DNA from: Nocardioides speluncae
Lineage (GTDB): Bacteria > Actinomycetota > Actinomycetes > Propionibacteriales > Nocardioidaceae
DNA length: 64,000 nucleotides
NCBI RefSeq assembly: GCF_003121585.1
Contig: NZ_QEOO01000037.1
Coordinates: forward strand, 124,001-188,000
Reading direction: 5' to 3'
A program made the position numbers and the translations under genes. Positions 1-64,000 of the stretch are shown one piece after another. Every line of letters begins with the position of its first letter. Position 1 is the first letter of the stretch. The notes under the pieces are model-generated. The model did not search any database and was not told the DNA's origin. It was given only the letters and a program-made list of their open reading frames with translations.

Positions 1-638
1 CGAATCGCCTCGTCGGCACCGGCGAAGCGAAGGGCCAGCAGCTGACGCTCGACCCGCAGGGCCGCCGTGGTCGAGCCGAACTTCACGTCGACGCCGAAGA
101 AGTCGAGGTAGCGGCTCACGGGCGAGATTGGCTGGTGCGGGAACTCCACCGACCGCAGGCCGGTGGTGCCCCCGACCAGGTGGGCCGCCACGTGATGAAA
201 CAGGCCGACCCCGAGCTCGATCGCCTGTGGGGAGTAGGTGGACTCGCGCAGGTCCTTGCGGTAGGTCAGAGCGACGACACCGCGCCGCCGACGCGGGTCG
301 GGTTCGACGTCGACGCTGAGTGCGGGACTGTGGATGAACATGAAGCGGGAGGCGCATTGCAGGGCCTCGGCCACCGTTGCGGACGACTCGATGGCCAGCG
401 CCAACGGTCCGAGGATGGTGAGATCCTGGGACTCGGCCAACCGCAGGCCGAAGTCTCGGCAATCGAGCTCAGCGGCGGCAGCATCGAGCATCAGGTCGTG
501 CTCGGTGATCGGGATCAATCCGTCGGCAGACTCAAGCATGGACGCCGGGATGCCGAAGCGCCCAAGGTAGGCCTCGGGATCGCCACCGAGCTCACGAACC
601 AGCGCCACGAAACCGCGCAGGCTCGCGGCTCGAATCAT
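1..638 (-). CDS. AraC-family transcriptional regulator, N-terminal part (runs off left edge)
   Basis: Reading the minus strand from an ATG at 638 (alternative GTG at 647, just below an in-frame TAG at 657-659) gives an open frame to the window edge. The protein begins MIRAASLRGFVALVRELGG and continues with segments such as DFGLRLAESQDLTILGPLAL and YRKDLRESTYSPQAIELGVG. This is the pattern of the N-terminal ligand-sensing domain of OruR/ArgR-type AraC regulators (the arabinose-binding-like domain, PF12625). The C-terminal AraC DNA-binding half would lie left of position 1. No clear Shine-Dalgarno sequence precedes the start. The effector is unknown, and the genes it controls are probably outside the window. 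Confidence 0.8.
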   Translation of the reverse strand, partial: MIRAASLRGFVALVRELGGDPEAYLGRFGIPASMLESADGLIPITEHDLMLDAAAAELDCRDFGLRLAESQDLTILGPLALAIESSATVAEALQCASRFMFIHSPALSVDVEPDPRRRRGVVALTYRKDLRESTYSPQAIELGVGLFHHVAAHLVGGTTGLRSVEFPHQPISPVSRYLDFFGVDVKFGSTTAALRVERQLLALRFAGADEAI

Positions 639-694
639 CGGCGCCACAGGTGAAGGCTAAGCCTGCGCGGAGACTGCATGTGCGGGTGCCGCCG

Positions 695-708
695 GGGCGG
701 GCCCGCCC
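695..708. terminator. GC palindrome downstream of the WYL regulator gene
   Basis: GGGCGGGCCCGCCC is a perfect 14-bp palindrome about 50 bp past the stop of the leftward WYL gene and about 60 bp upstream of the leftward AraC start. It could end the WYL transcript, but there is no loop and no T tract. Confidence 0.25.
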
Positions 709-754
709 GATCCTCATACGGGGTCCCGGGCAGCGGGGTGCCGCGTAGCCGAAG

Positions 755-1768
755 TCAGGGCGCCATGCTCCCCGCGGCAGATGCGAACGCGCCTGCTCGC
801 TCTTGAAGCAACGCGACGAGTTCCGGCGAGTCGAGCACCTCGAATGGCCAGCGCACCCACAGCAGACCTCCGGCGAGCACCTCGAGTCGTACGTCGGCGA
901 TCTGCCAGAGCGTCGCCGCCTCACCCGTCGACAGGTTCACGGCGGTGAAGTCCGAGGCGAAGCCGCCCATATAGGCTTGCACCTGCTCGATCGGGGCGTG
1001 TATGCGAATGGTGGCCTGGTGGGTGCGCGGAGGTGCGCCGAGCTGCTTCGATAGGAACGCGACCGGATCGCCGCCCGGAACCGGCCGCGCAGTGAAGCGG
1101 GTCCCGGTGGGTTCGGCTCGGGTGATCCTGTCGACTCGCAGCGCCCGCCAGCCACGCTCGGGGTCTCGGCACACGAGGAACCACCGCGTGCCCCGCGGCA
1201 CCAGAGCCGCCGGCTCCACCTGCCGTGCCGGGTCCTGTCCGGCCTCGGGACCGGCGGTGTGCATGTAGCGCAGCCGTACCCGCTCAGAATCACGGCAGGC
1301 CAGCGCGAGGGCACCCAGCACCTCGGCGTCCAGCGGCGCCGGATAGGCGCCGGACGCCGCGTTGGGGCTGTCCGCCAGCGAGACAGAAGATCGAAGGGCC
1401 CGTACGCGCCGTCGTGCCTTCGCGGGCATGACCTGCTCGATCTTGGCTAGCGCGGTCAGTGTCAGCTCGCCGCCACCCGCTGAGCCGCTGGCCGCTGACG
1501 ACGCGAGTGCGGCGGCAGTGGCCAGCGCCTCGCCGGGCGTGAACACCAGCGGCGGTAGGTCACTGCCCCGCGCGAGCCGATACCCGCCGTCGGGGCCACG
1601 CTTCGCCTCGATGTGGTAGCCCAGCCGTCGCAATCGCTCGATGTCGCGCCGCAACGTCCGGCCGTCGGCTCCAAGCCGCCGCGCGAGCTCGCCGCCGGGC
1701 CAGGAGCGACGAGCCTGGAGCAGCTCGAGCAACCTCAGGGCGCGTTCGGTCGGAGCACTCTCCAGCAT
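755..1768 (-). CDS. WYL-domain (YafY/DeoR-like) transcriptional regulator
   Basis: A 337-residue protein with an N-terminal winged helix-turn-helix of the HTH_11/DeoR type (about residues 8-60, RALRLLELLQ...LARRLGADGRTLRRDIERLRRLG). A central to C-terminal WYL region follows (RVRLRYMHTAG...EPAALVPRGTRWFLVCRDPERGWRALRVDRI), then the usual WCX extension. WYL proteins are ligand-responsive regulators, often acting on a divergent neighbour. The start at 1768 is chosen because GAGG lies 8 bases upstream and the helix-turn-helix begins at once; longer upstream reading frames add only low-complexity sequence. It is divergent from the NmrA-like reductase at 1881, which it probably controls. The ligand is unknown. 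Confidence 0.9.
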   Translation of the reverse strand: MLESAPTERALRLLELLQARRSWPGGELARRLGADGRTLRRDIERLRRLGYHIEAKRGPDGGYRLARGSDLPPLVFTPGEALATAAALASSAASGSAGGGELTLTALAKIEQVMPAKARRRVRALRSSVSLADSPNAASGAYPAPLDAEVLGALALACRDSERVRLRYMHTAGPEAGQDPARQVEPAALVPRGTRWFLVCRDPERGWRALRVDRITRAEPTGTRFTARPVPGGDPVAFLSKQLGAPPRTHQATIRIHAPIEQVQAYMGGFASDFTAVNLSTGEAATLWQIADVRLEVLAGGLLWVRWPFEVLDSPELVALLQERAGAFASAAGSMAP

Positions 1769-1799
1769 CGAAAGCACCTCCGAAAGGTGAGGTAAGTTG

Positions 1800-1862
1800 A
1801 GGACACTATACGTCCTAAACACGGTGAAGTATGAGTTGTGAAGGCGCCGGAGAACCCGGCGC
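1800..1862 (+). promoter_or_regulatory. Divergent promoter region: inverted repeat plus leader hairpin
   Basis: Between the divergent WYL and NmrA-like genes lie two inverted repeats. AGGAC (1800-1804) and GTCCT (1812-1816) flank a 7-base spacer, a plausible operator. GCGCCGG (1844-1850) and CCGGCGC (1856-1862) form a 7-bp stem with a 5-base loop directly before the AAGGAG ribosome site (about 1869) of the reductase gene. The hairpin may only be a stable leader. That the WYL protein binds the repeat is inference. Confidence 0.45.
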
Positions 1863-1880
1863 AGACCTAAGGAGCACCAC

Positions 1881-2723
1881 ATGACCATCCTCGTCACCGG
1901 CGCCACCGGCGCCGTCGGCCGGCACCTCGTCGCCACCCTGCTCGAGCGCGGTGCCGATGTCCGCGCCCTCACGCGCAAGCCCGAGGACGCCGCACTCCCG
2001 GATGGTGTCGAGGTCGTCGCCGGCGACTTGGCTGACGCCTCGACCCTCGGGCCCGAGGTGTTCGGGGGCGTCGACCGGGTGTTCGTCTTCCCTGCCCACG
2101 GTGTCGAGGCGTTTGTGGACGCGGCGGTCGCGGCTGGCGTCCACCGCTTCACCGTCCTCTCCTCGCTGGCGGCGGCCCGAGAGTTCCCCCGTGATAATGG
2201 CTCGGCAAGCCAGCTCCACCACAGCGCGGTCGAGGCCGCCGTCACCGAGCGCACTGACGCATGGACGATCCTGCGTCCCGGTACCTTCGCCAACAACCTG
2301 CTCTCGTGGTCCTGGCAGATCCGCTCAGGCGCCCCGATCCGCGCCCCCTACCTCGCCTCCGCTCAGGCGCCGATCCACGAGTACGACGTCGCCGAAGCCG
2401 CCGCCGAGACCCTGCTCACCGACGACCACCTCGGCGAGGTCATCGCAATGACCGGACCAGAGGCGATCACTCGCGGCGGACAGGTCGCCGCGATCGCTGG
2501 GGCCCTGGACCGAGATGTACCACTCATCGAGATCACGCCCGAGGAGTTCCGCGCCGAGACCGAACAGTTCATCCCCGAGCCGGTGATGAAGATGCTGCTC
2601 GACTACTGGAGCGACACACTCACCACGCCCGACCAGCCGCGCCCTGTCACCCCGGTCACCGGCCGCCCCGGCCGTTCGCTCGCACAGTGGGCGACCGACC
2701 ACCAGGCCGACTTCATGGGTTGA
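1881..2723 (+). CDS. NmrA-like NAD(P)-binding oxidoreductase (atypical SDR)
   Basis: A 280-residue protein with a classic N-terminal dinucleotide-binding motif, GATGAVGRHL at about residues 6-15, followed by the alternating strands and helices of an atypical short-chain dehydrogenase (VRALTRKPED, VVAGDLADAS, FTVLSSLAAA, WTILRPGTFANNLL). The RPGTF segment and the absence of a YxxxK pair are typical of NmrA/YtfG-like proteins, which sense redox cofactors or reduce quinone-like substrates. AAGGAG precedes the ATG by 7 bases. The divergent WYL regulator suggests inducible, stress-like control. The substrate cannot be read from the sequence. Confidence 0.85.
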   Translation: MTILVTGATGAVGRHLVATLLERGADVRALTRKPEDAALPDGVEVVAGDLADASTLGPEVFGGVDRVFVFPAHGVEAFVDAAVAAGVHRFTVLSSLAAAREFPRDNGSASQLHHSAVEAAVTERTDAWTILRPGTFANNLLSWSWQIRSGAPIRAPYLASAQAPIHEYDVAEAAAETLLTDDHLGEVIAMTGPEAITRGGQVAAIAGALDRDVPLIEITPEEFRAETEQFIPEPVMKMLLDYWSDTLTTPDQPRPVTPVTGRPGRSLAQWATDHQADFMG

Positions 2724-2898
2724 TCGCAGCCCGAGAGGGGCCGGGCGCCCGGTCGCCAGTGGTAGGGCAACGGCCGGGCGCCAGCACATGGATCGGGACC
2801 CACCAGCCCGTCCGAGGTCCGCTCGGCCGCCCTGGCTATGGACACGGCGGTGTCGATCCGCAGCCGGGCCTCGACAACGTGCGCACGGCTGCGACCGG

Positions 2899-2928
2899 CT
2901 AGTGCCCTGCACCGGTGCAGGGCACTAG
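2899..2928. repeat. Perfect 30-bp palindrome
   Basis: CTAGTGCCCTGCACC (2899-2913) is followed without a spacer by its exact reverse complement, GGTGCAGGGCACTAG (2914-2928). It lies 175 bp after the NmrA-like stop and about 75 bp before the frameshifted gene. With no loop it would make a cruciform rather than a good RNA hairpin, so a dimeric-repressor operator (TetR or MarR type) is as likely as a terminator. The rest of 2724-3002 shows no coding signal. Confidence 0.85.
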
Positions 2929-3002
2929 GATCCGGTTCGTGGACGCGACGTCTCGGGTGGGCGGTGCCCGACGGTTGCCTTGGCGGTGTTGGTTCGACTG
3001 TC

Positions 3003-4002
3003 GTGCTGGTTTCACCTGGCTGCGGTGCTGGCGGCGAGCTGGAGCGCCTGGATCCGTACAACGCGGTGATCGATGCGGTTGAGCAGTACCCGTTGGTGGC
3101 GCTGGGCGAGTATCACCAGATGGAGCAGTGGCACGAGTTCATGCGTGAGCTTGCTCGAGCGAGACGCGTTCGTCGTGGCGGTCGACGACTTGGTCGTCGA
3201 GTTCGGCAACGCCCTCCACCAGCCGATCGCCGACCGCTTCCTCCTTGACCTGGCGCAGGTACCCCAGGCCCGGCTGTCCCAGATCTGGCGCGACACCATC
3301 GGGGGCCGAGTCCTGTGGGACGCCCCGGTGTATGAGGCGTTCTTCCGCAAGGTACGCGCAGTCAACGAAACTCTGCCCGCCGACCGCCGGCTCCGCGTGT
3401 TGCTCGGTGACCCCGACATCGACTTCTCACAGGTCCACAGCGCGGCCGACATCCCGGAGACAGTCGATCGGGACGCCTTCTACGCCGACCTCGTCGAGCG
3501 CGAGGTCTTGGCCGCCGGCAGGCACGCGGTCCTGATCGCGGGGGCCGATCATCTGCGCCGCGGCGTACATGCCAACAGCGGACCCGACGACCCGAACGTC
3601 GCGACGCTGCTGGACCGTGAGCACCGCGACGACCTGTACGTTATCTACCCACTGCCCGACCCCGCCCTCGGCGGAAGAGTCGACGCGGACCTTGCCGACT
3701 GGCGCCGGCCATCGATGGCTCGAGTCGACGGCACCTGGCTGGGCGCTCGGGAACTGCCGCACCGAGTGATGGGTGACGACCCCGCCTTTGACCAACAGGT
3801 CGACGCCGTCCTCTGGTTCGGCCCGACTGATACCTTGACGCGCTCCCGCGCAGATCCGGCGCTCTACGAGTCGGGTCCCTACGCCACAGAGCTCGCCCGC
3901 CGCAGCATCATCCTCTCGGCGTACTTCGGCGAGCATATCGATCTGGTCGCCGAAGGCCGCGCCCTCGCAACGGCCGACCCCGCCCTCGACCACGCGCCAT
4001 GA
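3003..4002 (+). pseudogene. Frameshifted gene with GEYH motif (ChaN/Tiki- or erythromycin-esterase-like, uncertain)
   Basis: The N-terminal piece, in frame from a possible GTG at 3003, reads LDPYNAVIDAVEQYPLVALGEYHQMEQWHEFMREL. After 3152 the sense continues one base later with LERDAFVVAVDDLVVEFGNA and runs to a stop at 4002. Removing one base at 3153 joins them smoothly, so this is a single gene with a one-base insertion. The G-E-x-H motif near the start, and a later segment on handling a cofactor-like loop (GRHAVLIAGADHLRRGVHAN), recall the GExH Tiki/ChaN and erythromycin-esterase-like folds, but I do not firmly recognise the family. No good ribosome site is seen at 3003. The downstream frame has an ATG at 3073, but its first 25 residues are out of register. 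Confidence 0.6.
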
Positions 4003-4382
4003 GATAACGCGAGCGTCCGTCAGAGGAATACTCAACGGACACCGCCAGAGACAGCCGCCGGCAGGACCTGATACGGCGGGTCGTTGTTGCCGGCAGTTTG
4101 TACGGCTCGATATGCGGCATCCGAGATGTCGTGGGTCGCTCGGGAGCCGATGGCCGCAAGGTGACTTCGGGGGCTTGTCGCGGCCATCCACGACTATCAC
4201 ACGAGCCCGACCTCCAGTGACGTCAGAGTTCACGGTCACCCGCTGCTGAGGTTCACGCCCCTCCGCATCCAGGAAGGTCCGCCTGGCAGGAAACGGCATG
4301 AGCCCCGTTATGCGCTTACCGCATGACAACCATGCCTGAGTTGCGCTTGTCGCAATCCGCTGGCGGCTGCAGACTCGCCCGT
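4003..4382. other. Intergenic stretch without recognisable gene
   Basis: This 380-base stretch lies between two broken genes. All six frames were read and none gives a family-like segment. The N-terminal half missing from the DUF2332 relic downstream is not visible here. Confidence 0.5.
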
Positions 4383-4900
4383 ATGACACCCCGAACTCCC
4401 ACGGCCGCCGGCATCCGTCCCGAGGCAGTGAGGGTGGTCGAGCGCCACGGCTGCGACCTCGACCCCATCGACGCGACCCGGCCCGCAGGTGGCCGCTACC
4501 TGACGTCGTTCGTGTGGCCCTTCGACCTGGCCAGGCGCGAACGGCTGGCCGCGGCGCTCGACACAGCCCGAACCCATCCGGTCATCGTGGATCGCGCCCC
4601 TGCCTCGGTGTGGCTGCCCGATCAACTCTCCCTCCCCGTCGATGGGACGTGCTCACAGTGATCTGGACCTCGATCACCCAGCAGTACTGGCCGACAACCG
4701 AGTCCGAGGCCGTCGAGGATGCCGTCGTGGACGCGCGGAGCCGAATCCGGCTCGCACGAATCACCATGGAAGGCGTCCCGCCGACCGAAAACCGAGGCGG
4801 GTATGACCTCGCCGAACACGGGCCAGCACTGCGGGTGGACGGTGAGCTGATCGCGCGGTCACACCACCACGGCCTCCCTGTCGTTCCCAATGCCCGGTAG
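4383..4900 (+). pseudogene. DUF2332 protein, C-terminal relic with frameshift
   Basis: From ATG 4383 the frame reads VVERHGCDLDPIDATRPAGG...YLTSFVWPFDLARRERLAAALDTA and ends at a TGA at 4661. The family pattern resumes in another frame as VIWTSITQQYWPTTESEAVEDAV and runs to 4900. The change of frame is near 4650. Together this is the C-terminal half of a DUF2332 protein (usual length about 330 residues); the N-terminal half is absent. Loss of the front half and a frameshift together argue for a dead gene rather than a sequence error. The family's function is unknown. Confidence 0.75.
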
Positions 4901-4930
4901 CCGATCCTCATGCGGCCATCGATCCAGGGG

Positions 4931-5407
4931 TCACCGGGTGGGCAGGTAGGTGCCGGTGCGAAGGGGGTCGAGCACGAACATGGTCGTGTACCGCTTGACG
5001 TTGGGTGCGTCGTTGAACAGGTGGTTGGCGAGTTCGTTGTGACGGTCCATGCCGGTGGCGGCGAGCAGGACGACGTAGTCCCATTCTCCGGCGACGTCGT
5101 AGGCCTGCTGTACCTCGGGCACCGCGAGCAGGCGGCGCCGAAACGCGTCGTGGTGCCCGCTGGACTCGCGTTCGAGTGTGATCAGGACGACCGCCAGCAC
5201 GATGTCGGCAGTGCGACGAGGGTCGAGCACCGCGACGTGGCGCGTCAGCACCTTCGCCGACCGGTAGCGGTCTATTCGTCGTTGCACGGCACTGGCTGAG
5301 AGTCCCACCTTCTCGCCCAGGACCCGCAGGGACCGGCTTGCGTCGCGCTGAAGCTCGTCGAGCAGACGATGGTCGATCTCATCCAATGTAAGGCGGTGTC
5401 TGGGCAC
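4931..5407 (-). CDS. Lrp/AsnC-family transcriptional regulator
   Basis: An AsnC-type helix-turn-helix (LDEIDHRLLDELQRDASRSLRVLGEKVGLSASAVQRRIDRYRSAKVL) is followed by the RAM ligand-binding domain (DIVLAVVLITLERES...VPEVQQAYDVAGEWDYVVLLAATGM). Lrp/AsnC proteins sense amino acids and control amino-acid metabolism. The start is uncertain: ATG 5473 (180 residues) would sit only 38 bp from the divergent DUF1579 start. GTG 5407 (158 residues) or TTG 5386 fit the usual family length of about 150. No start has a good ribosome site. The PLP enzyme and pyrroline-5-carboxylate-reductase-like genes at 6.1-7.9 kb are natural targets (inference). Confidence 0.85.
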   Translation of the reverse strand: MPRHRLTLDEIDHRLLDELQRDASRSLRVLGEKVGLSASAVQRRIDRYRSAKVLTRHVAVLDPRRTADIVLAVVLITLERESSGHHDAFRRRLLAVPEVQQAYDVAGEWDYVVLLAATGMDRHNELANHLFNDAPNVKRYTTMFVLDPLRTGTYLPTR

Positions 5408-5422
5408 GCAACATTGTTGCGT
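5406..5422. promoter_or_regulatory. Probable Lrp/AsnC operator
   Basis: ACGCAACATTGTTGCGT is a 17-bp inverted repeat with 8-bp arms and a single central T, just in front of the Lrp/AsnC gene and facing the divergent DUF1579 gene. Lrp-family sites are short palindromes of this kind. It overlaps the GTG start proposed at 5407, which favours the TTG start at 5386 if autoregulation is real. Confidence 0.6.
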
Positions 5423-5511
5423 CAGGGCGCCGGAAGTTTCAATTTCCACCGGCTCACCTGCGCTTACGGTCATAGGGAACCGACGTACCGATGATTGAAG
5501 GAGACAGAACC

Positions 5512-6000
5512 ATGAGCGAGACAGCCCAGGACACGCAGGACCAGATGGTGCCCACACCGGACTCGGCACTGAGCCAGCTCGACCGGTTTGTCGGGACCTG
5601 GAACATGGAGGGTCGGCTCGAGGGTCAGGAGGAGGCCACCATCCATGGACGCACCACCTACGAGTGGCTGCCCGGGGGATTCTTCCTCAAGCAGCACCTG
5701 ACCATGGACTTCGCTGGCTACGTCGAGATCGACAGCACTGAGATCGTCCGCTACGACCCCGAGACGGGCATCTTCCCGTCGCAGGTCTTCTCCAACCTCT
5801 CGCCGGAGCCGCTGCCCTACACCTGGCAGCTCGATGGCGACGAGCTGCGGATCGCGGTCTCCTACGGGCCGCTCGACGCGACGTTCCACGGCCGGTTCAG
5901 CGAGGACGGGGACAGCTTCTCGGGCGCCTGGGCCCCCAACCCGGGCGCCGATCCGCAAGTCAACCTGCCCTACACCATCGGCGGCAACCGGATCGCCTGA
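5512..6000 (+). CDS. DUF1579 family protein
   Basis: A 162-residue protein with the DUF1579 pattern: LDRFVGTWNMEGRLEG near residues 24-39, then repeated beta strands (TTYEWLPGGFFLKQHL, IDSTEIVRYDPETGIF, HGRFSEDGDSFSGAW). These proteins form a lipocalin-like beta barrel. Their biochemical role is unknown, and many lie near stress or detoxification genes. The ATG at 5512 follows AAGGAG by 9 bases; the earlier ATG at 5491 overlaps that site and is unlikely. The gene is divergent from the Lrp/AsnC regulator and ends before a strong hairpin at 6029-6076. Confidence 0.85.
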   Translation: MSETAQDTQDQMVPTPDSALSQLDRFVGTWNMEGRLEGQEEATIHGRTTYEWLPGGFFLKQHLTMDFAGYVEIDSTEIVRYDPETGIFPSQVFSNLSPEPLPYTWQLDGDELRIAVSYGPLDATFHGRFSEDGDSFSGAWAPNPGADPQVNLPYTIGGNRIA

Positions 6001-6028
6001 ACCAGCCGGGCGCCCCGCCACTAACAAC

Positions 6029-6076
6029 AGGTGGGATCCCTTGGGCCGCGACACCGGCTGCCCGGGGATCCCACCT
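6029..6076 (+). terminator. Strong hairpin terminator after the DUF1579 gene
   Basis: AGGTGGGATCCC (6029-6040) and GGGATCCCACCT (6065-6076) form a perfect 12-bp stem. The 24-base loop can pair further (GGGC with GCCC). The stem lies 29 bases after the stop codon. Confidence 0.75.
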
Positions 6077-6129
6077 TGTCAGGTGCGGTGGCCGGGCATC
6101 GGGTCGTCGTTCCATCGGGCGAGTGAAAG

Positions 6130-7064
6130 ATGCCGAACACAACAACCGATCTTGATCCGGCTCAGATCGCCGTCGCGACCGGCGTCATCCCAGACGTGTT
6201 CTTGAACAGCCCACAGTTCATCGATCCGATGCTCACCGCCGCACTTGGCCGGCCGGTCGTGGTGAAGGTCGAAACGGCCAACCCGCTGCGTAGCTTCAAG
6301 GGCAGGGGGCAGAGTTTCTGCTGCACCGACTCGACGAGGCCGGTACGAGCGCGCCCCACCTGGTCTGCGCGTCAACGGGGAACTTCGGCCAGGCCGTGAC
6401 CTATGCGGCCGTGCGCCGGGGCAAACGGGTCACCGTGTTCGTCCCGGCCGACGTCAACCCCAGCAAGCGCACCCGGATGGAGCGCCTCGGCGCACGAGTC
6501 GTTCTCTCGCAGGGCGACGGCGACACCGCAGAAGCCGAAGCCCGAGCGTTCGCCGCCGGGCAGCATGACGCCCTGCTGATCGAGGACGGCCGGGAGCCCG
6601 CGATCGCCGAGGGCGCAGGCACCATCGGGATCGAACTGCTCAAGCATCCGATCACCGTCGTCATCCCGGTCGGCGACGGCGCGCTGGTCACCGGCATCGG
6701 ATGCTGGGTGAAAGCACACGCACCCGACGTTCGGGTCATCGGAGTCTGCGCCAGCGGAGCGCCCTGCATGGTGGACAGCTGGCGCGCCGGCCAGCCGATT
6801 ACAACCGAGCGCGCCGACACGATCGCCGAAGGCATCGCCGTTCGTGATCCGATACCCGAGTCCGTTGCACGAATGGAAGCCCTCGTCGACGACATGGTCC
6901 TCGTTGACGACGCAGACTTGCTCGACGCGATCGACCTCGCCTTCCAGCACCTCGGAGTCGCGCTCGAACCGTCCGGCGCCGCAGGCCTGGCGGCGCTCAC
7001 CGTCCACAACCTCCCCGGCAGCCTGCCCGCCACAGTCCTCACCGGGGCAAACCCGCGTCCGTGA
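6130..7064 (+). pseudogene. PLP-dependent threonine dehydratase/synthase-like enzyme with a -1 frameshift
   Basis: The first frame gives VVVKVETANPLRSFKGRG with the PLP lysine (K57) in the SFKGRG motif of fold-type II enzymes, then turns to nonsense and ends at 6399. The sense continues in the -1 frame as AEFLLHRLDEAGTSAPHLVCASTGNFGQAVTYAAVRRGK, holding the family's STGNFGQ phosphate-binding loop, to a stop at 7064. The slip is at the run of five G (6305-6309); one more G restores a protein of about 311 residues. It would deaminate serine, threonine or a similar amino acid. With the reductase-like gene at 7137 and the nearby Lrp/AsnC regulator it looks like an amino-acid catabolic unit. Sequencing error, decay and programmed slippage all remain possible. 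Confidence 0.8.
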
Positions 7065-7136
7065 CCACACGCTGGCGAGTGGTCCTTCCGCACTTCAAGG
7101 CGAGCCGTCAAGGCCCAGCAGAGAAGGACATATCTG

Positions 7137-7943
7137 ATGTCAAGTGTCAAGGATCGTCCCGTTGCGTACGGGTTCGTGGGAGCGGGTGAGATCACAGCCG
7201 CCATCGTGAAAGGCCTCAGCGCCGATGCTGCCGGCCCTCCTGCCATCTTCCTGTCGCCACGCGGGCGCCGGATCGGGCACGACCTGGCCAGCCTGTTCCC
7301 GAACGTGCGGGTATGCGACAGCAACCAGGACGTGCTCGACAACGCGACGACAATCCTCCTCGCGGTCCGCCCGCCGATCACTCGTGCTGTCCTGGAGGAC
7401 CTATCGTTCCGACCGGAACACGTGGTGATCAGCGCAGTGGCCGGCGTCCGCCTGGAACGGCTGCGAGACTGGGCCGCACCCGCCGGCCACATCCTCCGCG
7501 CCGTACCCCTGCCGCAGGCGGATCGACGCCAGAGCCTGACCGTGATGTTCCCGGACCACACCGTTGGCCATGCGCTGTTTCGCCGTGTCGGCGACGTCCT
7601 CATGGCGAGCGACGAAGAGACATTCGACGCCTTCAGCGCGGCGACCGCAACCTTCGCAGCGCATCTCGACTACCTCAACACCATCGCACACTGGTTGACC
7701 GACCATGGCGTGGACGATCCCACCGCGACGGCCTACACCGCACACATTTTCGGTCAGCTGGGACACGCCTTGTTGCAGCACACCGACACCCTCACCACAT
7801 TGACCGACAAGCACATGACCCCGGGCGGAAACAACGAACAACTAATGTCCGATCTGCGGCGTGCCGGTGTGCCTGACATCGTGCGATCTGCCCTCGACCG
7901 CATCCTGGATCGCCTACGCACCCACGATCCTGTGGCTCAGTGA
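7137..7943 (+). CDS. Pyrroline-5-carboxylate-reductase-like NAD(P)-binding protein
   Basis: A 268-residue protein with an N-terminal Rossmann motif, GFVGAGEITAAIVKGL (residues 12-27), and the ILLAVRPPITRAVLEDL and VVISAVAGVRLERL segments typical of ProC-type enzymes. The C-terminal half is all-helical and carries MTPGGNNEQLMSDL, which recalls the TSPGGTT dimerisation motif of ProC. It probably reduces or oxidises an imino or amino acid related to proline. AGAAGGA precedes the ATG by 9 bases. It follows the frameshifted PLP enzyme by 72 bases, so the two were probably one operon. Its 3' end overlaps the convergent hydrolase gene by 7 bases. Confidence 0.8.
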   Translation: MSSVKDRPVAYGFVGAGEITAAIVKGLSADAAGPPAIFLSPRGRRIGHDLASLFPNVRVCDSNQDVLDNATTILLAVRPPITRAVLEDLSFRPEHVVISAVAGVRLERLRDWAAPAGHILRAVPLPQADRRQSLTVMFPDHTVGHALFRRVGDVLMASDEETFDAFSAATATFAAHLDYLNTIAHWLTDHGVDDPTATAYTAHIFGQLGHALLQHTDTLTTLTDKHMTPGGNNEQLMSDLRRAGVPDIVRSALDRILDRLRTHDPVAQ

Positions 7944-9169
7944 GGCAGCTCGAGGAAGTTCGAGACCATGCGGTTGAACGCTTCCGCGTGCTCGATCTGG
8001 ACCCAGTGTCCGCATCGGCCGAAGACGTGCAGCTGGGAGTTGTCGATCAACTTGTGCAGGCGCAACGAGTTGGCCAGGGGGATCACCTGGTCGTCGCGTC
8101 CGTGCACCAGGAGTGTCGGCTGCTCGATCGCCCGGATGAGGTCCGCGTCGATCGTCATGGCGTCCACGCTGGCTTGGCGCGGCGCCGGGAACATCGCCCG
8201 GTAGGCCTCCTGGACGCCCGGGCGCGTTGCGGCCTCCAGGCGCAGCCGGGCGAGGTCGTCGTCCACCAGGGTGCGGTCGTGGGCGAAGATGTCGAGCAGC
8301 GCCCGCATGTTGGGCAGGGACGGCTCGAAGCCCCAGACCGCATCCAGCCCAGGGGTGAGGTCGAAGGGGACGCCGACGCTTCCCATGAGGACGAGCCTGT
8401 CGACGCGCTGCGGGAATCGGGTGGTGAGGCTGAGGGCTAGGGCGCCACCGAAGCTGTTCCCCACCAAGGACACGCGCTCGAGTCCGAGGGCGTCGAGGAA
8501 GCCGACGAGGTGGTTGGTCCAGGTATCGAGGTTGTACGTCGTTCCATCCGGTCGCTCGGTGTAGCCGAAGCCGAGGATGTCGGGGGCGAGCACGCGGAAC
8601 CGCTCGGACAGGGATGGGAGTGTGAGTCGCCAGTTGGCCCAGGCGCTGACCCCCGGTCCGGACCCGTGGATCAGCACGACCGGAGCGCCGGTCCCGACGT
8701 CCTGGTAGTTGGTCCGGATGCCGTGGACGTCGACCGTCTCTCCGATCTCGGGGTTGGCCGGGTTGGCGCTCTCCATCGCGTTACTCCTTCCTCGGGCTTC
8801 GGCGAGCAGCCACTCGCGCATCGACCGCCGCGGCTCCGGAGGCGGCACCATCGCCTCGACCCAGCCATCGACGACGCGGGTGGGGTAGAGGGTGGCGCCG
8901 CCATCGGGGAGGTCGGTGCGTTCGCCCGTCAGGAGGTCGAAGCGCCAGAAGTGACCGGGACAGACGAGAGTCCCGTCCTTCACGATCCCACCCGAGAGGG
9001 CGATGTCCCGGTGTGGACAGCGGTCGAGCATGGCCACGTGCTCGCCCTCACCCGTCAGCACCACGCAGACCCGGTCCCGGTCCTGCCCGGAGTCGCCGAC
9101 GACCTTCCCGACCGGCCGACCGGGCACAAGCTCCTCGACGCGGCAGACCTGTTCCCAGGCCGCGGTCAC
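7937..9169 (-). CDS. Rieske [2Fe-2S] protein fused in frame to meta-cleavage alpha/beta hydrolase
   Basis: One open frame of 410 residues. The first part (about 1-130) is a Rieske ferredoxin-like domain with CPHR and CPGH cluster motifs (MLDRCPHRDIALSGG...TLVCPGHFWRFD). The second part is an alpha/beta hydrolase of the 2-hydroxymuconic-semialdehyde hydrolase family, with the nucleophile elbow GNSFGG, the acid in HGRDDQVIP and the histidine in CGHWVQIEH. The hydrolase has its own start at 8776 (ATG) preceded by GGAAGGAG, so it may also be made alone as a 279-residue protein. There is no stop between the parts. The GTG at 9169 overlaps the IclR stop (GTGA), so translation is coupled. The hydrolase would cleave ring-fission products of catechols; the role of the Rieske part is unclear because the oxygenase reductase at 19034 has its own ferredoxin domain. 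Confidence 0.85.
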   Translation of the reverse strand: MTAAWEQVCRVEELVPGRPVGKVVGDSGQDRDRVCVVLTGEGEHVAMLDRCPHRDIALSGGIVKDGTLVCPGHFWRFDLLTGERTDLPDGGATLYPTRVVDGWVEAMVPPPEPRRSMREWLLAEARGRSNAMESANPANPEIGETVDVHGIRTNYQDVGTGAPVVLIHGSGPGVSAWANWRLTLPSLSERFRVLAPDILGFGYTERPDGTTYNLDTWTNHLVGFLDALGLERVSLVGNSFGGALALSLTTRFPQRVDRLVLMGSVGVPFDLTPGLDAVWGFEPSLPNMRALLDIFAHDRTLVDDDLARLRLEAATRPGVQEAYRAMFPAPRQASVDAMTIDADLIRAIEQPTLLVHGRDDQVIPLANSLRLHKLIDNSQLHVFGRCGHWVQIEHAEAFNRMVSNFLELPH

Positions 9170-9945
9170 TGGACCCACCCCAGGCCGGAGGAGATGCGCA
9201 TGGCCGTCTCGATGACGGGGCCGATCAGGTGGCGCAGCCCACGGTCCACGTCGTCGACGTACTCCGCCACCGACACCGAGGCGACCACCTGGCCGAGCGG
9301 ATCGCGGATCGGTGCGGCGATCGAGCACATGCCGAGCTGCCACTCACCGCGGTTCTCGGCGTACCCCTGGCTGCGGACCCGGGCCAGCTCGGCGAGGAAG
9401 TCCGTCCTGGAGGTGATCGTCCGGGGTGTCTTCGGTGTCAGGCGCAGCTCTTGGACGAGGCGCTTCTGGCGGTCGCTCGGGAGAAACGCCAGGAGCACCT
9501 TCCCGCTCGCGGTCATGTGGGCCGCGTTTCGGCTGCCGACAGCACGGAAGACCTGGATGGCGCCCGGTCCCTCCCGCCGCTCGATGTACAGCACATCGAC
9601 GCCGTCGAGGATCGCGATGTGCAGGGTGCCCACGGTCTTGCTGCGCAGCTGGTCGAGCGGGATCGTCGCCGCTTCGTGCAGGCGCTGGGCGGTCTCGGCG
9701 CTGGCGCCCAGCGAGCGCATCGTCGAGCTGAGCCGGAACAGTCCGGTCTCCTCGACCTTCTCGAGCAGGCCTTCCTCCACCAGGGTCCAGATGACCCGGT
9801 GGGCGGTGCTCTTGCCGACACCGACCCGACGGGCGAGCTGGCTGACTCCCAGCTGGGTGCTGTGCTTGCCGAACTCGCGCAGTATCCGCGCGGCCGTGGC
9901 GACGCTGGAGAGCCGCTCGGCGCCGGGCGTCGCATGCTCGGTCAT
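9166..9945 (-). CDS. IclR-family regulator of the aromatic catabolic island
   Basis: A 259-residue IclR protein. The N-terminal winged helix-turn-helix is at about residues 14-75 (VATAARILREFGKHSTQLGVSQLARRVGVGKSTAHRVIWTLVEEG). The C-terminal effector domain carries ERREGPGAIQVFRAVGSRNAAHMTASGKVLLAFLP and GYAENRGEWQLGMCSIAAPIRD, the usual IclR signature. IclR proteins commonly control aromatic ring-cleavage operons. It overlaps the gene before it (ATGA) and the one after it (GTGA), forming a coupled three-gene leftward unit. A good IclR-type operator lies at 10654-10672, between this unit and the rightward operon. Confidence 0.92.
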   Translation of the reverse strand: MTEHATPGAERLSSVATAARILREFGKHSTQLGVSQLARRVGVGKSTAHRVIWTLVEEGLLEKVEETGLFRLSSTMRSLGASAETAQRLHEAATIPLDQLRSKTVGTLHIAILDGVDVLYIERREGPGAIQVFRAVGSRNAAHMTASGKVLLAFLPSDRQKRLVQELRLTPKTPRTITSRTDFLAELARVRSQGYAENRGEWQLGMCSIAAPIRDPLGQVVASVSVAEYVDDVDRGLRHLIGPVIETAMRISSGLGWVQ

Positions 9946-10613
9946 CGGCTGATGTCCTCCAGTACGGCGTTGAGGCACGAGGCGGCCGGCGTTCCCGGGT
10001 CCGGAACCACTCTTCCCGAGGTGAGGTCGGTGGCCAGCAGCGCGGTGGCCCGGTCCAGCCCGTTGCGAACGCAGACGCCCAGCTCGTCGACGGCCCGGGC
10101 CTGCTGGGGCAATGCACGTCGGATCCGTTCGAGGTCCCGGAGGGTTTTGGCGTGCTGGTTGGCGAGGGCGACCCCGGAGTGCTGGGCGTGGTGCGGGCTC
10201 AGGCCACCCCCGACGGCGACGGCGAGGTGGTAGACGGTGTCGGCAACCCCGAGCACGCGTCGTACGTCGGCGGGGGAGTCCTCGCCCAGGAGCCCCAGGT
10301 CGGGCATGACCGAGGGGTCGTAGAACCGCACCGTCCACGTGACCCCGTGGTACTCGTCGGTGTACTCGACCTCCGGTCCGTGCAGCGCCGGCAGCGAGTC
10401 GGTGGTGGCGAGCAGGTGCAGTCGCCGGGCGGCAGCCGCGATGACGGTGACCTCGCGCGCGGCGACCAGCGGCAGTGCTCCCCGCTCGGCGGGCGGCAGG
10501 TGCCGGACGTGGTCGAGGTACGTCGCGTGCACCCCCCGGACGTAGTCCCGGACCAGGTCGCGCATCGCTTCCGGTCGGGGCACGGACTTGTCATCGGTCA
10601 CGTCGTCGGGCAC
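9942..10613 (-). CDS. Unknown protein, first gene of the IclR-Rieske-hydrolase unit
   Basis: A 223-residue protein that I do not recognise. It appears mainly helical and soluble, with no signal peptide or membrane segment. Notable stretches are EVTVIAAAARRLHLLATTDS, EYTDEYHGVTWTVRFYDPSVMPDLGLLG and a histidine cluster, GGGLSPHHAQHSG. The GTG at 10613 is chosen because AGGAG lies upstream; an ATG at 10649 would place that ribosome site inside the gene. The stop overlaps the IclR start (ATGA), so the two are translationally coupled, which suggests a part in regulation or in handling an intermediate of the pathway. Confidence 0.7.
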   Translation of the reverse strand: MPDDVTDDKSVPRPEAMRDLVRDYVRGVHATYLDHVRHLPPAERGALPLVAAREVTVIAAAARRLHLLATTDSLPALHGPEVEYTDEYHGVTWTVRFYDPSVMPDLGLLGEDSPADVRRVLGVADTVYHLAVAVGGGLSPHHAQHSGVALANQHAKTLRDLERIRRALPQQARAVDELGVCVRNGLDRATALLATDLTSGRVVPDPGTPAASCLNAVLEDISR

Positions 10614-10653
10614 TGCACCAGCGTGACTCCTTTCCGGCGCGAAAGACATCTTG

Positions 10654-10672
10654 TGTTCCGTATGGCGGAACA
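10654..10672. promoter_or_regulatory. Probable IclR operator between divergent catabolic units
   Basis: TGTTCCG-TATGG-CGGAACA is a perfect inverted repeat with 7-bp arms and a 5-base spacer. It sits in the only intergenic space between the leftward IclR unit and the rightward 15-gene operon. Its size and TTCCG/CGGAA half sites fit known IclR-family operators. Binding by the adjacent IclR protein is inference. Confidence 0.65.
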
Positions 10673-10713
10673 GTGCAGGCCTGCCACCGGCCCCGGAGCG
10701 AAGTATTGGGCAC

Positions 10714-11814
10714 ATGGTTGATGTGAACGGCATCACAGCGCACCCGGACCTGATCGAGGGCACTCCCGCCGGCACCCGCCGCGAGTACGCCGCCGGCGCG
10801 CCGGGGGACCGGAGCCGGTTCGATCCGTCCGACACCCGCCAGGCGGCCGCGCTGGCACGTCGCACCGGCCGCAGCACCGTACCCGGACCGCCACGCGGCA
10901 TCCTCCGGCTGGGACACGTCGACGTGACCGTGACCGACCTCGACCTGGCCACGGCCTACTACACCGGGGTGATGGGGATGGAGATCAGCGCCCTCACCCA
11001 GGACTCGGTGTATCTGAAGTGCTGGGACGAGGAGGACCACCACTCGCTGCGACTGCGGTACGCGCCCCGGATGGGGATGGACCTGATGTCGTTCAAGGTC
11101 CACCACGAAGACGACCTGGCCGACCTGGAGGGCAAGGTCTCCAGGTACGGCTTCCCGGTCGAGCGGATCAGCAACGGTGAGGTGCTGGGTCAGGGCGAGT
11201 CCATCCGCTTCTCCACCCCGAGCGGGCACGTCATGGAGCTGGTCGCCGACGTCGAGAGGGTGGGCACCTCCCGGCCCCGCCACCTCCCCGACCCCGGCTC
11301 GGACGACCAGCCGTTCCCGCGCGACCGGATCTGTCCGCCGCGGATGGACCACATGCTCATCCATGCCGAGGAGGTCGGCGAGTCGACGAGGTTCTTCATG
11401 GACGTGCTGGGCTTCCGGATCACCGAGCAGCTCCTGGACGGCAACGGGCACCAGCTCGGCACCTGGCTGGAGCGGTCGCACTCTCCCCACGACCTCGCGA
11501 TCGTGCACGGTGCGAACGGCGGTCTCCACCACTTCGCCTACTGGCTCGACGACTGGGACGACGTGCGGGATGCGGCCGACGTCCTGGCCTACAACGGCAT
11601 CCAGCTCGACGTCGGTCCGACCCGGCACGGCATCACCCGTGGCTCGACCATCTACTTCTTCGACCCGCTCGGGACTCGCAACGAGGTCTTCACCGGCGGC
11701 TACCGCCCCGACCCCGACTTCCCGACCCTGACCTGGACCGAGGACAACATCGGCCGCGCCGTCTTCTACTACGAGGGCGAGGTCAACGACCGATTCATGA
11801 GAGTGCACACCTGA
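10714..11814 (+). CDS. Extradiol catechol 2,3-dioxygenase (VOC), paralogue 1 with N-terminal extension
   Basis: A 366-residue type I extradiol dioxygenase with two VOC halves. The probable iron ligands are His213 (PPRMDHMLI), His273 (GLHHFAYW) and Glu324 (GTRNEVFTGGY), in the XylE order and spacing; Tyr314 and the SPHD histidine match other active-site residues of that enzyme. Compared with the next gene it has about 60 extra N-terminal residues of low complexity. It would open a catechol ring between C2 and C3 to give a 2-hydroxymuconic semialdehyde. It is the first gene of the rightward operon, and its stop overlaps the next start (TGATG). Confidence 0.93.
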   Translation: MVDVNGITAHPDLIEGTPAGTRREYAAGAPGDRSRFDPSDTRQAAALARRTGRSTVPGPPRGILRLGHVDVTVTDLDLATAYYTGVMGMEISALTQDSVYLKCWDEEDHHSLRLRYAPRMGMDLMSFKVHHEDDLADLEGKVSRYGFPVERISNGEVLGQGESIRFSTPSGHVMELVADVERVGTSRPRHLPDPGSDDQPFPRDRICPPRMDHMLIHAEEVGESTRFFMDVLGFRITEQLLDGNGHQLGTWLERSHSPHDLAIVHGANGGLHHFAYWLDDWDDVRDAADVLAYNGIQLDVGPTRHGITRGSTIYFFDPLGTRNEVFTGGYRPDPDFPTLTWTEDNIGRAVFYYEGEVNDRFMRVHT

Positions 11815-12725
11815 TGACGATCCTGCGCCTGTCCCACGTCGAGATCCGGGTCCCCGATCTCGAGCTCGCCACCGCCTACTACTCCGAGGTCATCGGCATG
11901 ATCGAGACCGGGAGGGACTCCTCCCGGGTCTTCCTGAAGTGCTGGGACGAGCACCAGCACCACAGCGTCATCCTGACCATGGAGCCCACCCACGGCCTGA
12001 ACCACTTTGGCTTCAAGGTCACCGACGCCGAGGATCTCGACCACTACCAGGAGCGCCTCGAGGCCGCCGGTGTCGCCGTACGCCGCCACGCCGCCGACGA
12101 GTGGGCGCCCGGCCACGGGACCTCGATCCGCTTCACGCTGCCCAGTGGCCACGACATGGAGCTGGTCTACGGCATGCAGCAGGTCGGGAACCTGCTCCCG
12201 CAGACCAACCCCCCGCCGCGGCCGATGGGCCTGGTCGGCATCGCACCGCCGCGGGTCGACCACGTGTTCCTGACTGCCGAGGAGGTCGACACCAACACCC
12301 GCTTCCTCGTCGAGCACCTCGACTTCCGGCTCACCGAGCAGATCGTCGGGGACGACGGCTTCCAGATCGCGAGCTGGCTCGAGGTGTCCCACCGCTCGCA
12401 CGACATCGCGTTCATCACCGGACCGAACCAGGGACTGCACCACTTCGCCTACTGGGTGGACGGCTGGAACGACCTGCGCAACGCGGCGGACGCCTGCGTC
12501 TACCACGGCGTCAACGTCGAGATGAACCCGACGCGTCACGGTGCCACCCGCGGCCAGTGCCTCTACTTCTTCGACCCGGTCGGCAACCGCAACGAGATGT
12601 TCACCGGCGGCTACTGGGTCGACCCCGGCGCCGAGCCGGTGACCTGGACCGAGGCCGAGATGGGCCGGGCGATGTTCTACTACGACGGCGTCGTGAACCA
12701 GCAGTTCCTCACGGTGCACAGCTGA
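11814..12725 (+). CDS. Extradiol catechol 2,3-dioxygenase (VOC), paralogue 2
   Basis: A 303-residue protein, the usual length for catechol 2,3-dioxygenases. Probable iron ligands are His150 (PPRVDHVFL), His210 (GLHHFAYW) and Glu261 (GNRNEMFTGGY). His196 (SHDIAF), His242 and Tyr251 correspond to the catalytic residues His199, His246 and Tyr255 of XylE. It shares many runs with paralogue 1 (LKCWDE, GLHHFAYW, TRHG.TRG), so the pair arose by duplication. Translation is coupled to paralogue 1 through TGATG. Two intact copies may serve differently substituted catechols. Confidence 0.95.
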   Translation: MTILRLSHVEIRVPDLELATAYYSEVIGMIETGRDSSRVFLKCWDEHQHHSVILTMEPTHGLNHFGFKVTDAEDLDHYQERLEAAGVAVRRHAADEWAPGHGTSIRFTLPSGHDMELVYGMQQVGNLLPQTNPPPRPMGLVGIAPPRVDHVFLTAEEVDTNTRFLVEHLDFRLTEQIVGDDGFQIASWLEVSHRSHDIAFITGPNQGLHHFAYWVDGWNDLRNAADACVYHGVNVEMNPTRHGATRGQCLYFFDPVGNRNEMFTGGYWVDPGAEPVTWTEAEMGRAMFYYDGVVNQQFLTVHS

Positions 12726-12734
12726 GGGGCGCCG

Positions 12735-13802
12735 ATGACCACCGAAAACACCGCGAAGCCGTCGTCGACTTCGGCGCTGCCGCGCACCGAGCGTCCCGAC
12801 GCGCCGGCGTACCTGACCCGTCACCGCGCGCGGCAGGCCGTGCCCGCGCCGGCTCCGCCGGAGGAGCAGGAGCAGGAGGAGTCCGTCCCGCTCTACCTGC
12901 GCCAGTTCCGGGACCGAGACCATCGCAGCGACCCGGTCCTGCACGACGGCAACGTCGTCGGCTCCTCGCGCGCCTGGGCCGAGGTGACCCGGACCAAGGA
13001 GATCGTGCCGGAGCGGCGCGACCAGCTGGCCGACATCGACTGCGACATCTACCTGGTCCGCCACGGCGAGACCCAGGGCTACTCCTCAGAGTCGGGCCTC
13101 ACGCCGCTGGGCTCCTGGCAGGCCCATCGGCGCGGCCAGGAGCTCGCTCGACGGGTCACCGACGGCATGAAGGTCGAGCTGCTGTGCGCGCCGACGAACC
13201 GGGCGCGCCAGACCGGAGAGCACCTGCGCCGCGGCCTGCTCGACAACGTCGAGCTCTACGGCCGGGGCAAGCCCGACATCGGCGAGCTGCACGACGACCG
13301 GAACTTCCGCAACTTCGAGGTGGCGACACCGGACGGCCCCCGGGACGTGACCAGCGCCTTCCGCCTCTACCACCGCGAGATGGAGAAGTACGAGCGGGTC
13401 GGGCTCGGCGAGCGTCCGGGCTGGCTGGTCGACGTCGACCGCTTCTGGGGCATCCAGCAGGGCGGCGGCGACCCGATCACCCACTGGCTCACGATGCCGA
13501 TGATGCACTTCGAGCCCCCGGTCTCGTGCGTACGCCGGTTTTGGCGGGGCATCCTCACCGCCCGCGAGGCGACCGACGCGCGCAGCATCGTAGTCGCGAC
13601 GCACTCCGGCCCGATTCGCGCCTTCGCCACCCTCGCCATGGGCTACGACCCCGGCGAGCCGTTCAACACCGAGTTCGTCCGGGTGCGGCTCGTAGCCGGC
13701 GGGACCACCGCGCTCGTCCTCTACCGCAACCGTGTCCAGGAGGTCGTGATCCCCGACCTCGATGCTCTCCCACCGAACTCCGACCCCCGCTTCCAGGAGT
13801 GA
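12735..13802 (+). CDS. Histidine phosphatase superfamily protein (candidate aryl-phosphate phosphatase)
   Basis: A 355-residue protein with the phosphoglycerate-mutase-like signature IYLVRHGETQG; His110 of RHGE is the expected phospho-acceptor. Further conserved segments are LTPLGSWQAHRRGQEL, CAPTNRARQTGEHL and VVATHSGPIRAFATLAMGYDPGEPFNTEFVRV, which carries the second catalytic histidine. The first 90 residues are a Pro/Glu-rich extension not usual for the fold. It sits between the ring-cleavage genes and the two-subunit dikinase, so removing phosphate from a phosphorylated aromatic is a reasonable guess. Whether it, the HAD protein at 18364, or both do this cannot be told from sequence. Confidence 0.85.
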   Translation: MTTENTAKPSSTSALPRTERPDAPAYLTRHRARQAVPAPAPPEEQEQEESVPLYLRQFRDRDHRSDPVLHDGNVVGSSRAWAEVTRTKEIVPERRDQLADIDCDIYLVRHGETQGYSSESGLTPLGSWQAHRRGQELARRVTDGMKVELLCAPTNRARQTGEHLRRGLLDNVELYGRGKPDIGELHDDRNFRNFEVATPDGPRDVTSAFRLYHREMEKYERVGLGERPGWLVDVDRFWGIQQGGGDPITHWLTMPMMHFEPPVSCVRRFWRGILTAREATDARSIVVATHSGPIRAFATLAMGYDPGEPFNTEFVRVRLVAGGTTALVLYRNRVQEVVIPDLDALPPNSDPRFQE

Positions 13803-13806
13803 ACCC

Positions 13807-14901
13807 ATGACCGAGTGCCCCAGCGCGATCCCGTTCGGCACCCTCGCGGCCGAGTACCACGCCCAGGTCGGCGGCAAGTGCGCCTCGCTCGGCGTGATGA
13901 GCCAGGCCGGCCTGCCGGTCCCACCCGGCTTCGCGGTGACCACCAAGGTCTTCGTCGACGCCAGGGACGCCTCGGGCCTGATGCCGCGGATCAACGACCT
14001 CGTCGCCAACGTGGACACCACCGACCACACAGCCCTCGCGGCCGCGGCGAGCCAGGCCCGTGAACTGGTGCGCGGCTGGGCACTGCCGGAGGAGCACGAG
14101 CAGCGCGTCCGGCAGATGTACGCCGAGCTCTGCGCCCTCTGCGACACCGACGACGTGCCCGTCGCCGTACGCTCCTCGGCCACAGCGGAGGACTCCCCGG
14201 ACGCCTCGTTCGCCGGCGAGCACGACACCTACCTGTGGGTGTGCGGCATCGACGACGTGCTCGACAAGGTCCGCGACTGCTGGGCGAGCCTCTTCACGGA
14301 GCGGGCGATCACCTACCGCAACGAGATGGGCTACGACCACGACGGCGTGGACATGGCCGTGGCCGTGCAGAAGATGGTCCGCCCGCGGGCGGCCGGCGTC
14401 GCCTTCACCCTGGACCCGACCAACGGCGACCGCTCCGGCATCTGCATCGACGCGGCCTGGGGCTTCGGCGAGGGGGTCGTCTCCGGCGACGTCACGCCCG
14501 ACAACTTCCTGGTCGACAAAGTGATGTGGTCGATCAACCGCCGCACGATCAGCCCGAAGACCCACGCGCATCTGCTGACCAAGATAGAAGGAAGCGACGT
14601 TCCCCGAGTTGCCCGGGTGCAGCTCCCCGAGGACCAGGTCAACGCGCCGTCAGTCACCGACGAGGAGATCATCGCCATCGCCAAGCTCGCCCGGGCGGCG
14701 GAGAAGCACTACGGCTCTCCCCAGGACATCGAGTGGGCCGTCGACGACGACCTCCCGGCGGGCCAGGACGCCGTACTCCTGCAGGCACGGCCCGAGACGG
14801 TGTGGAGCAAGAAGCACCACTCGGTCGGGGCGAAGACCGATGCCATGGCCTCGATCGTCGACACCCTGGTCAACCCCCTCTACGCCGGGAAGGGGAAGTA
14901 A
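13807..14901 (+). CDS. Dikinase ATP-binding subunit, phenylphosphate-synthase / CreH-like
   Basis: A 364-residue protein holding only the PEP-synthase-type ATP-grasp domain. Marks are GGKCASLGVMSQAGLPVPPGFAVTT, VAVRSSATAEDSPDASFAGEHDTYL, VVSGDVTPDNFLVDK and DIEWAVDDD...LLQARPETVW. There is no swivelling His domain; that part is encoded in the next gene. Phenylphosphate synthase of Thauera aromatica has just this split (about 40 and 70 kDa subunits), and CreHI of Corynebacterium glutamicum phosphorylates p-cresol in the same way. The subunit would phosphorylate the histidine of its partner from ATP. The start follows the previous stop by 4 bases. No CBS-domain third subunit is present. Confidence 0.85.
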   Translation: MTECPSAIPFGTLAAEYHAQVGGKCASLGVMSQAGLPVPPGFAVTTKVFVDARDASGLMPRINDLVANVDTTDHTALAAAASQARELVRGWALPEEHEQRVRQMYAELCALCDTDDVPVAVRSSATAEDSPDASFAGEHDTYLWVCGIDDVLDKVRDCWASLFTERAITYRNEMGYDHDGVDMAVAVQKMVRPRAAGVAFTLDPTNGDRSGICIDAAWGFGEGVVSGDVTPDNFLVDKVMWSINRRTISPKTHAHLLTKIEGSDVPRVARVQLPEDQVNAPSVTDEEIIAIAKLARAAEKHYGSPQDIEWAVDDDLPAGQDAVLLQARPETVWSKKHHSVGAKTDAMASIVDTLVNPLYAGKGK

Positions 14902-14963
14902 GCCGTCTGACTCCGGTCAGGAACAGACATCCACCTCTCATCTCCGACCCAAGGAGGGTCATC

Positions 14964-16772
14964 ATGGCTGATCGCTTTTCCAGCCCCTTCGAGATCCAGA
15001 CGCCCCCGGGCGCAGAAGGCTGGCAGGAGCTCTACACCTACTCGTCGCTGTTCTGCGAGGAGCGCCGCGACTACGAGAACGGCGCGTTCTGGTTCCACGA
15101 CGGCGTGCACTGGCCGGAGGCCCTGACCCCGTGGGACACCTCGTTCCTCGAGTTCGCCTTCATCTCGCTGTCCCAGTACAACACCCGGCACTACGTCATC
15201 CCGCCGGCGTACGGCGTGGACTTCCGCATCCTCAACGGCTACGTGTACCTCAGCCCGGTGCCCGCGCCACCGGAGGACATCGAGAGCCGCGTCCCGCTGT
15301 TCATGGAGCGGGCCGGCTTCTACTTCGGCAACTGGGACCGCCTGTACGACGACTGGCTGGTCAAGATCCGTGACCTCATCAAGGAGATGAGCGAGCTCAG
15401 CTTCCAGCCGCTGCCGGAGCTTGAGGACATGGAGGTCATCACGTCCGGTGCCGGCAAGGGGTCGGGCAACGACCTGATCGCGTCGTACCACCGTCTTCTC
15501 GACCTGGGCCTCACCCTGTGGCAGTACCACTTCGAGTTCCTCAACCTCGGGTACGCGGCGTACCTGGACTTCTTCGGGTTCTGCAAGGCGGCCTTCCCGT
15601 CGATCCCTGACCTCGCGATCGCCAAGATGGTCGCCGGCGTCGACGTCGACCTCTTCCGCCCGGATGACGAGCTCAAGAAGCTGGCACGGCTCGCGGTGAG
15701 CTCGGGCATCAACGACCGCTTCGGCGGGGACGTGGCGACGACCTGGCAGCAGCTGGAGGCCGACGAGGCCGGCCGGGCCTGGATCGCCGAGTGGAACAAG
15801 TCGGCGGAGCCATGGTTCAACTTCTCCACCGGCTCGGGCTTCTACCACTCCGACAAGATCTGGATCGAGAACGTTGAGGTCCCGATCGGGTACATCACCG
15901 ACTACATCGCCAAGGTCAAGGAAGGTGTCGACCTCGACCGACCGGTCGCCGCTCTCCATGCCGAGCGGGACCGGGTGGTCTCGGAGTACCGGGAGCTGCT
16001 CGACTCCGACGAGGACCGGGCCGCGTTCGACGGCAAGCTGGGCCTGTCACGGACGGTGTTCCCGTACGTCGAGAACCACAACTTCTACGTCGAGCACTGG
16101 GGACACTCGGTGCTGTGGCGCAAGATGCGCGACCTGGGCAAGGTGCTGGAGGCTGCGGGCTTCCTCACGAACGCCGATGACGTGTTCATGATCAAGCGGG
16201 CCGAGCTGGGCGACGTGCTGATGGACCTGGTCACCGGCTGGGCCGTCGGGGCGCCCTCGCGCGGCCCGGGCTACTGGCCGGCCGAGGTCGAGCGTCGCCG
16301 CGGCATCCACAAGGCACTCAAGGAGTGGTCGCCACCACCCGCCCTCGGCGTACCGCCGGAGGTGGTCACCGAGCCGTTCACGGTCATGCTCTGGGGAATC
16401 ACCTCGGACTCGGTCTCGGCCTGGCTCAGCTCGGGCGACGACGGTGCCGACGGTGTGCTGAGTGGCTTCGCCGCGTCGCCCGGCCTGGTCGAGGGCCCGG
16501 CCCGGGTGATCTTCTCCGCCGACCAGATCAGCGAGATCGAGGACGGCGAGATCCTGGTGGCACCGCTGACCGCGCCGTCCTGGGCGCCGGTCTTCGGGAA
16601 GATCAAGGCGACCGTCACCGACGTGGGCGGGATGATGAGCCACGCCGCCATCGTCTGCCGCGAGTACGGCCTGCCGGCCGTCACCGGCACGGCCTTCGGG
16701 ACCAAGAACATCAAGACCGGCCAGCTGCTTCGGGTCGACGGCAACACCGGCACGGTCACCGTCCTGGAATGA
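14964..16772 (+). CDS. Dikinase phosphotransfer subunit, phenylphosphate-synthase / CreI-like
   Basis: A 602-residue protein whose last 90 residues are the PEP-utilising mobile domain with the catalytic histidine His560 in VTDVGGMMSHAAIVCREYGLPAVTGT. The long front part (EELYTYSSLFCEERRDYENGAFWFHDGVHWPEALTPWDT...) resembles the substrate-binding part of phenylphosphate-synthase-type enzymes rather than PEP synthase. The size matches the 70-kDa subunit of the Thauera enzyme. The expected reaction is ATP plus a phenol giving an aryl phosphate, with phosphohistidine as intermediate. AAGGAGG precedes the ATG by 7 bases, so it should be well translated. The true phenolic substrate is not known. 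Confidence 0.85.
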   Translation: MADRFSSPFEIQTPPGAEGWQELYTYSSLFCEERRDYENGAFWFHDGVHWPEALTPWDTSFLEFAFISLSQYNTRHYVIPPAYGVDFRILNGYVYLSPVPAPPEDIESRVPLFMERAGFYFGNWDRLYDDWLVKIRDLIKEMSELSFQPLPELEDMEVITSGAGKGSGNDLIASYHRLLDLGLTLWQYHFEFLNLGYAAYLDFFGFCKAAFPSIPDLAIAKMVAGVDVDLFRPDDELKKLARLAVSSGINDRFGGDVATTWQQLEADEAGRAWIAEWNKSAEPWFNFSTGSGFYHSDKIWIENVEVPIGYITDYIAKVKEGVDLDRPVAALHAERDRVVSEYRELLDSDEDRAAFDGKLGLSRTVFPYVENHNFYVEHWGHSVLWRKMRDLGKVLEAAGFLTNADDVFMIKRAELGDVLMDLVTGWAVGAPSRGPGYWPAEVERRRGIHKALKEWSPPPALGVPPEVVTEPFTVMLWGITSDSVSAWLSSGDDGADGVLSGFAASPGLVEGPARVIFSADQISEIEDGEILVAPLTAPSWAPVFGKIKATVTDVGGMMSHAAIVCREYGLPAVTGTAFGTKNIKTGQLLRVDGNTGTVTVLE

Positions 16773-16818
16773 GCGCCCACCTGCGCCCTGAACCAACAGA
16801 CGACAAGGAGATCAAGCA

Positions 16819-18075
16819 ATGCTGACCGTTGAGCAGAACGAAGAGCTGACCAGCGTCGGCCCCGGCACCCCGATGGGCGAGCTGCTGCGCCGCTACTGGT
16901 ACCCGATCGCGTTCGAGCAGGACTTCGACGCCAAGCCCAGCAAGACGGTGCGGCTGCTCGGCGAGAACTGGACGCTCTACAAGACCCCGCCCGGCAGGTA
17001 CGGCATCATCGGTGAGGCCTGCCCGCACCGGCGTGCTTCGCTGACCTACGGGATCGTCCACGAGGATGGCATCCGCTGCGGCTACCACGGCTGGAAGTAC
17101 GACTTCGACGGCCAGTGCGTCGAGCAGCCGGCCGAGAGTGACAACACCACCTTCCGCGAGAAGATCAAGGCCAAGGCCGGATCCGCCCAGGTCATGGGTG
17201 GGATGGTCTGGGTGTACGTCGGGCCCGCGCCAGTCCCCGAGCTCCCGCGCTTCGACGTCTACGTGCAGGACGGCATCCGCGACATCGGTGTGGCCACGCT
17301 TCCGTGCAACTGGCTGCAGATCATGGAGAACTCCGTCGACCCGCACCACGTCGAGTGGCTGCACGGTGCGTACTTCGAGTTCCTCGGCCAGACCCACGGG
17401 TTCGAGGCACCCAAGGCGTTCCAGAAGAAGCACATCAAGGTGTCCTTCGACGAGTTCGAGTTCGGCATCATCAAGCGCCGGGTGCTCGAGGGCCACACCG
17501 AGAGCGACGACGACTGGGCGATCGGCCACCCGATGATGTTCCCCTACGGGATGCGGGTCGGCGGAATGTGGATCGACCAGATGCAGATCCGGGTTCCCAT
17601 CGACGACACCACGACCTGGAAGCTGTTCTACTCCCTGCACCACCCCGAGGGCGGCACCTGGGAGAAGCAGGACCGGCCGGTCGTCTACAACTACGAGGTG
17701 TTCGACGAGAACGGCGACTTCGTCACCGACTACGTCGAGGGCCAGGACGCAATGGCGTGGGTCTCGCAGGGGCCGATCACCGACCGTTCCCAGGAGCACC
17801 TCGGTCGTTCCGACCAGGGCGTCGCGATGCTGCGCAAGATGTTCAAGGAGGCGATGGCCTCCGTCGAGGACGGCGAGGATCCGCCCGGCGTGGTGCGCGA
17901 GAAGCACGAGATCATCGACCTGCCGTGCGAGAAGGACAAGTTCGGTGCGGGCACGGCGTTCACCGACCAGTGGATCAACGGCGGGTCCATGCGGTACAGC
18001 CCGATCCGTGAGGAGCTGCTCGCGCTCCACCGGGACGCGGCCGCGGCGCGGGAGAAGGCCGGTTCCGGTGCGTGA
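16819..18075 (+). CDS. Rieske non-heme iron ring-hydroxylating oxygenase, phthalate-dioxygenase type
   Basis: A 418-residue oxygenase subunit. The Rieske cluster ligands are Cys68/His70 (CPHR) and Cys87/His90 (CGYH). The mononuclear iron site is NSVDPHHVEWLH with the bridging Asp174 and ligands His177 and His182; a later QDAMAWVSQGPITDRSQEHLGRSDQG stretch is typical of single-subunit (type IA) oxygenases related to phthalate 4,5-dioxygenase and vanillate demethylase. Electrons would come from the reductase at 19034. Placed directly after the dikinase genes, it is likely to act on the phosphorylated aromatic (inference). AAGGAG lies 12 bases before the ATG. Confidence 0.93.
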   Translation: MLTVEQNEELTSVGPGTPMGELLRRYWYPIAFEQDFDAKPSKTVRLLGENWTLYKTPPGRYGIIGEACPHRRASLTYGIVHEDGIRCGYHGWKYDFDGQCVEQPAESDNTTFREKIKAKAGSAQVMGGMVWVYVGPAPVPELPRFDVYVQDGIRDIGVATLPCNWLQIMENSVDPHHVEWLHGAYFEFLGQTHGFEAPKAFQKKHIKVSFDEFEFGIIKRRVLEGHTESDDDWAIGHPMMFPYGMRVGGMWIDQMQIRVPIDDTTTWKLFYSLHHPEGGTWEKQDRPVVYNYEVFDENGDFVTDYVEGQDAMAWVSQGPITDRSQEHLGRSDQGVAMLRKMFKEAMASVEDGEDPPGVVREKHEIIDLPCEKDKFGAGTAFTDQWINGGSMRYSPIREELLALHRDAAAAREKAGSGA

Positions 18076-18364
18076 CCTGAGCCAGCAAGCCAGGCGTGCG
18101 GCCCACCATGGGCCGATGCCTGAGCTTCCCCCGGACCCGCACCGGCTGCCCCCGCCGGGGGACTGGTTCGCCTCGGACGCCGCCCATCACCTCCTGGACA
18201 AGCCGAAGTTCTGTCCAGGGTGCGCCGCATCGCTGGAGCGGGGGCTGATCACGGAGTGGTGGAGTGCCGGCGACCGGATCTTCCTGACCTGGTGCGCCGA
18301 GTGTCGCTGGACCGGCAACGTGGTGCTCTTCGACCGAGCCGTCATCGAGGAGCCGGAGCACTGA
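18068..18364 (+). CDS. Small zinc-ribbon-like protein of the oxygenase cluster
   Basis: A 98-residue protein from GTG 18068 (82 residues from ATG 18116). It carries two cysteine pairs, CPGC and CAEC, about 30 residues apart (KFCPGCAASLERGLITEWWSAGDRIFLTWCAECRW), the pattern of a zinc ribbon or rubredoxin-like knuckle. It overlaps the oxygenase stop by 8 bases and shares TGATG with the HAD gene, so it is coupled on both sides. AGAAGG lies 9 bases before the GTG. It might bind metal, help assemble or couple the oxygenase, or act as a redox adaptor; I do not recognise a named family. Confidence 0.75.
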   Translation: MRDLSQQARRAAHHGPMPELPPDPHRLPPPGDWFASDAAHHLLDKPKFCPGCAASLERGLITEWWSAGDRIFLTWCAECRWTGNVVLFDRAVIEEPEH

Positions 18365-19041
18365 TGGCCCTGCCCACTTCCCGCCCCGCCCTTGTCCTCG
18401 ACTTCGGCGGCCCGGTACTGCTGACTCCCTTCGAGCTGGTCACCGACCAGCCCGGGACGCCGGCGTACGGCCTGCTCCACCAGCGAGGCCCGCTGGCCCC
18501 CGCGGCGCGGCCGGACCCGACCTGGGAGGACCTGCAGGCCGGGCGGATCACCGAGCGTGCCTACTGGGACGCTCGGGCGGAACAGTGGCATGCGTCGGGA
18601 GGCCACGAACCCGACATCCGGGCGATGGTCGCCCATCTCTACGATCCGCCACGGCCCGAGCTGGTGCGCGAGCAGGCCCGGAGCCTGGTCCGCGACGCGC
18701 ACGCGGCGGGCATGCGCGTCGGCATCCTGACCAACGATCTCCGGGCGTTCCACTCCGACGACTGGATCGCCAGGATCGAGATCGTCGGGGACGTCGACGT
18801 GGTCGTCGACGGGTCGATCGAGGGCCACCTCAAGCCGGACCCGCGGTTGTACGAGCTCCTGGCCGAGCGGCTTGACGTCGCATTCGCCGAGATGGTCTTC
18901 CTCGACGACCAGGCCTCGAACATCCGGGGAGCCGAGGCACTCGGCATCCCGTCAGTGTGGTTCGACGTCGCCGACCCGGACACGTCGTACGCCGAGGTGC
19001 GCAAGCTCCTCGGCCTACCGCCGGAGGTGCACGATGGTTGA
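18364..19041 (+). CDS. HAD-superfamily hydrolase (candidate aryl-phosphate phosphatase)
   Basis: A 225-residue HAD protein with motif I at LVLDFGGPVLL (nucleophile Asp13), motif II in VGILTNDLRAF, the lysine in GHLKPDPRLYELL and motif IV in MVFLDDQASNIRGAEALG. Motif I is D-x-G rather than D-x-D, as in HAD phosphatases such as YihX, so phosphatase activity is possible. It lies between oxygenase and reductase genes with overlaps on both sides. Together with the histidine phosphatase at 12735 it provides two candidates for releasing a catechol from its phosphate ester. Confidence 0.88.
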   Translation: MALPTSRPALVLDFGGPVLLTPFELVTDQPGTPAYGLLHQRGPLAPAARPDPTWEDLQAGRITERAYWDARAEQWHASGGHEPDIRAMVAHLYDPPRPELVREQARSLVRDAHAAGMRVGILTNDLRAFHSDDWIARIEIVGDVDVVVDGSIEGHLKPDPRLYELLAERLDVAFAEMVFLDDQASNIRGAEALGIPSVWFDVADPDTSYAEVRKLLGLPPEVHDG

Positions 19042-20002
19042 ACAGCGCGAGCTGCGCGTCACCCAGATGACACTGGAGGCCGAAGGGGTGCTCTCGGTGC
19101 GGCTGACGCGCATCGAGAGCGACAAACCGTTGCCGGCGTGGGAGCCCGGTGCCCACATCGACGTCTACGTTCCGGACGGCTCCACCCGCCAGTACTCGCT
19201 GTGCGGCGACCCCCAGGACCTGTCGGCCTACCAGATCGCCGTGCTGCGCGAACCTGAGGGCCGCGGCGGCTCGGCGTTCATCCACGACGAGCTGCGGGTA
19301 GGTGACCGGCTGCTGGTGACCCGTCCGAAGCAGGGCTTCGCACTTGAGGACGCGCCGTACCACGCCCTGGTCGCGGGGGGCGTGGGCATCACCCCCATCA
19401 TGGCGTTCGCCGAGCACCTGGACCGGCAAGGGCGTCCCTTCCGGCTCACCTACGGCGGCCGTACGGCGAGCACGATGGCATTCCGCTCGCGGCTCGCCGC
19501 GCTCGGCGACCGGGTCACCTTCCTCGCCGAGGACAGCGACGGCCGGCCGGATCTCGAGGCCATCGTCAAGGAGCTCCCCGAGGACGGCCTGGTCTACGTG
19601 TGCGGGCCGCTCGCGCTGCTTCGGGCGGTGCAGGCGGCGGTCGAGGCAGTGCACGGGCCCGACCAGGACGTCGTCAGGTTCGAGCTGTTCAGCAGCGTCG
19701 GTGTGGAGCGCCCGGAGTCGGCCCCCCTGGACGGCGACAGCTACGAGCTGGTGCTGGCGAAGTCGGGGCACACGCTGCGGATGAAGCCCGACGCCAACAT
19801 CCTCGAGACCGTGCTCGCACTGGGGATCGAGGTCGAGAACGACTGCCGTGACGGGATCTGCGGGTCCTGTGTCACGCCGGTCCTGTCGGGGACCGTCGAC
19901 CACCAGGACCTGGTGCTCACCAAGAAGGAGCAGGCGGCGATGGACAAGATGATGATCTGCTGCTCGAGGCCCACCTGCGACCGACTGGAGCTCGATCTGT
20001 GA
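19034..20002 (+). CDS. Rieske oxygenase reductase (FMN, NAD(P)H, plant-type [2Fe-2S])
   Basis: A 322-residue phthalate-dioxygenase-reductase-type protein. Domains in order are the flavin-binding barrel ([24 protein letters not shown]), the NAD-binding domain ([28 protein letters not shown]) and a C-terminal plant-type ferredoxin with cysteines in [10 protein letters not shown] and near MMICCSRP. It passes electrons straight to the oxygenase, so no separate ferredoxin is needed. ATG 19034 lies inside the HAD gene (8-base overlap). Its stop runs into the next gene with TGATG. Confidence 0.93.
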
Positions 20003-20805
20003 TGGACGACCAGACCCGCGCCGAGGCCGCCCGGCTGCTGTTCGAGGCCTACTCCTCGGGCAAGCCGGTCCAGCCGCTGACCTCGACGTACGACGACCTG
20101 GCGCTGGAGGACGCCTACGCGATCCAGCTGCAGCAGATCCAGTGGTTCCTCGACCAGGGCCGCACCGTGAAAGGGCACAAGGTCGGCCTGACCAGTGCCG
20201 CCATGCAACGCCTGCTGGGTGTGGACCAGCCCGACTACGGCCACCTGCTCGACGACTTCTTCTACCTCGAGCACGAGCCGATCCCGGTGGACCGGTTCCT
20301 CCAGCCACGCATCGAGCCCGAGGTGGCCTTCGTCCTGAAGCGCCCGCTCCGCGGACCAGGCGTGACCGCGCACGAGGCCCTTGCGGCGGTGGACTTCGTC
20401 CTTCCCGCGCTGGAGATCGTGGACAGCCGGATCGAGGACTGGAAGATCGGGCTGTTCGACACCATCGCCGACAACGCCAGCTCCGGAGCACTGGTGCTCG
20501 GCTCGACCCCGACCTCGATCCACGACGTCGACCTGCGCCTCACAGGGGCGGTGATGACCCAGAACGGCACGGTGGTCGGCACCGGCGCGGGCGGCGCCGT
20601 ACTCGGCTCGCCGCTGCGGACCCTGGTCTGGCTCGCCAACACGGTGGGTGCGCGGGGAGTGACCCTCGAACCAGGGCACGTCGTGCTCCCCGGTGCGGTC
20701 TGCGCGATGGTGCCGGTCACCCCGGGAGACACCGTCACCGCCACCTTCGCCGGGCTGGGCAGCGTCACCGCCCGGTTCGCCCGCAACCGAGAGGAATCGC
20801 CATGA
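20002..20805 (+). CDS. 2-keto-4-pentenoate hydratase
   Basis: A 267-residue protein of the MhpD/XylJ hydratase-decarboxylase family: [58 protein letters not shown] and [12 protein letters not shown]. It adds water to 2-hydroxypenta-2,4-dienoate to form 4-hydroxy-2-oxovalerate, the second step of the lower meta-cleavage pathway. The ATG at 20002 overlaps the reductase stop (TGATG); a GTG at 19999 is also possible. Its stop overlaps the next start (ATGA). Confidence 0.93.
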
Positions 20806-21806
20806 CAGCACAGACCTCGAAGGCCAGCGCCGCCATCATCGGCCCCGGCAACATCGGCACCGACCTGATGTTCAAGCTGATCCGTCGCAGCGACATCATC
20901 GAGCCGCGCTACATGGTCGGCGTCGACCCCACCTCGGACGGTCTGGCCAGGGCGAAGCGGCTCGGCCTCGAGACGACCGCCGACGGAGTGGACTGGCTGC
21001 TCGCCCAGGACGAGCTGCCGGACATCGTCTTCGAGGCCACGTCCGCGAAAGCGCATGAGGCCAATGCGGCACGGTACGCCGAGGCCGGCATCCTCGCCGT
21101 CGACCTGACCCCGGCGGCCGTCGGCCCGTACCTGTGCCCGCCGGTGAACCTGTCGTTCAACCTCGACGCACCCAACGTCAACCTGATCACCTGCGGCGGC
21201 CAGGCGACGGTGCCCATGGTGCACGCGGTGTCCTCGGTCGTGCCGGTTCCGTACGCCGAGATCGTCGCCTCGGTCTCCAGCCGGTCGGCGGGTCCGGGCA
21301 CCCGGGCCAACATCGACGAGTTCACCGAGACCACGGCGTCGGCGGTCGAAGCCGTCGGTGGCGCCCAGCGCGGCAAGGCGATCATCATCCTCAACCCGGT
21401 CGAGCCGCCGTTGATGATGCGCAACACGGTCTTCTGCGCGATCCCGCCCGAGGCCGGCGAGCCCGGGGAGCTCCAGGACCGGCTGCTGGAGTCGATCCAC
21501 GCCATGGAGCGCGCCGTGCAGGAGTACGTCCCCGGCTACCACCTGCGCGCCGAGCCCCAGTTCGAGCCGGCCCGCGAGGCCTGGCGCGGCCAGGCACGGG
21601 TGTTCGTCCCGATCGAGGTCAAGGGCCGCGGAGACTACCTGCCCGACTACGCCGGCAACCTCGACATCATCACCGCGGCGGCCGCCCGGGTGGGCGACCT
21701 CATGGTCGCCCACCGGCTCGGCGTCGAGACGACGTGGAAGTCGTCGGCCGAGCTGGGTGACCTCGCCGACCCGATGACCGGCGATCGACAGGAAGCAGGT
21801 GTCTGA
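20802..21806 (+). CDS. Acetaldehyde dehydrogenase (acetylating)
   Basis: A 334-residue protein of the MhpF/DmpF/BphJ family: [18 protein letters not shown] at residues 12-29 binds NAD, and [17 protein letters not shown] holds the catalytic cysteine. It turns acetaldehyde, NAD and CoA into acetyl-CoA. Family members form a channelling complex with 4-hydroxy-2-oxovalerate aldolase, whose gene follows after 5 bases. Confidence 0.95.
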
Positions 21807-21811
21807 GTCTC

Positions 21812-22951
21812 ATGGGTGACATGAAGATCCGACCCGAGGACGCGCCCGTCGTCGGTCGTGAGGTGACCGAGACCGAGGTCCTGGAGAACCTGTCGTCGGC
21901 GGGCGGTGAACGCGACCTGCGCATCACCGACTCCACGCTGCGCGACGGCTCGCACGCGATGAGCCACCAGTTCACCGAGGAGCAGGTGCGCGGAGTAGTC
22001 GCCGCCCTGGACCGCGCCGGCGTCCAGGTGATCGAGGTGAGCCACGGCGACGGGCTCGGGGGCTCGAGCTTCAACTATGGCTTCAGCCTGGTCGACGAGT
22101 TCGACCTGATCGCGGCCGCCGTGGACGAGGCAACCCAAGCGAATATCGCCATCCTGATGCTGCCGGGCCTGGCCACGGTCAAGCACCTCAAGCGGGCGCA
22201 CGCGGTCGGCGCCTCGGTGGCCCGGATCGCCACCCACTGCACCGAGGCCGACGTTTCCATCCAGCACTTCGGCGAGGCCCGGGCGCTCGGCATGGAGACC
22301 GTCGGCTTCCTGATGCTCTCGCACAGCACCACCCCGGACGTCCTGGCCCGCAACGCCCGGATCATGGTGGACGCCGGCGCGCAGTGCGTGTACGTCGTGG
22401 ACTCCGCCGGTGCGCTGGTGCTCTCCGACGCCCAGGAGCGGATCCAGGCTGTGATCGACGAGATCGGCGGCGACGGTGCTCAGGTGGGCTTCCACGGTCA
22501 CCAGAACCTCAGCATGGGGATCGCCAACTCGGTGCTGGCCTACCAGGCCGGTGCGAAGCAGATCGACGGAGCCCTGTGCGCCCTGGGCGCGGGTGCGGGC
22601 AACTCACCCACGGAGGTGCTCGCTGCGACCTTCGAGCGGATGGGCATTCGCACCGGTGTCGACCTGGGGGAGGTGCTGTCGGCCGCCGAGGAGGTGGTCC
22701 GCCCCTTCATCCCGCGGCTGCCGTGGATGGACCGGTCCTCGATCACGCAGGGGTACGCCGGCGTGTACTCGTCGTTCCTGCTCCACGCCGAGCGCGCCGC
22801 GGAGCGGTACGGCGTACCGGCACACGAGATCCTGCAGAAGGTGGGCGAGCACGGCTACGTGGGTGGCCAGGAGGACATGATCATCGACATCGCCCTCCAG
22901 CTCGCCCAGGAGCAGGAGCTCGGCGACCTGGCAGCCGTGGGGGTGCGCTGA
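21812..22951 (+). CDS. 4-hydroxy-2-oxovalerate aldolase
   Basis: A 379-residue protein of the DmpG/BphI family with ITDSTLRDGSHAMSHQFT, EVSHGDGLGGSSFNYGFS, VDSAGALVLSDAQERI and VGFHGHQNLSMGIANS, the metal and catalytic motifs of the HMGL-like barrel. It splits 4-hydroxy-2-oxovalerate into pyruvate and acetaldehyde. The N-terminus is about 30 residues longer than is common. It ends with TGATG into the next gene. Confidence 0.95.
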   Translation: MGDMKIRPEDAPVVGREVTETEVLENLSSAGGERDLRITDSTLRDGSHAMSHQFTEEQVRGVVAALDRAGVQVIEVSHGDGLGGSSFNYGFSLVDEFDLIAAAVDEATQANIAILMLPGLATVKHLKRAHAVGASVARIATHCTEADVSIQHFGEARALGMETVGFLMLSHSTTPDVLARNARIMVDAGAQCVYVVDSAGALVLSDAQERIQAVIDEIGGDGAQVGFHGHQNLSMGIANSVLAYQAGAKQIDGALCALGAGAGNSPTEVLAATFERMGIRTGVDLGEVLSAAEEVVRPFIPRLPWMDRSSITQGYAGVYSSFLLHAERAAERYGVPAHEILQKVGEHGYVGGQEDMIIDIALQLAQEQELGDLAAVGVR

Positions 22952-23775
22952 TGGCCACCGTGACCCGAGCACCGGGCGAGGCACCGGCCGGCGGCTGGGA
23001 CGTCGAGTCCGTCGCGGCCGAGCTGCTGAGGTGCGAGGACGAGCAGATCGAGCGGCCACCGTTCACCGACGAGTGGCCCGAGCTCGACCTCGACACCGGC
23101 TACCAGATCCAGGACCTCAACCTCCGCAGGCGGCTGGAGCGCGGCGAGAAGCTGGTCGGGGTCAAGCTCGGTCTCACAAGCCGCGCCAAGCAACAGCGGA
23201 TGGGTGTGCACTTCCCGTTCGTCGCCTGGCTGACCGACGCGATGATCCTGCCCGTCGGCGACCCGGTGCCCCAGTCGCGGCTGATCCACCCGCGGGCCGA
23301 GCCGGAGATCGTCTTCGTGATGGGGGAGAAGCTGGCTGGCCCCGGGGTCAGCTGCGCGCAGGCCATGGCGGCCGTCGAGTCGGTGTGGGGAGGCATCGAG
23401 ATCATCGACAGCCGCTACCGCGACTTCCGGTTCACGGCCGGCGACGTCGCGGCCGACAACGCCTCGTCCGGGGCGTTCGTCACGGGCCCGCGCGGGCTGC
23501 CGCCGTCGGAGCTCGACCTGTCCCTGGAGGCGGTGCTGGTCGAGGTCGACGGCGTGGTCGTCGACTCGGCCACCGGCGCCGCCGTCCAGGGCCACCCCGG
23601 CGAGGCGCTCGCCCTGGCGGCGAACGATCTCGCCCGCCGCGGACACGCGATCGAGCCCGGCTGGATCGTCCTCACCGGTGGCATGACCGACGCCGTGTTC
23701 GCGCCACCCGGCGCCTCCGTCGCCATGCACTTCACCCATCTCGGTTCGGTGTTCCTCAACGGCGGGGAGGGCTGA
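22951..23775 (+). CDS. 2-oxo-3-hexenedioate (4-oxalocrotonate) decarboxylase
   Basis: A 274-residue member of the same hydratase/decarboxylase family as the gene at 20002: LVGVKLGLTSRAKQQRMGVHFPFVAWLTD, RAEPEIVFVMGEKL, IEIIDSRYRDFRF and [13 protein letters not shown]. The second family member in a meta operon is normally the 4-oxalocrotonate decarboxylase (XylI/DmpH), and the presence of a tautomerase and a semialdehyde dehydrogenase next door supports this. It forms 2-hydroxypentadienoate plus CO2. Confidence 0.9.
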   Translation: MATVTRAPGEAPAGGWDVESVAAELLRCEDEQIERPPFTDEWPELDLDTGYQIQDLNLRRRLERGEKLVGVKLGLTSRAKQQRMGVHFPFVAWLTDAMILPVGDPVPQSRLIHPRAEPEIVFVMGEKLAGPGVSCAQAMAAVESVWGGIEIIDSRYRDFRFTAGDVAADNASSGAFVTGPRGLPPSELDLSLEAVLVEVDGVVVDSATGAAVQGHPGEALALAANDLARRGHAIEPGWIVLTGGMTDAVFAPPGASVAMHFTHLGSVFLNGGEG

Positions 23776-23779
23776 GCCG

Positions 23780-23989
23780 ATGCCCCTGATCGAAGTGACC
23801 TTGGCGGAGGGCCGCACCCCGGAACAGCTCCGGGCACTGATCAGCGGCCTCACCCGGGCGGCCTCCGAAGCGGTCGGCGCGCCGGTGGAGAACGTCCGGG
23901 TCGTCGTACGAGAAGTTCCGGCCACGCACTGGGCCGCCGGTGACGTGACCATCGCCGAGAGACGAACGAACGAAGGAGGCGCGCCATGA
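23780..23989 (+). CDS. 4-oxalocrotonate tautomerase
   Basis: A 69-residue protein starting MPLIEVTLAEGRTPEQ. After loss of Met, Pro1 is the catalytic base and Arg11 is in the right place, as in the XylH/DmpI family. It converts 2-hydroxymuconate to 4-oxalocrotonate. The stop overlaps the dehydrogenase start (ATGA). Confidence 0.93.
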   Translation: MPLIEVTLAEGRTPEQLRALISGLTRAASEAVGAPVENVRVVVREVPATHWAAGDVTIAERRTNEGGAP

Positions 23990-25437
23990 GCGACCTGGAG
24001 TTCTTCGGCCATGTCATCGACGGCGAGGAAGTACCGTCGGTCGACGGCGGCACGTTCGAGGTGTGGAACCCCTGGACCCAGCAGGCGTGGGCCACCGCCG
24101 CCGAGGGCGGGCCCGAGGACGCCGCCCGGGCCGTGGCAAGCTCGCGACGTGCGTTCGACGAGGGGCCCTGGCCGCGGATGGGGCGCACCGAGCGGGCCGC
24201 CGCGATCCACCGGCTCGCCGACCTCATGGAGGAGCGAGCAGACCAGCTCGCGACGCTCGACACCACCAACATGGCCAAGCCCCTCGCCCAGGCCCGGCAC
24301 GACGTCGCACGCTCGGTGTGGAACTTCCGCTTCTTCGCCGACCACCAGCGCGACCACTGCGGCGAGGTCTACCCCATGGACTCCGGGCACCACTCCTACA
24401 GCGAGTACGGGCCGGCCGGTGTGGTCGCCGCCATCAGTCCCTGGAACTTCCCGCTGATGATGGCCAGCTGGAAGATCGCCCCCGCCATCGCCTGGGGCAA
24501 CACCTGCATCATCAAGCCGTCGGAGGACACCCCGGCCTCGGTCACCCTGCTGGGCCGGCTCGCGACGGAGGCAGGCCTCCCGCCTGGAGTGATCAACGTC
24601 CTCAACGGGCACGGCACTCCGGCCGGTTCGTCCTTGGTCGCCGACGATCGCGTGGACCGCGTGACCTTCACCGGGTCCTCGACGACCGGCAAGATGGTGA
24701 TGGCCTCCGCCGCCGGCCACCTAGCGCCGGTCTCCCTCGAGCTCGGCGGCAAGGGCGCCAACATCGTCTTCGACGACGCGGACCTCGAAAACGCCGTGCA
24801 CTGGGCGGTAGAGGCGATCTTCCGCAACTCCGGTCAGATCTGCCTCGCAGGCTCCCGGCTCTTCGTCGCCGCCGCCATCTACGACGAGTTCATGGAGCGC
24901 TTCGTCGCGGCGGCGGAGGCGCTGACCATCGGTGACCCGTTCGACCCGGAGACCCGGTTCTCCAGCCTCGCCAGCAGGAAGCACTTCGAGAAGGTCTCGT
25001 CGTACGTCGAGGGGGTCGGCCTCGACGGCGGGAAGATCCTCACCGGCGGCGTCGATCACGACGGCCGGTGGCTGGTCCGGCCCACGATCATCACCGACCT
25101 GCCACTCACTGCGCCGGCGTACTGCGAGGAGATCTTCGGTCCGGTATGCGTGGTGAACCGCTTCGAGTCCGAGGAGGAGGTCGTCGGCCTCGCCAACGAC
25201 ACCCGCTACGGGCTCAACGCGATGCTGTTCACCGAGAACCTCTCCCGGGCACACCGGGTGGCGTCCCAGCTCCGCGCCGGGACGGTGTGGGTGAACTGCT
25301 TCTTCATCCGTGACCTCCGCACACCGTTCGGCGGGGTCGGCGACTCCGGCGTTGGACGGGAGGGCGGCGACTTCAGCCGCGAGTTCTTCACCGAACCCAA
25401 GGCCATCGTGATGCAGATCCAGCGCGGTGGCTCCTGA
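23986..25437 (+). CDS. 2-hydroxymuconic semialdehyde dehydrogenase
   Basis: A 483-residue aldehyde dehydrogenase. The catalytic Cys286 is in NSGQICLAGSRLF and the general-base Glu252 in SLELGGKGAN; the NAD site includes TFTGSSTTGK. Its place after the tautomerase marks it as the XylG/DmpC-type enzyme that oxidises 2-hydroxymuconic semialdehyde. With the hydrolase at 7937 the island therefore has both branches of the meta pathway. It is the last gene of the operon; no clear terminator was seen in the following 115 bases. Confidence 0.93.
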   Translation: MSDLEFFGHVIDGEEVPSVDGGTFEVWNPWTQQAWATAAEGGPEDAARAVASSRRAFDEGPWPRMGRTERAAAIHRLADLMEERADQLATLDTTNMAKPLAQARHDVARSVWNFRFFADHQRDHCGEVYPMDSGHHSYSEYGPAGVVAAISPWNFPLMMASWKIAPAIAWGNTCIIKPSEDTPASVTLLGRLATEAGLPPGVINVLNGHGTPAGSSLVADDRVDRVTFTGSSTTGKMVMASAAGHLAPVSLELGGKGANIVFDDADLENAVHWAVEAIFRNSGQICLAGSRLFVAAAIYDEFMERFVAAAEALTIGDPFDPETRFSSLASRKHFEKVSSYVEGVGLDGGKILTGGVDHDGRWLVRPTIITDLPLTAPAYCEEIFGPVCVVNRFESEEEVVGLANDTRYGLNAMLFTENLSRAHRVASQLRAGTVWVNCFFIRDLRTPFGGVGDSGVGREGGDFSREFFTEPKAIVMQIQRGGS

Positions 25438-25553
25438 TCGGTGGGTAGCAGCCCCGAACCCCCGTCACGCCGGATGGCTGCATGCAACTCGACATGAGAC
25501 CCCAGCGCCTCTTCTCAGCATCTACCATGGTCAGGACGACTGGGGAGTCTGAG

Positions 25554-26186
25554 ATGCAGACGACACGTTCAAGGTTCGAGTCGTGGGCTCGGACGTACGA
25601 GTCCAGCGTGCTTCAGTCGCTGTTGTACCAGCCCGTGCACGAAACGGTGCTCACCCTGCTGCATCAGCACCCACCACCCCAGTGTTCGCGAGCGTTGGAC
25701 ATCGGCTGCGGAACGGGCCGGTTGGTTTGTGCACTGCAGCAGCTCGTTCCGGTTGTCGTCGGGGTAGATGTTTCAGAGCGGATGCTGGCGGAGGCCGCCA
25801 CATACGTGAGGAATGATCCGTCCTGTCTGTGTGCAGCGGCCGCCTATGTGTGTGCGGCGGCCGAACAACTGCCGTTCGGATCCGGCTCGTTCGATGTGGT
25901 GACTACGACATTGTCGCTGCGCCACTGGCAGGACCCAGATCGCGGGATCAAGGAGCTCGTCCGCGTGCTGTCTCCGGACGGTGTGGTGGTGATTGCCGAC
26001 GCCGATATCGGGGAGCAGGCATTGCGAGCTCGCCGGTGGCTGGGCGGACGGGCTCGAGGTCGCCAATTGGGGCTGCTGCTGGACAACTGGGGCATGGATG
26101 TCGTCGAGCGCCGTCTCGCCCCGGTACGTGGCCCGATCCCGAGCATTCACGTCCTGCTCGCGCGACGACGTCGCTCCGGACGATAG
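25554..26186 (+). CDS. Class I SAM-dependent methyltransferase
   Basis: A 210-residue protein with the SAM motif ALDIGCGTGRLVCAL, then VVGVDVSERMLAEA, AEQLPFGSGSFDVVTTTLSLRHW and LVRVLSPDGVVVIADAD, the UbiE/type 11 methyltransferase pattern. The start at 25554 follows GGAG by 6 bases; earlier ATGs at 25482 and 25527 add an unconserved leader. Codons are less extreme than in the catabolic operon. Substrate unknown; it is not obviously part of the aromatic pathway. Confidence 0.85.
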   Translation: MQTTRSRFESWARTYESSVLQSLLYQPVHETVLTLLHQHPPPQCSRALDIGCGTGRLVCALQQLVPVVVGVDVSERMLAEAATYVRNDPSCLCAAAAYVCAAAEQLPFGSGSFDVVTTTLSLRHWQDPDRGIKELVRVLSPDGVVVIADADIGEQALRARRWLGGRARGRQLGLLLDNWGMDVVERRLAPVRGPIPSIHVLLARRRRSGR

Positions 26187-26208
26187 GTGCCGCAAAGATC
26201 TCGGGTCG

Positions 26209-26715
26209 TCACGCCTCGACCGGGACAAGCTCTGCAGCCGTGCGGACGCCGGCCCATCGGCGTACCTCGTCGGGCAGGTCCAGATGCTCGATTGGTGCGG
26301 CGTTCGCGAAGTCGCCCCAGTTGGCCTGGGGCAGCATCCACATCACCTCGAACTCGTTGCCGTCGGGGTCGCGTCCGTAGATGCTCTTGGTGGCGCCGTG
26401 GCTGGACTTGCCGGTGTAGGCGTCGAGGTTTGCCAGGGTGAGCTGGGCCTGTTCGAGTTCCTCGATGGTGTCGACCTGCCACGCGAGGTGGTAGAGCCCG
26501 AGGGAGCCGCGGGGGCGTGGCGTCTGTGCGCCGACCCCGAACAGCCCGAGGTCGTGGTGGTTCCCGGACCTGGGAAGGCGCAGGAACGCCGCGTTGGCGC
26601 GGGGCTCGCGCGCCATGACCGACATGTCGAAGGCCTGCTGGTAGAACGCGATGCTGCGCTCCAGGTCGGCCACGAACAGCACGGCGTGGTTGAGGCGGAC
26701 GGCGTTGACGGTCAT
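26209..26715 (-). CDS. VOC family (extradiol-dioxygenase-like) protein
   Basis: A 168-residue single-domain vicinal oxygen chelate protein: LNHAVLFVADLERSIAFYQQAF, GLYHLAWQVDTIEELEQAQ and IYGRDPDGNEFEVMWM provide the usual His/His/Glu metal triad. Such short VOC proteins include dioxygenases, glyoxalases and resistance proteins, so the reaction is open. It lies 49 bases after the reductase-like gene on the same strand and is probably co-transcribed with it under the MarR operators. Confidence 0.85.
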   Translation of the reverse strand: MTVNAVRLNHAVLFVADLERSIAFYQQAFDMSVMAREPRANAAFLRLPRSGNHHDLGLFGVGAQTPRPRGSLGLYHLAWQVDTIEELEQAQLTLANLDAYTGKSSHGATKSIYGRDPDGNEFEVMWMLPQANWGDFANAAPIEHLDLPDEVRRWAGVRTAAELVPVEA

Positions 26716-26764
26716 GGTGCGCTCCTTCTCTCGGGGTCAGATCTGGTGGTCGGGCTGGGTGGAC

Positions 26765-27340
26765 TCAGGCGGCGACGCCGAAGCCGCCGGTCCACGAGAC
26801 CTTCTCGTTGACGGCGAGGGTGAGCTGCAGGAATCCGAGAGCCTCTACTTCGCGGGCCCGCTTCAGCGACCCGGCGTCGATCGCGTTGAGGCCACCGGAG
26901 GTGACGATGCCCGCCAGGATGGACTTGGCGTCGGCGTCGTCGCCGGCGATCAGCACGGTGGTGGTGAGCGGGCCGGCCGTGCCGGAGGCCAGCGTGGCGG
27001 CGAAGGTGGTGTTGAACGCCTTGAGCACCCGCGACTGCGGCAGGGCGGTGGCGATCTCGGCCGCCGCGGAGCTGTCGGCGGGAACGACCAGGGAGTCGAA
27101 GGTCTCGAAGTTCAGCGGGTTGGTGATGTCGACGACGATCTTGCCGGCGAGGCTCTCACCGCGCTGGGCGACGATGTCGCTGACCGCGGGGTAGGGAACC
27201 GCGAGGACGACGATGTCGCCGCTGACCGGGGTGTCGGCGTCGTCCTCGCCGAGCAGCTGAACGGTGTGGCCGCCCTTGCCGGCGACCGCGGCGATGGCCT
27301 GGCCCATGTTGCCGGTGCCGAGGATGGAGAGGTGTGCCAT
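26765..27340 (-). CDS. NADPH-dependent F420 reductase-like protein
   Basis: A 191-residue Rossmann protein: MAHLSILGTGNMGQAIAAVAGKGGHTVQLLG, IVVLAVPYPAVSDIV, KIVVDITNPLNFETF, VLKAFNTTFAATLA and EALGFLQLTLAVNEKV, the NpdG/F420-NADP oxidoreductase pattern. AGGAG stands 6 bases before the ATG. It is divergent from the MarR gene, with two operator copies in between, so it is probably MarR-controlled. Whether it uses F420 or only NADPH is not certain. Confidence 0.85.
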   Translation of the reverse strand: MAHLSILGTGNMGQAIAAVAGKGGHTVQLLGEDDADTPVSGDIVVLAVPYPAVSDIVAQRGESLAGKIVVDITNPLNFETFDSLVVPADSSAAAEIATALPQSRVLKAFNTTFAATLASGTAGPLTTTVLIAGDDADAKSILAGIVTSGGLNAIDAGSLKRAREVEALGFLQLTLAVNEKVSWTGGFGVAA

Positions 27341-27375
27341 GAGGTGCTCCTGAGGTGTAGGCGAGTAAAGCTGAA

Positions 27376-27428
27376 TTAGTTGTTGCTTCAACTAACACTC
27401 TACACGATTTAGTTGTTCCGTCAACTAA
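27376..27428. promoter_or_regulatory. Twin MarR-type operators
   Basis: TTAGTTG-N6-CAACTAA occurs twice, at 27376-27395 and 27409-27428. Each is a perfect 7-bp inverted repeat with a 6-base spacer, and the copies are 33 bp apart (about three helix turns). They fill the space between the divergent F420-reductase-like and MarR genes, so both promoters should be repressed together. Confidence 0.8.
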
Positions 27429-27445
27429 GCGAGTAGGCTGTGGGT

Positions 27446-27952
27446 ATGGAGACCCAATGGTTGACCGAGGACGAGAGGGCGGCGTGGCTCCGGCTGGTAG
27501 CGGTCGTCGAGCTCCTCCCGGGGGTGCTGGACTCCCAACTGCGGGCCGACGCGAGACTGACGCACTTCGAGTACTTCGTTCTCGCGATGCTCTCGGAGGC
27601 GCCGGAGCGGACCCTCCGGATGGCCGTGCTGGCGCAGCGCACGAACGCCACGCTGCCGCGGCTCTCCCACGTGGTACGCCGGCTTGAGGGCCGTGGCCTG
27701 GTGGAGCGCTTTCCCTGCCCCGAGGACGGTCGAGCCACGAATGCCCGGCTCGCCGCTGCCGGTTGGGATGCCGTCGTCGCGGCCGCTCCCGGGCACGTCG
27801 ATGCCGTGCGCAGCCACGTCCTCGAGCCGCTCACGCCCGCACAGGTCAAGCAACTGCGCGGCATCGGTGATGCCCTGCTGACACGCCTCGACCCGGACGG
27901 GCGCCTGAGCGGGCTGTACGACCCCGACCGGGCACATGAGAACCCCTCCTGA
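27446..27952 (+). CDS. MarR-family transcriptional regulator
   Basis: A 168-residue MarR protein with the winged helix at about residues 35-100 (LTHFEYFVLAMLSEAPERTLRMAVLAQRTNATLPRLSHVVRRLEGRGLVERFPCPEDGRATNARLAAAG). ATG 27446 or GTG 27440 may start it. It stands beside two matching palindromes and probably represses itself and the divergent F420-reductase-like and VOC genes in response to a small phenolic or oxidant (the usual kind of MarR signal; inference). Confidence 0.9.
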   Translation: METQWLTEDERAAWLRLVAVVELLPGVLDSQLRADARLTHFEYFVLAMLSEAPERTLRMAVLAQRTNATLPRLSHVVRRLEGRGLVERFPCPEDGRATNARLAAAGWDAVVAAAPGHVDAVRSHVLEPLTPAQVKQLRGIGDALLTRLDPDGRLSGLYDPDRAHENPS

Positions 27953-28186
27953 GACGGACGTCGCCGCTGCTCTCGAGCTGGGTGACCGTGCCGTGGGCGC
28001 TGTCGTGGGCGGACGGACTCGTCAACGTGCTGGGCCCCGACGTGACCGCGCGTACGGCGCGCGCCGCGGTCGAGGGTACGAGGAACTGGTCCGCCGCTGC
28101 GCCGCCGGGCGGCTCATCGATTGGGTGGTCGGAACACTTCCATGTGCAGAGACGCCAGGGAGGGCCTGGGTCTTCTAGCGTGCAGG

Positions 28187-28273
28187 ATGACATCTCGTGA
28201 CGTGCTGGCCCCCGCGAGGTCCCTTACCCTGCGCAACCGCGTCAAAAAGGCGGCGACCTACGAGGGACTGAGC
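28187..28273 (+). pseudogene. N-terminal relic of an NADH:flavin oxidoreductase (old yellow enzyme family)
   Basis: Twenty-nine residues from ATG 28187, including LAPARSLTLRNRVKKAATYEGLS, match the start of NADH:flavin oxidoreductase/NADH oxidase proteins (L.P.TLRNR..KAA..EG.S). After this the frame turns to unrelated sequence. The rest of the gene is missing. The match is short, so confidence is moderate. Confidence 0.5.
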
Positions 28274-28299
28274 CGGTCATGGTTGCCTCCACGCCTTGT

Positions 28300-28319
28300 A
28301 GTTAGGACTCCTCCTAACT
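28300..28319. promoter_or_regulatory. Orphan 20-bp operator-like palindrome
   Basis: AGTTAGGA-CTCC-TCCTAACT is a perfect inverted repeat with 8-bp arms, of the MarR/HxlR/TetR operator type. It stands in the debris region just after the oxidoreductase relic, with no intact gene next to it. Confidence 0.5.
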
Positions 28320-28826
28320 GCATGCTAGGCGTGACCGCGGAGTTGAGGGAAGGGTGCCCTTCGTCGTAGGCCCGGCTCTGCGTGGGGGTTGAAAAGCCAC
28401 GACGCAATCGACGAACCCCAGTTGAGACGGTCGCGGCGTAGGAACTGCAGCTGGCACTTGGGCCGCGCCGATGGGAGAAGCGCGCCTTCTCGCGGCAACT
28501 GCGTAAGGGCCGGCCCAAGCCGCGCGCTCCGATAGATCCTGGTCTAGCACCGTCTCTTGGTAACGGCAACTATCGTTGAATCGTCCACCGCCTCGTGCAA
28601 GCCGACCACAAACCTTCCGGAGGGTTGTGGCACCAAAGGTCTGGCACCGCAGCCGCCCGGCTAGAGCTCGCGGACTACGACCGCTTCGTCCAAGACCGCA
28701 AGCCCGCTCGCTGAGTCGGAGCGGTGAGGACCGTCGCGACGTAAGCGGCATCCTCGACGACGATGTCGGGGTCAAACATGCACCAGATGCGGTGGCCGGG
28801 TGAGTGATCACCGCGTAGGTACGGTC
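28320..28826. other. Gene-poor debris region
   Basis: About 500 bases without a credible intact gene. On the minus strand near 28690-28800 a segment reads IWCMFDPDIVVEDAAYVATVLTAP and, one frame off, YRAITDRTYAVITHPAT, which may be the end of a decayed gene of unknown kind. No transposase signature or terminal inverted repeat was found. Confidence 0.4.
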
Positions 28827-28843
28827 GGTAATGGCCCGGTAAC
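28827..28843 (+). promoter_or_regulatory. 17-bp box A with 11-bp-spaced repeats, upstream of the LuxR/S8 operon
   Basis: GGTAATGGCCCGGTAAC contains GTAAT and GTAAC starting 11 bases apart. Near-identical boxes lie upstream of the two other S8 operons (43327-43343 and 51127-51143, both on the minus strand, each pointing to its gene). Direct repeats one helix turn apart are typical of SARP/OmpR-type binding sites, and a SARP-type regulator is encoded at 34100. This copy is 190 bp from the first start codon, farther than the other two. Confidence 0.6.
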
Positions 28844-29033
28844 GGCGCGCTCCTAGGGTCGCCAGCGTGTCACGGGTTGACGAGCCTGGCCGGTTAGATG
28901 GCCTGCGTGCGGCCCCGGATGTCCGGGCGCCGGTGCAAGTGAGCCAGCACAGGCGTGCCGTCGCCCGCCCCCCGGTCACGCTGGCCAGACCTCGCCCGCG
29001 GGCCCCGAGTCGGCCCGACGGACTGGCGCGCCC

Positions 29034-30209
29034 GTGACCGGGCGTGCCGGCCAGCGCGAAGCTGGCCCCGCACACGGGGTCGGGTCACTCCAGGCTCTCG
29101 GCCTGAGCGCCGAGGAAAGTCAGGTGTACGTCGCGATCGCGGCGCACCGGCGGCTGCGCCGCCTCCCGCTGACGGAGCTGGTCGGCCTCAGCGGGCCACG
29201 GATCGACGCGGCGGTGCGCGGACTGGTCCAGCGCGGGTTGCTCTCGATCGAGAACGACAGCCTGGTCGCGGCGCCGCCGTACCTCGCCGGCGAGGGGCTT
29301 TTGATGCGCCGGATGGACGAGCTGCACGAGGCGCGGGTGCTCCTGGAGGAGCTCACCGATCTCTACCGCACGGCCTCCGGGGAGCACACCTCGGACGAGT
29401 TGGTCGAGCTGTTGCCGGGCCACGTCGTCGCGCAGCGCCTGGCACAGATCCAGAGCCGGGCCCGGACCGAGGTGATGATGGTCGACGCGCCGCCGTACAT
29501 CGGAGCCCTGCCGACCAACTACATGCAGCTCGAACAGCTCGCCACGCACATCACGTACCGCACGGTGTACGACCGGCGAGGTCTCGAGATGGCCGGTGGC
29601 TTCGAGCGAGCCCGCCACTACGTGGCTGCGGGCGAACAGGCCCGGGTGCTCGACCGGGCTCCGGTGAAGATGGTGATCGTGGATCGGGAGTACGCCCTGA
29701 TCCCGCAGCAGCGGGACCTCCCCGCCACGGAGGGTGGCTCGTTCCTGATCTACCGATCGCCGCTGCTGGACACGCTCGTGTCGTACTTCGAGATGTTGTG
29801 GATGTGCGGCCTGCCGCTGGATCTCGATGGCCGTGGGGCTAGCCCCGCCGACCTGTCGGCTGAGGAGAACCAGTTGCTCACCCTGCTTCTGGCCGGCTTC
29901 ACCGACGACGCGATCTGCCGTCAGCTCGGCGTGGCCAGGCGCACCGTCGTACGGCGGGTGCGGGCGCTGATGGACCGCGCCGGAGCCGCCACCCGAATGC
30001 AGCTGGGCTGGCAGGCCGCGCAGCTCGGCTGGGTGACGGCGCCCTGGCTGACCGGCGGGCTGCTCCGAAAGGACATTCCGACAGCAGCCACGGGAACTGG
30101 TGACGCACCTGCGCCAATGGCGCGGGCCGGTCAGGCCAACCCATTGAGCACGAGCCGACCGCCGGGCAACCATCACCGAGACATCAACCGCTCCCAGGAG
30201 GAACGATGA
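29034..30209 (+). CDS. TrmB-like / LuxR-type helix-turn-helix regulator
   Basis: A 391-residue regulator from GTG 29034. A TrmB-like winged helix opens it (residues 20-75, LQALGLSAEESQVYVAIAAHRR...LTELVGLSGPRIDAAVRGLVQRGLL). A phospholipase-D-like sensor region follows, and a LuxR-type helix-turn-helix is near residues 285-340 (LSAEENQLLTLLLAGFTDDAICRQLGVARRTVVRRVRALMDRAG). Proteins of this layout are common next to secreted peptidase genes in actinobacteria. Its stop overlaps the start of the S8 peptidase gene (ATGA), so the pair is translationally coupled. Confidence 0.88.
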   Translation: MTGRAGQREAGPAHGVGSLQALGLSAEESQVYVAIAAHRRLRRLPLTELVGLSGPRIDAAVRGLVQRGLLSIENDSLVAAPPYLAGEGLLMRRMDELHEARVLLEELTDLYRTASGEHTSDELVELLPGHVVAQRLAQIQSRARTEVMMVDAPPYIGALPTNYMQLEQLATHITYRTVYDRRGLEMAGGFERARHYVAAGEQARVLDRAPVKMVIVDREYALIPQQRDLPATEGGSFLIYRSPLLDTLVSYFEMLWMCGLPLDLDGRGASPADLSAEENQLLTLLLAGFTDDAICRQLGVARRTVVRRVRALMDRAGAATRMQLGWQAAQLGWVTAPWLTGGLLRKDIPTAATGTGDAPAPMARAGQANPLSTSRPPGNHHRDINRSQEER

Positions 30210-33200
30210 CACCCCCCACCCGAGGTCGGCCGGCACAGATCGCCGTCGCCGCCCTTGTTCTCGCCACCGCCGCGACCACCGTCGCGCTCACCACACCAGT
30301 TGGCGCACAGGCCGGCGAACAGGACGGCGTACAGCAACGATCGTCCCAGGCGGACGCGTTCGGAAACCCCGCCAGCGTCAAGGCCACGACCGTCACCCTC
30401 ATCACAGGTGACACCGTCACCGTGGCCCGCCACGGCGACCAGGTTTCGATCACTTCCGACCCGACGGCCGGAACCGCCACGTTCCACACCGAGACCACCC
30501 CGGCCGGTCATGTCTACGTCTACCCTGACAGCGCCCTCGAGGGAGTGGCCTCGGGACTCCTCGACGCCGAGCTGTTCAACATCACGGCACTGACCGAGAG
30601 CGGGTACGACGACGCGTCGCGCACCGCCCTGCCGGTGATCGTGGAGTTCTCGGGGCAGCCGCGTGCGAGCACCCTGGCTCCCCGCGCGGAGGGCCTGCCG
30701 GCAACCCCGGCCGAGGCGCTCCCGCTTCCTGCAGTCGACGGCGCCGGCGTCGAGGTGACCAAGTCCGGCGCCGAGGCGTTCTTCGACGCGCTGCCCGCGG
30801 ACGGAGCGGCAGCCCCGTCGGCGCGTGGTGTGGACAAGGTCTGGCTGGACACCAAGGTCGAGTTCGCGCTGGAGCAGAGTGTTCCGCAGATCGGCGCGCC
30901 CGACGCCTGGGCCGCGGGGTACGACGGCAGCGGCGTGAAGGTGGCCGTGCTCGACACCGGCGTCGACAGCAACCACCCGGACCTGGCCGGCCGGATCAGC
31001 GCGACCAGCAGCTTCGTGCCGGACCAGGGGGTCGCGGACGGCAACGGCCACGGCACCCATGTGGCGGCGACCGTCGGCGGAACCGGAGCCGGCTCGGCTG
31101 GCGCCCGCAAGGGAGTCGCCCCCGGCGCCGACCTGATCGTGGGCAAGGTTCTCGACAATGCCGGGTCTGGCCAGGCCTCGTGGGTCATCTCCGGCATGGA
31201 GTGGGCGGCCGCTCAGAAGGCCGACGTGATCAGCATGAGCCTCGGCGGCCGGGCCACCGCCGCGGAGGACGTCTTCACCCAGGCGGTCGACTCGCTCACT
31301 GCAGAGCACGGCTCGCTGTTCGTCATCGCGGCCGGCAATGGCGGACCTACAGAGCGGACGATCGGCAGCCCCGGGATTGCGGCCAGTGCGCTGACCGTCG
31401 GCGCCGTCGACAAGAGCGAGCGCCTGGCCGGCTTCTCGAGCCGGGGACCCAGCATTCGTGAGGAAGGCGTGAAGCCGGAGATCACCGCGCCAGGCGCCGC
31501 CATCGTTGCTGCCCGCGCCGCCGGCACCTCCCTTGGCACGCCGGTTGACGACCTGTACACCTCGTTGAACGGGACCTCGATGGCCACCCCGCACGTCGCG
31601 GGCGCCGCGGCGGTCTTGGCTCAGCAGCACCCGGAGATGACGCCTGCACAGCTCAAGGACGCGCTGGTGAGCACTGCCAGGACGGCGCCAGAACTCAGTG
31701 TGTTCCAGCAGGGTGCGGGCCGGGTGGACCTGACCAACGCCACGGCCAGCCAGGTCTTCGCGACCGGCGTCGCCGACTTCGGACGCGCCGGCGGCGAGGA
31801 CGGCACCTCCGTCGAGCAACGGACGGTCACCTACCGCAACCTGGGCACCCAGCCCGTGGCCCTCGCGCTCGACCTGAACCTGGACCGCGACCAGACGCCA
31901 GCCGAGGGCGAGGTGACCCTCTCGTCCGACACCGTCACCGTTCCGGCCGGCGGCACCGCCGACGTGACCATTGACGTGGCGCCGACGGGCGAGTTCGGTC
32001 GGTTCAACGGCCAGCTGACAGCTACCGCCGAGGGCGTGCACCTCACGACAGCCGTGTCCTACGTGCGCAAGGCCCCCGAGGTCGACCTGACGATAAATCT
32101 CGTCGACAGGTACGGCAAGAACCCCGCCCTGAGCTCGGTCCAGGTGATGGACGTGGTGACCGACGCGGTCGTGTGGCGGTCGCAGACGCAGGTCGGGGCA
32201 GGTGTGCTCAAGACCAGCGTGCCCAAGGGTCGCTACTCGATCCAGGCTCGGGTGCGCTCGGACGACCCCAGGACCCACACGGCCTTGGCCTCGGACTACT
32301 TCGCGATGCCCGAGGTGGACATCACCGGCGCCAGCACCGTCACGGTCGACGCCCGCAACGCAGTCGACGTGAAGACGCCCGTCCGAGGTGAGCGGCGGAG
32401 CTTTGAGAACTCGTGGTTCTCCTCGGGCATGACCCGGATCCGCGACGACGGCAAGCAGGCGGGCATGGGCGTGTTCGGGCTCATCGGGCACGACGACTCT
32501 GTCACCGGGGTCATCCCCTCCGACAAGGTCACCGAGAACGGTGAGCTTCGGATGTGGCACGACGTCGGCTTCCGTGACCCCCTGATGACGGCCGCCATCG
32601 CCGGACAAGATGGCTCGCCGCTCGACATCAGCCTTCCGTCCTACGGCGTACGACGCAACGCCGACCTCTCGTTGTCTGCCGTGGACGCCGGCGCCGGACT
32701 GGCGGAGGACTTTGCCAAGGTCGACGTCACCGGAAAGCTCGCGGTGATCCGGATCGGCGACTCCAACCAGGACGCCGAGGTGCTCCGGGCGACCGAGGCC
32801 GGCGCGGCCGCAGTGATGTTCGTCCGCCCCGACGCGGGACCGGTGTACGTGTTCCACCACCAGGGTCGGACCATTCCGGTGGCGGCGGCGTCACATGAGT
32901 CGAGCCGGCAACTGCTCGACCGGATGTCCAGCGGCCGGGTGACCGTCGACCTCAAGTTGCGCAAGGAGAGCCGTTTCACCTACCTGGTCCCCGCCGAGTT
33001 CGAGGGCGCGCTGCCTCAGGACCCGACGTACGCGACCGAGAAGTCGGAGTACGGCGCCGCCTCTAACGTCTACTACAGCGAGGGTGGCGACCGGGTCAGC
33101 TATGAGAACACTCATTCGTGGCACGACTGGCAGCCGACCTCCTTCCGGACCGCGGCGTACCTGAACAGCCCGTCGCGGCGAACTGACTACATGCTGGCCG

Positions 33201-34012
33201 ACGGCATGCGGTACCAGCAGCAGGTCTACTCCGGGTTGCCCGGCACCCGGATGGTGCAGCCGGTCACCAGCTTCGAGGCGGGCGAGACCCGCAGGGGCGA
33301 GTGGTTCCGGGCGCCCCTGCATCCCACGGCTAACGGGAGCAACCCCTGCGCGTTCTGCCGCACCGACACGGCGATCTCGTTCGGTGTCGCGGCCTACGGC
33401 GACTCCGATCCCGCTCACTGGGGTGTCGGCGGCACGGCGGGCGCGCGGGCGCGCTACTTCCGAGATGGGCAGCAGGTGCCGAACCTGGCCGCGATGCCGG
33501 TCCCGGGGCCGGCGACGTACCGGGTGGAGTACGACGAGCCTCGGGCCAGCGACTCTGGCTCGGTGCTCGCCCCGATGGTCACCACCGCATGGACCTTCAA
33601 GTCGAGTGCGCCCACGGGTGACCCGCTGGAAACCTGCGAGATCCCGTTCCCGGACGCCGAGGTCTGCGGGGCACTGCCGGTGCTGCTGGTGGGCTATGAC
33701 CTGCCGCTGGACCTGCGCAACCGGGCCAAGGCCGACGACGACTTCGAGTTCGTCGTCAGGGTAGGCAGGCAGCCGGGCCTGGCTGACGCAGCCCGGGTGG
33801 CCGGCGCCACAGTCGAGGTCTCCTACGACGACGGCGTCACGTGGGATGCGGCCGCGGACCCCGACCTCGACCGCCACGGCAACATGCGTGTGGAGGTCGA
33901 GCACCCCGACCTGGAGGACACCAACGGGTTCGTGTCACTTCGAGTCAAGGCGTGGGACGCCGACGGCAACCGCACGGAGCAGACGATCACCAGGGCTTAC
34001 GGCCTGAAGTGA
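30206..34012 (+). CDS. Secreted S8 family subtilisin-like serine peptidase 1
   Basis: A 1268-residue secreted protease with an N-terminal signal peptide (hydrophobic core about residues 11-30, ending near AQA). The peptidase domain runs from about 240 to 520, with catalytic Asp250 (KVAVLDTG), His282 (GHGTHVA), oxyanion Asn378 (AAGNGG) and Ser458 ([12 protein letters not shown]). Beta-sandwich regions follow, then a protease-associated segment (VIRIGDSNQDAEVLRATEAGAAAVMFVRP) and a long C-terminal part. AGGAGG precedes the ATG. It is coupled to the LuxR-type gene upstream and ends at a very strong terminator. Probable role: extracellular protein breakdown. Confidence 0.95.
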   Translation: MTPPTRGRPAQIAVAALVLATAATTVALTTPVGAQAGEQDGVQQRSSQADAFGNPASVKATTVTLITGDTVTVARHGDQVSITSDPTAGTATFHTETTPAGHVYVYPDSALEGVASGLLDAELFNITALTESGYDDASRTALPVIVEFSGQPRASTLAPRAEGLPATPAEALPLPAVDGAGVEVTKSGAEAFFDALPADGAAAPSARGVDKVWLDTKVEFALEQSVPQIGAPDAWAAGYDGSGVKVAVLDTGVDSNHPDLAGRISATSSFVPDQGVADGNGHGTHVAATVGGTGAGSAGARKGVAPGADLIVGKVLDNAGSGQASWVISGMEWAAAQKADVISMSLGGRATAAEDVFTQAVDSLTAEHGSLFVIAAGNGGPTERTIGSPGIAASALTVGAVDKSERLAGFSSRGPSIREEGVKPEITAPGAAIVAARAAGTSLGTPVDDLYTSLNGTSMATPHVAGAAAVLAQQHPEMTPAQLKDALVSTARTAPELSVFQQGAGRVDLTNATASQVFATGVADFGRAGGEDGTSVEQRTVTYRNLGTQPVALALDLNLDRDQTPAEGEVTLSSDTVTVPAGGTADVTIDVAPTGEFGRFNGQLTATAEGVHLTTAVSYVRKAPEVDLTINLVDRYGKNPALSSVQVMDVVTDAVVWRSQTQVGAGVLKTSVPKGRYSIQARVRSDDPRTHTALASDYFAMPEVDITGASTVTVDARNAVDVKTPVRGERRSFENSWFSSGMTRIRDDGKQAGMGVFGLIGHDDSVTGVIPSDKVTENGELRMWHDVGFRDPLMTAAIAGQDGSPLDISLPSYGVRRNADLSLSAVDAGAGLAEDFAKVDVTGKLAVIRIGDSNQDAEVLRATEAGAAAVMFVRPDAGPVYVFHHQGRTIPVAAASHESSRQLLDRMSSGRVTVDLKLRKESRFTYLVPAEFEGALPQDPTYATEKSEYGAASNVYYSEGGDRVSYENTHSWHDWQPTSFRTAAYLNSPSRRTDYMLADGMRYQQQVYSGLPGTRMVQPVTSFEAGETRRGEWFRAPLHPTANGSNPCAFCRTDTAISFGVAAYGDSDPAHWGVGGTAGARARYFRDGQQVPNLAAMPVPGPATYRVEYDEPRASDSGSVLAPMVTTAWTFKSSAPTGDPLETCEIPFPDAEVCGALPVLLVGYDLPLDLRNRAKADDDFEFVVRVGRQPGLADAARVAGATVEVSYDDGVTWDAAADPDLDRHGNMRVEVEHPDLEDTNGFVSLRVKAWDADGNRTEQTITRAYGLK

Positions 34013-34026
34013 CCTGATGCTTCGCC

Positions 34027-34062
34027 CGTCCCGGGCCGTGCTGATCCGCACGGCCCGGGACG
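34027..34062 (+). terminator. Very strong hairpin terminator after S8 peptidase 1
   Basis: CGTCCCGGGCCGTGC (34027-34041) pairs perfectly with GCACGGCCCGGGACG (34048-34062): a 15-bp stem with the 6-base loop TGATCC, 14 bases after the stop codon. No T tract follows, as is usual in GC-rich actinobacteria. Confidence 0.85.
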
Positions 34063-34099
34063 CGCCGTCTCCCACTTCGGTACTAGAGTGCGGCGAACC

Positions 34100-37000
34100 A
34101 TGAAGCCCGAGACGCCCCCCGACGGCGCCGTGCCCAGGCTGACGGTCAGTCTGCTCGGCGGCTTCGGCGTCGCACGGGCGGACCGGGGCGAGATGACCAA
34201 GCATTGGCGCCGGGAGAGCGCGCGCACGATCATCAAGCTGCTCGCCCTCGCCCCCCGACACAGCCTTCACCGCGAAGAGCTGATGGCGACCTGCTGGCCC
34301 GAGGCTGCGGCCGCTTCCGCAGTCGGCAGCCTCCGGGTCGCGGTGCATGCGGCACGCCGCGCGCTCGAGCCGGAACTCGCACCGCGTGCTCCCTCGTCGT
34401 ACCTCCACACCGACCGCGATCTGATCCTGCTCGACCCCGGGGTCGACGTCGACCTGGACCAGGCCCGCGAACAAGCCGAGCATGCCCTCGAGTCGGCCGA
34501 TGCGGGCGCGCTCGCGGCTGCAGCCGAGGCGCTCGCACCCGAGCTGCTGCCGGAGGACAGGTACGCCGACTGGGCCATGCATCCGCGACACGAGCTGGCC
34601 CGGCTGCGGCGGTCGGTTGCGCTGGCCCTCGCCGAGAGCGTCGAACCCGGACAGCAGGTGTCACAGCTCATTGCCCGCCTGGAACGGCTGGTGTCAGATG
34701 ACGAGAGTGACGAGGAGCTGACTCGTGCCCTGATGCGGCTTTTCGTGGCGGCCGGCCAGCGCGCCTCGGCCGCGGCGCGGTACCAGCGGCTCAGGACCGT
34801 GTTGCAGCAGGAGCTGGGCGTCGCCCCGACCGCCGCGACGGAGTCGTTGGCACAGTCTCTTGGTGGCGCCGTCCCGGTGCCGGGGCGGGAGCCCGAGGCG
34901 GCGCCAGTGGCCGTGCCCGCCGCGATCCGCCGGGCGGTGACGCCTTCGTTGCGAGGCCGGAGGAGGGCGCTGGCGGACCTGCTCGACGGGATGGACGCGG
35001 AGCCGCTGACCATCCTGAGCGGCGAGAGCGGGGTCGGCAAGACCCGGCTCGCGGCGGAAGCGGTCCGCCAGCTGACCGGGCGGGGTGTCCAGGTCTTGTG
35101 GGGTGCGGCGTACGAAGCCGAAGGACCGTTGCCCTACGGCCCGTTCGTCGACGCCATCGACGGCTGGTTCGCCGACCGCGAGCCCGCTGAACGCGAGGCG
35201 GCCGGGCTCGAGCATCCGGACCTGACCGGACTAGTGCCGGGGTTCGGCGGACCGCGGGTCGGCTCGGCTGTTGGCAAAGAAGACCCCGCCCGGCTGTTCC
35301 AGGCGATCGGCTCACTGCTGGACGAGATCTCTGGAGGCAGACCTCTGGTCGTGGTGCTCGACGACTTCCAGTTCGCCGACCTCGGCTCACTCCGCCTCCT
35401 GCACTACCTGCTGCGTACCCGGCCTGACGGGCCGGTCCGGTACTTGACGACGATCCGAGAGGATGCCTCGACCGACGACAACGGGGAGCGGGTCGGCACC
35501 CTGACGGCCCTCACGCGCCAGGGCCTCTCGCGTCGCATCGAGCTGATGCGGCTCTCGCGGGCCGACACCGACCGGCTGGTGCGCGACGTGGTCCACGCCA
35601 GCGGCCAGAGCACGATCGTCACCGCCTCGATGCTCGAGACGGTCCATCGGCAGTCCCGGGGGAACCCACTCCTCGCCACCGAGATCGCGAGAGTGGTTGC
35701 TGACGGGCGCACAGGGGAGGAGGGCCCACTGCCCGACATGGTGCGAGAGCTGGTCGGTGCCCGCCTGGCGCGGATGGACGAGGGCACCCGCTCGTTGCTG
35801 GCGGTGCTCGCCGTGGCCGGCGGCGCCGTGGCGCTGACCGAGGTCGAGGACGTGACGGCTACGGATCCACGCGTGATCACCGAACAGGTCGACCGCCTGC
35901 TCGCCGACCGTCTCATCGACGAGAGCGAGGTGGTCCTGTCCGGCCGCCAGGTGCCCGGTTACCGAGTCAGGCACCCGGTCATCGGCACCGCCGTCTATGA
36001 CCAGCTCAGCCTTACCCGACGCCGCCACCTGCATGGGTTGCTTGCCGCAGCCGCCCGCCGGCACCGTCCGGACGCCGTCGACGCGCTCGCGCATCATCTG
36101 GACCGTGCCGGAGACCCGGAGGCCGTCGGTTGGCTGCGGCGCGCTGCCGAGCGTGCGGTCGCCCTCTATGCCGACGACAGCGCCGACCGCCACTACAGCG
36201 CGCTCGTGGCGCGACTCATCGCGGGCGACGCCCCTGTGGAGGAAACGACAGAAGCACGTTTGGGATGGGCGGCCGTACTGACCCGTCGCGCCCACTACCC
36301 GGAGGCCGATGCGCTCCTGCGCGCGGTGCTGGCGACACCGTCGCTGACGGGGGACCACCACGCCGGCGCGCTGGCCATGCTGGGGGAGGTGCTGGGTCGA
36401 TCCGGGCGTGGCGAGGAGGGGATCGAGCTCCTCACCGAGGACCCCACCACGCCGGAACGGGTCCCGCCCCGGGTTGCCTTCGACCTGCACCTCGCGCTGG
36501 CCAACCTGCTCTTCGTGGCCGGCAGGTACGACGAGGCGCTGGCGGCCGCAGACGCGGCCGTGACCGCGGCCGCTGCCGTGGGAGGTGACCAAGAACGCCG
36601 GTCCCGCGGCCGCGCAGAACACACCCGGGCGGCCTGCCTGCTCTTCACCGGCCGGCACCGGGAGGCGCGCGCGGCCGCCGAGACAGCGCTCGCGGCAGCC
36701 GAGGAGTTCGACGACCCCGGCCAGCAGGCCAAGGCACTGTCGACATTAGGGGAGCTGGCGAGCATGCACGGCCACCTCCCTGAGGCACTCGCGATCTCCC
36801 GGCGCACGCACGCTCTCGCCGAGCGGGCGGGTGATCCCGCCGTTCTGGCCTTCGAGCGGGCGGATCTCGCGATCATCCAGCTGCGGCTCGGTGACGAGGA
36901 CCTCGCCCGCCGGACCGCCAGGTCGGCACTCAGCACCGCCCGGCCGTACGGGCTGACGTGGTGCCTGCCGTACGTCCTGCTCTCCCTCGGCGAGGTCGAG

Positions 37001-37465
37001 CTGCGAACCCGTCCCGGCGAGGATCCTGCCGAGGCGTCACGGTGGCTCGACCAGGCCATGGCAGCCGCCGGGACGCTCGGCAACGCCCAGGTCGAGGAGA
37101 TGGCCGCGGGGCTGCTTGCCGAGACCGACCTCGCGCGCGGGAGGACCGACGCTGCCCTGGCCCGTCTGCGCGGCGCCGGGCGCGGCCCCGGAGTCGCGAC
37201 CGTCCGCTCCAGCGCGCTGCTCGCCTCCGGCCGCGTCGAGGCCGCGCTCGTCGCCGCCAAGGAGGCCCTTGCCACCGCACAGGCCCACAGCGACCAGCCG
37301 GCGACGCTGGAGGCGCGCCGGGTGCTCGCAGCGGCCCTGGCCGCCGCGGGCGACGGCGCCGAGGCCAGGGAGCAGCTGGCCACGGCCCGGAGTGCTGCGC
37401 GACGGATGGGACACCGGCTCGCCGAGCAGCGGCTGGACGCTGCGGAGCGCCACCTCACAGCCTGA
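34100..37465 (+). CDS. SARP/AfsR-type transcriptional regulator with AAA ATPase and TPR-like repeats
   Basis: A 1121-residue regulator. The N-terminus has an OmpR-like winged helix and bacterial transcriptional activator domain (LTVSLLGGFGVARADRG...RESARTIIKLLALAPRHSLHREELMATCWPE, then RYQRLRTVLQQELGVAPTAATE). An AAA/NB-ARC ATPase follows with Walker A GESGVGKT and Walker B-like VVVLDDFQFAD, and then about 500 residues of helical repeats. SARPs bind direct repeats spaced 11 bp. It lies inside the hydrolase island and is the natural candidate to bind the three boxes before the S8 operons (inference). ATG 34100 is preferred to GTG 34088. Confidence 0.88.
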   Translation: MKPETPPDGAVPRLTVSLLGGFGVARADRGEMTKHWRRESARTIIKLLALAPRHSLHREELMATCWPEAAAASAVGSLRVAVHAARRALEPELAPRAPSSYLHTDRDLILLDPGVDVDLDQAREQAEHALESADAGALAAAAEALAPELLPEDRYADWAMHPRHELARLRRSVALALAESVEPGQQVSQLIARLERLVSDDESDEELTRALMRLFVAAGQRASAAARYQRLRTVLQQELGVAPTAATESLAQSLGGAVPVPGREPEAAPVAVPAAIRRAVTPSLRGRRRALADLLDGMDAEPLTILSGESGVGKTRLAAEAVRQLTGRGVQVLWGAAYEAEGPLPYGPFVDAIDGWFADREPAEREAAGLEHPDLTGLVPGFGGPRVGSAVGKEDPARLFQAIGSLLDEISGGRPLVVVLDDFQFADLGSLRLLHYLLRTRPDGPVRYLTTIREDASTDDNGERVGTLTALTRQGLSRRIELMRLSRADTDRLVRDVVHASGQSTIVTASMLETVHRQSRGNPLLATEIARVVADGRTGEEGPLPDMVRELVGARLARMDEGTRSLLAVLAVAGGAVALTEVEDVTATDPRVITEQVDRLLADRLIDESEVVLSGRQVPGYRVRHPVIGTAVYDQLSLTRRRHLHGLLAAAARRHRPDAVDALAHHLDRAGDPEAVGWLRRAAERAVALYADDSADRHYSALVARLIAGDAPVEETTEARLGWAAVLTRRAHYPEADALLRAVLATPSLTGDHHAGALAMLGEVLGRSGRGEEGIELLTEDPTTPERVPPRVAFDLHLALANLLFVAGRYDEALAAADAAVTAAAAVGGDQERRSRGRAEHTRAACLLFTGRHREARAAAETALAAAEEFDDPGQQAKALSTLGELASMHGHLPEALAISRRTHALAERAGDPAVLAFERADLAIIQLRLGDEDLARRTARSALSTARPYGLTWCLPYVLLSLGEVELRTRPGEDPAEASRWLDQAMAAAGTLGNAQVEEMAAGLLAETDLARGRTDAALARLRGAGRGPGVATVRSSALLASGRVEAALVAAKEALATAQAHSDQPATLEARRVLAAALAAAGDGAEAREQLATARSAARRMGHRLAEQRLDAAERHLTA

Positions 37466-37595
37466 CTGCCCAGAGGCGCCAACGAAGTCGTCGTTCGGTC
37501 GCAAGTTCCAGCGTCGGCAGCCCTCGCCGGATGGTCGCGGATTCTGGCGTCGGTGCATACGGACCCGGCGGACGTCGGGGGCTCAGCGGCGAACG

Positions 37596-38189
37596 TCACC
37601 GGGCCGAACTGGTGGACGTTGCGCCGATCGTGAAGAGCCCATGAACGTGCGCGCGCACGGCGTCTGGGTCTTCGAGGTCGACCAGCGGGCTTGCGGTGAG
37701 GGCCATGGACAGGCTGAGTCGGATTCCCCACTCCATCACTGTCTCGGTCGGGATGCGCTGATTCGGGTCGGTGCCCAGCGCCTTGCGCAACAGCGGGACC
37801 GAGGCGGGCAGTCCCGCCTTCAAGAGCGGTTCCAGGTCGATGGTCAGTGCTTTGGTGACCGTGCCTGGGTCGTTGGTCAGCATTGCCTGGAGGAGGCGGT
37901 GGTGACGTAGGTAGCCGACCGAGAACACGACCAGGGTGGTGAAGTGCTCGGCCAGGGGGAGCCGGTGGGCGAACTCCGGACGCAGGGCCTGGAGGTAGCG
38001 GTCGACCTCGCGCGCCAACACCGCGTGGAGGATCTGCTGCTGGTCGCCGCCGTACTTGTACACCGTCGGCTTGGACACGCCTGCCTTCTGCGCGATGTGC
38101 ACGATGAACCGCGCTCCGACCGGGCGTTCGGTCAGGCATTCGACGGCTGCGTCCAGGATCAGCTCGCGGTACTCCTGTGGTGTGGGCAT
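37596..38189 (-). CDS. TetR/AcrR-family regulator (first MpaB pair)
   Basis: A 197-residue TetR protein with the helix-turn-helix at about residues 10-55 (RELILDAAVECLTERPVGARFIVHIAQKAGVSKPTVYKYGGDQQQIL) and a C-terminal ligand domain. The start at 38189 is fixed by AGGAGG upstream. It follows the frameshifted MpaB-like oxygenase gene on the same strand. Its start codon and ribosome site lie inside a 13-bp inverted repeat (38185-38216), which could fold in the mRNA or be bound by the repressor. Confidence 0.9.
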   Translation of the reverse strand: MPTPQEYRELILDAAVECLTERPVGARFIVHIAQKAGVSKPTVYKYGGDQQQILHAVLAREVDRYLQALRPEFAHRLPLAEHFTTLVVFSVGYLRHHRLLQAMLTNDPGTVTKALTIDLEPLLKAGLPASVPLLRKALGTDPNQRIPTETVMEWGIRLSLSMALTASPLVDLEDPDAVRAHVHGLFTIGATSTSSAR

Positions 38190-38216
38190 GCTCCCTCCTC
38201 TGCGAGGGAGCATGCC
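38185..38216 (-). promoter_or_regulatory. 13-bp inverted repeat covering the TetR start codon and ribosome site
   Basis: GGCATGCTCCCTC (38185-38197) and GAGGGAGCATGCC (38204-38216) are perfect complements around a 6-base loop. On the leftward mRNA the second arm contains the GAGGGAG region and the AUG of the TetR gene, so folding would hide the start. It could equally be an operator or the terminator of the MpaB-like gene 13 bases upstream. Confidence 0.65.
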
Positions 38217-38229
38217 AGAGGCCCCACCC

Positions 38230-39241
38230 TTAGGACGCGACTGGAGCATGCGGGCAGGTTGCGCGGTTCGCGGCGAGGGTGTCCCTGGAGAACTCGGTGC
38301 GCCACAGCGGGGTGCCGTACTTGCGACGCAGGGCGAAGTACGTCGGCGCGAACCGCTTGGCCAGCGGCCGGGGGATCGATCGCCACAATGCCTTGTGGGC
38401 CACCAGTTGGACCTTGTCCAGCCGGGTCGGTTCGAACCCGAGGAGCGGGTAGGTGGAGTCGGGCACTCCCATCATGATCCCGGCCCGGATCAACTGGGTG
38501 ACCGGGAGCGTGAGGAAGGTCCAGATCGGGTCGGGCACCCACTGCAGCCGGGCGAACTTCGGCGGGTGAAGGGCCATCTCCACGATCTGCCGCGCCTGCG
38601 GGTTGTCGGTGAGCACCGTGGTGACCACGGTGTCCCAATAGGCCTCGAACTCGGGGTACGTCGGGGGCAGGTGCCACGCCGAACGTCTTCCCGAGCTCGA
38701 CTCCACCCTGGTACGCCTCCTCCAGGTACGCCTCAATGGTCCAGCCCTTCGGCACCCGGTTCCCATACAGCTCGCGATACAGATCGAAACCGGCCTTCAC
38801 GATCGAACCCCAGGTCCACGACCACATGTCGGCGTTCCACGCGTGGTAGCGCTTGCCGCCCTCGAGGTCCTCGGGGAAGTCGCCGGAGAAGGGCCGATGC
38901 AACTCGTACAGGCCGTGAGCCACTTCCTCGCTCTCCGGTCCTGCGTAGACGATGCCGGCGACCATCTCGTATGTGGAGACCATCCGCCGGATCCCGATCT
39001 CTGCGGTCATCGGATCGGCGGAGAACGCCGTCTCGTGCTCGCTCAACACGTGCGCGATCTTCGGGTGCAGCGTCGGCATGATCAGGTAGGGGATCGACCC
39101 GACGAAGTACAACGGTGGCAGTGCCAGCGTGTCGTACCAGGCGCTGCCTGGACCGATCAGCCGCTGGCGACGTTCATCCGCCGTCTCGTCTGGTTGAGCC
39201 GTGGCATCGGGCAGGGTGGAGAGCCGGGGTGTAGCGGTCAT
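38230..39241 (-). pseudogene. MpaB-family oxygenase (DUF2236), frameshifted
   Basis: From ATG 39241 the protein reads GPGSAWYDTLALPPLYFVGSIPYLIMPTLHPKIAHVLSEHE and RMVSTYEMVAGIVYAGPESEEVAHGLYELHRPFSG through YQGGVELGKTFGV. After that the sense moves to another frame: HLPPTYPEFEAYWDTVVTTVLTDNPQARQI to a stop at 38230. Dropping one base at 38674-38675 joins them into one protein of about 336 residues. The family (oxygenase MpaB, PF09995) uses haem-like chemistry to oxidise latex rubber or other lipids. The gene is preceded by a TetR-type operator and followed by a TetR gene; compare the intact pair at 43427-45453. Confidence 0.8.
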
Positions 39242-39254
39242 GCATCCAGTGTTT

Positions 39255-39330
39255 ACGCTTTACGTAAAAGCGTCAATGACGGTCGGGTCACAGGCGGATG
39301 ATGTTGACGAAATACGAAGTATCGTCAACA
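39255..39330. promoter_or_regulatory. Two inverted repeats upstream of the first MpaB-like gene
   Basis: ACGCTTT-ACGTA-AAAGCGT (39255-39273) is a TetR-type operator only 14 bp before the start codon. TGTTGACGA (39302-39310) and TCGTCAACA (39322-39330) form a second repeat with an 11-base spacer. The first is probably bound by the TetR protein at 37596; the second may be another operator or a terminator for the leftward S8 gene. Confidence 0.6.
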
Positions 39331-39610
39331 CTGCGCGACTTCCACAGCCGAAGACTTGAGTTCACGGCTGGCCTCTCTCGACAGCTGCCTTGACCGCACC
39401 GGCGACGGCTTCCAGGTCGTTCAACTTGGCATCGGGGAGCCCTGCCGACGGCACCTTCTCGCCTCGCTCGCTCCTGAGCACCCCATTCACCACATAGCCT
39501 CGCCCGTCGGCGTGCCATCCCTCCTCCTAGAAGATGAGTGGCTCGCCGTAGATCTCACCCACCTGCACGTCGGCACGGCGAGGTCTGGCGCCCGCGACCA
39601 GAGCGTGCCG
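39331..39610 (-). other. Non-genic stretch after S8 peptidase 2 with a possible relic
   Basis: On the minus strand the sequence reads VQVGEIYGEPLIF, then a TAG, then on in the same frame GWHADGRGYVVNGVLRSERG and KLNDLEAVAGAVKAAVERGQP to a TGA. This could be a small decayed gene split by a stop codon, but the family is not recognised. A good AGGAGGAGG-ATG site at about 39518 leads only into an arginine-rich frame that does not look real. Confidence 0.35.
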
Positions 39611-42600
39611 TTAGGCGACTGGGATCGCTCGCAGCAGCGTCTGACGCACGGTGTTGCCAGCCGCGTCGGCGGTCTCGAACCGTAGGCCGACCCATGCTCC
39701 GGAGGTGAGGGCTTCCCCCGGCACGCTGAACCGGAACACACCGGCGCCCCTGGCGTGCGCCCCGACCGGCGTCCACGAGGCGCCGCCGTCGGTGGTCCAG
39801 GACGCCGTGGCCGCCGCGAAGGTGCGATCGGCCGGGTTGAGCGCCGAGCTGGTCGCCCTGACCTCCACCGCCGTCTCGACTCCGGCGCTAGCCCTGTTAG
39901 CCAGGTCCAGGTCGATCCCGTTCCAGAGCAACTGGGCCAGCGGCAGCCCGACCGTGCCGTCGCCGGCGGCGGCACCGACCGGCTCGGTCCCCCAGGCCGT
40001 CGTCACCTGGCCGCCGAGCGGGAAGACGTCCTGCCCGTCATACGTCCGCTCCAGCCGGTAGCGGGCGGGTGCGCCATCGACCAGCACGTTGGTCCGACCG
40101 CTGAGCGCGACGCCGTCGCGGTAGATCGTCGTACGGCTGGAGCCGCGTTGCGGGAAGGTGAACTCGGCGTACCGGCCGATCTGGCCAGCAGAGTCCACCA
40201 TGTCCTCGAACGCCGCGGTCAAGGTCGTCGCCGTGCCTCGCCTGGTGATCCCCGCAGCCGCGGCGGCGCCGAGTGGGCCGCCCCAGAAGCTCTCGGTGTA
40301 GCGGCCGCCGGCGGCATACTCACGGCGGATCGGCCGCAGATCCATCGAGAGCGAGCCGCGCGCCACCGTGAAGTTGGCGAACGCCAGCTGGGTCCACAGC
40401 ACACCGTCGGCGGTGACGAACCGCTTTTGCGCGCGCGGCAGCTGGACGTATGACGGCGTGGTGACGTTGAGGCCGATGATCTGCTCGCCGATCGCGGTCG
40501 TCGCGAACTGGCCGCGATGCTCCTGGGCCGGGGCATGCAGGTCTGCGTCCACGCGGGCCAACCGCTTCACGTCTCCCGCGTCGAGCCGGTGGACGGGGTC
40601 GGCCGGGACGGTGCGCCGGTCGAACACCAGGTCGTAGAGCGTGGTCGCGTCACCGACTCGGTTGTCGCTGTCGGCATTGGCGAGGATCCAGTGCTCGTCG
40701 AGTCGTACGGACCCGGTCGGCGAGTCCGGCGTCGGGCTGATCCGGAGCCGGCCGGGCTGGATCTGCCCGTAGGCGCCTCCAGCGATCAGGCCGTTGCTCG
40801 TCGCGGTCCGGGTGGTGTCGTTGATCCGCATCAGCAGGATCAGCGCCATCTCCTCGCGCGTGTTCAAGGGCACCTCGGCGCCGGCCGGCACCGTGGCCGC
40901 CGCGTCGAGGCGTGCCTCGGTCTCGCCGGCGGGGACGTCGGTCGTGACCAGGCTGGAGATGGAGCCGTTCTCCGCAGGCTCCTGGATGGTCCCGGTGACC
41001 GCCAGCCGACCCGGGTGGACGGCGATCCGCAGCCTTCCCTGTGCATCGGTGCGCCCGCTCGCGAACGTGCCGTCGTCGTGGTTCAGCACCGTCACGAACG
41101 TGCCCGGGGCAGGGGCCCCAGTCGTGGTCAGCGCGGTCGCCGTCACCCAGCGGGCACGGGTCGCCGTCACGGGCGTGCGCAGCACCGGACCCTGGCCGGG
41201 CGTGGCGATGACGGCGCCGGAGAAGGGAGCGGCGGGGTCGACTGCGGTGCCGTCCACGGTCACGCTCACGGTGCCGGTCTCGCCCGGGGCCAGGGCCAGT
41301 TCCACGGGCGTGACGGTCAGCGTCGTGGACGGGTTGCCGGACACGCCGAGCCGGACGGTCGTGTCCGCCGTACCGGTGTTGGTGTAGGCCACCTCGCGCG
41401 TCACCGCCGTGTCGTCGTCACCAAGGTTGACGTGGACGTTCCCGGTGCTGGGTACGACGGCGGTGGCCAGCGCGTCGGGGGCGAACACCTGGCCCGCGCC
41501 GACTGCCGCCGGGCCACCCGCGGCGGGAGCGGCGGTGGCCATCAGGGCCGACTTGATCTGCTGTCCGGTCCAGTTCGGGTGCTCCTGGGCAAGCATCGCC
41601 GCGACACCGGCGACATGTGGCGTCGCCATCGAGGTGCCGCTGAACGTCGCGTAGTCGCCCGGCGCCCCGGGCATATCGGACGAGCGCGGGGCGGTGATCG
41701 AGACGCCCGGCGCGGCGATCTCCGGCTTGAAACCGTCGTCTCCGATCCGCGGGCCGCGGCTGGAGAACCCCGCGACCGTCCCGGTGGCATCGACCGCCGC
41801 GACCGACAACGCAGCGTCCGCGGTCGACGGGGCAGAGACCGTGTTGGCGCCCGGGCCGGTGTTGCCGGCCGCGACCACGAACAGCGCGCCGGACGACGCA
41901 CTGAGCTCGTTGAGAGCCAGGCTGACCGGGTCTGTGCCGTCGGTCGGCGCCGAGCCGAGCGACATGTTGACCACGCGGGCGCCGTTCTCGACCGCCCACT
42001 CCATGCCGCGTACCGAAGCCGCGAGATCGCCGAAGCCGTCGTCGCCGAGCACCTTGCCGATAAGCAGTGTCGCGCCTGGCGCGACGCCACGGCGGACACC
42101 CGGCGCGAGTGCTCCGGTGCCTGCGATGGTCCCCGCGACGTGGGTGCCGTGCCCCTTCACATCGGTCATGGACGGCGACCTGCTGAAGTTGGCGGTTGCC
42201 GCGACCTGGCCGACCAGGTCGGGATGGTCGGAGTCGATGCCGGTGTCGAGTACGGCGACCTTGACGCCGACCCCGGTCACGCCTCCGTCCCATGCGGTCG
42301 GCGCGCCGACCTGGGTGAGGTTGGCGTCCCAGGCGGCGGCCTTGGTGGAGCCGTTGAGCCAGATCCGGCTCACACCGGCCAGGTCTCCGGCCCGGGAGTC
42401 GAGCTGGGTATCCGGTACGACGGTGCCCTCGGACACCTCGCCGCGGTCCCGTGGCGTCACCGGGACCGTCCCTGCGTCGCCGAGCTCCTCGCCGAGGACG
42501 GCCGTGGCGTCCTTGTCGAGCTCGCCGCTGTGCGCGCGGAGCACATCGACAGGCTCCTCGGACGACAGCCCGTCGATTGCGGTCGGTTCCTTGCCATCGG

Positions 42601-43012
42601 CACGCTGCACGATGAGCGGAAGGCTGTCGGCGTGGCGGTCGTCGAAGCCCTCCGCGATCAGCCTGGTGACGTTGAACAGCTCCGTATCAAGCACGCCATC
42701 GGCCCCGGTCAGGGCCGCCACGTCGGAGGGCATGATGTACGTCGCCCCGTCGACGCTGCTGACCTCGAACGTCACGCCGTCCCGGTCCGCGCCGGGCGCG
42801 GGTGCGACGACGTAAGTCGGCTCACCCCGGAAAGGCTTGGTCACGGTCACTCGGTCGCCAGTCAGGAGGGTCACCGTGCTGACGTTGTCGGCGGCGCCTG
42901 CACCCTGTGGCGCGGACGCGGGGGCGTTCGGCTCCGCGCTTGCCCGCAGGCTGCTCGTTGCGAGCGCAGCAGCGGTCACGGCGACCAGGGTCACTCGTGC
43001 GGTGGTCTTCAC
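39611..43012 (-). CDS. Secreted S8 family subtilisin-like serine peptidase 2
   Basis: A 1133-residue secreted protease from GTG 43012 (GGAGGA upstream). A signal peptide is seen at residues 1-27 (MKTTARVTLVAVTAAALATS...ASA). The catalytic triad is Asp256 (VAVLDTGIDSDHPD), His288 (GHGTHVAGT) and Ser461 ([12 protein letters not shown]); Asn384 forms the oxyanion hole. Fn3-like and carboxypeptidase-regulatory-like beta domains follow. It resembles S8 peptidase 1 in length and layout but is clearly divergent. Its start overlaps the stop of the small TusA-like gene (GTGA). Confidence 0.95.
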   Translation of the reverse strand: MKTTARVTLVAVTAAALATSSLRASAEPNAPASAPQGAGAADNVSTVTLLTGDRVTVTKPFRGEPTYVVAPAPGADRDGVTFEVSSVDGATYIMPSDVAALTGADGVLDTELFNVTRLIAEGFDDRHADSLPLIVQRADGKEPTAIDGLSSEEPVDVLRAHSGELDKDATAVLGEELGDAGTVPVTPRDRGEVSEGTVVPDTQLDSRAGDLAGVSRIWLNGSTKAAAWDANLTQVGAPTAWDGGVTGVGVKVAVLDTGIDSDHPDLVGQVAATANFSRSPSMTDVKGHGTHVAGTIAGTGALAPGVRRGVAPGATLLIGKVLGDDGFGDLAASVRGMEWAVENGARVVNMSLGSAPTDGTDPVSLALNELSASSGALFVVAAGNTGPGANTVSAPSTADAALSVAAVDATGTVAGFSSRGPRIGDDGFKPEIAAPGVSITAPRSSDMPGAPGDYATFSGTSMATPHVAGVAAMLAQEHPNWTGQQIKSALMATAAPAAGGPAAVGAGQVFAPDALATAVVPSTGNVHVNLGDDDTAVTREVAYTNTGTADTTVRLGVSGNPSTTLTVTPVELALAPGETGTVSVTVDGTAVDPAAPFSGAVIATPGQGPVLRTPVTATRARWVTATALTTTGAPAPGTFVTVLNHDDGTFASGRTDAQGRLRIAVHPGRLAVTGTIQEPAENGSISSLVTTDVPAGETEARLDAAATVPAGAEVPLNTREEMALILLMRINDTTRTATSNGLIAGGAYGQIQPGRLRISPTPDSPTGSVRLDEHWILANADSDNRVGDATTLYDLVFDRRTVPADPVHRLDAGDVKRLARVDADLHAPAQEHRGQFATTAIGEQIIGLNVTTPSYVQLPRAQKRFVTADGVLWTQLAFANFTVARGSLSMDLRPIRREYAAGGRYTESFWGGPLGAAAAAGITRRGTATTLTAAFEDMVDSAGQIGRYAEFTFPQRGSSRTTIYRDGVALSGRTNVLVDGAPARYRLERTYDGQDVFPLGGQVTTAWGTEPVGAAAGDGTVGLPLAQLLWNGIDLDLANRASAGVETAVEVRATSSALNPADRTFAAATASWTTDGGASWTPVGAHARGAGVFRFSVPGEALTSGAWVGLRFETADAAGNTVRQTLLRAIPVA

Positions 43013-43275
43013 AGTTCCTCCAGTGAACGGGTGGGGACGGTCAGCAGCCGGAACCGGGTGACACCGCCAGGCTCGCCGGAGTGTTCGACAGAGATCCCGA
43101 GCCGCGCGCACCAGCGGGGCAACGCGGCCCGGACGCCCTCGTCAGCGGTGAGCACTTCGATGACTCCGTCACCATTCACTTCCGCGACCCGGCGAGCGAG
43201 TAGTGGCTCGACGCGAGACCACGGCTCCTCGCCCGCGTCGATGACGACCGCAGTCGTCCTTAGGTGTTCAGTCAT
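43009..43275 (-). CDS. Small TusA-like protein coupled to S8 peptidase 2
   Basis: An 88-residue protein: VVIDAGEEPWSRVEPLLARRVAEVNGDGVIEVLTADEGVRAALPRWCARLGISVEHS. This is the alpha-beta pattern of sulfurtransferase TusA-like (SirA-like) proteins, but the catalytic N-terminal cysteine of true TusA is absent; one cysteine sits later, in PRWCARLG. It precedes the protease with a GTGA overlap, so the two are made together. Role unknown. Confidence 0.75.
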   Translation of the reverse strand: MTEHLRTTAVVIDAGEEPWSRVEPLLARRVAEVNGDGVIEVLTADEGVRAALPRWCARLGISVEHSGEPGGVTRFRLLTVPTRSLEEL

Positions 43276-43326
43276 GCGCTGCTCAGCTCCCTGCTGGTGC
43301 CATTTCGGTGAGCGTAAGTCGGCGCC

Positions 43327-43343
43327 GTTACCCGGCAGTTACC
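43327..43343 (-). promoter_or_regulatory. 17-bp box B with 11-bp-spaced repeats, upstream of the TusA-like/S8 operon
   Basis: On the minus strand this reads GGTAACTGCCGGGTAAC, with two GTAAC repeats starting 11 bases apart, 52 bp before the start of the TusA-like gene. It matches boxes A (28827) and C (51127) at 13 of 17 positions in all three. Confidence 0.65.
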
Positions 43344-43426
43344 GCGGCATGGCTGCGCACAAGGCGGCGCGAACGGTCACTTGCACACCCGCGAGGAGTC
43401 TGGTCGGTGTGCGAGCCGTCGAAGAC

Positions 43427-44038
43427 TCAACTCCGCCTCGGCTGCGGCGCCGCCGCCAACGTCAGGAGCTTCGGCTTGGCCGCTGCCCACCGGGCGTTGA
43501 CGGACGCTAGCCCACGAGCCGGAATAGATTGGACCAGGCCGCGTACGGTCGACAGGACCACATCGATCGCTATCTCGTCCTCACGAGACAGCGAGCCATC
43601 GCTTCCGAGCGCAACCGAGAGCGTGTCTACGACGGCCGAGAAGACTTCGTCCTCGAGGCTGCGGACCACTGGCGCGATCCTCGGGTCGGTCCAAGCGGCG
43701 TGCCAGATGTGTGAGATCGCGAGTCCGTCGGGTGACGTTGCGGCCGCCCAAAGGACGTCGAGTGCGTCCTCGATGGTGAACGTCTCGGTTCGGGGACCGG
43801 CGAACTCCGCCCTGATGCGTGCGACCTCGCGCTTGATGAGGTACGACACGGCCTCGGCCATCAGCTCGTCGCGACTCATGAAGTGGTGCGTCACCGTGCC
43901 TTGGGCGACGCCCGCAGCCTGGGCGATCTGCCGGGTGCGGACCGAGGAGTACCCGACGGACGCCAAGCATTCGGCCGTCGCTGCGACGATCGCCTGCCGT
44001 GTGGCCTGGCGCCGCGCATCTCGAGTGACCCCACTCAC
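43427..44038 (-). CDS. TetR/AcrR-family regulator (second MpaB pair)
   Basis: A 203-residue TetR protein: QAIVAATAECLASVGYSSVRTRQIAQAAGVAQGTVTHHFMSRDELMAEAVSYLI is a typical helix-turn-helix (residues 15-65), and the rest is the helical ligand domain. It is divergent from the intact MpaB gene, with two identical-type operators in between, so it almost certainly represses both. Confidence 0.92.
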   Translation of the reverse strand: MSGVTRDARRQATRQAIVAATAECLASVGYSSVRTRQIAQAAGVAQGTVTHHFMSRDELMAEAVSYLIKREVARIRAEFAGPRTETFTIEDALDVLWAAATSPDGLAISHIWHAAWTDPRIAPVVRSLEDEVFSAVVDTLSVALGSDGSLSREDEIAIDVVLSTVRGLVQSIPARGLASVNARWAAAKPKLLTLAAAPQPRRS

Positions 44039-44061
44039 ATGAGCTCCCCATCTCCTTGCTG

Positions 44062-44114
44062 GCCGTTCGCTTGAACGGCTAACCTAGCAGAGGCTAGCCG
44101 TTCGGATGAACGGC
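44062..44114. promoter_or_regulatory. Twin TetR operators between TetR and MpaB
   Basis: GCCGTTC-N4-GAACGGC occurs at 44062-44079 (spacer GCTT) and 44097-44114 (spacer GGAT), centres 35 bp apart. Both have perfect 7-bp arms and fill the space between the divergent TetR and MpaB genes. Confidence 0.82.
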
Positions 44115-44142
44115 GAAAGTGCCACTCACGAGGAGCGAATCC

Positions 44143-45453
44143 ATGGCTCACGCGACACTGTCGTCCGTCCCCCCCAGTTCCGCCGTTGACCACCCGCCTG
44201 TCTCTGTCGTCGACGGTGCCGCTGAGAGCTACCTGGTCGACCAAACCGGACACCACCCTCTGGTCGACCACTGGGTCATCAGGCTGGCCGGCAAGCTCCT
44301 CGGCTCGGGCGACATTCGTCCTACCGATGCGCAGCGTGAGTCGTTCAAGCAGTGGAAGCAGGCCGGTGACCCGCTCGCCGATGCGCTCGTCGCGCGGATC
44401 AAGAACGGTGGCGGCGCGGACCTGCGGCAGAAGTTCGATCTCGCGCTGCGCGAAGGCATCGACGCCGTGCCGGATGCCCCGCAGGAGTTGGTGGATCTGT
44501 TCCGCGAGACCGAAACCGTGCCGTTCTGGGTAGATCCCGCCAAGCTCGAGCGAGGCAGCCGGGCCTACCTCAGCATGGGGCCCGATGCGGCGCGGATGTT
44601 CGTCATGGCCATGTCCGGCAGCTACCTGGCCCAGGACGCCAACGACGTGGTCCTGCGCACCGGCGAGTTCGTGGAAAAGGCGGCCAAGCGCTCGGTCGAG
44701 ACCTTGGGCTGGACCCACGACGTGACCGCGCCCGGCAGCCTGTATCCGGGCCGCAGCGGATACCAGGCCGCTCTTAGGGTCCGCATGACCCATGCCTTCA
44801 TGCGGTCTGGCATCGCGAACCGCAAGGACTGGCCCGAGTCCCAAGTGCCGATCAACCAGTCCACCTACATCGCCACCCCCATCCTCTTCAGCTTCGCGGC
44901 CATGTGGCTCGGCACGGCCATGGGGCACTTCATGACAAGGAAGGACCGCGAAGCGATCTTCCACCTCTGGCGCTACATCTCCTACCTCGTGGGCGTCAAC
45001 GCGAACCTGACCATCACCGACGAGCACGACGCATTCCGCCTGACCGCCATCGCCATCCCCCAGGAGGTGACGATCGACGACCAGACAATCCACGACGGCC
45101 GGATGCTGTCGAAGGCGCTCATGGACGCCTACGCCGAGACCTGCGGATACGACGTACGCACAGTCGTCGGTCGGATCCGGCTGCGCCTCGACATGGACAT
45201 GATGAGCCTCATCATGAATGTCGGCATCGGCCGGGCCGGCGCTCATGCCCTCGCCTACGACCGCCGGAACTGGCTCGCTGCAGTCCCCTTGGTTGGCTCC
45301 GCGGCCTGGAACGCGACCCAGCGCGCGGTCGCCTACTCACTGCCCGGCGGCCGGCGACGCTTCGAAGACGCCCGGTTCAAGCAGGCCCGAGACATGCTGA
45401 CCCACTTCCAGGAGCGCCTTGACGCTGACCGCACCTACAACCGCGCTGGATAG
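44143..45453 (+). CDS. MpaB-family oxygenase (DUF2236)
   Basis: A 436-residue protein: HWVIRLAGKLLGSGDIRPTDAQRESFKQWKQ, FWVDPAKLERGSRAYLSMGPDAARMFVMAMSGSYL, KRSVETLGWTHDVTAPGSLYPGRSGYQAALRVRMTHAFMR and FHLWRYISYLVGVNANL are hallmarks of the ER-bound oxygenase MpaB/latex-clearing-protein-like family (PF09995). The RMTHAFMR histidine and others are candidate haem or metal ligands. The ATG at 44143 follows AGGAG. Controlled by the divergent TetR protein. The substrate is probably a hydrophobic compound, but this is not shown. Confidence 0.9.
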   Translation: MAHATLSSVPPSSAVDHPPVSVVDGAAESYLVDQTGHHPLVDHWVIRLAGKLLGSGDIRPTDAQRESFKQWKQAGDPLADALVARIKNGGGADLRQKFDLALREGIDAVPDAPQELVDLFRETETVPFWVDPAKLERGSRAYLSMGPDAARMFVMAMSGSYLAQDANDVVLRTGEFVEKAAKRSVETLGWTHDVTAPGSLYPGRSGYQAALRVRMTHAFMRSGIANRKDWPESQVPINQSTYIATPILFSFAAMWLGTAMGHFMTRKDREAIFHLWRYISYLVGVNANLTITDEHDAFRLTAIAIPQEVTIDDQTIHDGRMLSKALMDAYAETCGYDVRTVVGRIRLRLDMDMMSLIMNVGIGRAGAHALAYDRRNWLAAVPLVGSAAWNATQRAVAYSLPGGRRRFEDARFKQARDMLTHFQERLDADRTYNRAG

Positions 45454-45459
45454 GTGAGC

Positions 45460-45473
45460 CCGGCGCGCGCCGG
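45460..45473. terminator. GC palindrome between convergent genes
   Basis: CCGGCGCGCGCCGG is a perfect 14-bp palindrome 7 bases after the MpaB stop and 38 bases from the stop of the convergent FG-GAP gene. It may serve as a bidirectional terminator. Confidence 0.35.
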
Positions 45474-45510
45474 CTGAACCGCCTGATGAAGCTCGACGCC
45501 TGACACTTCC

Positions 45511-48432
45511 TCAGCCGGCGTCCAGCGTGGCGGTCACCAGTCTCCGGATGCCGTCCGCGGGGCTCCAGTAGCCGCCGCCGACGAGCGCTGCGGTGCGGTC
45601 GGCGCCTTCGTCGTCGAAGTCCATCGAGACGACCTCGTCGATCCCGTCGGCGTCGAAGTCCGCAACGAGGATCTCGCGAGCGGCCATGCCCGGAAGGCTG
45701 GCCACCGAGGGCGGGTAGTTGACGCCTGCGGTCAGCACGGCCGGCGAGTAGGAGATGACGGCACCGGACGCACCGCCGACCAGGATCCGACTTCTGTCCG
45801 GGCCGGTCGCGTACGCCGCAGTCTGGATCGGGGACAGCGTGAACATGCGGTGGTCCACACCGTTCGCGGCGAACGTGCGCAGTGACGCGGTGCCCGCCAT
45901 GACCAGGCCCTCCGGTCCGGTGAACCAGTTGCCCAGCGTCCAGGGGCCGCCGGCGAGCGCCTCGTGCTGTAGCTCGCCGGTACGGCCGTCGCGGATCTGT
46001 ACGACGGTCACGAGCAGGCCGCGCTCGGCGTCGCGGGTGAACCACGTGTGGACGACTGCGTGGCCGTCGGCGTAGGGGATGCCGGGCGCGGCGAACGTGC
46101 CGGCATGCAGCGGCGCCGCGTGGACCTCGCCGTCGGTGCCGGGGCCGGGCTCGGGGGTGTGGGACCACAGCGGGCTGCCGTCGGCACCCTTCAGGGCTAC
46201 CGCGCCCGCGGCGACTTCCTCTCGCGACAGCGCGTCCCGGGACGTGTACTGCGCGTGCACGCGCCCGTGGCTGACCGACACGTCGGAGAAGACGACGTCG
46301 CCGGCCGCGGGCGGGGCGGCGTACTCCCACAGCGGCGTCCCGCGGCCGTCGTAGGCCCGCACCGCGTCGGTGGGTACGACGATCTCGGCCGCGCCGTCGC
46401 CGTCGAGGTCTGCGGCGGTCACGCTCCGCGCGAAGCGGCCGGCCGCGTCGATGGTGGTCAGCACCTTGCCGGTGCGCCGGTCGAGGACCACCGTTGCGCT
46501 GTCGGCCGCCACCACGATCTCGTCCGCGCCGTCACCGTCGGTGTCCGCTTCGACGATGGCGTGCACCGGGCCGGGCACCACCGACGTCCACAGCCGCCGA
46601 GCAGACCCTGACTTCAGGGAGCGACCGGCATAGGCGAACACGCCCCGGGACTCTCCCGCGACCACGAGGTCGTCGGCGCCGTCGCCGTCGACGTCGCTCG
46701 CGACCGCGGATGAGAGCGAGCCCTGCAGCGGGAGCAGGTCCAGAGCCTTTCCGCTGCCGAGGTTGTAGGTGTGCACGTTCTGGTTCGCGTCGACGGTGCG
46801 CAGCCGCCAGCCGTCCTGGCGACGGAACGGCTGAGCAAACATGGGGGAGCCGACGACGCCGCGCTGCTCCCAGCGGACCGCCCCGGTGCTCCCGGAGAGG
46901 GTGACGAGCCTGGCGAACTTGTCACCGCCCCGGTTTCCCGCTGCGCCGGTGCCCCGGTCGTCGAGATAGGACGCGACAAGCTTGTCGTCCACCACCTGCA
47001 GCCCCCAGGCGCCGCCGCCGTCTCGGCTGTGGGAGGGATCGCGCTTCACGGTCCGGGACCACAGCGACGTGCCATCGGAACCGTCGAGCGCTCGCACGGT
47101 GTTGGCGTTGATGTAGAGGTTCTCGTCCAGGGTCGACTCGGACACCGCGTACTCGGGGGCGCTGCCGTGCTGAAGGTCGGCGACCTCAAGCGCCAGCGGG
47201 AGCGCGTTGACCCGGCGGTCGAGGACCCGTCTCTCTCCGTCGGCGAGCGAGTACGTGGCGATCTCGTAGCGGACCTCCTCGCGGACGTCGGACTGCTCGA
47301 GGGCGACCAGCCGGTCCCGCTCGGCGTCGACGCGCAGCTGCCGAGAGTAGAGCCGGTCGGTGCCGGTCCAGCGGACCGTTCCGTCGGAGGCGTCGAGCAG
47401 CAACGTGTGACCACTCGGCGCCGCGCTCGGGCTCAGCTTGCGCTGGTTCCACGAGGCCGCGACCAGCCCGTCGCCCACGGGGGTCACCGAGGCCCAGGAC
47501 GCGCCTTCGAAGGCGCCGGTGTCGTGGGACCAGACTTCCGTGGACGTGAGCCTCCCGCCGGTCTGGGCGAACCGTAGGCCCGTGAGTGTGGCCCGGGCCC
47601 CGCTGGGCGCGTTCAGGTTGTAGTAGGGAGAGTCGGCCACCACCAAGGTGCCGTCCACGAGCTCGACGTTGTACGCCGCGGCGTACAGCTTGTGCCAGAG
47701 GGTGGCGCCGCTGGCGCCGTCCAGCACGGTGACGAAGGTCCCGTTGGGAAGGCTCGAGCCCGGTGACGTGAACGGCCGGTAGGAGCGTACCCCGACGCTG
47801 GCGGTGAAGACCACGTCGTCGACGCCGTCGCCGGTGAGGTCGCCGGTGGTGAAGCCGTCGTCCGAGGCTGCGGTGAAGGGGCTGACCGCGTTGAATCCCA
47901 TCAGGATGCGTGCCGGGGCGGGCTCGGCCTGCCACGGCCGGACGGGAGTGACCTGCCAGTCCGCGTAGAGGGACTCGTTGTCGCGTCGCCAGACGGTGTC
48001 GCCCGCCGCGGTACGGCGCTGGACGCTGCCCAGCGCATGCACCATCAGGTAGTCCTCGCCTGCACCGCCGATGGGAACCGTCGCCGCCATCCCCTGGACC
48101 GCCTCGAGGGAGGACCGGGGGGTGATCCGCCATGATCCGCTCGCGGTCTCCGCCGACGTTGGGTTTGTCGGGTCGGCCGCGTCGGGCTCCTCGCCCGAGC
48201 CTGCAGCGTCTGGGGCCTGCTGCGGGTTGTGAGGCACGGCGGTGGAGTCGCCGTAGGGGTCTACCCGGACCCGCTCGGCCAGGTCCTCGGCCTGCTGGTC
48301 GGTGAGGACAATCGCTCCGCCCTCGTTCGCGGCGCCCGGAGGGGTGACCGTCACGGCCAGCGCCGCGGTTGCGGCCACGGAGATTGAGATCGCCAGCAGG
48401 TGGCGGGCCTTTCGGGGGTGGGTGCTCATCAT
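45511..48432 (-). CDS. Secreted FG-GAP/VCBS repeat protein
   Basis: A 973-residue protein with a signal peptide (residues 1-35, LLAISISVAATAALAVTVTPPGAA). At least five FG-GAP-like calcium-binding motifs are seen: TGDLTGDGVDDVVF, ASDVDGDGADDLVV, EADTDGDGADEIVV, AADLDGDGAAEIVV and VADFDADGIDEVVS, with PQQ/beta-propeller-like repeats (TVLDGASGATLWHKL, DASDGTVRWTG) between them. It probably folds as a secreted beta-propeller for binding or adhesion. Its start overlaps the stop of the S8 peptidase 3 gene (ATGATGA), so the two are coupled and may work together. Confidence 0.88.
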   Translation of the reverse strand: MMSTHPRKARHLLAISISVAATAALAVTVTPPGAANEGGAIVLTDQQAEDLAERVRVDPYGDSTAVPHNPQQAPDAAGSGEEPDAADPTNPTSAETASGSWRITPRSSLEAVQGMAATVPIGGAGEDYLMVHALGSVQRRTAAGDTVWRRDNESLYADWQVTPVRPWQAEPAPARILMGFNAVSPFTAASDDGFTTGDLTGDGVDDVVFTASVGVRSYRPFTSPGSSLPNGTFVTVLDGASGATLWHKLYAAAYNVELVDGTLVVADSPYYNLNAPSGARATLTGLRFAQTGGRLTSTEVWSHDTGAFEGASWASVTPVGDGLVAASWNQRKLSPSAAPSGHTLLLDASDGTVRWTGTDRLYSRQLRVDAERDRLVALEQSDVREEVRYEIATYSLADGERRVLDRRVNALPLALEVADLQHGSAPEYAVSESTLDENLYINANTVRALDGSDGTSLWSRTVKRDPSHSRDGGGAWGLQVVDDKLVASYLDDRGTGAAGNRGGDKFARLVTLSGSTGAVRWEQRGVVGSPMFAQPFRRQDGWRLRTVDANQNVHTYNLGSGKALDLLPLQGSLSSAVASDVDGDGADDLVVAGESRGVFAYAGRSLKSGSARRLWTSVVPGPVHAIVEADTDGDGADEIVVAADSATVVLDRRTGKVLTTIDAAGRFARSVTAADLDGDGAAEIVVPTDAVRAYDGRGTPLWEYAAPPAAGDVVFSDVSVSHGRVHAQYTSRDALSREEVAAGAVALKGADGSPLWSHTPEPGPGTDGEVHAAPLHAGTFAAPGIPYADGHAVVHTWFTRDAERGLLVTVVQIRDGRTGELQHEALAGGPWTLGNWFTGPEGLVMAGTASLRTFAANGVDHRMFTLSPIQTAAYATGPDRSRILVGGASGAVISYSPAVLTAGVNYPPSVASLPGMAAREILVADFDADGIDEVVSMDFDDEGADRTAALVGGGYWSPADGIRRLVTATLDAG

Positions 48433-51029
48433 GCTGCCTTTCGAGCGAATCGGATCGCGGAGCCGTCGGCCAGGACCGGGTGGCCGAAGGAGTACTCGAG
48501 TGCGTCGGTGCCGCCCTGGTCCTCGAGTCCGACGGTCGCGGAGCTACCCCGTTCGAGGGGGTTGTCGTCGATGTCCTTGAACTGGAGCGTGATCGCGCCG
48601 CTGGCCTCGTCGAGGAGGACCTGGAAGGAGACCCGGCTCGCGGGGGCGTCGGCCAGCGCCGCGTTGTTCCACGCGATCGTGAACCGCCGCGCTCCTGGGG
48701 TGCCGGTCAGAGCGGTCTGCACGCTGGAGCGCTTGTCGAGGACCAGGTCGTCCCAGAAGGCGGCCACGATGCCGTTGGGCTGGCCCGGTGCGGGCAACGC
48801 CGTGTTGTGGTAGTCGCCGAGCCGGGGCTGCAGGAAGTTCACCAGACCGTTCGTGGTGACGCTCGCGGTGGTGTACCCGACGCCGTAGAGTTCGACCGGG
48901 AACGGCAGCGCCAGGGTGTGGGCGTCCTCGTCGCCGGTCAGCGGCAGCCTGGTGTCGCCCTTGACCCACCGGAAGCCGACGGGCGCACAGCTGTTGCCCC
49001 AGACGTCCGTCCGGTTCGGCAGGGCCACGGTCAGGTCCTCGTCGCCGTCGACCGCGAGCGGGCCCGAATGGTCGCCGTTGCACAGCGCCGGGGCGGCCGG
49101 CTCGGCGCCGAGCGTGAAGTCGCCCTCGGCTACGGCCGGGAACCGGAACCTGCCTGTGGCATCGGTGGCGACGGCCGGCACCGGTGTGTCGGCGATCCGC
49201 ACGGCCACGCCGGCCAGGGGCGCACCGCTCACGTCGAGGACGGTGCCGGTCACGACATGGCGGGACACGGCGTCGAGCCCAAAGTCTCTGACGGCGTCGC
49301 CGCCCGAGGTGACCTCGTAGTCCGGCATGGCGAGGTCCGCGAAGCCGTACGCGCTGAGGTCGAGGGTGTAGGTCCCCGCGGGAAGAGTCAGTCGATAGGC
49401 ACCCTCGGCGCCGGTCCTCACCGAGCGCAGCATGGTTGCGCTGCTCGCGGTCACCGAGGCGTTGGGAATCGGCGCGCCAGTGGCCCGGTCCGTGACGGTT
49501 CCGGAGATCACGGCGGCTGTGTGCGGCGCCGCGTCGACGGCCGCGAGGGCGTCCAGCTTGCCCTCACCCCAGACGTTGTTGCGGTCCGCGGTTCCTCCGC
49601 AGTGAGTATCGGCGACGTTGCGTGCGGTCCGGTCGAGCAGGGCCCGCGTGCCAGCGATGTCACCGATCAGCGACGGAGCCTCGGCCCAGAGCAGGGCGAC
49701 GGCGCCGGCGACGTGGGGAGTCGCCATCGAGGTGCCGTTGAGGGACCGGTAGCCGGTGCCGGGCCAGGCCGAGCGGACGGCAACGCCCGGCGCGGCGATG
49801 TTCGGCTTCATCGAGCCGTCGACGAGCGACGGCCCGAACCCGGAGAAACCGGCGATCTTGCCGTCGGCGCCGTACGCACCCACGCCGTACGCCGGCGCCT
49901 GGCTCCCGGGTGCGTGCGCCGTCGAGCAGGTGACGCCATCGCCGTCGTTGCCGGCGGCGAACGCCTCGAAGATCCCGGCGGCGTTGCATGCCTCGACGAT
50001 GTCCTGATAGAACGTGGTGTCGCCACCGCCCCACGAGTTGTTGACGATGTGTGGTGCGAGGTCGGGTCGCGGATTCTGTCCGTTCCGGTCTGTCGGCGCC
50101 AGGGTCCACTGTCCGGCCGCCAGGAGCGAGGCGTCGGAACATGACCTGGCCTCGCAGCCCTTGGCCGCGATCCAGGTGGCGCCCGGCGCGACGCCGACGC
50201 CGTCGGCACCGGCCATCGTGCCCATGGTGTGGGTGCCGTGGCCGTTGTTGTCGCAGGGGACTCCGTTGGTGCATTGACCGATCGGGTCGAAGAAGTTGTA
50301 GTCGTGCGCGAAGGCGCCGTCGCCGAGGTTGCCGCGGTAGCTCTCCACCAGCGACGGGTGGTCGTAGTCCACACCGGAGTCGATGTTGGCGATCACGATC
50401 CCCTCGCCGGTATCGCCGTACTGGGCCCACACCTCGTCGGCCCTGACGTCTGTGATCCCCCACTCGGGGACGACTGCGGCCGGGCTCGCGGTGAGGCCGG
50501 AGACCGGCCCAGCCCCGGCGTTCGGGGCGGAACCGGACGCGGCGACGACGCGGTCGAGCGGGTAGCGCCGTTCCCGGACCAGCTCCGCGACGTCGGGTCG
50601 GGCAGCCAGCGTCTCGACCAGGTGCCGGTCGGCGGTGGTCACCCGGACAGCGTTGGTGAGCCAGAAGGACCGGTAGCCGACCCGCTCGCGGTCCAGCAGT
50701 GCCGTGACCGGACGCTGCGAGCGGGTGGCGTGGCCGCGGAGCGCGTCGTACGTCGCTCGGGCCCGGGCCGCGTGGCCGTGCCCCCGGCGCGTCGTGGAGA
50801 GGTCCGCCTTGTCCCGGAGCACGACGTAGAAGGTCGCCGGCTTGGCAGCGTCGACGGCCTCGAGGATCGCCGGGTCGACGGCCGCCCGGCGCGGCGCTTC
50901 GGTCGCCACGGTCGGCTGTGCCACAGCGCCGGAAGCGATGCCGCCAGCGCCGCCGACGAGCGCCAGGATCGCCAGCACCAGGGCCGGGATGGCGCGCCGG
51001 CGGTCCCTACGCGGGCTACGGGGGTTCAT
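48429..51029 (-). CDS. Secreted S8 family subtilisin-like serine peptidase 3
   Basis: An 866-residue secreted protease with a signal peptide (residues 1-38), an I9-like propeptide (about 50-160) and a peptidase domain with Asp217 (IANIDSGVDYDHPS), His264 (NNGHGTHTMG) and Ser434 ([12 protein letters not shown]). Two carboxypeptidase-regulatory-like domains follow (ISGTVTDRATGAPIPNASVT, VTGTVLDVSGAPLAGVAVRI) and a C-terminal region with CxxxG and beta-sandwich segments. It is a bacillopeptidase-F-like subtilisin. It is the first gene of a two-gene operon with the FG-GAP protein; box C lies 98 bp upstream. Confidence 0.95.
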   Translation of the reverse strand: MNPRSPRRDRRRAIPALVLAILALVGGAGGIASGAVAQPTVATEAPRRAAVDPAILEAVDAAKPATFYVVLRDKADLSTTRRGHGHAARARATYDALRGHATRSQRPVTALLDRERVGYRSFWLTNAVRVTTADRHLVETLAARPDVAELVRERRYPLDRVVAASGSAPNAGAGPVSGLTASPAAVVPEWGITDVRADEVWAQYGDTGEGIVIANIDSGVDYDHPSLVESYRGNLGDGAFAHDYNFFDPIGQCTNGVPCDNNGHGTHTMGTMAGADGVGVAPGATWIAAKGCEARSCSDASLLAAGQWTLAPTDRNGQNPRPDLAPHIVNNSWGGGDTTFYQDIVEACNAAGIFEAFAAGNDGDGVTCSTAHAPGSQAPAYGVGAYGADGKIAGFSGFGPSLVDGSMKPNIAAPGVAVRSAWPGTGYRSLNGTSMATPHVAGAVALLWAEAPSLIGDIAGTRALLDRTARNVADTHCGGTADRNNVWGEGKLDALAAVDAAPHTAAVISGTVTDRATGAPIPNASVTASSATMLRSVRTGAEGAYRLTLPAGTYTLDLSAYGFADLAMPDYEVTSGGDAVRDFGLDAVSRHVVTGTVLDVSGAPLAGVAVRIADTPVPAVATDATGRFRFPAVAEGDFTLGAEPAAPALCNGDHSGPLAVDGDEDLTVALPNRTDVWGNSCAPVGFRWVKGDTRLPLTGDEDAHTLALPFPVELYGVGYTTASVTTNGLVNFLQPRLGDYHNTALPAPGQPNGIVAAFWDDLVLDKRSSVQTALTGTPGARRFTIAWNNAALADAPASRVSFQVLLDEASGAITLQFKDIDDNPLERGSSATVGLEDQGGTDALEYSFGHPVLADGSAIRFARKAA

Positions 51030-51126
51030 CGGGGTGCTCTCCTTCGGTCAGTGACCGGTCCCGACGGGGGTCGACGTCGGGGGGAGCATCGATCGGGACC
51101 GGCCGCGCCGAAGCTACGCACGGGGA

Positions 51127-51143
51127 GTTACTGGGCGATTACC
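51127..51143 (-). promoter_or_regulatory. 17-bp box C with 11-bp-spaced repeats, upstream of the S8 peptidase 3 operon
   Basis: On the minus strand this reads GGTAATCGCCCAGTAAC, with GTAAT and GTAAC starting 11 bases apart, 98 bp before the ATG. It is the third copy of the box shared by all three S8 operons. Confidence 0.65.
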
Positions 51144-51203
51144 CGCGCCGTCGCCGCAGTGGTCCGCGCCGACCCCCGTCCGGCCCGGACCACTGCTGAC
51201 TGC

Positions 51204-52340
51204 TCAGCGGCCGATGACCTCGAGCTCGTAGATCCGTGTAGCGGGCCATGGAGCGCCGGACTGGACCGAGGCGGTGACGTTCAGCCGGACGTAGCGTCCG
51301 CTCACGGTCACCGGGTGGCTGCTGGTGCCCTCGGCGTTGGCGGTGACCGTGGTGACGGTGCGCCAGGCGCGGCCGTCATCGGAGACGGCGATCGTGAAGG
51401 CACGGGTGTTGTAGTGGGCCGGCTCGCCGCCGGACTGGGCGTGCTTCACGACGAGCTTCTCGATCTCCTTGGTCGCGCCGAGGTCGACCTGCAGCCAGCC
51501 GGCGTTGCCCGACGAGCAGAACTTGTCGCTGTTGCCACCGGACACGCTGCCGTTGACCGCCTTGGCCGGGCGCTCGCTCGATGCGCACGCGGTGGAGCCG
51601 GTGGCCGCCTTGTTGAGGGCGAGGTTGCTGCTGGTCGGGGGCGGCGTTGTGCCGGCGCCGCCGAAGAACTCGGCGACGCCCTTGGCGACCTCGGGCGACT
51701 GAAGGGTCTCGATGTGGGTAAAGCAGCCGGCCGTGGTGTGGTTCTCGGCGCCAGCAAGCGGCGTCGAGGTCGGCGGGTTGATCACGTTGTCGCAGGTCGA
51801 GACCCAGGTGGCGTACGCCGTGCTGCCGGGCGTCTCGTCACCGGAGTTGAGCGCGTTGAGGAACGAGGAGCCGGGGGCCATCTGCGGGCAGGCGGGGTCG
51901 GAGGTGATGATGAAGCAGAAGCTGGCCTGCGATGTGCCGTGGTTGGGGCCGGCGATGCTGGCGAAGTGGCCGACCTTGGCGTCGCCGCCGAGGTTCTTGA
52001 GGTAGTAGCGCGAGCTGAGGCCGCCCATCGAGAAGCCGATCAGGTCGACCTTGGCGGCCCCGCTCGAGGCGCGGACCTGGTCGACCAGCGTGGACAGCTT
52101 GGCCGCGACATCCTCGTTGCGGATGTCGTTGGCGAAGTCGAGGGAGTAGATGTCGCCGTCGGCGTACCCCTCGGCGATCAGGTTCGGCTTGATCGCGGAG
52201 ACGTCGGACGCCGCACCGCCGTAACCGTGGACGAAGATGACCGGGTTCCGGTCGGCTGCCTGTGCCTGGGCTGGTGCGGCTTGCAGGCAGGTGGCCAGGC
52301 AGATCATCACGATCGCCAGGCCCGAGAAGATGCGGGTCAC
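51204..52340 (-). CDS. Secreted lipase with C-terminal F5/8 type C (discoidin) domain
   Basis: A 378-residue protein from GTG 52340 (GAGGGAG upstream). Signal peptide at residues 1-29. The lipase domain (30-230) is of the LipA/EstA class: NPVIFVHGYGGAASDV forms the oxyanion region, Ser104 in LIGFSMGGLSSRYYL is the nucleophile, and the histidine is in CFTHIETLQSP. After a TTPPPTSS linker comes a discoidin-like domain (SNLALNKAATGSTACASSERPAKAVNG...GWLQVDLGATKEIEKLVV...YVRLNVT), which usually binds carbohydrate or surfaces. It lies next to the large LuxR regulator and shares a 16-bp upstream box with the M4 protease. Confidence 0.92.
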   Translation of the reverse strand: MTRIFSGLAIVMICLATCLQAAPAQAQAADRNPVIFVHGYGGAASDVSAIKPNLIAEGYADGDIYSLDFANDIRNEDVAAKLSTLVDQVRASSGAAKVDLIGFSMGGLSSRYYLKNLGGDAKVGHFASIAGPNHGTSQASFCFIITSDPACPQMAPGSSFLNALNSGDETPGSTAYATWVSTCDNVINPPTSTPLAGAENHTTAGCFTHIETLQSPEVAKGVAEFFGGAGTTPPPTSSNLALNKAATGSTACASSERPAKAVNGSVSGGNSDKFCSSGNAGWLQVDLGATKEIEKLVVKHAQSGGEPAHYNTRAFTIAVSDDGRAWRTVTTVTANAEGTSSHPVTVSGRYVRLNVTASVQSGAPWPATRIYELEVIGR

Positions 52341-52409
52341 GGGGGCTCCCTCGGTGGTGCGGGCTGCGACGGGGATGCGCAGGTCCGCACAGGAAACCTC
52401 ATCGTTGCC

Positions 52410-52425
52410 GCCGAGACATCCGCCA
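52410..52425 (-). promoter_or_regulatory. 16-bp box shared by lipase and M4 protease promoters (copy 1)
   Basis: On the minus strand TGGCGGATGTCTCGGC lies 70 bp upstream of the lipase start; the next bases, GGCA against AGCA, also agree save one. The same 16 bases occur at 57238-57253, 65 bp before the M4 protease start, in the same orientation. Confidence 0.65.
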
Positions 52426-52438
52426 TCCGGCGTAGCGC

Positions 52439-54817
52439 TCAGCCCCGGCGGGCGTGCTCGGCGGCGATCTCGACCCGCGACGACAGGCGCAGTTTGCCGA
52501 GGATGCTCGACACGTGGCTCTGCACGGTGCGCGGCGAGATCCGCAGCTGGGCGGCGATCTCGGGGTTGGTGCGGCCTGCGGCGACCTGCTCGGCGACGCG
52601 TGCCTCGGTCTCGGTCAGGCTGTCCCAGCCGTGGCCGGGGCGGGTCCGTGCACCGCGCACGCCGAGGCGCAGGCCCTCGTCGCGGAGGCTGGCCCGCGCC
52701 CGGTCGAGCTCGCCGCGCGCGGTGAGCCCGCGGTAGGCCTCGACGGTCGGTTCGAAGGTTGCCCGCGCGTCCGGCAGCCGGCCCGCGCGGGCAAGGCCCT
52801 TGGCCGCCTCCTCACCGACCCAGGCGGCCTCCAGCTCCGCGCCCAGGTCCAGCAGGCGGCGCTGCACGGCCAGCAGCTGGTCCGGGTCGCCGGAGAGCAG
52901 CGCCCGGCTCATCTCGGCTCCGGCGCCATCGACGCCCTCCGCCGCCTCGATCGCAGCGGTGATCTCCTCGGCGACGGCGCGGTCGCCGGCCGCCAGCGCG
53001 ATCCGCACCAGCCGTGGGCCGACCCCGGCCACCGTGCTGCCCTGGTGTACGCCGACCACCCCGTCGACAATGCCGCGGACCAGGACCAGTGCGTCGTCGT
53101 ACCGACCCTCGAGCTCGGCGCTCATGGCTTCGGCGACCACCGAGAACCCGCCGTAGAACAGTCCGATCCCTCGGGTGCTGCCGGCCAGCTCGCGGGCGCG
53201 TTCCACGCTCGCGCGACTGCGGGTGCGGTCTCCACGGTGGACGGCGACCAACGCGGCGAGGGCGTGCAGCGGCTGGCCCAGTCCCATCCCCTCCGCGTGC
53301 GGCGCGGCCCGCTCCACCTCGGTGAGTACGTCGTCCCAGTGGCCGACGTTGTAGAGCATCAGCGCCAGCACCAACTGCCACCAGGCCAGGCCGGCGGCGC
53401 CGACCTGCTCGGCGAGGGGGCGGGCTGACTCCAGTACCGTCAGCGCCTCGGCCGGGTCCAGACAGCTCGCTTTCAGGACGATCCCGGCCAGCTCTGCGGC
53501 CGGGTCGGCGGCCTCGTCTACCAGCGCGGCGGCTGCGGCAAGCTGGGCCAGCGCCGCGTCCCAGTCGCGTACCAGGTAGCTCACGCTTGCCAGCACCTGG
53601 CAGCGATAGGTCACCGCCTGCGGGTCGTCGGTGTCCGCGAGTGCGGCCAGCGCCTCCTGGCCCGCTTCGAAGTCGCCGTCCAGGGCCGCGGCGATGGCGG
53701 TCACCCCGGTGAGCCGGGCCGCCCACGGCTCCGGCGGGTCCGCGGCCAGGGCGGCGCCGGCGGCCGCCCGAGCATCGTGAGACGCCCCGAGCGCGAGATG
53801 CGCCTGTGCGGCGACCAGCGCAAGTGGCGGCGGCAGCGGCTCGCTGGGCAGCCGGGCGTGCACCAGTGCCTCGGCCGCGCGTCCGGAGTGGACCAGCGCG
53901 GCCGCGTACTCGGCCCGGTTCCGAGCCGGGTCCAGCAGCCGGACCGCGGTGTACGGCGCCCGCGCCGCCAGCAGCCGGGGTGGCAGCCCACTGCGCTCGA
54001 GCAGCTCGACCAGCCTGGGCCGCTGGTCCGGTTCGAGGCGATGGGCCAGGGCGTCGGTCAGGCCCGGGTGCCGCAACGCCAGCCCGGAGCGACCGTGGTC
54101 GACCAGGCCGCGCCGCCGCAGAGCGGTGACTGCCGCAGCGACCGCCTCCGGTGTCCGCCCGGACGCGGCTGCCAGCCGCTGCGTCGTACCCACGCCGTCT
54201 AGTGCCGCCGCCCACCACAGCACGTCCGCCTCGTCAGCGGGCAGCATCGCGGCGACCTGGTCGCCGAGGTCCGGGTCGTCGAGCCGAGCGAGTAGCCACG
54301 GGTTGCCGCCTGCGCGCGGATCGGCGCCGGTCAGCGGCGCCAGCTCCACCTCGTCGGCCGCGGCGAAGGTCCGCTGGACTCGCTCGTCACCCGGGCCTCG
54401 GTGGTAGGCCAGAACCAGGAGTCCGTCGTACAACCGCCGCTCGGCGACCGCCCGGAACACAAGCAGGGTGTCGTCGTCGGCGAGGTGGACGTCATCGACG
54501 AGTACTGCGCGAGCGCCCGACCACGCCTCGGCGACCGCGGCCGCGGTCGTGGCGATCCCGTGCCCGCCTGCCGGTGCGCCCGGGTTGAGCCAGGGCGCCA
54601 AGGTGGCCAGCGGCCGGCCCCGGTCCAGCGGCGTGGCCCGGCCCCGCAGGATCGACGCCCGCTCGGCAGCCAGGTCGGCAGCCAGGTCGTCGAGCACGGT
54701 CGTGACCCCCAGGCCGGGCAGCCCGCCGAGCAGCACCAGTCCGGGCTCGGCGGCGACCAGCCGCGCCACCGCTCCGGCACGGCCCACTGGGGTCTCGGCG
54801 TTAACCATCGTCGGCAT
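52439..54817 (-). CDS. Large LuxR-family (LAL-type) ATPase regulator
   Basis: A 792-residue regulator. The N-terminal AAA ATPase has the P-loop-like GGLPGLGVTTVLDDL (a non-canonical Walker A with GVTT in place of GKT/S) and VLVDDVHLADDDTLLVFRAV as Walker B. A long helical-repeat middle follows. The last 65 residues are a LuxR-type helix-turn-helix (LTETEARVAEQVAAGRTNPEIAAQLRISPRTVQSHVSSILGKLRLSSRVEIAA). The weak Walker A lysine may mean ADP/ATP binding without hydrolysis. The gene lies just upstream of the lipase on the same strand and may act on the 16-bp box (inference). MPTM at 54817 or MVN at 54808 may be the start. Confidence 0.88.
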   Translation of the reverse strand: MPTMVNAETPVGRAGAVARLVAAEPGLVLLGGLPGLGVTTVLDDLAADLAAERASILRGRATPLDRGRPLATLAPWLNPGAPAGGHGIATTAAAVAEAWSGARAVLVDDVHLADDDTLLVFRAVAERRLYDGLLVLAYHRGPGDERVQRTFAAADEVELAPLTGADPRAGGNPWLLARLDDPDLGDQVAAMLPADEADVLWWAAALDGVGTTQRLAAASGRTPEAVAAAVTALRRRGLVDHGRSGLALRHPGLTDALAHRLEPDQRPRLVELLERSGLPPRLLAARAPYTAVRLLDPARNRAEYAAALVHSGRAAEALVHARLPSEPLPPPLALVAAQAHLALGASHDARAAAGAALAADPPEPWAARLTGVTAIAAALDGDFEAGQEALAALADTDDPQAVTYRCQVLASVSYLVRDWDAALAQLAAAAALVDEAADPAAELAGIVLKASCLDPAEALTVLESARPLAEQVGAAGLAWWQLVLALMLYNVGHWDDVLTEVERAAPHAEGMGLGQPLHALAALVAVHRGDRTRSRASVERARELAGSTRGIGLFYGGFSVVAEAMSAELEGRYDDALVLVRGIVDGVVGVHQGSTVAGVGPRLVRIALAAGDRAVAEEITAAIEAAEGVDGAGAEMSRALLSGDPDQLLAVQRRLLDLGAELEAAWVGEEAAKGLARAGRLPDARATFEPTVEAYRGLTARGELDRARASLRDEGLRLGVRGARTRPGHGWDSLTETEARVAEQVAAGRTNPEIAAQLRISPRTVQSHVSSILGKLRLSSRVEIAAEHARRG

Positions 54818-54903
54818 TCTCGCCGATGCTGCCCGGTGGCTCGCTCGAGTGTCTCGCGATCGCCGCTGACGAAGGGCTCGTCGACCCGCTACGGCCCGTT
54901 CAG

Positions 54904-55460
54904 TTAGAGCAGGCGGTTGGCGGTGCCCGGGGGCTGGTGATCGCATTCGGGTCGCTGTGTCGCTGTGTTCCCCAGGTACCACTTGACGGTCGCCGGGGTC
55001 GCATCCGGGTGGCTCTGGAGGTAGAGCGCGGAGGCTCCGGCGACGTGCGGCGTCGCCATCGACGTACCGGACCGGACGCCGACGTCACCGCCGGGCACGG
55101 TCGACTAGATCTGCTGACCGGGCGCGGAGATGTCGACGCACGGACCGCTGCTGGAGCCGAAGCCGCGGCCATCGGTGCTGGTGGAAGACGCCACGATCAT
55201 GTGGAGGCCTTCACTGCGTTGATGCGTGCGCATCCGGCTGGGCGTCGGCGAGTGCCTGGTCGACGATGGCGTCCTCGCTTATCGCGACCACTGCTCGGTG
55301 CCGACGAAGGATCCTGAGCTGCGCCGCAGTGAGGTCGGTGGCGAACCCGACGACGGCGGCGTCCTACACGTGGGTAGCGCGGATGCCGAGCGCGCCGGTG
55401 ACGTACTCGGCGATGGCGCGCGCAGCACTCGGCGGGCTGGTCGGGCCAAGGAACTCGGCG
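54904..55460 (-). pseudogene. Relic of an S8 subtilisin gene
   Basis: Minus-strand pieces of an aqualysin-like subtilisin. An I9 propeptide remnant reads GFATDLTAAQLRILRRHRAVVAISEDAIVDQ with a TAG before it. After a short gap it continues with MIVASSTSTDGRGFGSSSGPCVDISAPGQQI, a TAG at about 55108, and then [41 protein letters not shown]. The parts lie in different frames, and the region that should hold the catalytic Asp and His is deleted. It is a dead gene; only the serine motif survives. Confidence 0.85.
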
Positions 55461-55505
55461 GTAGGGCGACCGCGCCCTGCCGCCGGTCACGGTGAGCGCG
55501 GAATC

Positions 55506-55545
55506 CCTGTGATGTCCCGGGAGGGAGGACCCAGGACATCACAGG
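55506..55545 (-). terminator. Hairpin terminator of the M4 protease gene
   Basis: CCTGTGATGTCC (55506-55517) and GGACATCACAGG (55534-55545) form a perfect 12-bp stem with a 16-base loop, 17 bases after the stop of the leftward M4 gene. Confidence 0.75.
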
Positions 55546-55562
55546 TCGGCCTCGCGGCGTCG

Positions 55563-57173
55563 TCAGAGGACGTTGACCGCGCTCCAGGCGCTGGCGACTG
55601 CGTTGTGCTCGGTCGACCCGGCGCCGTATAGGTCACGGGCGGCGTTCAGCGTGGCCGTCCGCGCACCCGCGTAGTTGGTCGACGAGGTCATGTACACGGT
55701 CAACGCGCGGTACCAGATCGCGCCGGCCTTGGCGCGGCCGATGCCGGCGACCGTCGAGCCGTTGCAGGTCGTAGAGCCGTGCTGGCGGCCGCCGATGGTC
55801 TTGATGCCTGAGCCTTCGGCGAGCAGGTAGAAGAAGTGGTTGCCGATGCCCGAGGAGTAGTGCACGTCCACGTCCCCGACGCCGGCGCGCCAGCAGTCCA
55901 CGGACTTGCCGTCCGCCGACGGCTGGTCCATACGCCGGAAGCCGTCGTGCTGGGCGACGTCGAACTCCTCGCCCACGAAGTAGTCGCCCGGGTCGTTGGG
56001 GTTGGCGGCGTAGAACTCCACCATTGAGCCGAAGATGTCCGAGGTGGCCTCGTTGAGGCCGCCGGACTCACCGGAGTAGGTGAGGTTCGCGGTGTTCTGG
56101 GTGACACCATGCGACATCTCGTGGCCGGCGACGTCGAGCGACACCAGTGGTCCGAACCCCTTGGTGGTGTCACCGTCGCCGTACGTCATCTTCTTGCCGT
56201 CCCAGAACGCATTGACGTAGTTCTGACCGTAGTGGACCCGGCTGAGCGCGCCGCGGCCGTCGTTCCAGATCCCATTGCGGCCGTGCGCGGACTTGTAGTA
56301 GTCCCAGGTCATGTTCGCGCCATACTGCGCGTCCACGCCGGCAGACTCGCGGTTGCCGTTGGTGCCGTCACCGAAATGGGCGTCCGTGCTGGTGATCTGG
56401 GAGCCGAGGCGGCAGCCCCAGCCGAACAGGGTGCAGAAGATCGAGTCAGAGGCGCCGTTCATGTCCGAGGTCCAGCTCTTGCCACGGCTGAGGCTCTCCA
56501 GCCAGTACTTGCCCTCGTCGAGGTTGGGGTCCAGCTGCACGGTCCCGGAGTAGAGCGACTGGCCGTCGCCCTCGGCGGTGTGGATCTGCTGCTCGGCCCG
56601 GATCAGCTGCCCGGTGCGGGCATCGACGTACGTCGCCAGCCGGCTCGGCGTGCCGTCTCGCTGTGTTCCAGCGCTGATCACCTCCCAGGCCAGCCGCGGC
56701 GCCTTCCCGCGGGTGGCGTCGATGACGAGCTCGGTCTCGACCTCGGCGTCCTCGTCGCGTCTGATCCCATGGTTGAGCTTGTTCTTGGCCAAGGCCTTGG
56801 CCTCGGCGCTGCGACCGTTCACCCTCGCGGTCGTGGGCAGGTCGACCGGCCTGGACAGGGTCTGGCTGACGCCCTCGAAGCCCAGACGTCGGTCCTGGTG
56901 CACGACCAGGTCACCACCGACGACGCGCAGGCCGTCAATGGTGCGGTCGAGGCGGACGTGGCTGCTGCCGTCCTTGTCGAGGATCGTCTCGCGGACCTGG
57001 AACGTCTGCCCGTCGGCGGCCCGGGCCGCGCCGGGGTGCGCCTTGAGAGCCTTCATCGCCGCGGCCTCGTAGCTCGGCCGCTTCGGCGCTGGTGCGCTCG
57101 ACGCGTTGGTGGGTACGCCGGACACGACCAGGGTTGCGATCGCGACGGCGGCGAATCCTGCTGCTGAGCGCAT
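55563..57173 (-). CDS. Secreted M4 (thermolysin-like) metallopeptidase
   Basis: A 536-residue protein with a signal peptide (1-27), an FTP/PepSY propeptide (about 45-200) and an M4 catalytic domain. The zinc ligands are His351 and His355 of HEMSH (GHEMSHGVTQ) with Glu352 as catalytic base and Glu375 (GGLNEATSDIFG) as third ligand. A later histidine in VHYSSGIGNHFFYLL fits the transition-state site. AAAGGAG lies 7 bases before the ATG at 57173; longer upstream reading frames are not needed. It shares a promoter-proximal box with the lipase and ends at a strong terminator. Confidence 0.95.
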   Translation of the reverse strand: MRSAAGFAAVAIATLVVSGVPTNASSAPAPKRPSYEAAAMKALKAHPGAARAADGQTFQVRETILDKDGSSHVRLDRTIDGLRVVGGDLVVHQDRRLGFEGVSQTLSRPVDLPTTARVNGRSAEAKALAKNKLNHGIRRDEDAEVETELVIDATRGKAPRLAWEVISAGTQRDGTPSRLATYVDARTGQLIRAEQQIHTAEGDGQSLYSGTVQLDPNLDEGKYWLESLSRGKSWTSDMNGASDSIFCTLFGWGCRLGSQITSTDAHFGDGTNGNRESAGVDAQYGANMTWDYYKSAHGRNGIWNDGRGALSRVHYGQNYVNAFWDGKKMTYGDGDTTKGFGPLVSLDVAGHEMSHGVTQNTANLTYSGESGGLNEATSDIFGSMVEFYAANPNDPGDYFVGEEFDVAQHDGFRRMDQPSADGKSVDCWRAGVGDVDVHYSSGIGNHFFYLLAEGSGIKTIGGRQHGSTTCNGSTVAGIGRAKAGAIWYRALTVYMTSSTNYAGARTATLNAARDLYGAGSTEHNAVASAWSAVNVL

Positions 57174-57237
57174 CAGGGTTCTCCTTTCAAGATTCCACGG
57201 CACTTCCGCGGCCCGGCCATCAAACTGCACGCATGCT

Positions 57238-57253
57238 GCCGAGACATCCGCCA
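57238..57253 (-). promoter_or_regulatory. 16-bp box shared by lipase and M4 protease promoters (copy 2)
   Basis: On the minus strand TGGCGGATGTCTCGGC, identical to 52410-52425, stands 65 bp before the M4 start. The following AGCA matches GGCA at the lipase save one base. Equal orientation and spacing mark it as a real promoter element, either for an alternative sigma factor or for an activator. Confidence 0.65.
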
Positions 57254-57663
57254 ACTGGCGGACGGCGCTCGCAGGCCGGTCCACCAGCGGATTCGCGGGT
57301 GAGGCCGCAGACCAGGCGAGCAGGACCAAAGCCCATGGGTGAGGCGATGACCCGCTGGGGACTACGTTGTCCATCCCTCGAGCTCGCCGCCGCGTCCGGG
57401 CCGATGTGATCCAGACCGGGCTCCTCCGCCTCCAGCGCCTTGGCCCGGTGTTGCTAACTGACTACCACTACCGAGCGCTCCGGTTCGTCGGGACCCGACT
57501 CTCGGCGAACGAGAGTGAGCTCGCACACGATGGTTGCCGGACCTCGTTGCCGTCCCGGTCACCGAGACATCATCACAACAGTTGTCATGTGAGTTCCTAC
57601 GTTGGGCCTTCTCGTTCGGACAGACCAAACAGGCACTCAACAACACCGCAAGGCGGACGACTC
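57254..57663. other. Intergenic region before the solute-binding-protein gene
   Basis: About 410 bases between divergent transcription units without a credible gene. ACAAC-A-GTTGT (57575-57585) is a small palindrome that may be an operator for the TetR protein at 59305. A ribosome site for the gene at 57664 is weak (AAGGCGGA). Confidence 0.45.
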
Positions 57664-59280
57664 ATGAGACGAACGGCACGACTGACGACGCTAATGACCA
57701 CACTCGCCCTGCTCGCGGGTCTCGGCGCATGCGCCGAGACCCAGGACAACGAAGGCGAACGCGACCGTTCCCAGACCCAGGACTCCGTGTACGGCGCTGG
57801 CCTCGTCGGCGACACCGAGGACGAACGAGATCCTGTCGAGGGCGGCACGCTGACCTTCGCCGACTACTCCGAAGCCCGCAGCCTGGACCCCACGCAGACC
57901 ATCGCCACCGGGGCCTCGGGCGGTACGGCCCTGGCCGCCGTGTACGACGTGCTGGTTCGCTACGACGACGCCGCCGGGAAGTACGAGCCCTGGCTCGCCA
58001 AGGCCATCACTCCCAACAAGGACTCCACCCAGTGGGTGCTGGACCTCCGCCCGGGGGTGAAGTTCTCCGACGGGACCGATCTGGACGCTCGCGCGGTCAC
58101 TGCCAGCATCGAGCGCTATATCGACAACGGTGGATCGGACTCGGCACTACTGCAGAAGAACGTCACGTCGATGGAACCCAGTGACGACCACACCGTGGTC
58201 TTCACCTTGGCACGCCCGTGGAGCACCTTCCCGCGGATACTGGCCATGGGCGCGGGGATGATCGTGGCCCCGGCTGCCAGCCAGGGCACGGACTTCCGCC
58301 CCATCGGGGCCGGACCGTTCGAGCTCCAGGACTACGCTCCGTCCGAGGAGCTGGTTCTTCGTGCGCGCAGCGACTACTGGCGCGGTAAGCCGCACCTGGC
58401 CACGCTGCGGTTCGTGTGGCTCGCCGGAGGCCGTCCCAACCTTGAGAACCTCGTTGCCGGTGGAGCCGACCTGACCCTCCTCCGGGAGCCGGACGTCGTG
58501 CTCGACGCTCGCAAGGAGGATATCGCCGGCTTTATGACCCCCCTGAGCTTGGGCACCACGCTCTGGATCAACAACCGTGAGGGACGACCGGGCCTCGACG
58601 TCCGGGTACGCCAGGCCATCGCCTACGCGATGGATCCCGAGCTCTACGTCGAGCGAGCTTTCAAGGGAGCGGGGATGCCCACGAAGGACCTGTTCGGTCC
58701 CCAGTCGCGGTGGCACAGTGACGTGGCAGCACCGTCCGTGGACGCGGACCGGGCTAGCGAACTGGTCGAGGCGGCCAAGGCGGACGGCTTCGACGGTGAG
58801 CTCACCTTCGTCGGCGGAGCGTCACCGACCGGGCGCAGCGAGGCACTCGTGACCAAAGCCATGCTCGAGGACGTCGGCTTCAAGGTTGAGCTGGACCTGC
58901 TCACCAACATCGCCGATCGGATCCAGCGGCTGTACGTCGAGCGCGACTTCGACATTGCGATCGGTTCCGCGAGCGTGAGTGAGGCAGATCCGTTCCACCA
59001 GTTGCACGACACGTTGGCCAGCGACTCCATGCTGAACCTGACCGGCTACGCGTCGCCCGAGATGGATGCTGCTCTGACACGCGTGCAGGGAGCCTCCGGG
59101 CAGCCCAATCGGGCCGCGGCGATCCAGGATCTGGAGCGGCTGTGGCACGAAGACGTACCCGCGGTGAACCTTGCCACCGGTGCGACGTTCATCGCCTGGA
59201 ATCAGGACGTCCACGGGGTGAAGCCCAACGCGGAATACATGATGCTGTTCGGCGAGGCATGGCGCGCGCCTTCCGGTTGA
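57664..59280 (+). CDS. ABC transporter substrate-binding lipoprotein, family 5 (peptide/opine/nickel type)
   Basis: A 538-residue lipoprotein with the lipobox LAGLGAC (Cys23) and the SBP family 5 pattern: GGTLTFADYSEARSLDPTQTI, VLVRYDDAAGKYEPWLAKAI, WVLDLRPGVKFSDGTDLDARAV, GPFELQDYAPSEELVLRARSDYWRG and VRQAIAYAMDPELYVERAF. It should bind a peptide-like or small amine ligand outside the cell. No permease or ATPase gene is near, so it must share or lack a transporter. The following genes suggest uptake and breakdown of an amino-acid-like compound. Confidence 0.92.
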   Translation: MRRTARLTTLMTTLALLAGLGACAETQDNEGERDRSQTQDSVYGAGLVGDTEDERDPVEGGTLTFADYSEARSLDPTQTIATGASGGTALAAVYDVLVRYDDAAGKYEPWLAKAITPNKDSTQWVLDLRPGVKFSDGTDLDARAVTASIERYIDNGGSDSALLQKNVTSMEPSDDHTVVFTLARPWSTFPRILAMGAGMIVAPAASQGTDFRPIGAGPFELQDYAPSEELVLRARSDYWRGKPHLATLRFVWLAGGRPNLENLVAGGADLTLLREPDVVLDARKEDIAGFMTPLSLGTTLWINNREGRPGLDVRVRQAIAYAMDPELYVERAFKGAGMPTKDLFGPQSRWHSDVAAPSVDADRASELVEAAKADGFDGELTFVGGASPTGRSEALVTKAMLEDVGFKVELDLLTNIADRIQRLYVERDFDIAIGSASVSEADPFHQLHDTLASDSMLNLTGYASPEMDAALTRVQGASGQPNRAAAIQDLERLWHEDVPAVNLATGATFIAWNQDVHGVKPNAEYMMLFGEAWRAPSG

Positions 59281-59304
59281 GCAGCGCGAGAAGGAGCAGC
59301 AGAC

Positions 59305-59922
59305 ATGCAGGAACACAGCGACAAGACATCGGTGAGTGACCTCCCCCCACGGGAGCAGATCGCGGTCGCGACCGCGATCCTGGTCGCTGAACGTGGACTG
59401 GAGGGCGCGACCCTGCGCCGCGTTGCTGAGCGGCTCTCCTGCACCACGGGCTTCATCTCCCACTACTACTCATCGAAGGACGACCTGCTTGAGGCGGCGC
59501 TCGGGGCCGCCGTGCAGGAGCTTGTCCGTGCGGCAAGCACCGGACCAGCACCCCGGACGGTCGGAGACTGGGTGGAGCGCGTCGTGGAGGCGCTTCCTAA
59601 CAATGAGCATTCCCGTCGCTTCTGGCGCGTGCTGGTCGTCTTCCAGGCCGCCAGCCTCACCAGCGCGAGGTTGGCCGAGGTCCTCTGTACCTATTCGGAG
59701 GAGAAGAAGCCGCACTTGTTCGCGCTGCTTCGAGCTCAGGCCTCACCCAATGCTCCCGACTCCGCAGTCCGCGAACTCACCGACTCCGTGTGGGTTCTGT
59801 GCGACGGCTTCGGAACCACAGCGGCCATCAACCCTCAGACATTCCAGCCTGACTTCGTGCGCACTGCGCTCAACGGCGCGATCCGCGAACTGCTGGCAGA
59901 ACTCCAGGAGACATACTCATGA
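59305..59922 (+). CDS. TetR-family regulator of the binding-protein operon
   Basis: A 205-residue TetR protein (REQIAVATAILVAERGLEGATLRRVAERLSCTTGFISHYYSSKDDLLEAAL) with a BetI-like C-terminus. It starts 24 bases after the lipoprotein gene and overlaps the next start (ATGA), so it is part of the operon. It may sense the transported compound. Confidence 0.9.
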   Translation: MQEHSDKTSVSDLPPREQIAVATAILVAERGLEGATLRRVAERLSCTTGFISHYYSSKDDLLEAALGAAVQELVRAASTGPAPRTVGDWVERVVEALPNNEHSRRFWRVLVVFQAASLTSARLAEVLCTYSEEKKPHLFALLRAQASPNAPDSAVRELTDSVWVLCDGFGTTAAINPQTFQPDFVRTALNGAIRELLAELQETYS

Positions 59923-61100
59923 AGAGCGTCGTGATCCTCAGCGCAGGTGCGGTGGCAGCCGACGTGGCTGCCCGCGTGCACGACTCCCCCTTGGCCACGG
60001 AGATCACCGTCGCTGACATCGACGTCGATCGGGCCCGGAGAGTGGTGCGCTCCCTCGGCCTTCCCGAGGAGAGCGCCCGCCAGGTCGACGCCGCGGACCC
60101 GGCTTCGGTGCGTGCCGTGGTCCAGGGCGCCGACCTGGTGTTCAACGGCATCGGCCCCTACTTCCGTTTCGGTCTCATCGCGGTGCGCGAAGCAGTCGCC
60201 GCCGGCGCCCACTACGTTGACATCTGCGACGAGTACGACGTTGCACACGCGCTGGTGACCGATGCCGACCTCGACACCGAGGCCCGAAGCAAGGGAATCG
60301 TCGTCCTCACCGGCATGGGGTCCTCGCCGGGCCTCAGCAACCTGTTGGCCCGCTGGGCCGTGGATTCCCTCGACGAAGCAGAGTCGGTCGAGGTGGTGAT
60401 CGGGTTGCCCCTGTTCGTCGACCTTGGCACCACCATCAATGCCCACATGCTGCACTCGCTCACCGGCGGGGTCACCCAATGGCTGGACGGCGAGTACGTC
60501 GAGGTGCCGGCGTGGAGCGATCCGCAGCCGTTCGAGCTGCTTGGTCGCGGCGGGCGCCACGAGTTCTCCTACTGGGGACATCCGGAAGCGGTCACCCTGC
60601 CGCGCTACCTGAAGGTCAACCGAGCCACCTCACGCTTCTCGTGGTTCCAGCAGGAGGGCAACGAGCTGTACCGCTCCTTCGCCCGCTGGGGGCTGGGGGA
60701 GGACCAGCCGCTGACGGACGGCGGCGTTCCGCCGCGGCAGTTCCTGGCTGCCCACATGTCCAGCGATATTGCACGTGCGGGAATGTCGGTGGATCTCAGC
60801 GGCGAGGCGATGGTGAGCGTCTGGCACGTGGTGGCGACCGGCACGCGCAACGGCGTACCTACCACCGTGACAATCGAGGGTGAGCTGGATCTGCTCGCAC
60901 GGCGCGAGGTGAGTGGACCGGGACTCACCGGTCTACCGGCCGCGATGGGCGTCCTCGAGGTACTCCGAGGCGCAGTCACAGCACGCGGCGTGGTGGCCCC
61001 AGAGGCGTGCTTCGACCCCGAGATCTTCGCCGTTCCCGCCTACGCGCAGATGGGCGTGCACCTGACCCGTCGCGTCAGCACCGTCGAGCGACTGGTCTGA
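59919..61100 (+). CDS. Saccharopine-dehydrogenase-like NAD(P)-binding oxidoreductase
   Basis: A 393-residue protein with an N-terminal Rossmann domain (VVILSAGAVAADVAARVH; the glycine motif is altered to SAGAVA) and ADLVFNGIGPYFRFGLIAVREAVAAGAHYVDICDEYDVAHAL, VLTGMGSSPGLSNLLARWAVD, which fit the saccharopine dehydrogenase (SDH/LYS9-like) family. Such enzymes oxidise secondary amines or opine-like amino acids. Start overlaps the TetR stop (ATGA). Confidence 0.88.
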   Translation: MKSVVILSAGAVAADVAARVHDSPLATEITVADIDVDRARRVVRSLGLPEESARQVDAADPASVRAVVQGADLVFNGIGPYFRFGLIAVREAVAAGAHYVDICDEYDVAHALVTDADLDTEARSKGIVVLTGMGSSPGLSNLLARWAVDSLDEAESVEVVIGLPLFVDLGTTINAHMLHSLTGGVTQWLDGEYVEVPAWSDPQPFELLGRGGRHEFSYWGHPEAVTLPRYLKVNRATSRFSWFQQEGNELYRSFARWGLGEDQPLTDGGVPPRQFLAAHMSSDIARAGMSVDLSGEAMVSVWHVVATGTRNGVPTTVTIEGELDLLARREVSGPGLTGLPAAMGVLEVLRGAVTARGVVAPEACFDPEIFAVPAYAQMGVHLTRRVSTVERLV

Positions 61101-61111
61101 AGGTGACAGAG

Positions 61112-62308
61112 ATGATGAAGATCGCCGTGATCGGGGCCGGACCGCTCGGGTCTGCCACTGCACGTCACCTCGCCGAGAGCGGAGCCCACGTCACTGTGTT
61201 CGGACCCGACGAGCCTGCGACATTCGCCGGCCACCAGGGCACCTGGTCGGGGCACTACGACCAGGGACGGATGGCGGTGACCGACCCGCTGTTGGTCGCC
61301 AGCATCCTCGGACACCGCGCGATGGCCAGGTACGCAGACCTCGCGATGCGCTCCGGCGTGACGTTCTCACGCTCGCACCCGCAGTTGATGATGTTTCCCG
61401 ACGGTGCGACCGGCGAAGGGACCCAGGAACCGTCCTCGAGTCATGCCTACCGGATGCTCGATGCGGTGCTGGAGCACTCCCGCACGTTCGGTGAGACGCC
61501 TGAGGTGCTCGACTCCGCGCAGCTGCACGCGCGGTTCCCGGACATGCGGTTCGCAGCGAACCAGATCGGTGCGTTGCAACACGATGCGCTGATCGTCAAC
61601 CCCCGCCTGCTGGTGCGTGCGGAGCTTGTGCTCGCGGAGGCCGCCGGAGCGACCCGGGTGCGCGAGCTCGTCGTCGGCTTGGAGTCCACAGCTTCCCAGG
61701 TTCGGCTCACCCTGGCCGACGGCTTCACAGCGAGCTTCGACAAGGTCGTGGTCGCCACTGGGGCCGGCACCAACGCGAGCGGGCTGCTCCCCGCTCGGGT
61801 CGACACGACGGTCTACGGCGCCACCATCGTGCTCCTCGAGGTCGACGGTCCCGACGTGGTGCAGATGCCGGCATGGATGTACCTGGACAGCCACCACGGT
61901 GGCGGCCTGATCACGCCCCCAACCCAGTACCCGGACCGACGCTGGTATCTCAAATGTGCCAGCGGGCAACTGCTCAGCAACCCGCTGCACAGCGCAGGGG
62001 AGATCAGCGGCTGGGTCAGCACCGGCGGCGAGTCGAGCGAGCTCGACTACTTCCAGGAGTTCGTCGCACGCAGTCTTCCCGCCGTTCAGGTGCGTGGGGG
62101 GCACACGAGGCCGTGCCTGCCCAGCATCAACACCACCAGCGTTCCCTACATTGACATGGTGGACGAGCGCGTGGGGCTCGTGGTCGAAGGCGAGCGCGGC
62201 GTCATGATGGCCGACGAAATCGGCCGCCTGTCCGCACGTCTCACCCTGACCGGGGAGTGGCGGGACTCGCTGGACCACCACGAGGTGGCGGTGCGCTGGG
62301 CCGCCTGA
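61112..62308 (+). CDS. FAD-dependent oxidoreductase (D-amino acid oxidase / DadA-like)
   Basis: A 398-residue flavoprotein with the N-terminal FAD motif IAVIGAGPLGSATARHLAESGAHVTVFGPD, a second NAD(P)-free core, VVVATGAGTNASGLLP, and RPCLPSINTTSVPYIDMV near the end. The DAO family oxidises amino acids, sarcosine-like N-methyl compounds or glycine derivatives. It lies 11 bases after the saccharopine-dehydrogenase-like gene and is likely to act in the same pathway. Confidence 0.88.
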   Translation: MMKIAVIGAGPLGSATARHLAESGAHVTVFGPDEPATFAGHQGTWSGHYDQGRMAVTDPLLVASILGHRAMARYADLAMRSGVTFSRSHPQLMMFPDGATGEGTQEPSSSHAYRMLDAVLEHSRTFGETPEVLDSAQLHARFPDMRFAANQIGALQHDALIVNPRLLVRAELVLAEAAGATRVRELVVGLESTASQVRLTLADGFTASFDKVVVATGAGTNASGLLPARVDTTVYGATIVLLEVDGPDVVQMPAWMYLDSHHGGGLITPPTQYPDRRWYLKCASGQLLSNPLHSAGEISGWVSTGGESSELDYFQEFVARSLPAVQVRGGHTRPCLPSINTTSVPYIDMVDERVGLVVEGERGVMMADEIGRLSARLTLTGEWRDSLDHHEVAVRWAA

Positions 62309-62500
62309 GCTCAACCGGGCCATACCCCCGGCACCTGGACACGGTGGGCCGGAAACAGCCTCTGGAGGGCCGACACGGCCTCCTCCACCTTGGGCCAATA
62401 TCGCCGACCGACTTACCGCTGAACGGGACTCGCCGTGCGGCAGAGAGGCGCGGGGCCGAATGCTGGCCGTGAACCGGCGCATCCCGAACAGGAGTCACAC

Positions 62501-63163
62501 GTGAGCACGATCGCGATCATCGGCGGCACGGGTCCGCAGGGCAGGGGCCTCGGCTACCGGTTCGCGAAGGGCGGCCACGCGGTCGTCCTCGGCTCGCGCT
62601 CGGAGGAACGGGCGGCGAAGGCCGCCGCGGAGGTCCAGGCCCGAATCGCGGGTGCTGGCTCGGTTATCGGGGCGTCCAACGCCAAGGCTGCCGAGGCTGC
62701 GGACCTGGTGCTGCTGGCCGTTCCGTACGACGGGCACGATGCCCTGGTCGCCGAGCTGGCGGATTCGTTGAGCGGCAAGGTCGTGATCAGCTGCGTCAAT
62801 CCCCTGGGCTTCGACAAGGCCGGCCCCTATGGACTCAACCTCGGCCCCACCTCCGCCGCGGAGCAGGCCCAGGCTCTGGTCCCCGGTGCGCGGGTCGTCG
62901 GCGCGTTCCACCACCTCTCGGCGGTCTCGCTCATCAGCGACGCGGAGATCCACGAGGACGTGCTCGTCTGCGGTGACGACGCGGACGCGAAGGCCGTCGT
63001 CCAGGAGCTGGCCACCACCGTCTCTGGCGGGCGGGGTATCGACGCCGGGAAGCTCCGGCTCGCCCGGCAGCTCGAGCCGCTCACCGCCGTCCTCATCTCC
63101 ATCAACCGGCGCTACAAGGCCCGGTCCGGGATCTCCATCGCCGGTCTCGATCCCGGCCGATGA
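62501..63163 (+). CDS. NADPH-dependent F420 reductase (NpdG family)
   Basis: A 220-residue protein from GTG 62501 (AGGAG upstream): STIAIIGGTGPQGRGLGYRFAKGGHAVVLGSRSEERA, LVLLAVPYDGHDALVAEL, KVVISCVNPLGFDKAGPYGL and VVGAFHHLSAVSLIS match the NpdG/F420-NADP oxidoreductase family closely, better than the gene at 26765. It transfers hydride between NADPH and coenzyme F420. A partial LLM-type gene nearby could use the reduced F420. Confidence 0.92.
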   Translation: MSTIAIIGGTGPQGRGLGYRFAKGGHAVVLGSRSEERAAKAAAEVQARIAGAGSVIGASNAKAAEAADLVLLAVPYDGHDALVAELADSLSGKVVISCVNPLGFDKAGPYGLNLGPTSAAEQAQALVPGARVVGAFHHLSAVSLISDAEIHEDVLVCGDDADAKAVVQELATTVSGGRGIDAGKLRLARQLEPLTAVLISINRRYKARSGISIAGLDPGR

Positions 63164-63220
63164 CCATCGCCCGGTCCCTCGAGGCGGCGCGCCGCACCAC
63201 GATGGAGCGCGCTGAGGAGG

Positions 63221-63697
63221 TCAGCAGCCCGAGGCGAGCAGTGCTGGCGACTCGGCCCGGCCGTCGAGGACCCTGTTGGTCCGCACCGTGACCTTCCATC
63301 CCGTCTCGCCACGCCGAAGCCGCCAGTGGTTGGCGGTCGCGCGGCGAACGACGAATCGCCCGGCCTGGTGGACGATCATGAGCGAATGGCAGACCGCCAC
63401 CGCGTCGTCGCCAATGACCGTGACGACAGGCGGGCCGACGAAGTGCGCGCAGCCACCAGCGATCCAGCCCTGGTGGTTGGCCGACTCGACCATCGCCACG
63501 ATCTCGCCGTGTCCGTGCATCACGAGCTCGTCGACGTCGTAGACACCGCCGGCCTCCCAGAGCGCGGCGACCGCCTCGGCGGAGCCGGCGTCGACGAGAG
63601 GGCCGTAGGACGCGATCAGCCGGGCAATGTCCGCCTCGTCCTCAAGTCGCTGGATCCGGGCCTCGAGCGCTGCCCAGTCGTTGATGCTGTCGCTCAC
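63221..63697 (-). CDS. SnoaL-like / NTF2-fold protein
   Basis: A 158-residue protein from GTG 63697: ALEARIQRLEDEADIARLIASYGPLVDAGSAEAVAALWEAGGVYDV and HGHGEIVAMVESANHQG, AHFVGPPVVTVIGDDAVAVCHSLMIVHQAGRFVVRRATANHWRLRRGETGWKV, the nuclear-transport-factor-2 (SnoaL-like 4) pattern of small cone-shaped enzymes. Coupled by GTGA to the LLM gene upstream. Confidence 0.88.
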   Translation of the reverse strand: MSDSINDWAALEARIQRLEDEADIARLIASYGPLVDAGSAEAVAALWEAGGVYDVDELVMHGHGEIVAMVESANHQGWIAGGCAHFVGPPVVTVIGDDAVAVCHSLMIVHQAGRFVVRRATANHWRLRRGETGWKVTVRTNRVLDGRAESPALLASGC

Positions 63698-64000
63698 GCG
63701 CCGACCTTGTCGCCGACCACGGCCAGGGCCGCGAGCTGCTCGCAGTAGTGGTCCACCGAGTCAGCCGCGAGGGCGGCGCCCGCAATGGTGGCACCGGCCT
63801 CACGGAGTCCGGTCAGCACGCGCTCGGCCCGATCCGGGTCCCCGATCGGGTCGAGCTGGCGGCCGGCGCTGAGCACGACGTTGAATCCCTCGGGCAGCTC
63901 GACCGTGTCGAGCAGGCCGCGCAGCTGGTCCGTGTTGAGGCCGAAGGGAACCCAGCCGTCGCCGTACGTCGCGGCGCGGCGCAGCGAGCGCAGCGTGCGG
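63694..64000 (-). CDS. LLM-class flavin- or F420-dependent oxidoreductase, C-terminal part (runs off right edge)
   Basis: The open frame enters at the right edge and ends at 63694. RTLRSLRRAATYGDGWVPFGLNTDQLRGLLDTVE and VLSAGRQLDPIGDPDRAERVLTGLREAGATIAGAAL fit the C-terminal end of luciferase-like (LLM) oxidoreductases (DGW followed by a G-rich loop). The gene start lies beyond the window. Its stop overlaps the SnoaL-like start (GTGA). Confidence 0.82.
   Translation of the reverse strand, partial: RTLRSLRRAATYGDGWVPFGLNTDQLRGLLDTVELPEGFNVVLSAGRQLDPIGDPDRAERVLTGLREAGATIAGAALAADSVDHYCEQLAALAVVGDKVGA

Follow-up and report, generated by a model that had tools for sequence, protein, structure and literature searches.

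With respect to large regulators encoded next to secreted enzymes, the closest described system is the lipAR pair of Streptomyces, in which LipR, a LuxR-family activator encoded beside a lipase gene, is reported to bind conserved sequences upstream of the -35 element, and the two genes form an operon with lipA first (PMC12134079). The LuxR-type regulator SCO6993 has been footprinted on short palindromes, for which its authors report that a consensus site could not be predicted (PMC9628970). Consensus sites of large LuxR-type regulators are thus hard to predict. A related class, the LAL regulators, is defined by an N-terminal ATP-binding domain with a conserved Walker A motif (PMC3282765). Judging by titles, none of the papers retrieved on Nocardioides LuxR-type proteins and lipases concerned such a system, and among the matches listed for the text string TGGCGGATGTC all were unrelated by title.

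The locus considered here lies in the window, that is, the whole 64-kb stretch of DNA that was analyzed, and consists of three genes on the minus strand, with the regulator gene between two hydrolase genes. The lipase (51204..52340; Pfam Lipase_2, PF01674, 3.2e-16, and F5/8 type C, PF00754, 1.6e-18) is predicted to be secreted from the features of its N-terminus. The M4 (thermolysin family) metalloprotease (55563..57173; PF02868 1.7e-52, PF01447 8.8e-45, PF07504 3e-10) has a predicted start codon placed from a signal-like N-terminus and an AAAGGAG preceding the ATG. The large LuxR-type regulator of 789 residues (52439..54808) carries a C-terminal LuxR/GerE helix-turn-helix (HTH) at residues 729-782 (7.7e-16), its sole Pfam match over the curated cut-off; 98 bases separate its stop (52439) from the lipase start (52340). 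At 76%, the G+C content of the regulator gene exceeds that of the lipase and M4 genes (68-69%), a difference that hints at a separate origin.

As in lipAR, a gene for a LuxR-HTH regulator adjoins a lipase gene; the two arrangements differ in that the regulator gene here is upstream of the lipase gene, so that the lipA-then-lipR order in one operon is not seen, and in that a second target, the M4 protease, is proposed. The locus may thus work like LipR, to which it is likened by gene neighborhood and description, and we do not file it as LipR. Similarly, the regulator resembles LAL and MalT-type proteins in its size, its C-terminal LuxR HTH and an N-terminal Walker A-like stretch (GLPGLGVT, residues 29-36). 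This stretch, however, is degenerate, with V at the lysine position; no AAA family was detected in Pfam at E 0.001, and the NCBIfam MalT model matches the protein in the HTH only. The C-terminal LuxR-type HTH of the LAL proteins is therefore present and the conserved Walker A motif is absent, and because the Walker A-like stretch has no lysine and there is no AAA match, we call the protein LuxR-type rather than LAL. The Streptomyces protein SCO0712 we take to be LipR. SCO0712 is entered without an ATP motif in the table of the paper that defines the LAL proteins (PMC3282765).

No close relative of the regulator was found in the sets searched. In 215 genomes of the genus, with four candidates scored in each, a single relative beyond 1e-25 was found (36% over residues 300-783), and two Streptomyces plasmids match the protein at 35 and 38% over about half its length. 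A single-protein query of an 84,980-species collection, which misses distant relatives, returned 16 loci, 11 of them matching around the HTH only. In 34 loci queried by tblastn for the lipase, the regulator, M4 and S8, no lipase relative was detected beside the regulator relatives, in a search to which other lipase families would be invisible; a subtilase occurs within about 8 kb of a regulator relative in two of these loci (L171 and L173).

Upstream of both hydrolase genes lies the 16-bp box TGGCGGATGTCTCGGC, which matches exactly on the minus strand at 52410..52425, 69 bases 5' of the lipase start codon (GTG at 52340), and at 57238..57253, 64 bases 5' of the M4 start codon (ATG at 57173). 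The original prediction of an identical box in the same orientation before the two genes, followed by four bases that differ at one position (GGCA at the lipase gene, AGCA at the M4 gene), is thus borne out. The sole other match in the 64-kb window has three mismatches. The lipase box begins 13 bases past the stop codon of the LuxR-type gene. The similarity continues into the flanks, with CGCC on the 5' side and TG-NN-GTTT on the 3' side equally spaced at both sites, so that a wider stretch of the form CGCC-N3-box-N-GCA-N4-TG-NN-GTTT is shared between 52394..52432 at the lipase gene and 57222..57260 at the M4 gene, both on the minus strand, with 30 of 39 positions identical; overall, the upstream similarity is patchy and spans about 65 bp. 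Moreover, a perfect 7-bp dyad, TCCGCCA-GT-TGGCGGA (57247..57262, minus strand), overlaps the first seven box bases at the M4 gene. At the lipase gene the corresponding TACGCCG-GA-TGGCGGA, the left arm of which begins two bases outside the shared stretch, retains five of the seven pairs in the same register, and at least five of seven pairs are found at a given position with a frequency of 0.024. A dimeric HTH could read this dyad. Perfect 7-bp dyads were found in 84 of the 360 upstream regions of the genome sample, and since dyads of such size are this common, it lends modest support to an operator.

The further claim that a chance match of this length and placement is very unlikely has to be divided, because its two parts fared differently. 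The length of the repeat is not exceptional: 22 distinct 16-mers are repeated directly in the window, merging into 13 separate repeats, of which five look paralogue-derived by our own reading of their constant spacing, so that nine distinct 16-mers in eight repeats remain; Markov simulations (20 of each order) gave means of 3.9, 5.6 and 9.25 distinct repeated 16-mers at orders 1, 2 and 3, respectively. In contrast, the placement is unusual. Genes for the upstream tests came from a simple codon-usage caller, which gave 44 for the window and 332 for twenty stretches of 20 kb. When the upstream regions of the window were compared in 496 pairs, a 16-mer was common to the lipase/M4 pair alone. Any common 16-mer was present in 14 of 2000 first-order simulated upstream sets, and at offsets within 5 bp in two of 2000; with a third-order null built on 44 upstream regions of 100 bp, the corresponding counts were 27 and three of 3000 (about 1% of sets, and 0.1% aligned). 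Real upstream regions of this genome have common 16-mers oftener than the Markov models predict: seven other pairs of the 64,980 in the genome sample do, some of them through what look like dispersed repeats or one common divergent spacer, which puts the normal background for the 946 window pairs at about 0.1 pair. The longest word common to the lipase and M4 upstream regions has 16 bases, whereas the 359 other upstream regions compared from this genome have words of at most 11 bases in common with either. When some 8% of the genome (twenty 20-kb stretches plus the window) was sampled and the upstream pairs were ranked by gapped alignment, this one came 17th of 20,100, at least 16 others being as good or better; among 1069 non-overlapping within-locus pairs it shares the top score with one other, and an alignment as good was obtained in one of 2000 simulated pairs.

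The box had also been taken to point to a second hydrolase regulon, to be checked by a genome-wide search. Across the genome (5.7 Mb, 51 contigs), 15 sites were found at up to two mismatches, as compared with five for the reversed-pattern control: two exact, one at one mismatch and 12 at two, with no third exact copy anywhere. Nine of the 13 inexact sites are inside predicted genes and four are intergenic. Two of the intergenic sites have a same-strand gene within 150 bp, by eye a secretion-type ATPase-like gene (52 bp) and a short-chain dehydrogenase-like gene (143 bp), and one genic near copy, at a gene end, sits 29 bp before what appears by eye to be a cytidine deaminase gene; with translations judged in the same manner, none of the 13 near copies precedes a recognizable hydrolase gene. 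When a 29-position pattern was built on the two sites and run over 361 upstream regions, the sites themselves reached 29 and nothing else exceeded 20. Within the window, the three subtilase genes, the FG-GAP gene and the LuxR-type gene are without the box (15-17 of 29 pattern matches), and none occurs within 754 bases 5' of the regulator gene, where the best match is 11 of 16. The regulon thus finds no support in the two exact copies, the near copies and the lack of a further member in the 361 upstream regions; an element common to the two genes is plausible, considering the 16-bp word as against at most 11 elsewhere and the overlapping dyad. Neither further copies before related genes nor conservation before homologues, the marks of a regulon box, were found in these searches, in which the homologues were distant. 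In the absence of any further copy in these searches, the box would be part of a small switch at most, and may be a coincidence.

Conservation was sought at several phylogenetic depths. Among 58 relatives including this genome, a 20-mer allowed two mismatches matched in 12, as did its reversed-pattern control (12 of 58), and in 215 genus genomes, again including this one, the same 20-mer at up to one mismatch was found in three as against none for the control; apart from the two sites in this genome, two genus genomes carry one one-mismatch site each, both inside genes. Upstream of 24 M4 homologues (L055-L078), which are only 55-65% identical to the M4 protein of the window, no box was detected, and the 350 bp preceding each alignment held matches of at best 10-11 of 16; in L065, L067, L072, L075 and L076 the alignment begins 16-53 residues in, so that part of these 350 bp is coding. 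Paralogues in the same genome (65% identity for M4 and 59% for the lipase) also are without the box: in the 500 bp upstream of the aligned region of six of the eight other M4 matches and five of the seven other lipase matches the best pattern score was 16-19 of 29, and the stretches around them contain no box at up to two mismatches. The same holds for the stretches surrounding the five nearest lipases of the genus (44-50% identical). Closer homologues were sought in samples of class genomes that include genus members, and in each case only this genome was recovered: at E 1e-60 for the regulator (394 genomes, two candidates scored per genome), at 1e-222 for the M4 protease (394 genomes, three candidates) and at 1e-66 for the lipase (316 genomes, six candidates). 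That neither the box nor a close regulator relative turned up in the relatives fits a cognate pair, and also fits coincidence.

Taken together, these observations lead us to favor weakly, at somewhat less than an even chance, the interpretation of the box as a two-target operator that is read by the adjacent LuxR-type regulator. The box would be a local operator or upstream promoter element before both secreted-hydrolase genes; the regulator would bind the dyad that overlaps the beginning of the box, and would jointly switch on the lipase and the M4 protease. This interpretation is supported by the 16-base word as against at most 11 elsewhere, by the aligned placement seen in three of 3000 simulated sets, by the joint-top score among within-locus pairs and by the dyad in one register at both sites. 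Furthermore, the boxed genes lie on either side of the LuxR-HTH gene and share its strand, neither the box (bar the two genic one-mismatch matches) nor a close regulator relative was found in the other 214 genomes of the genus, and LipR and SCO6993 provide precedents in Streptomyces. It is weakened by the at least 16 sampled upstream pairs that align as well, by the lack of degenerate copies (next best 20 of 29), by the commonness of perfect dyads, by the missing box before M4 homologues and genus lipases, by the lack of a lipase relative beside the regulator relatives and by the missing lysine in the Walker A-like stretch. Because autoregulation is common among regulators, the lack of a box upstream of the regulator gene itself is mildly against an operator. 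The main rival, to which we assign a substantial but lesser likelihood, is a functionless chance similarity picked up by scanning the whole window for repeats. Its strength lies in the 22 distinct direct 16-mers (nine without the apparent paralogues) set against the four to nine expected from composition, in the similarly strong upstream pairs that recur in the genome sample together with the 0.1 common 16-mer expected per window, and in the failure to find either a third copy or conservation in the searched sets; it sits less well with the rarity of simulated window-size sets that share any 16-mer (27 of 3000, three when aligned), with genes that are near neighbors of the same class on the same strand, and with similarity that continues on both sides of the box to an extent equaled in one of 2000 simulated pairs.

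Three other explanations each appear less likely than either operator or coincidence. Some ECF groups use TGTC-type -35 elements, and the box could belong to a promoter that an alternative (ECF-type) sigma factor recognizes, with GATGTC as a -35-like element and a -10-like GTTT 17 bases on. Indeed, GATGTC-N14-19-GTTT, a pattern chosen post hoc, occurs in two of 201 upstream regions, precisely these two, against a shuffle mean of 0.02; nevertheless, a real sigma regulon should have more members, of which the sampled upstream regions yielded none, the near copies elsewhere are not fittingly placed, and Pfam reported no sigma-factor family for the 16 window genes, of 44 predicted, that were submitted to it, so that we consider this improbable. 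A scan of 48300-57800 for promoters of the sigma-70 type listed none, although only 0.2 were expected by chance. Still less probable is that both sites are now-functionless remnants of one copied piece, through promoter duplication or conversion in the cluster: local duplication is plausible among several subtilases and a subtilase remnant, and the similarity is patchy across about 65 bp, but identity outside the box drops fast to scattered matches, unlike a recent copy, and an old copy would hardly retain 16 identical bases without selection. Finally, the box might be coding, reading [A/T]TG GCG GAT GTC TCG GCR GCA at the lipase gene as the start of a 29-codon leader ORF that terminates over the lipase start codon (GTGA overlap), and at the M4 gene as an extension of the protein in frame. 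The frames are open at both sites and the single change directly 3' of the box is synonymous; against this, third-position GC is 0.73 and 0.63 rather than the 0.93 and 0.91 of the two genes, the downstream ATG of the M4 gene is served by a good ribosome site and opens a signal-like N-terminus, and a leader in one case with an extension in the other does not make a single mechanism, so that a coding origin is highly improbable.

Should the two-target operator be real, the locus would provide another LuxR-type regulator beside a lipase gene, here paired with a protease and with a defined operator; should the similarity be due to chance, the lesson is that 64 kb of 70% GC DNA commonly holds exact 16-mer repeats. 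We further entertain, as less likely than not, a more specific proposal in which a LuxR-type regulator with a decayed ATP motif and no close relatives among the searched genomes, together with its own two-site operator, would couple a lipase to a thermolysin-type protease as a self-contained, probably acquired switch with a new operator sequence.

Several additional features of the region were recorded. The lipase and M4 genes belong to a cluster of secreted-hydrolase genes (30206-57173) that also contains subtilases at 30206, 39611 and 48429 and an FG-GAP protein at 45511, and within which a regulator with BTAD, AAA and TPR domains is encoded at 34100. Between the LuxR-type and M4 genes, at about 54950-55370 on the minus strand, a subtilase (S8) gene has left a remnant, of which 82 residues, interrupted by one stop, still give a PF00082 match (9.6e-16); the upstream part of the remnant was recognized by eye in another frame. 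Directly 3' of the M4 stop, a perfect inverted repeat TGTGATGTCC...GGACATCACA (55507-55544) is possibly a terminator; it was not listed by a terminator scan, which requires a T run and a short loop. In four of the 24 genomes with M4 homologues (L058, L059, L063 and L066), the word TGCA-NN-TT-NN-TGCA-N-TGCA, which is absent before the M4 gene of the window, occurs about 95-126 bp before the aligned start and is possibly an operator of their own. Likewise, an intergenic word beginning GGTGGTCTCGACGACG is common to three upstream regions of the present genome (L152, L164 and L165) and is perhaps a dispersed repeat.
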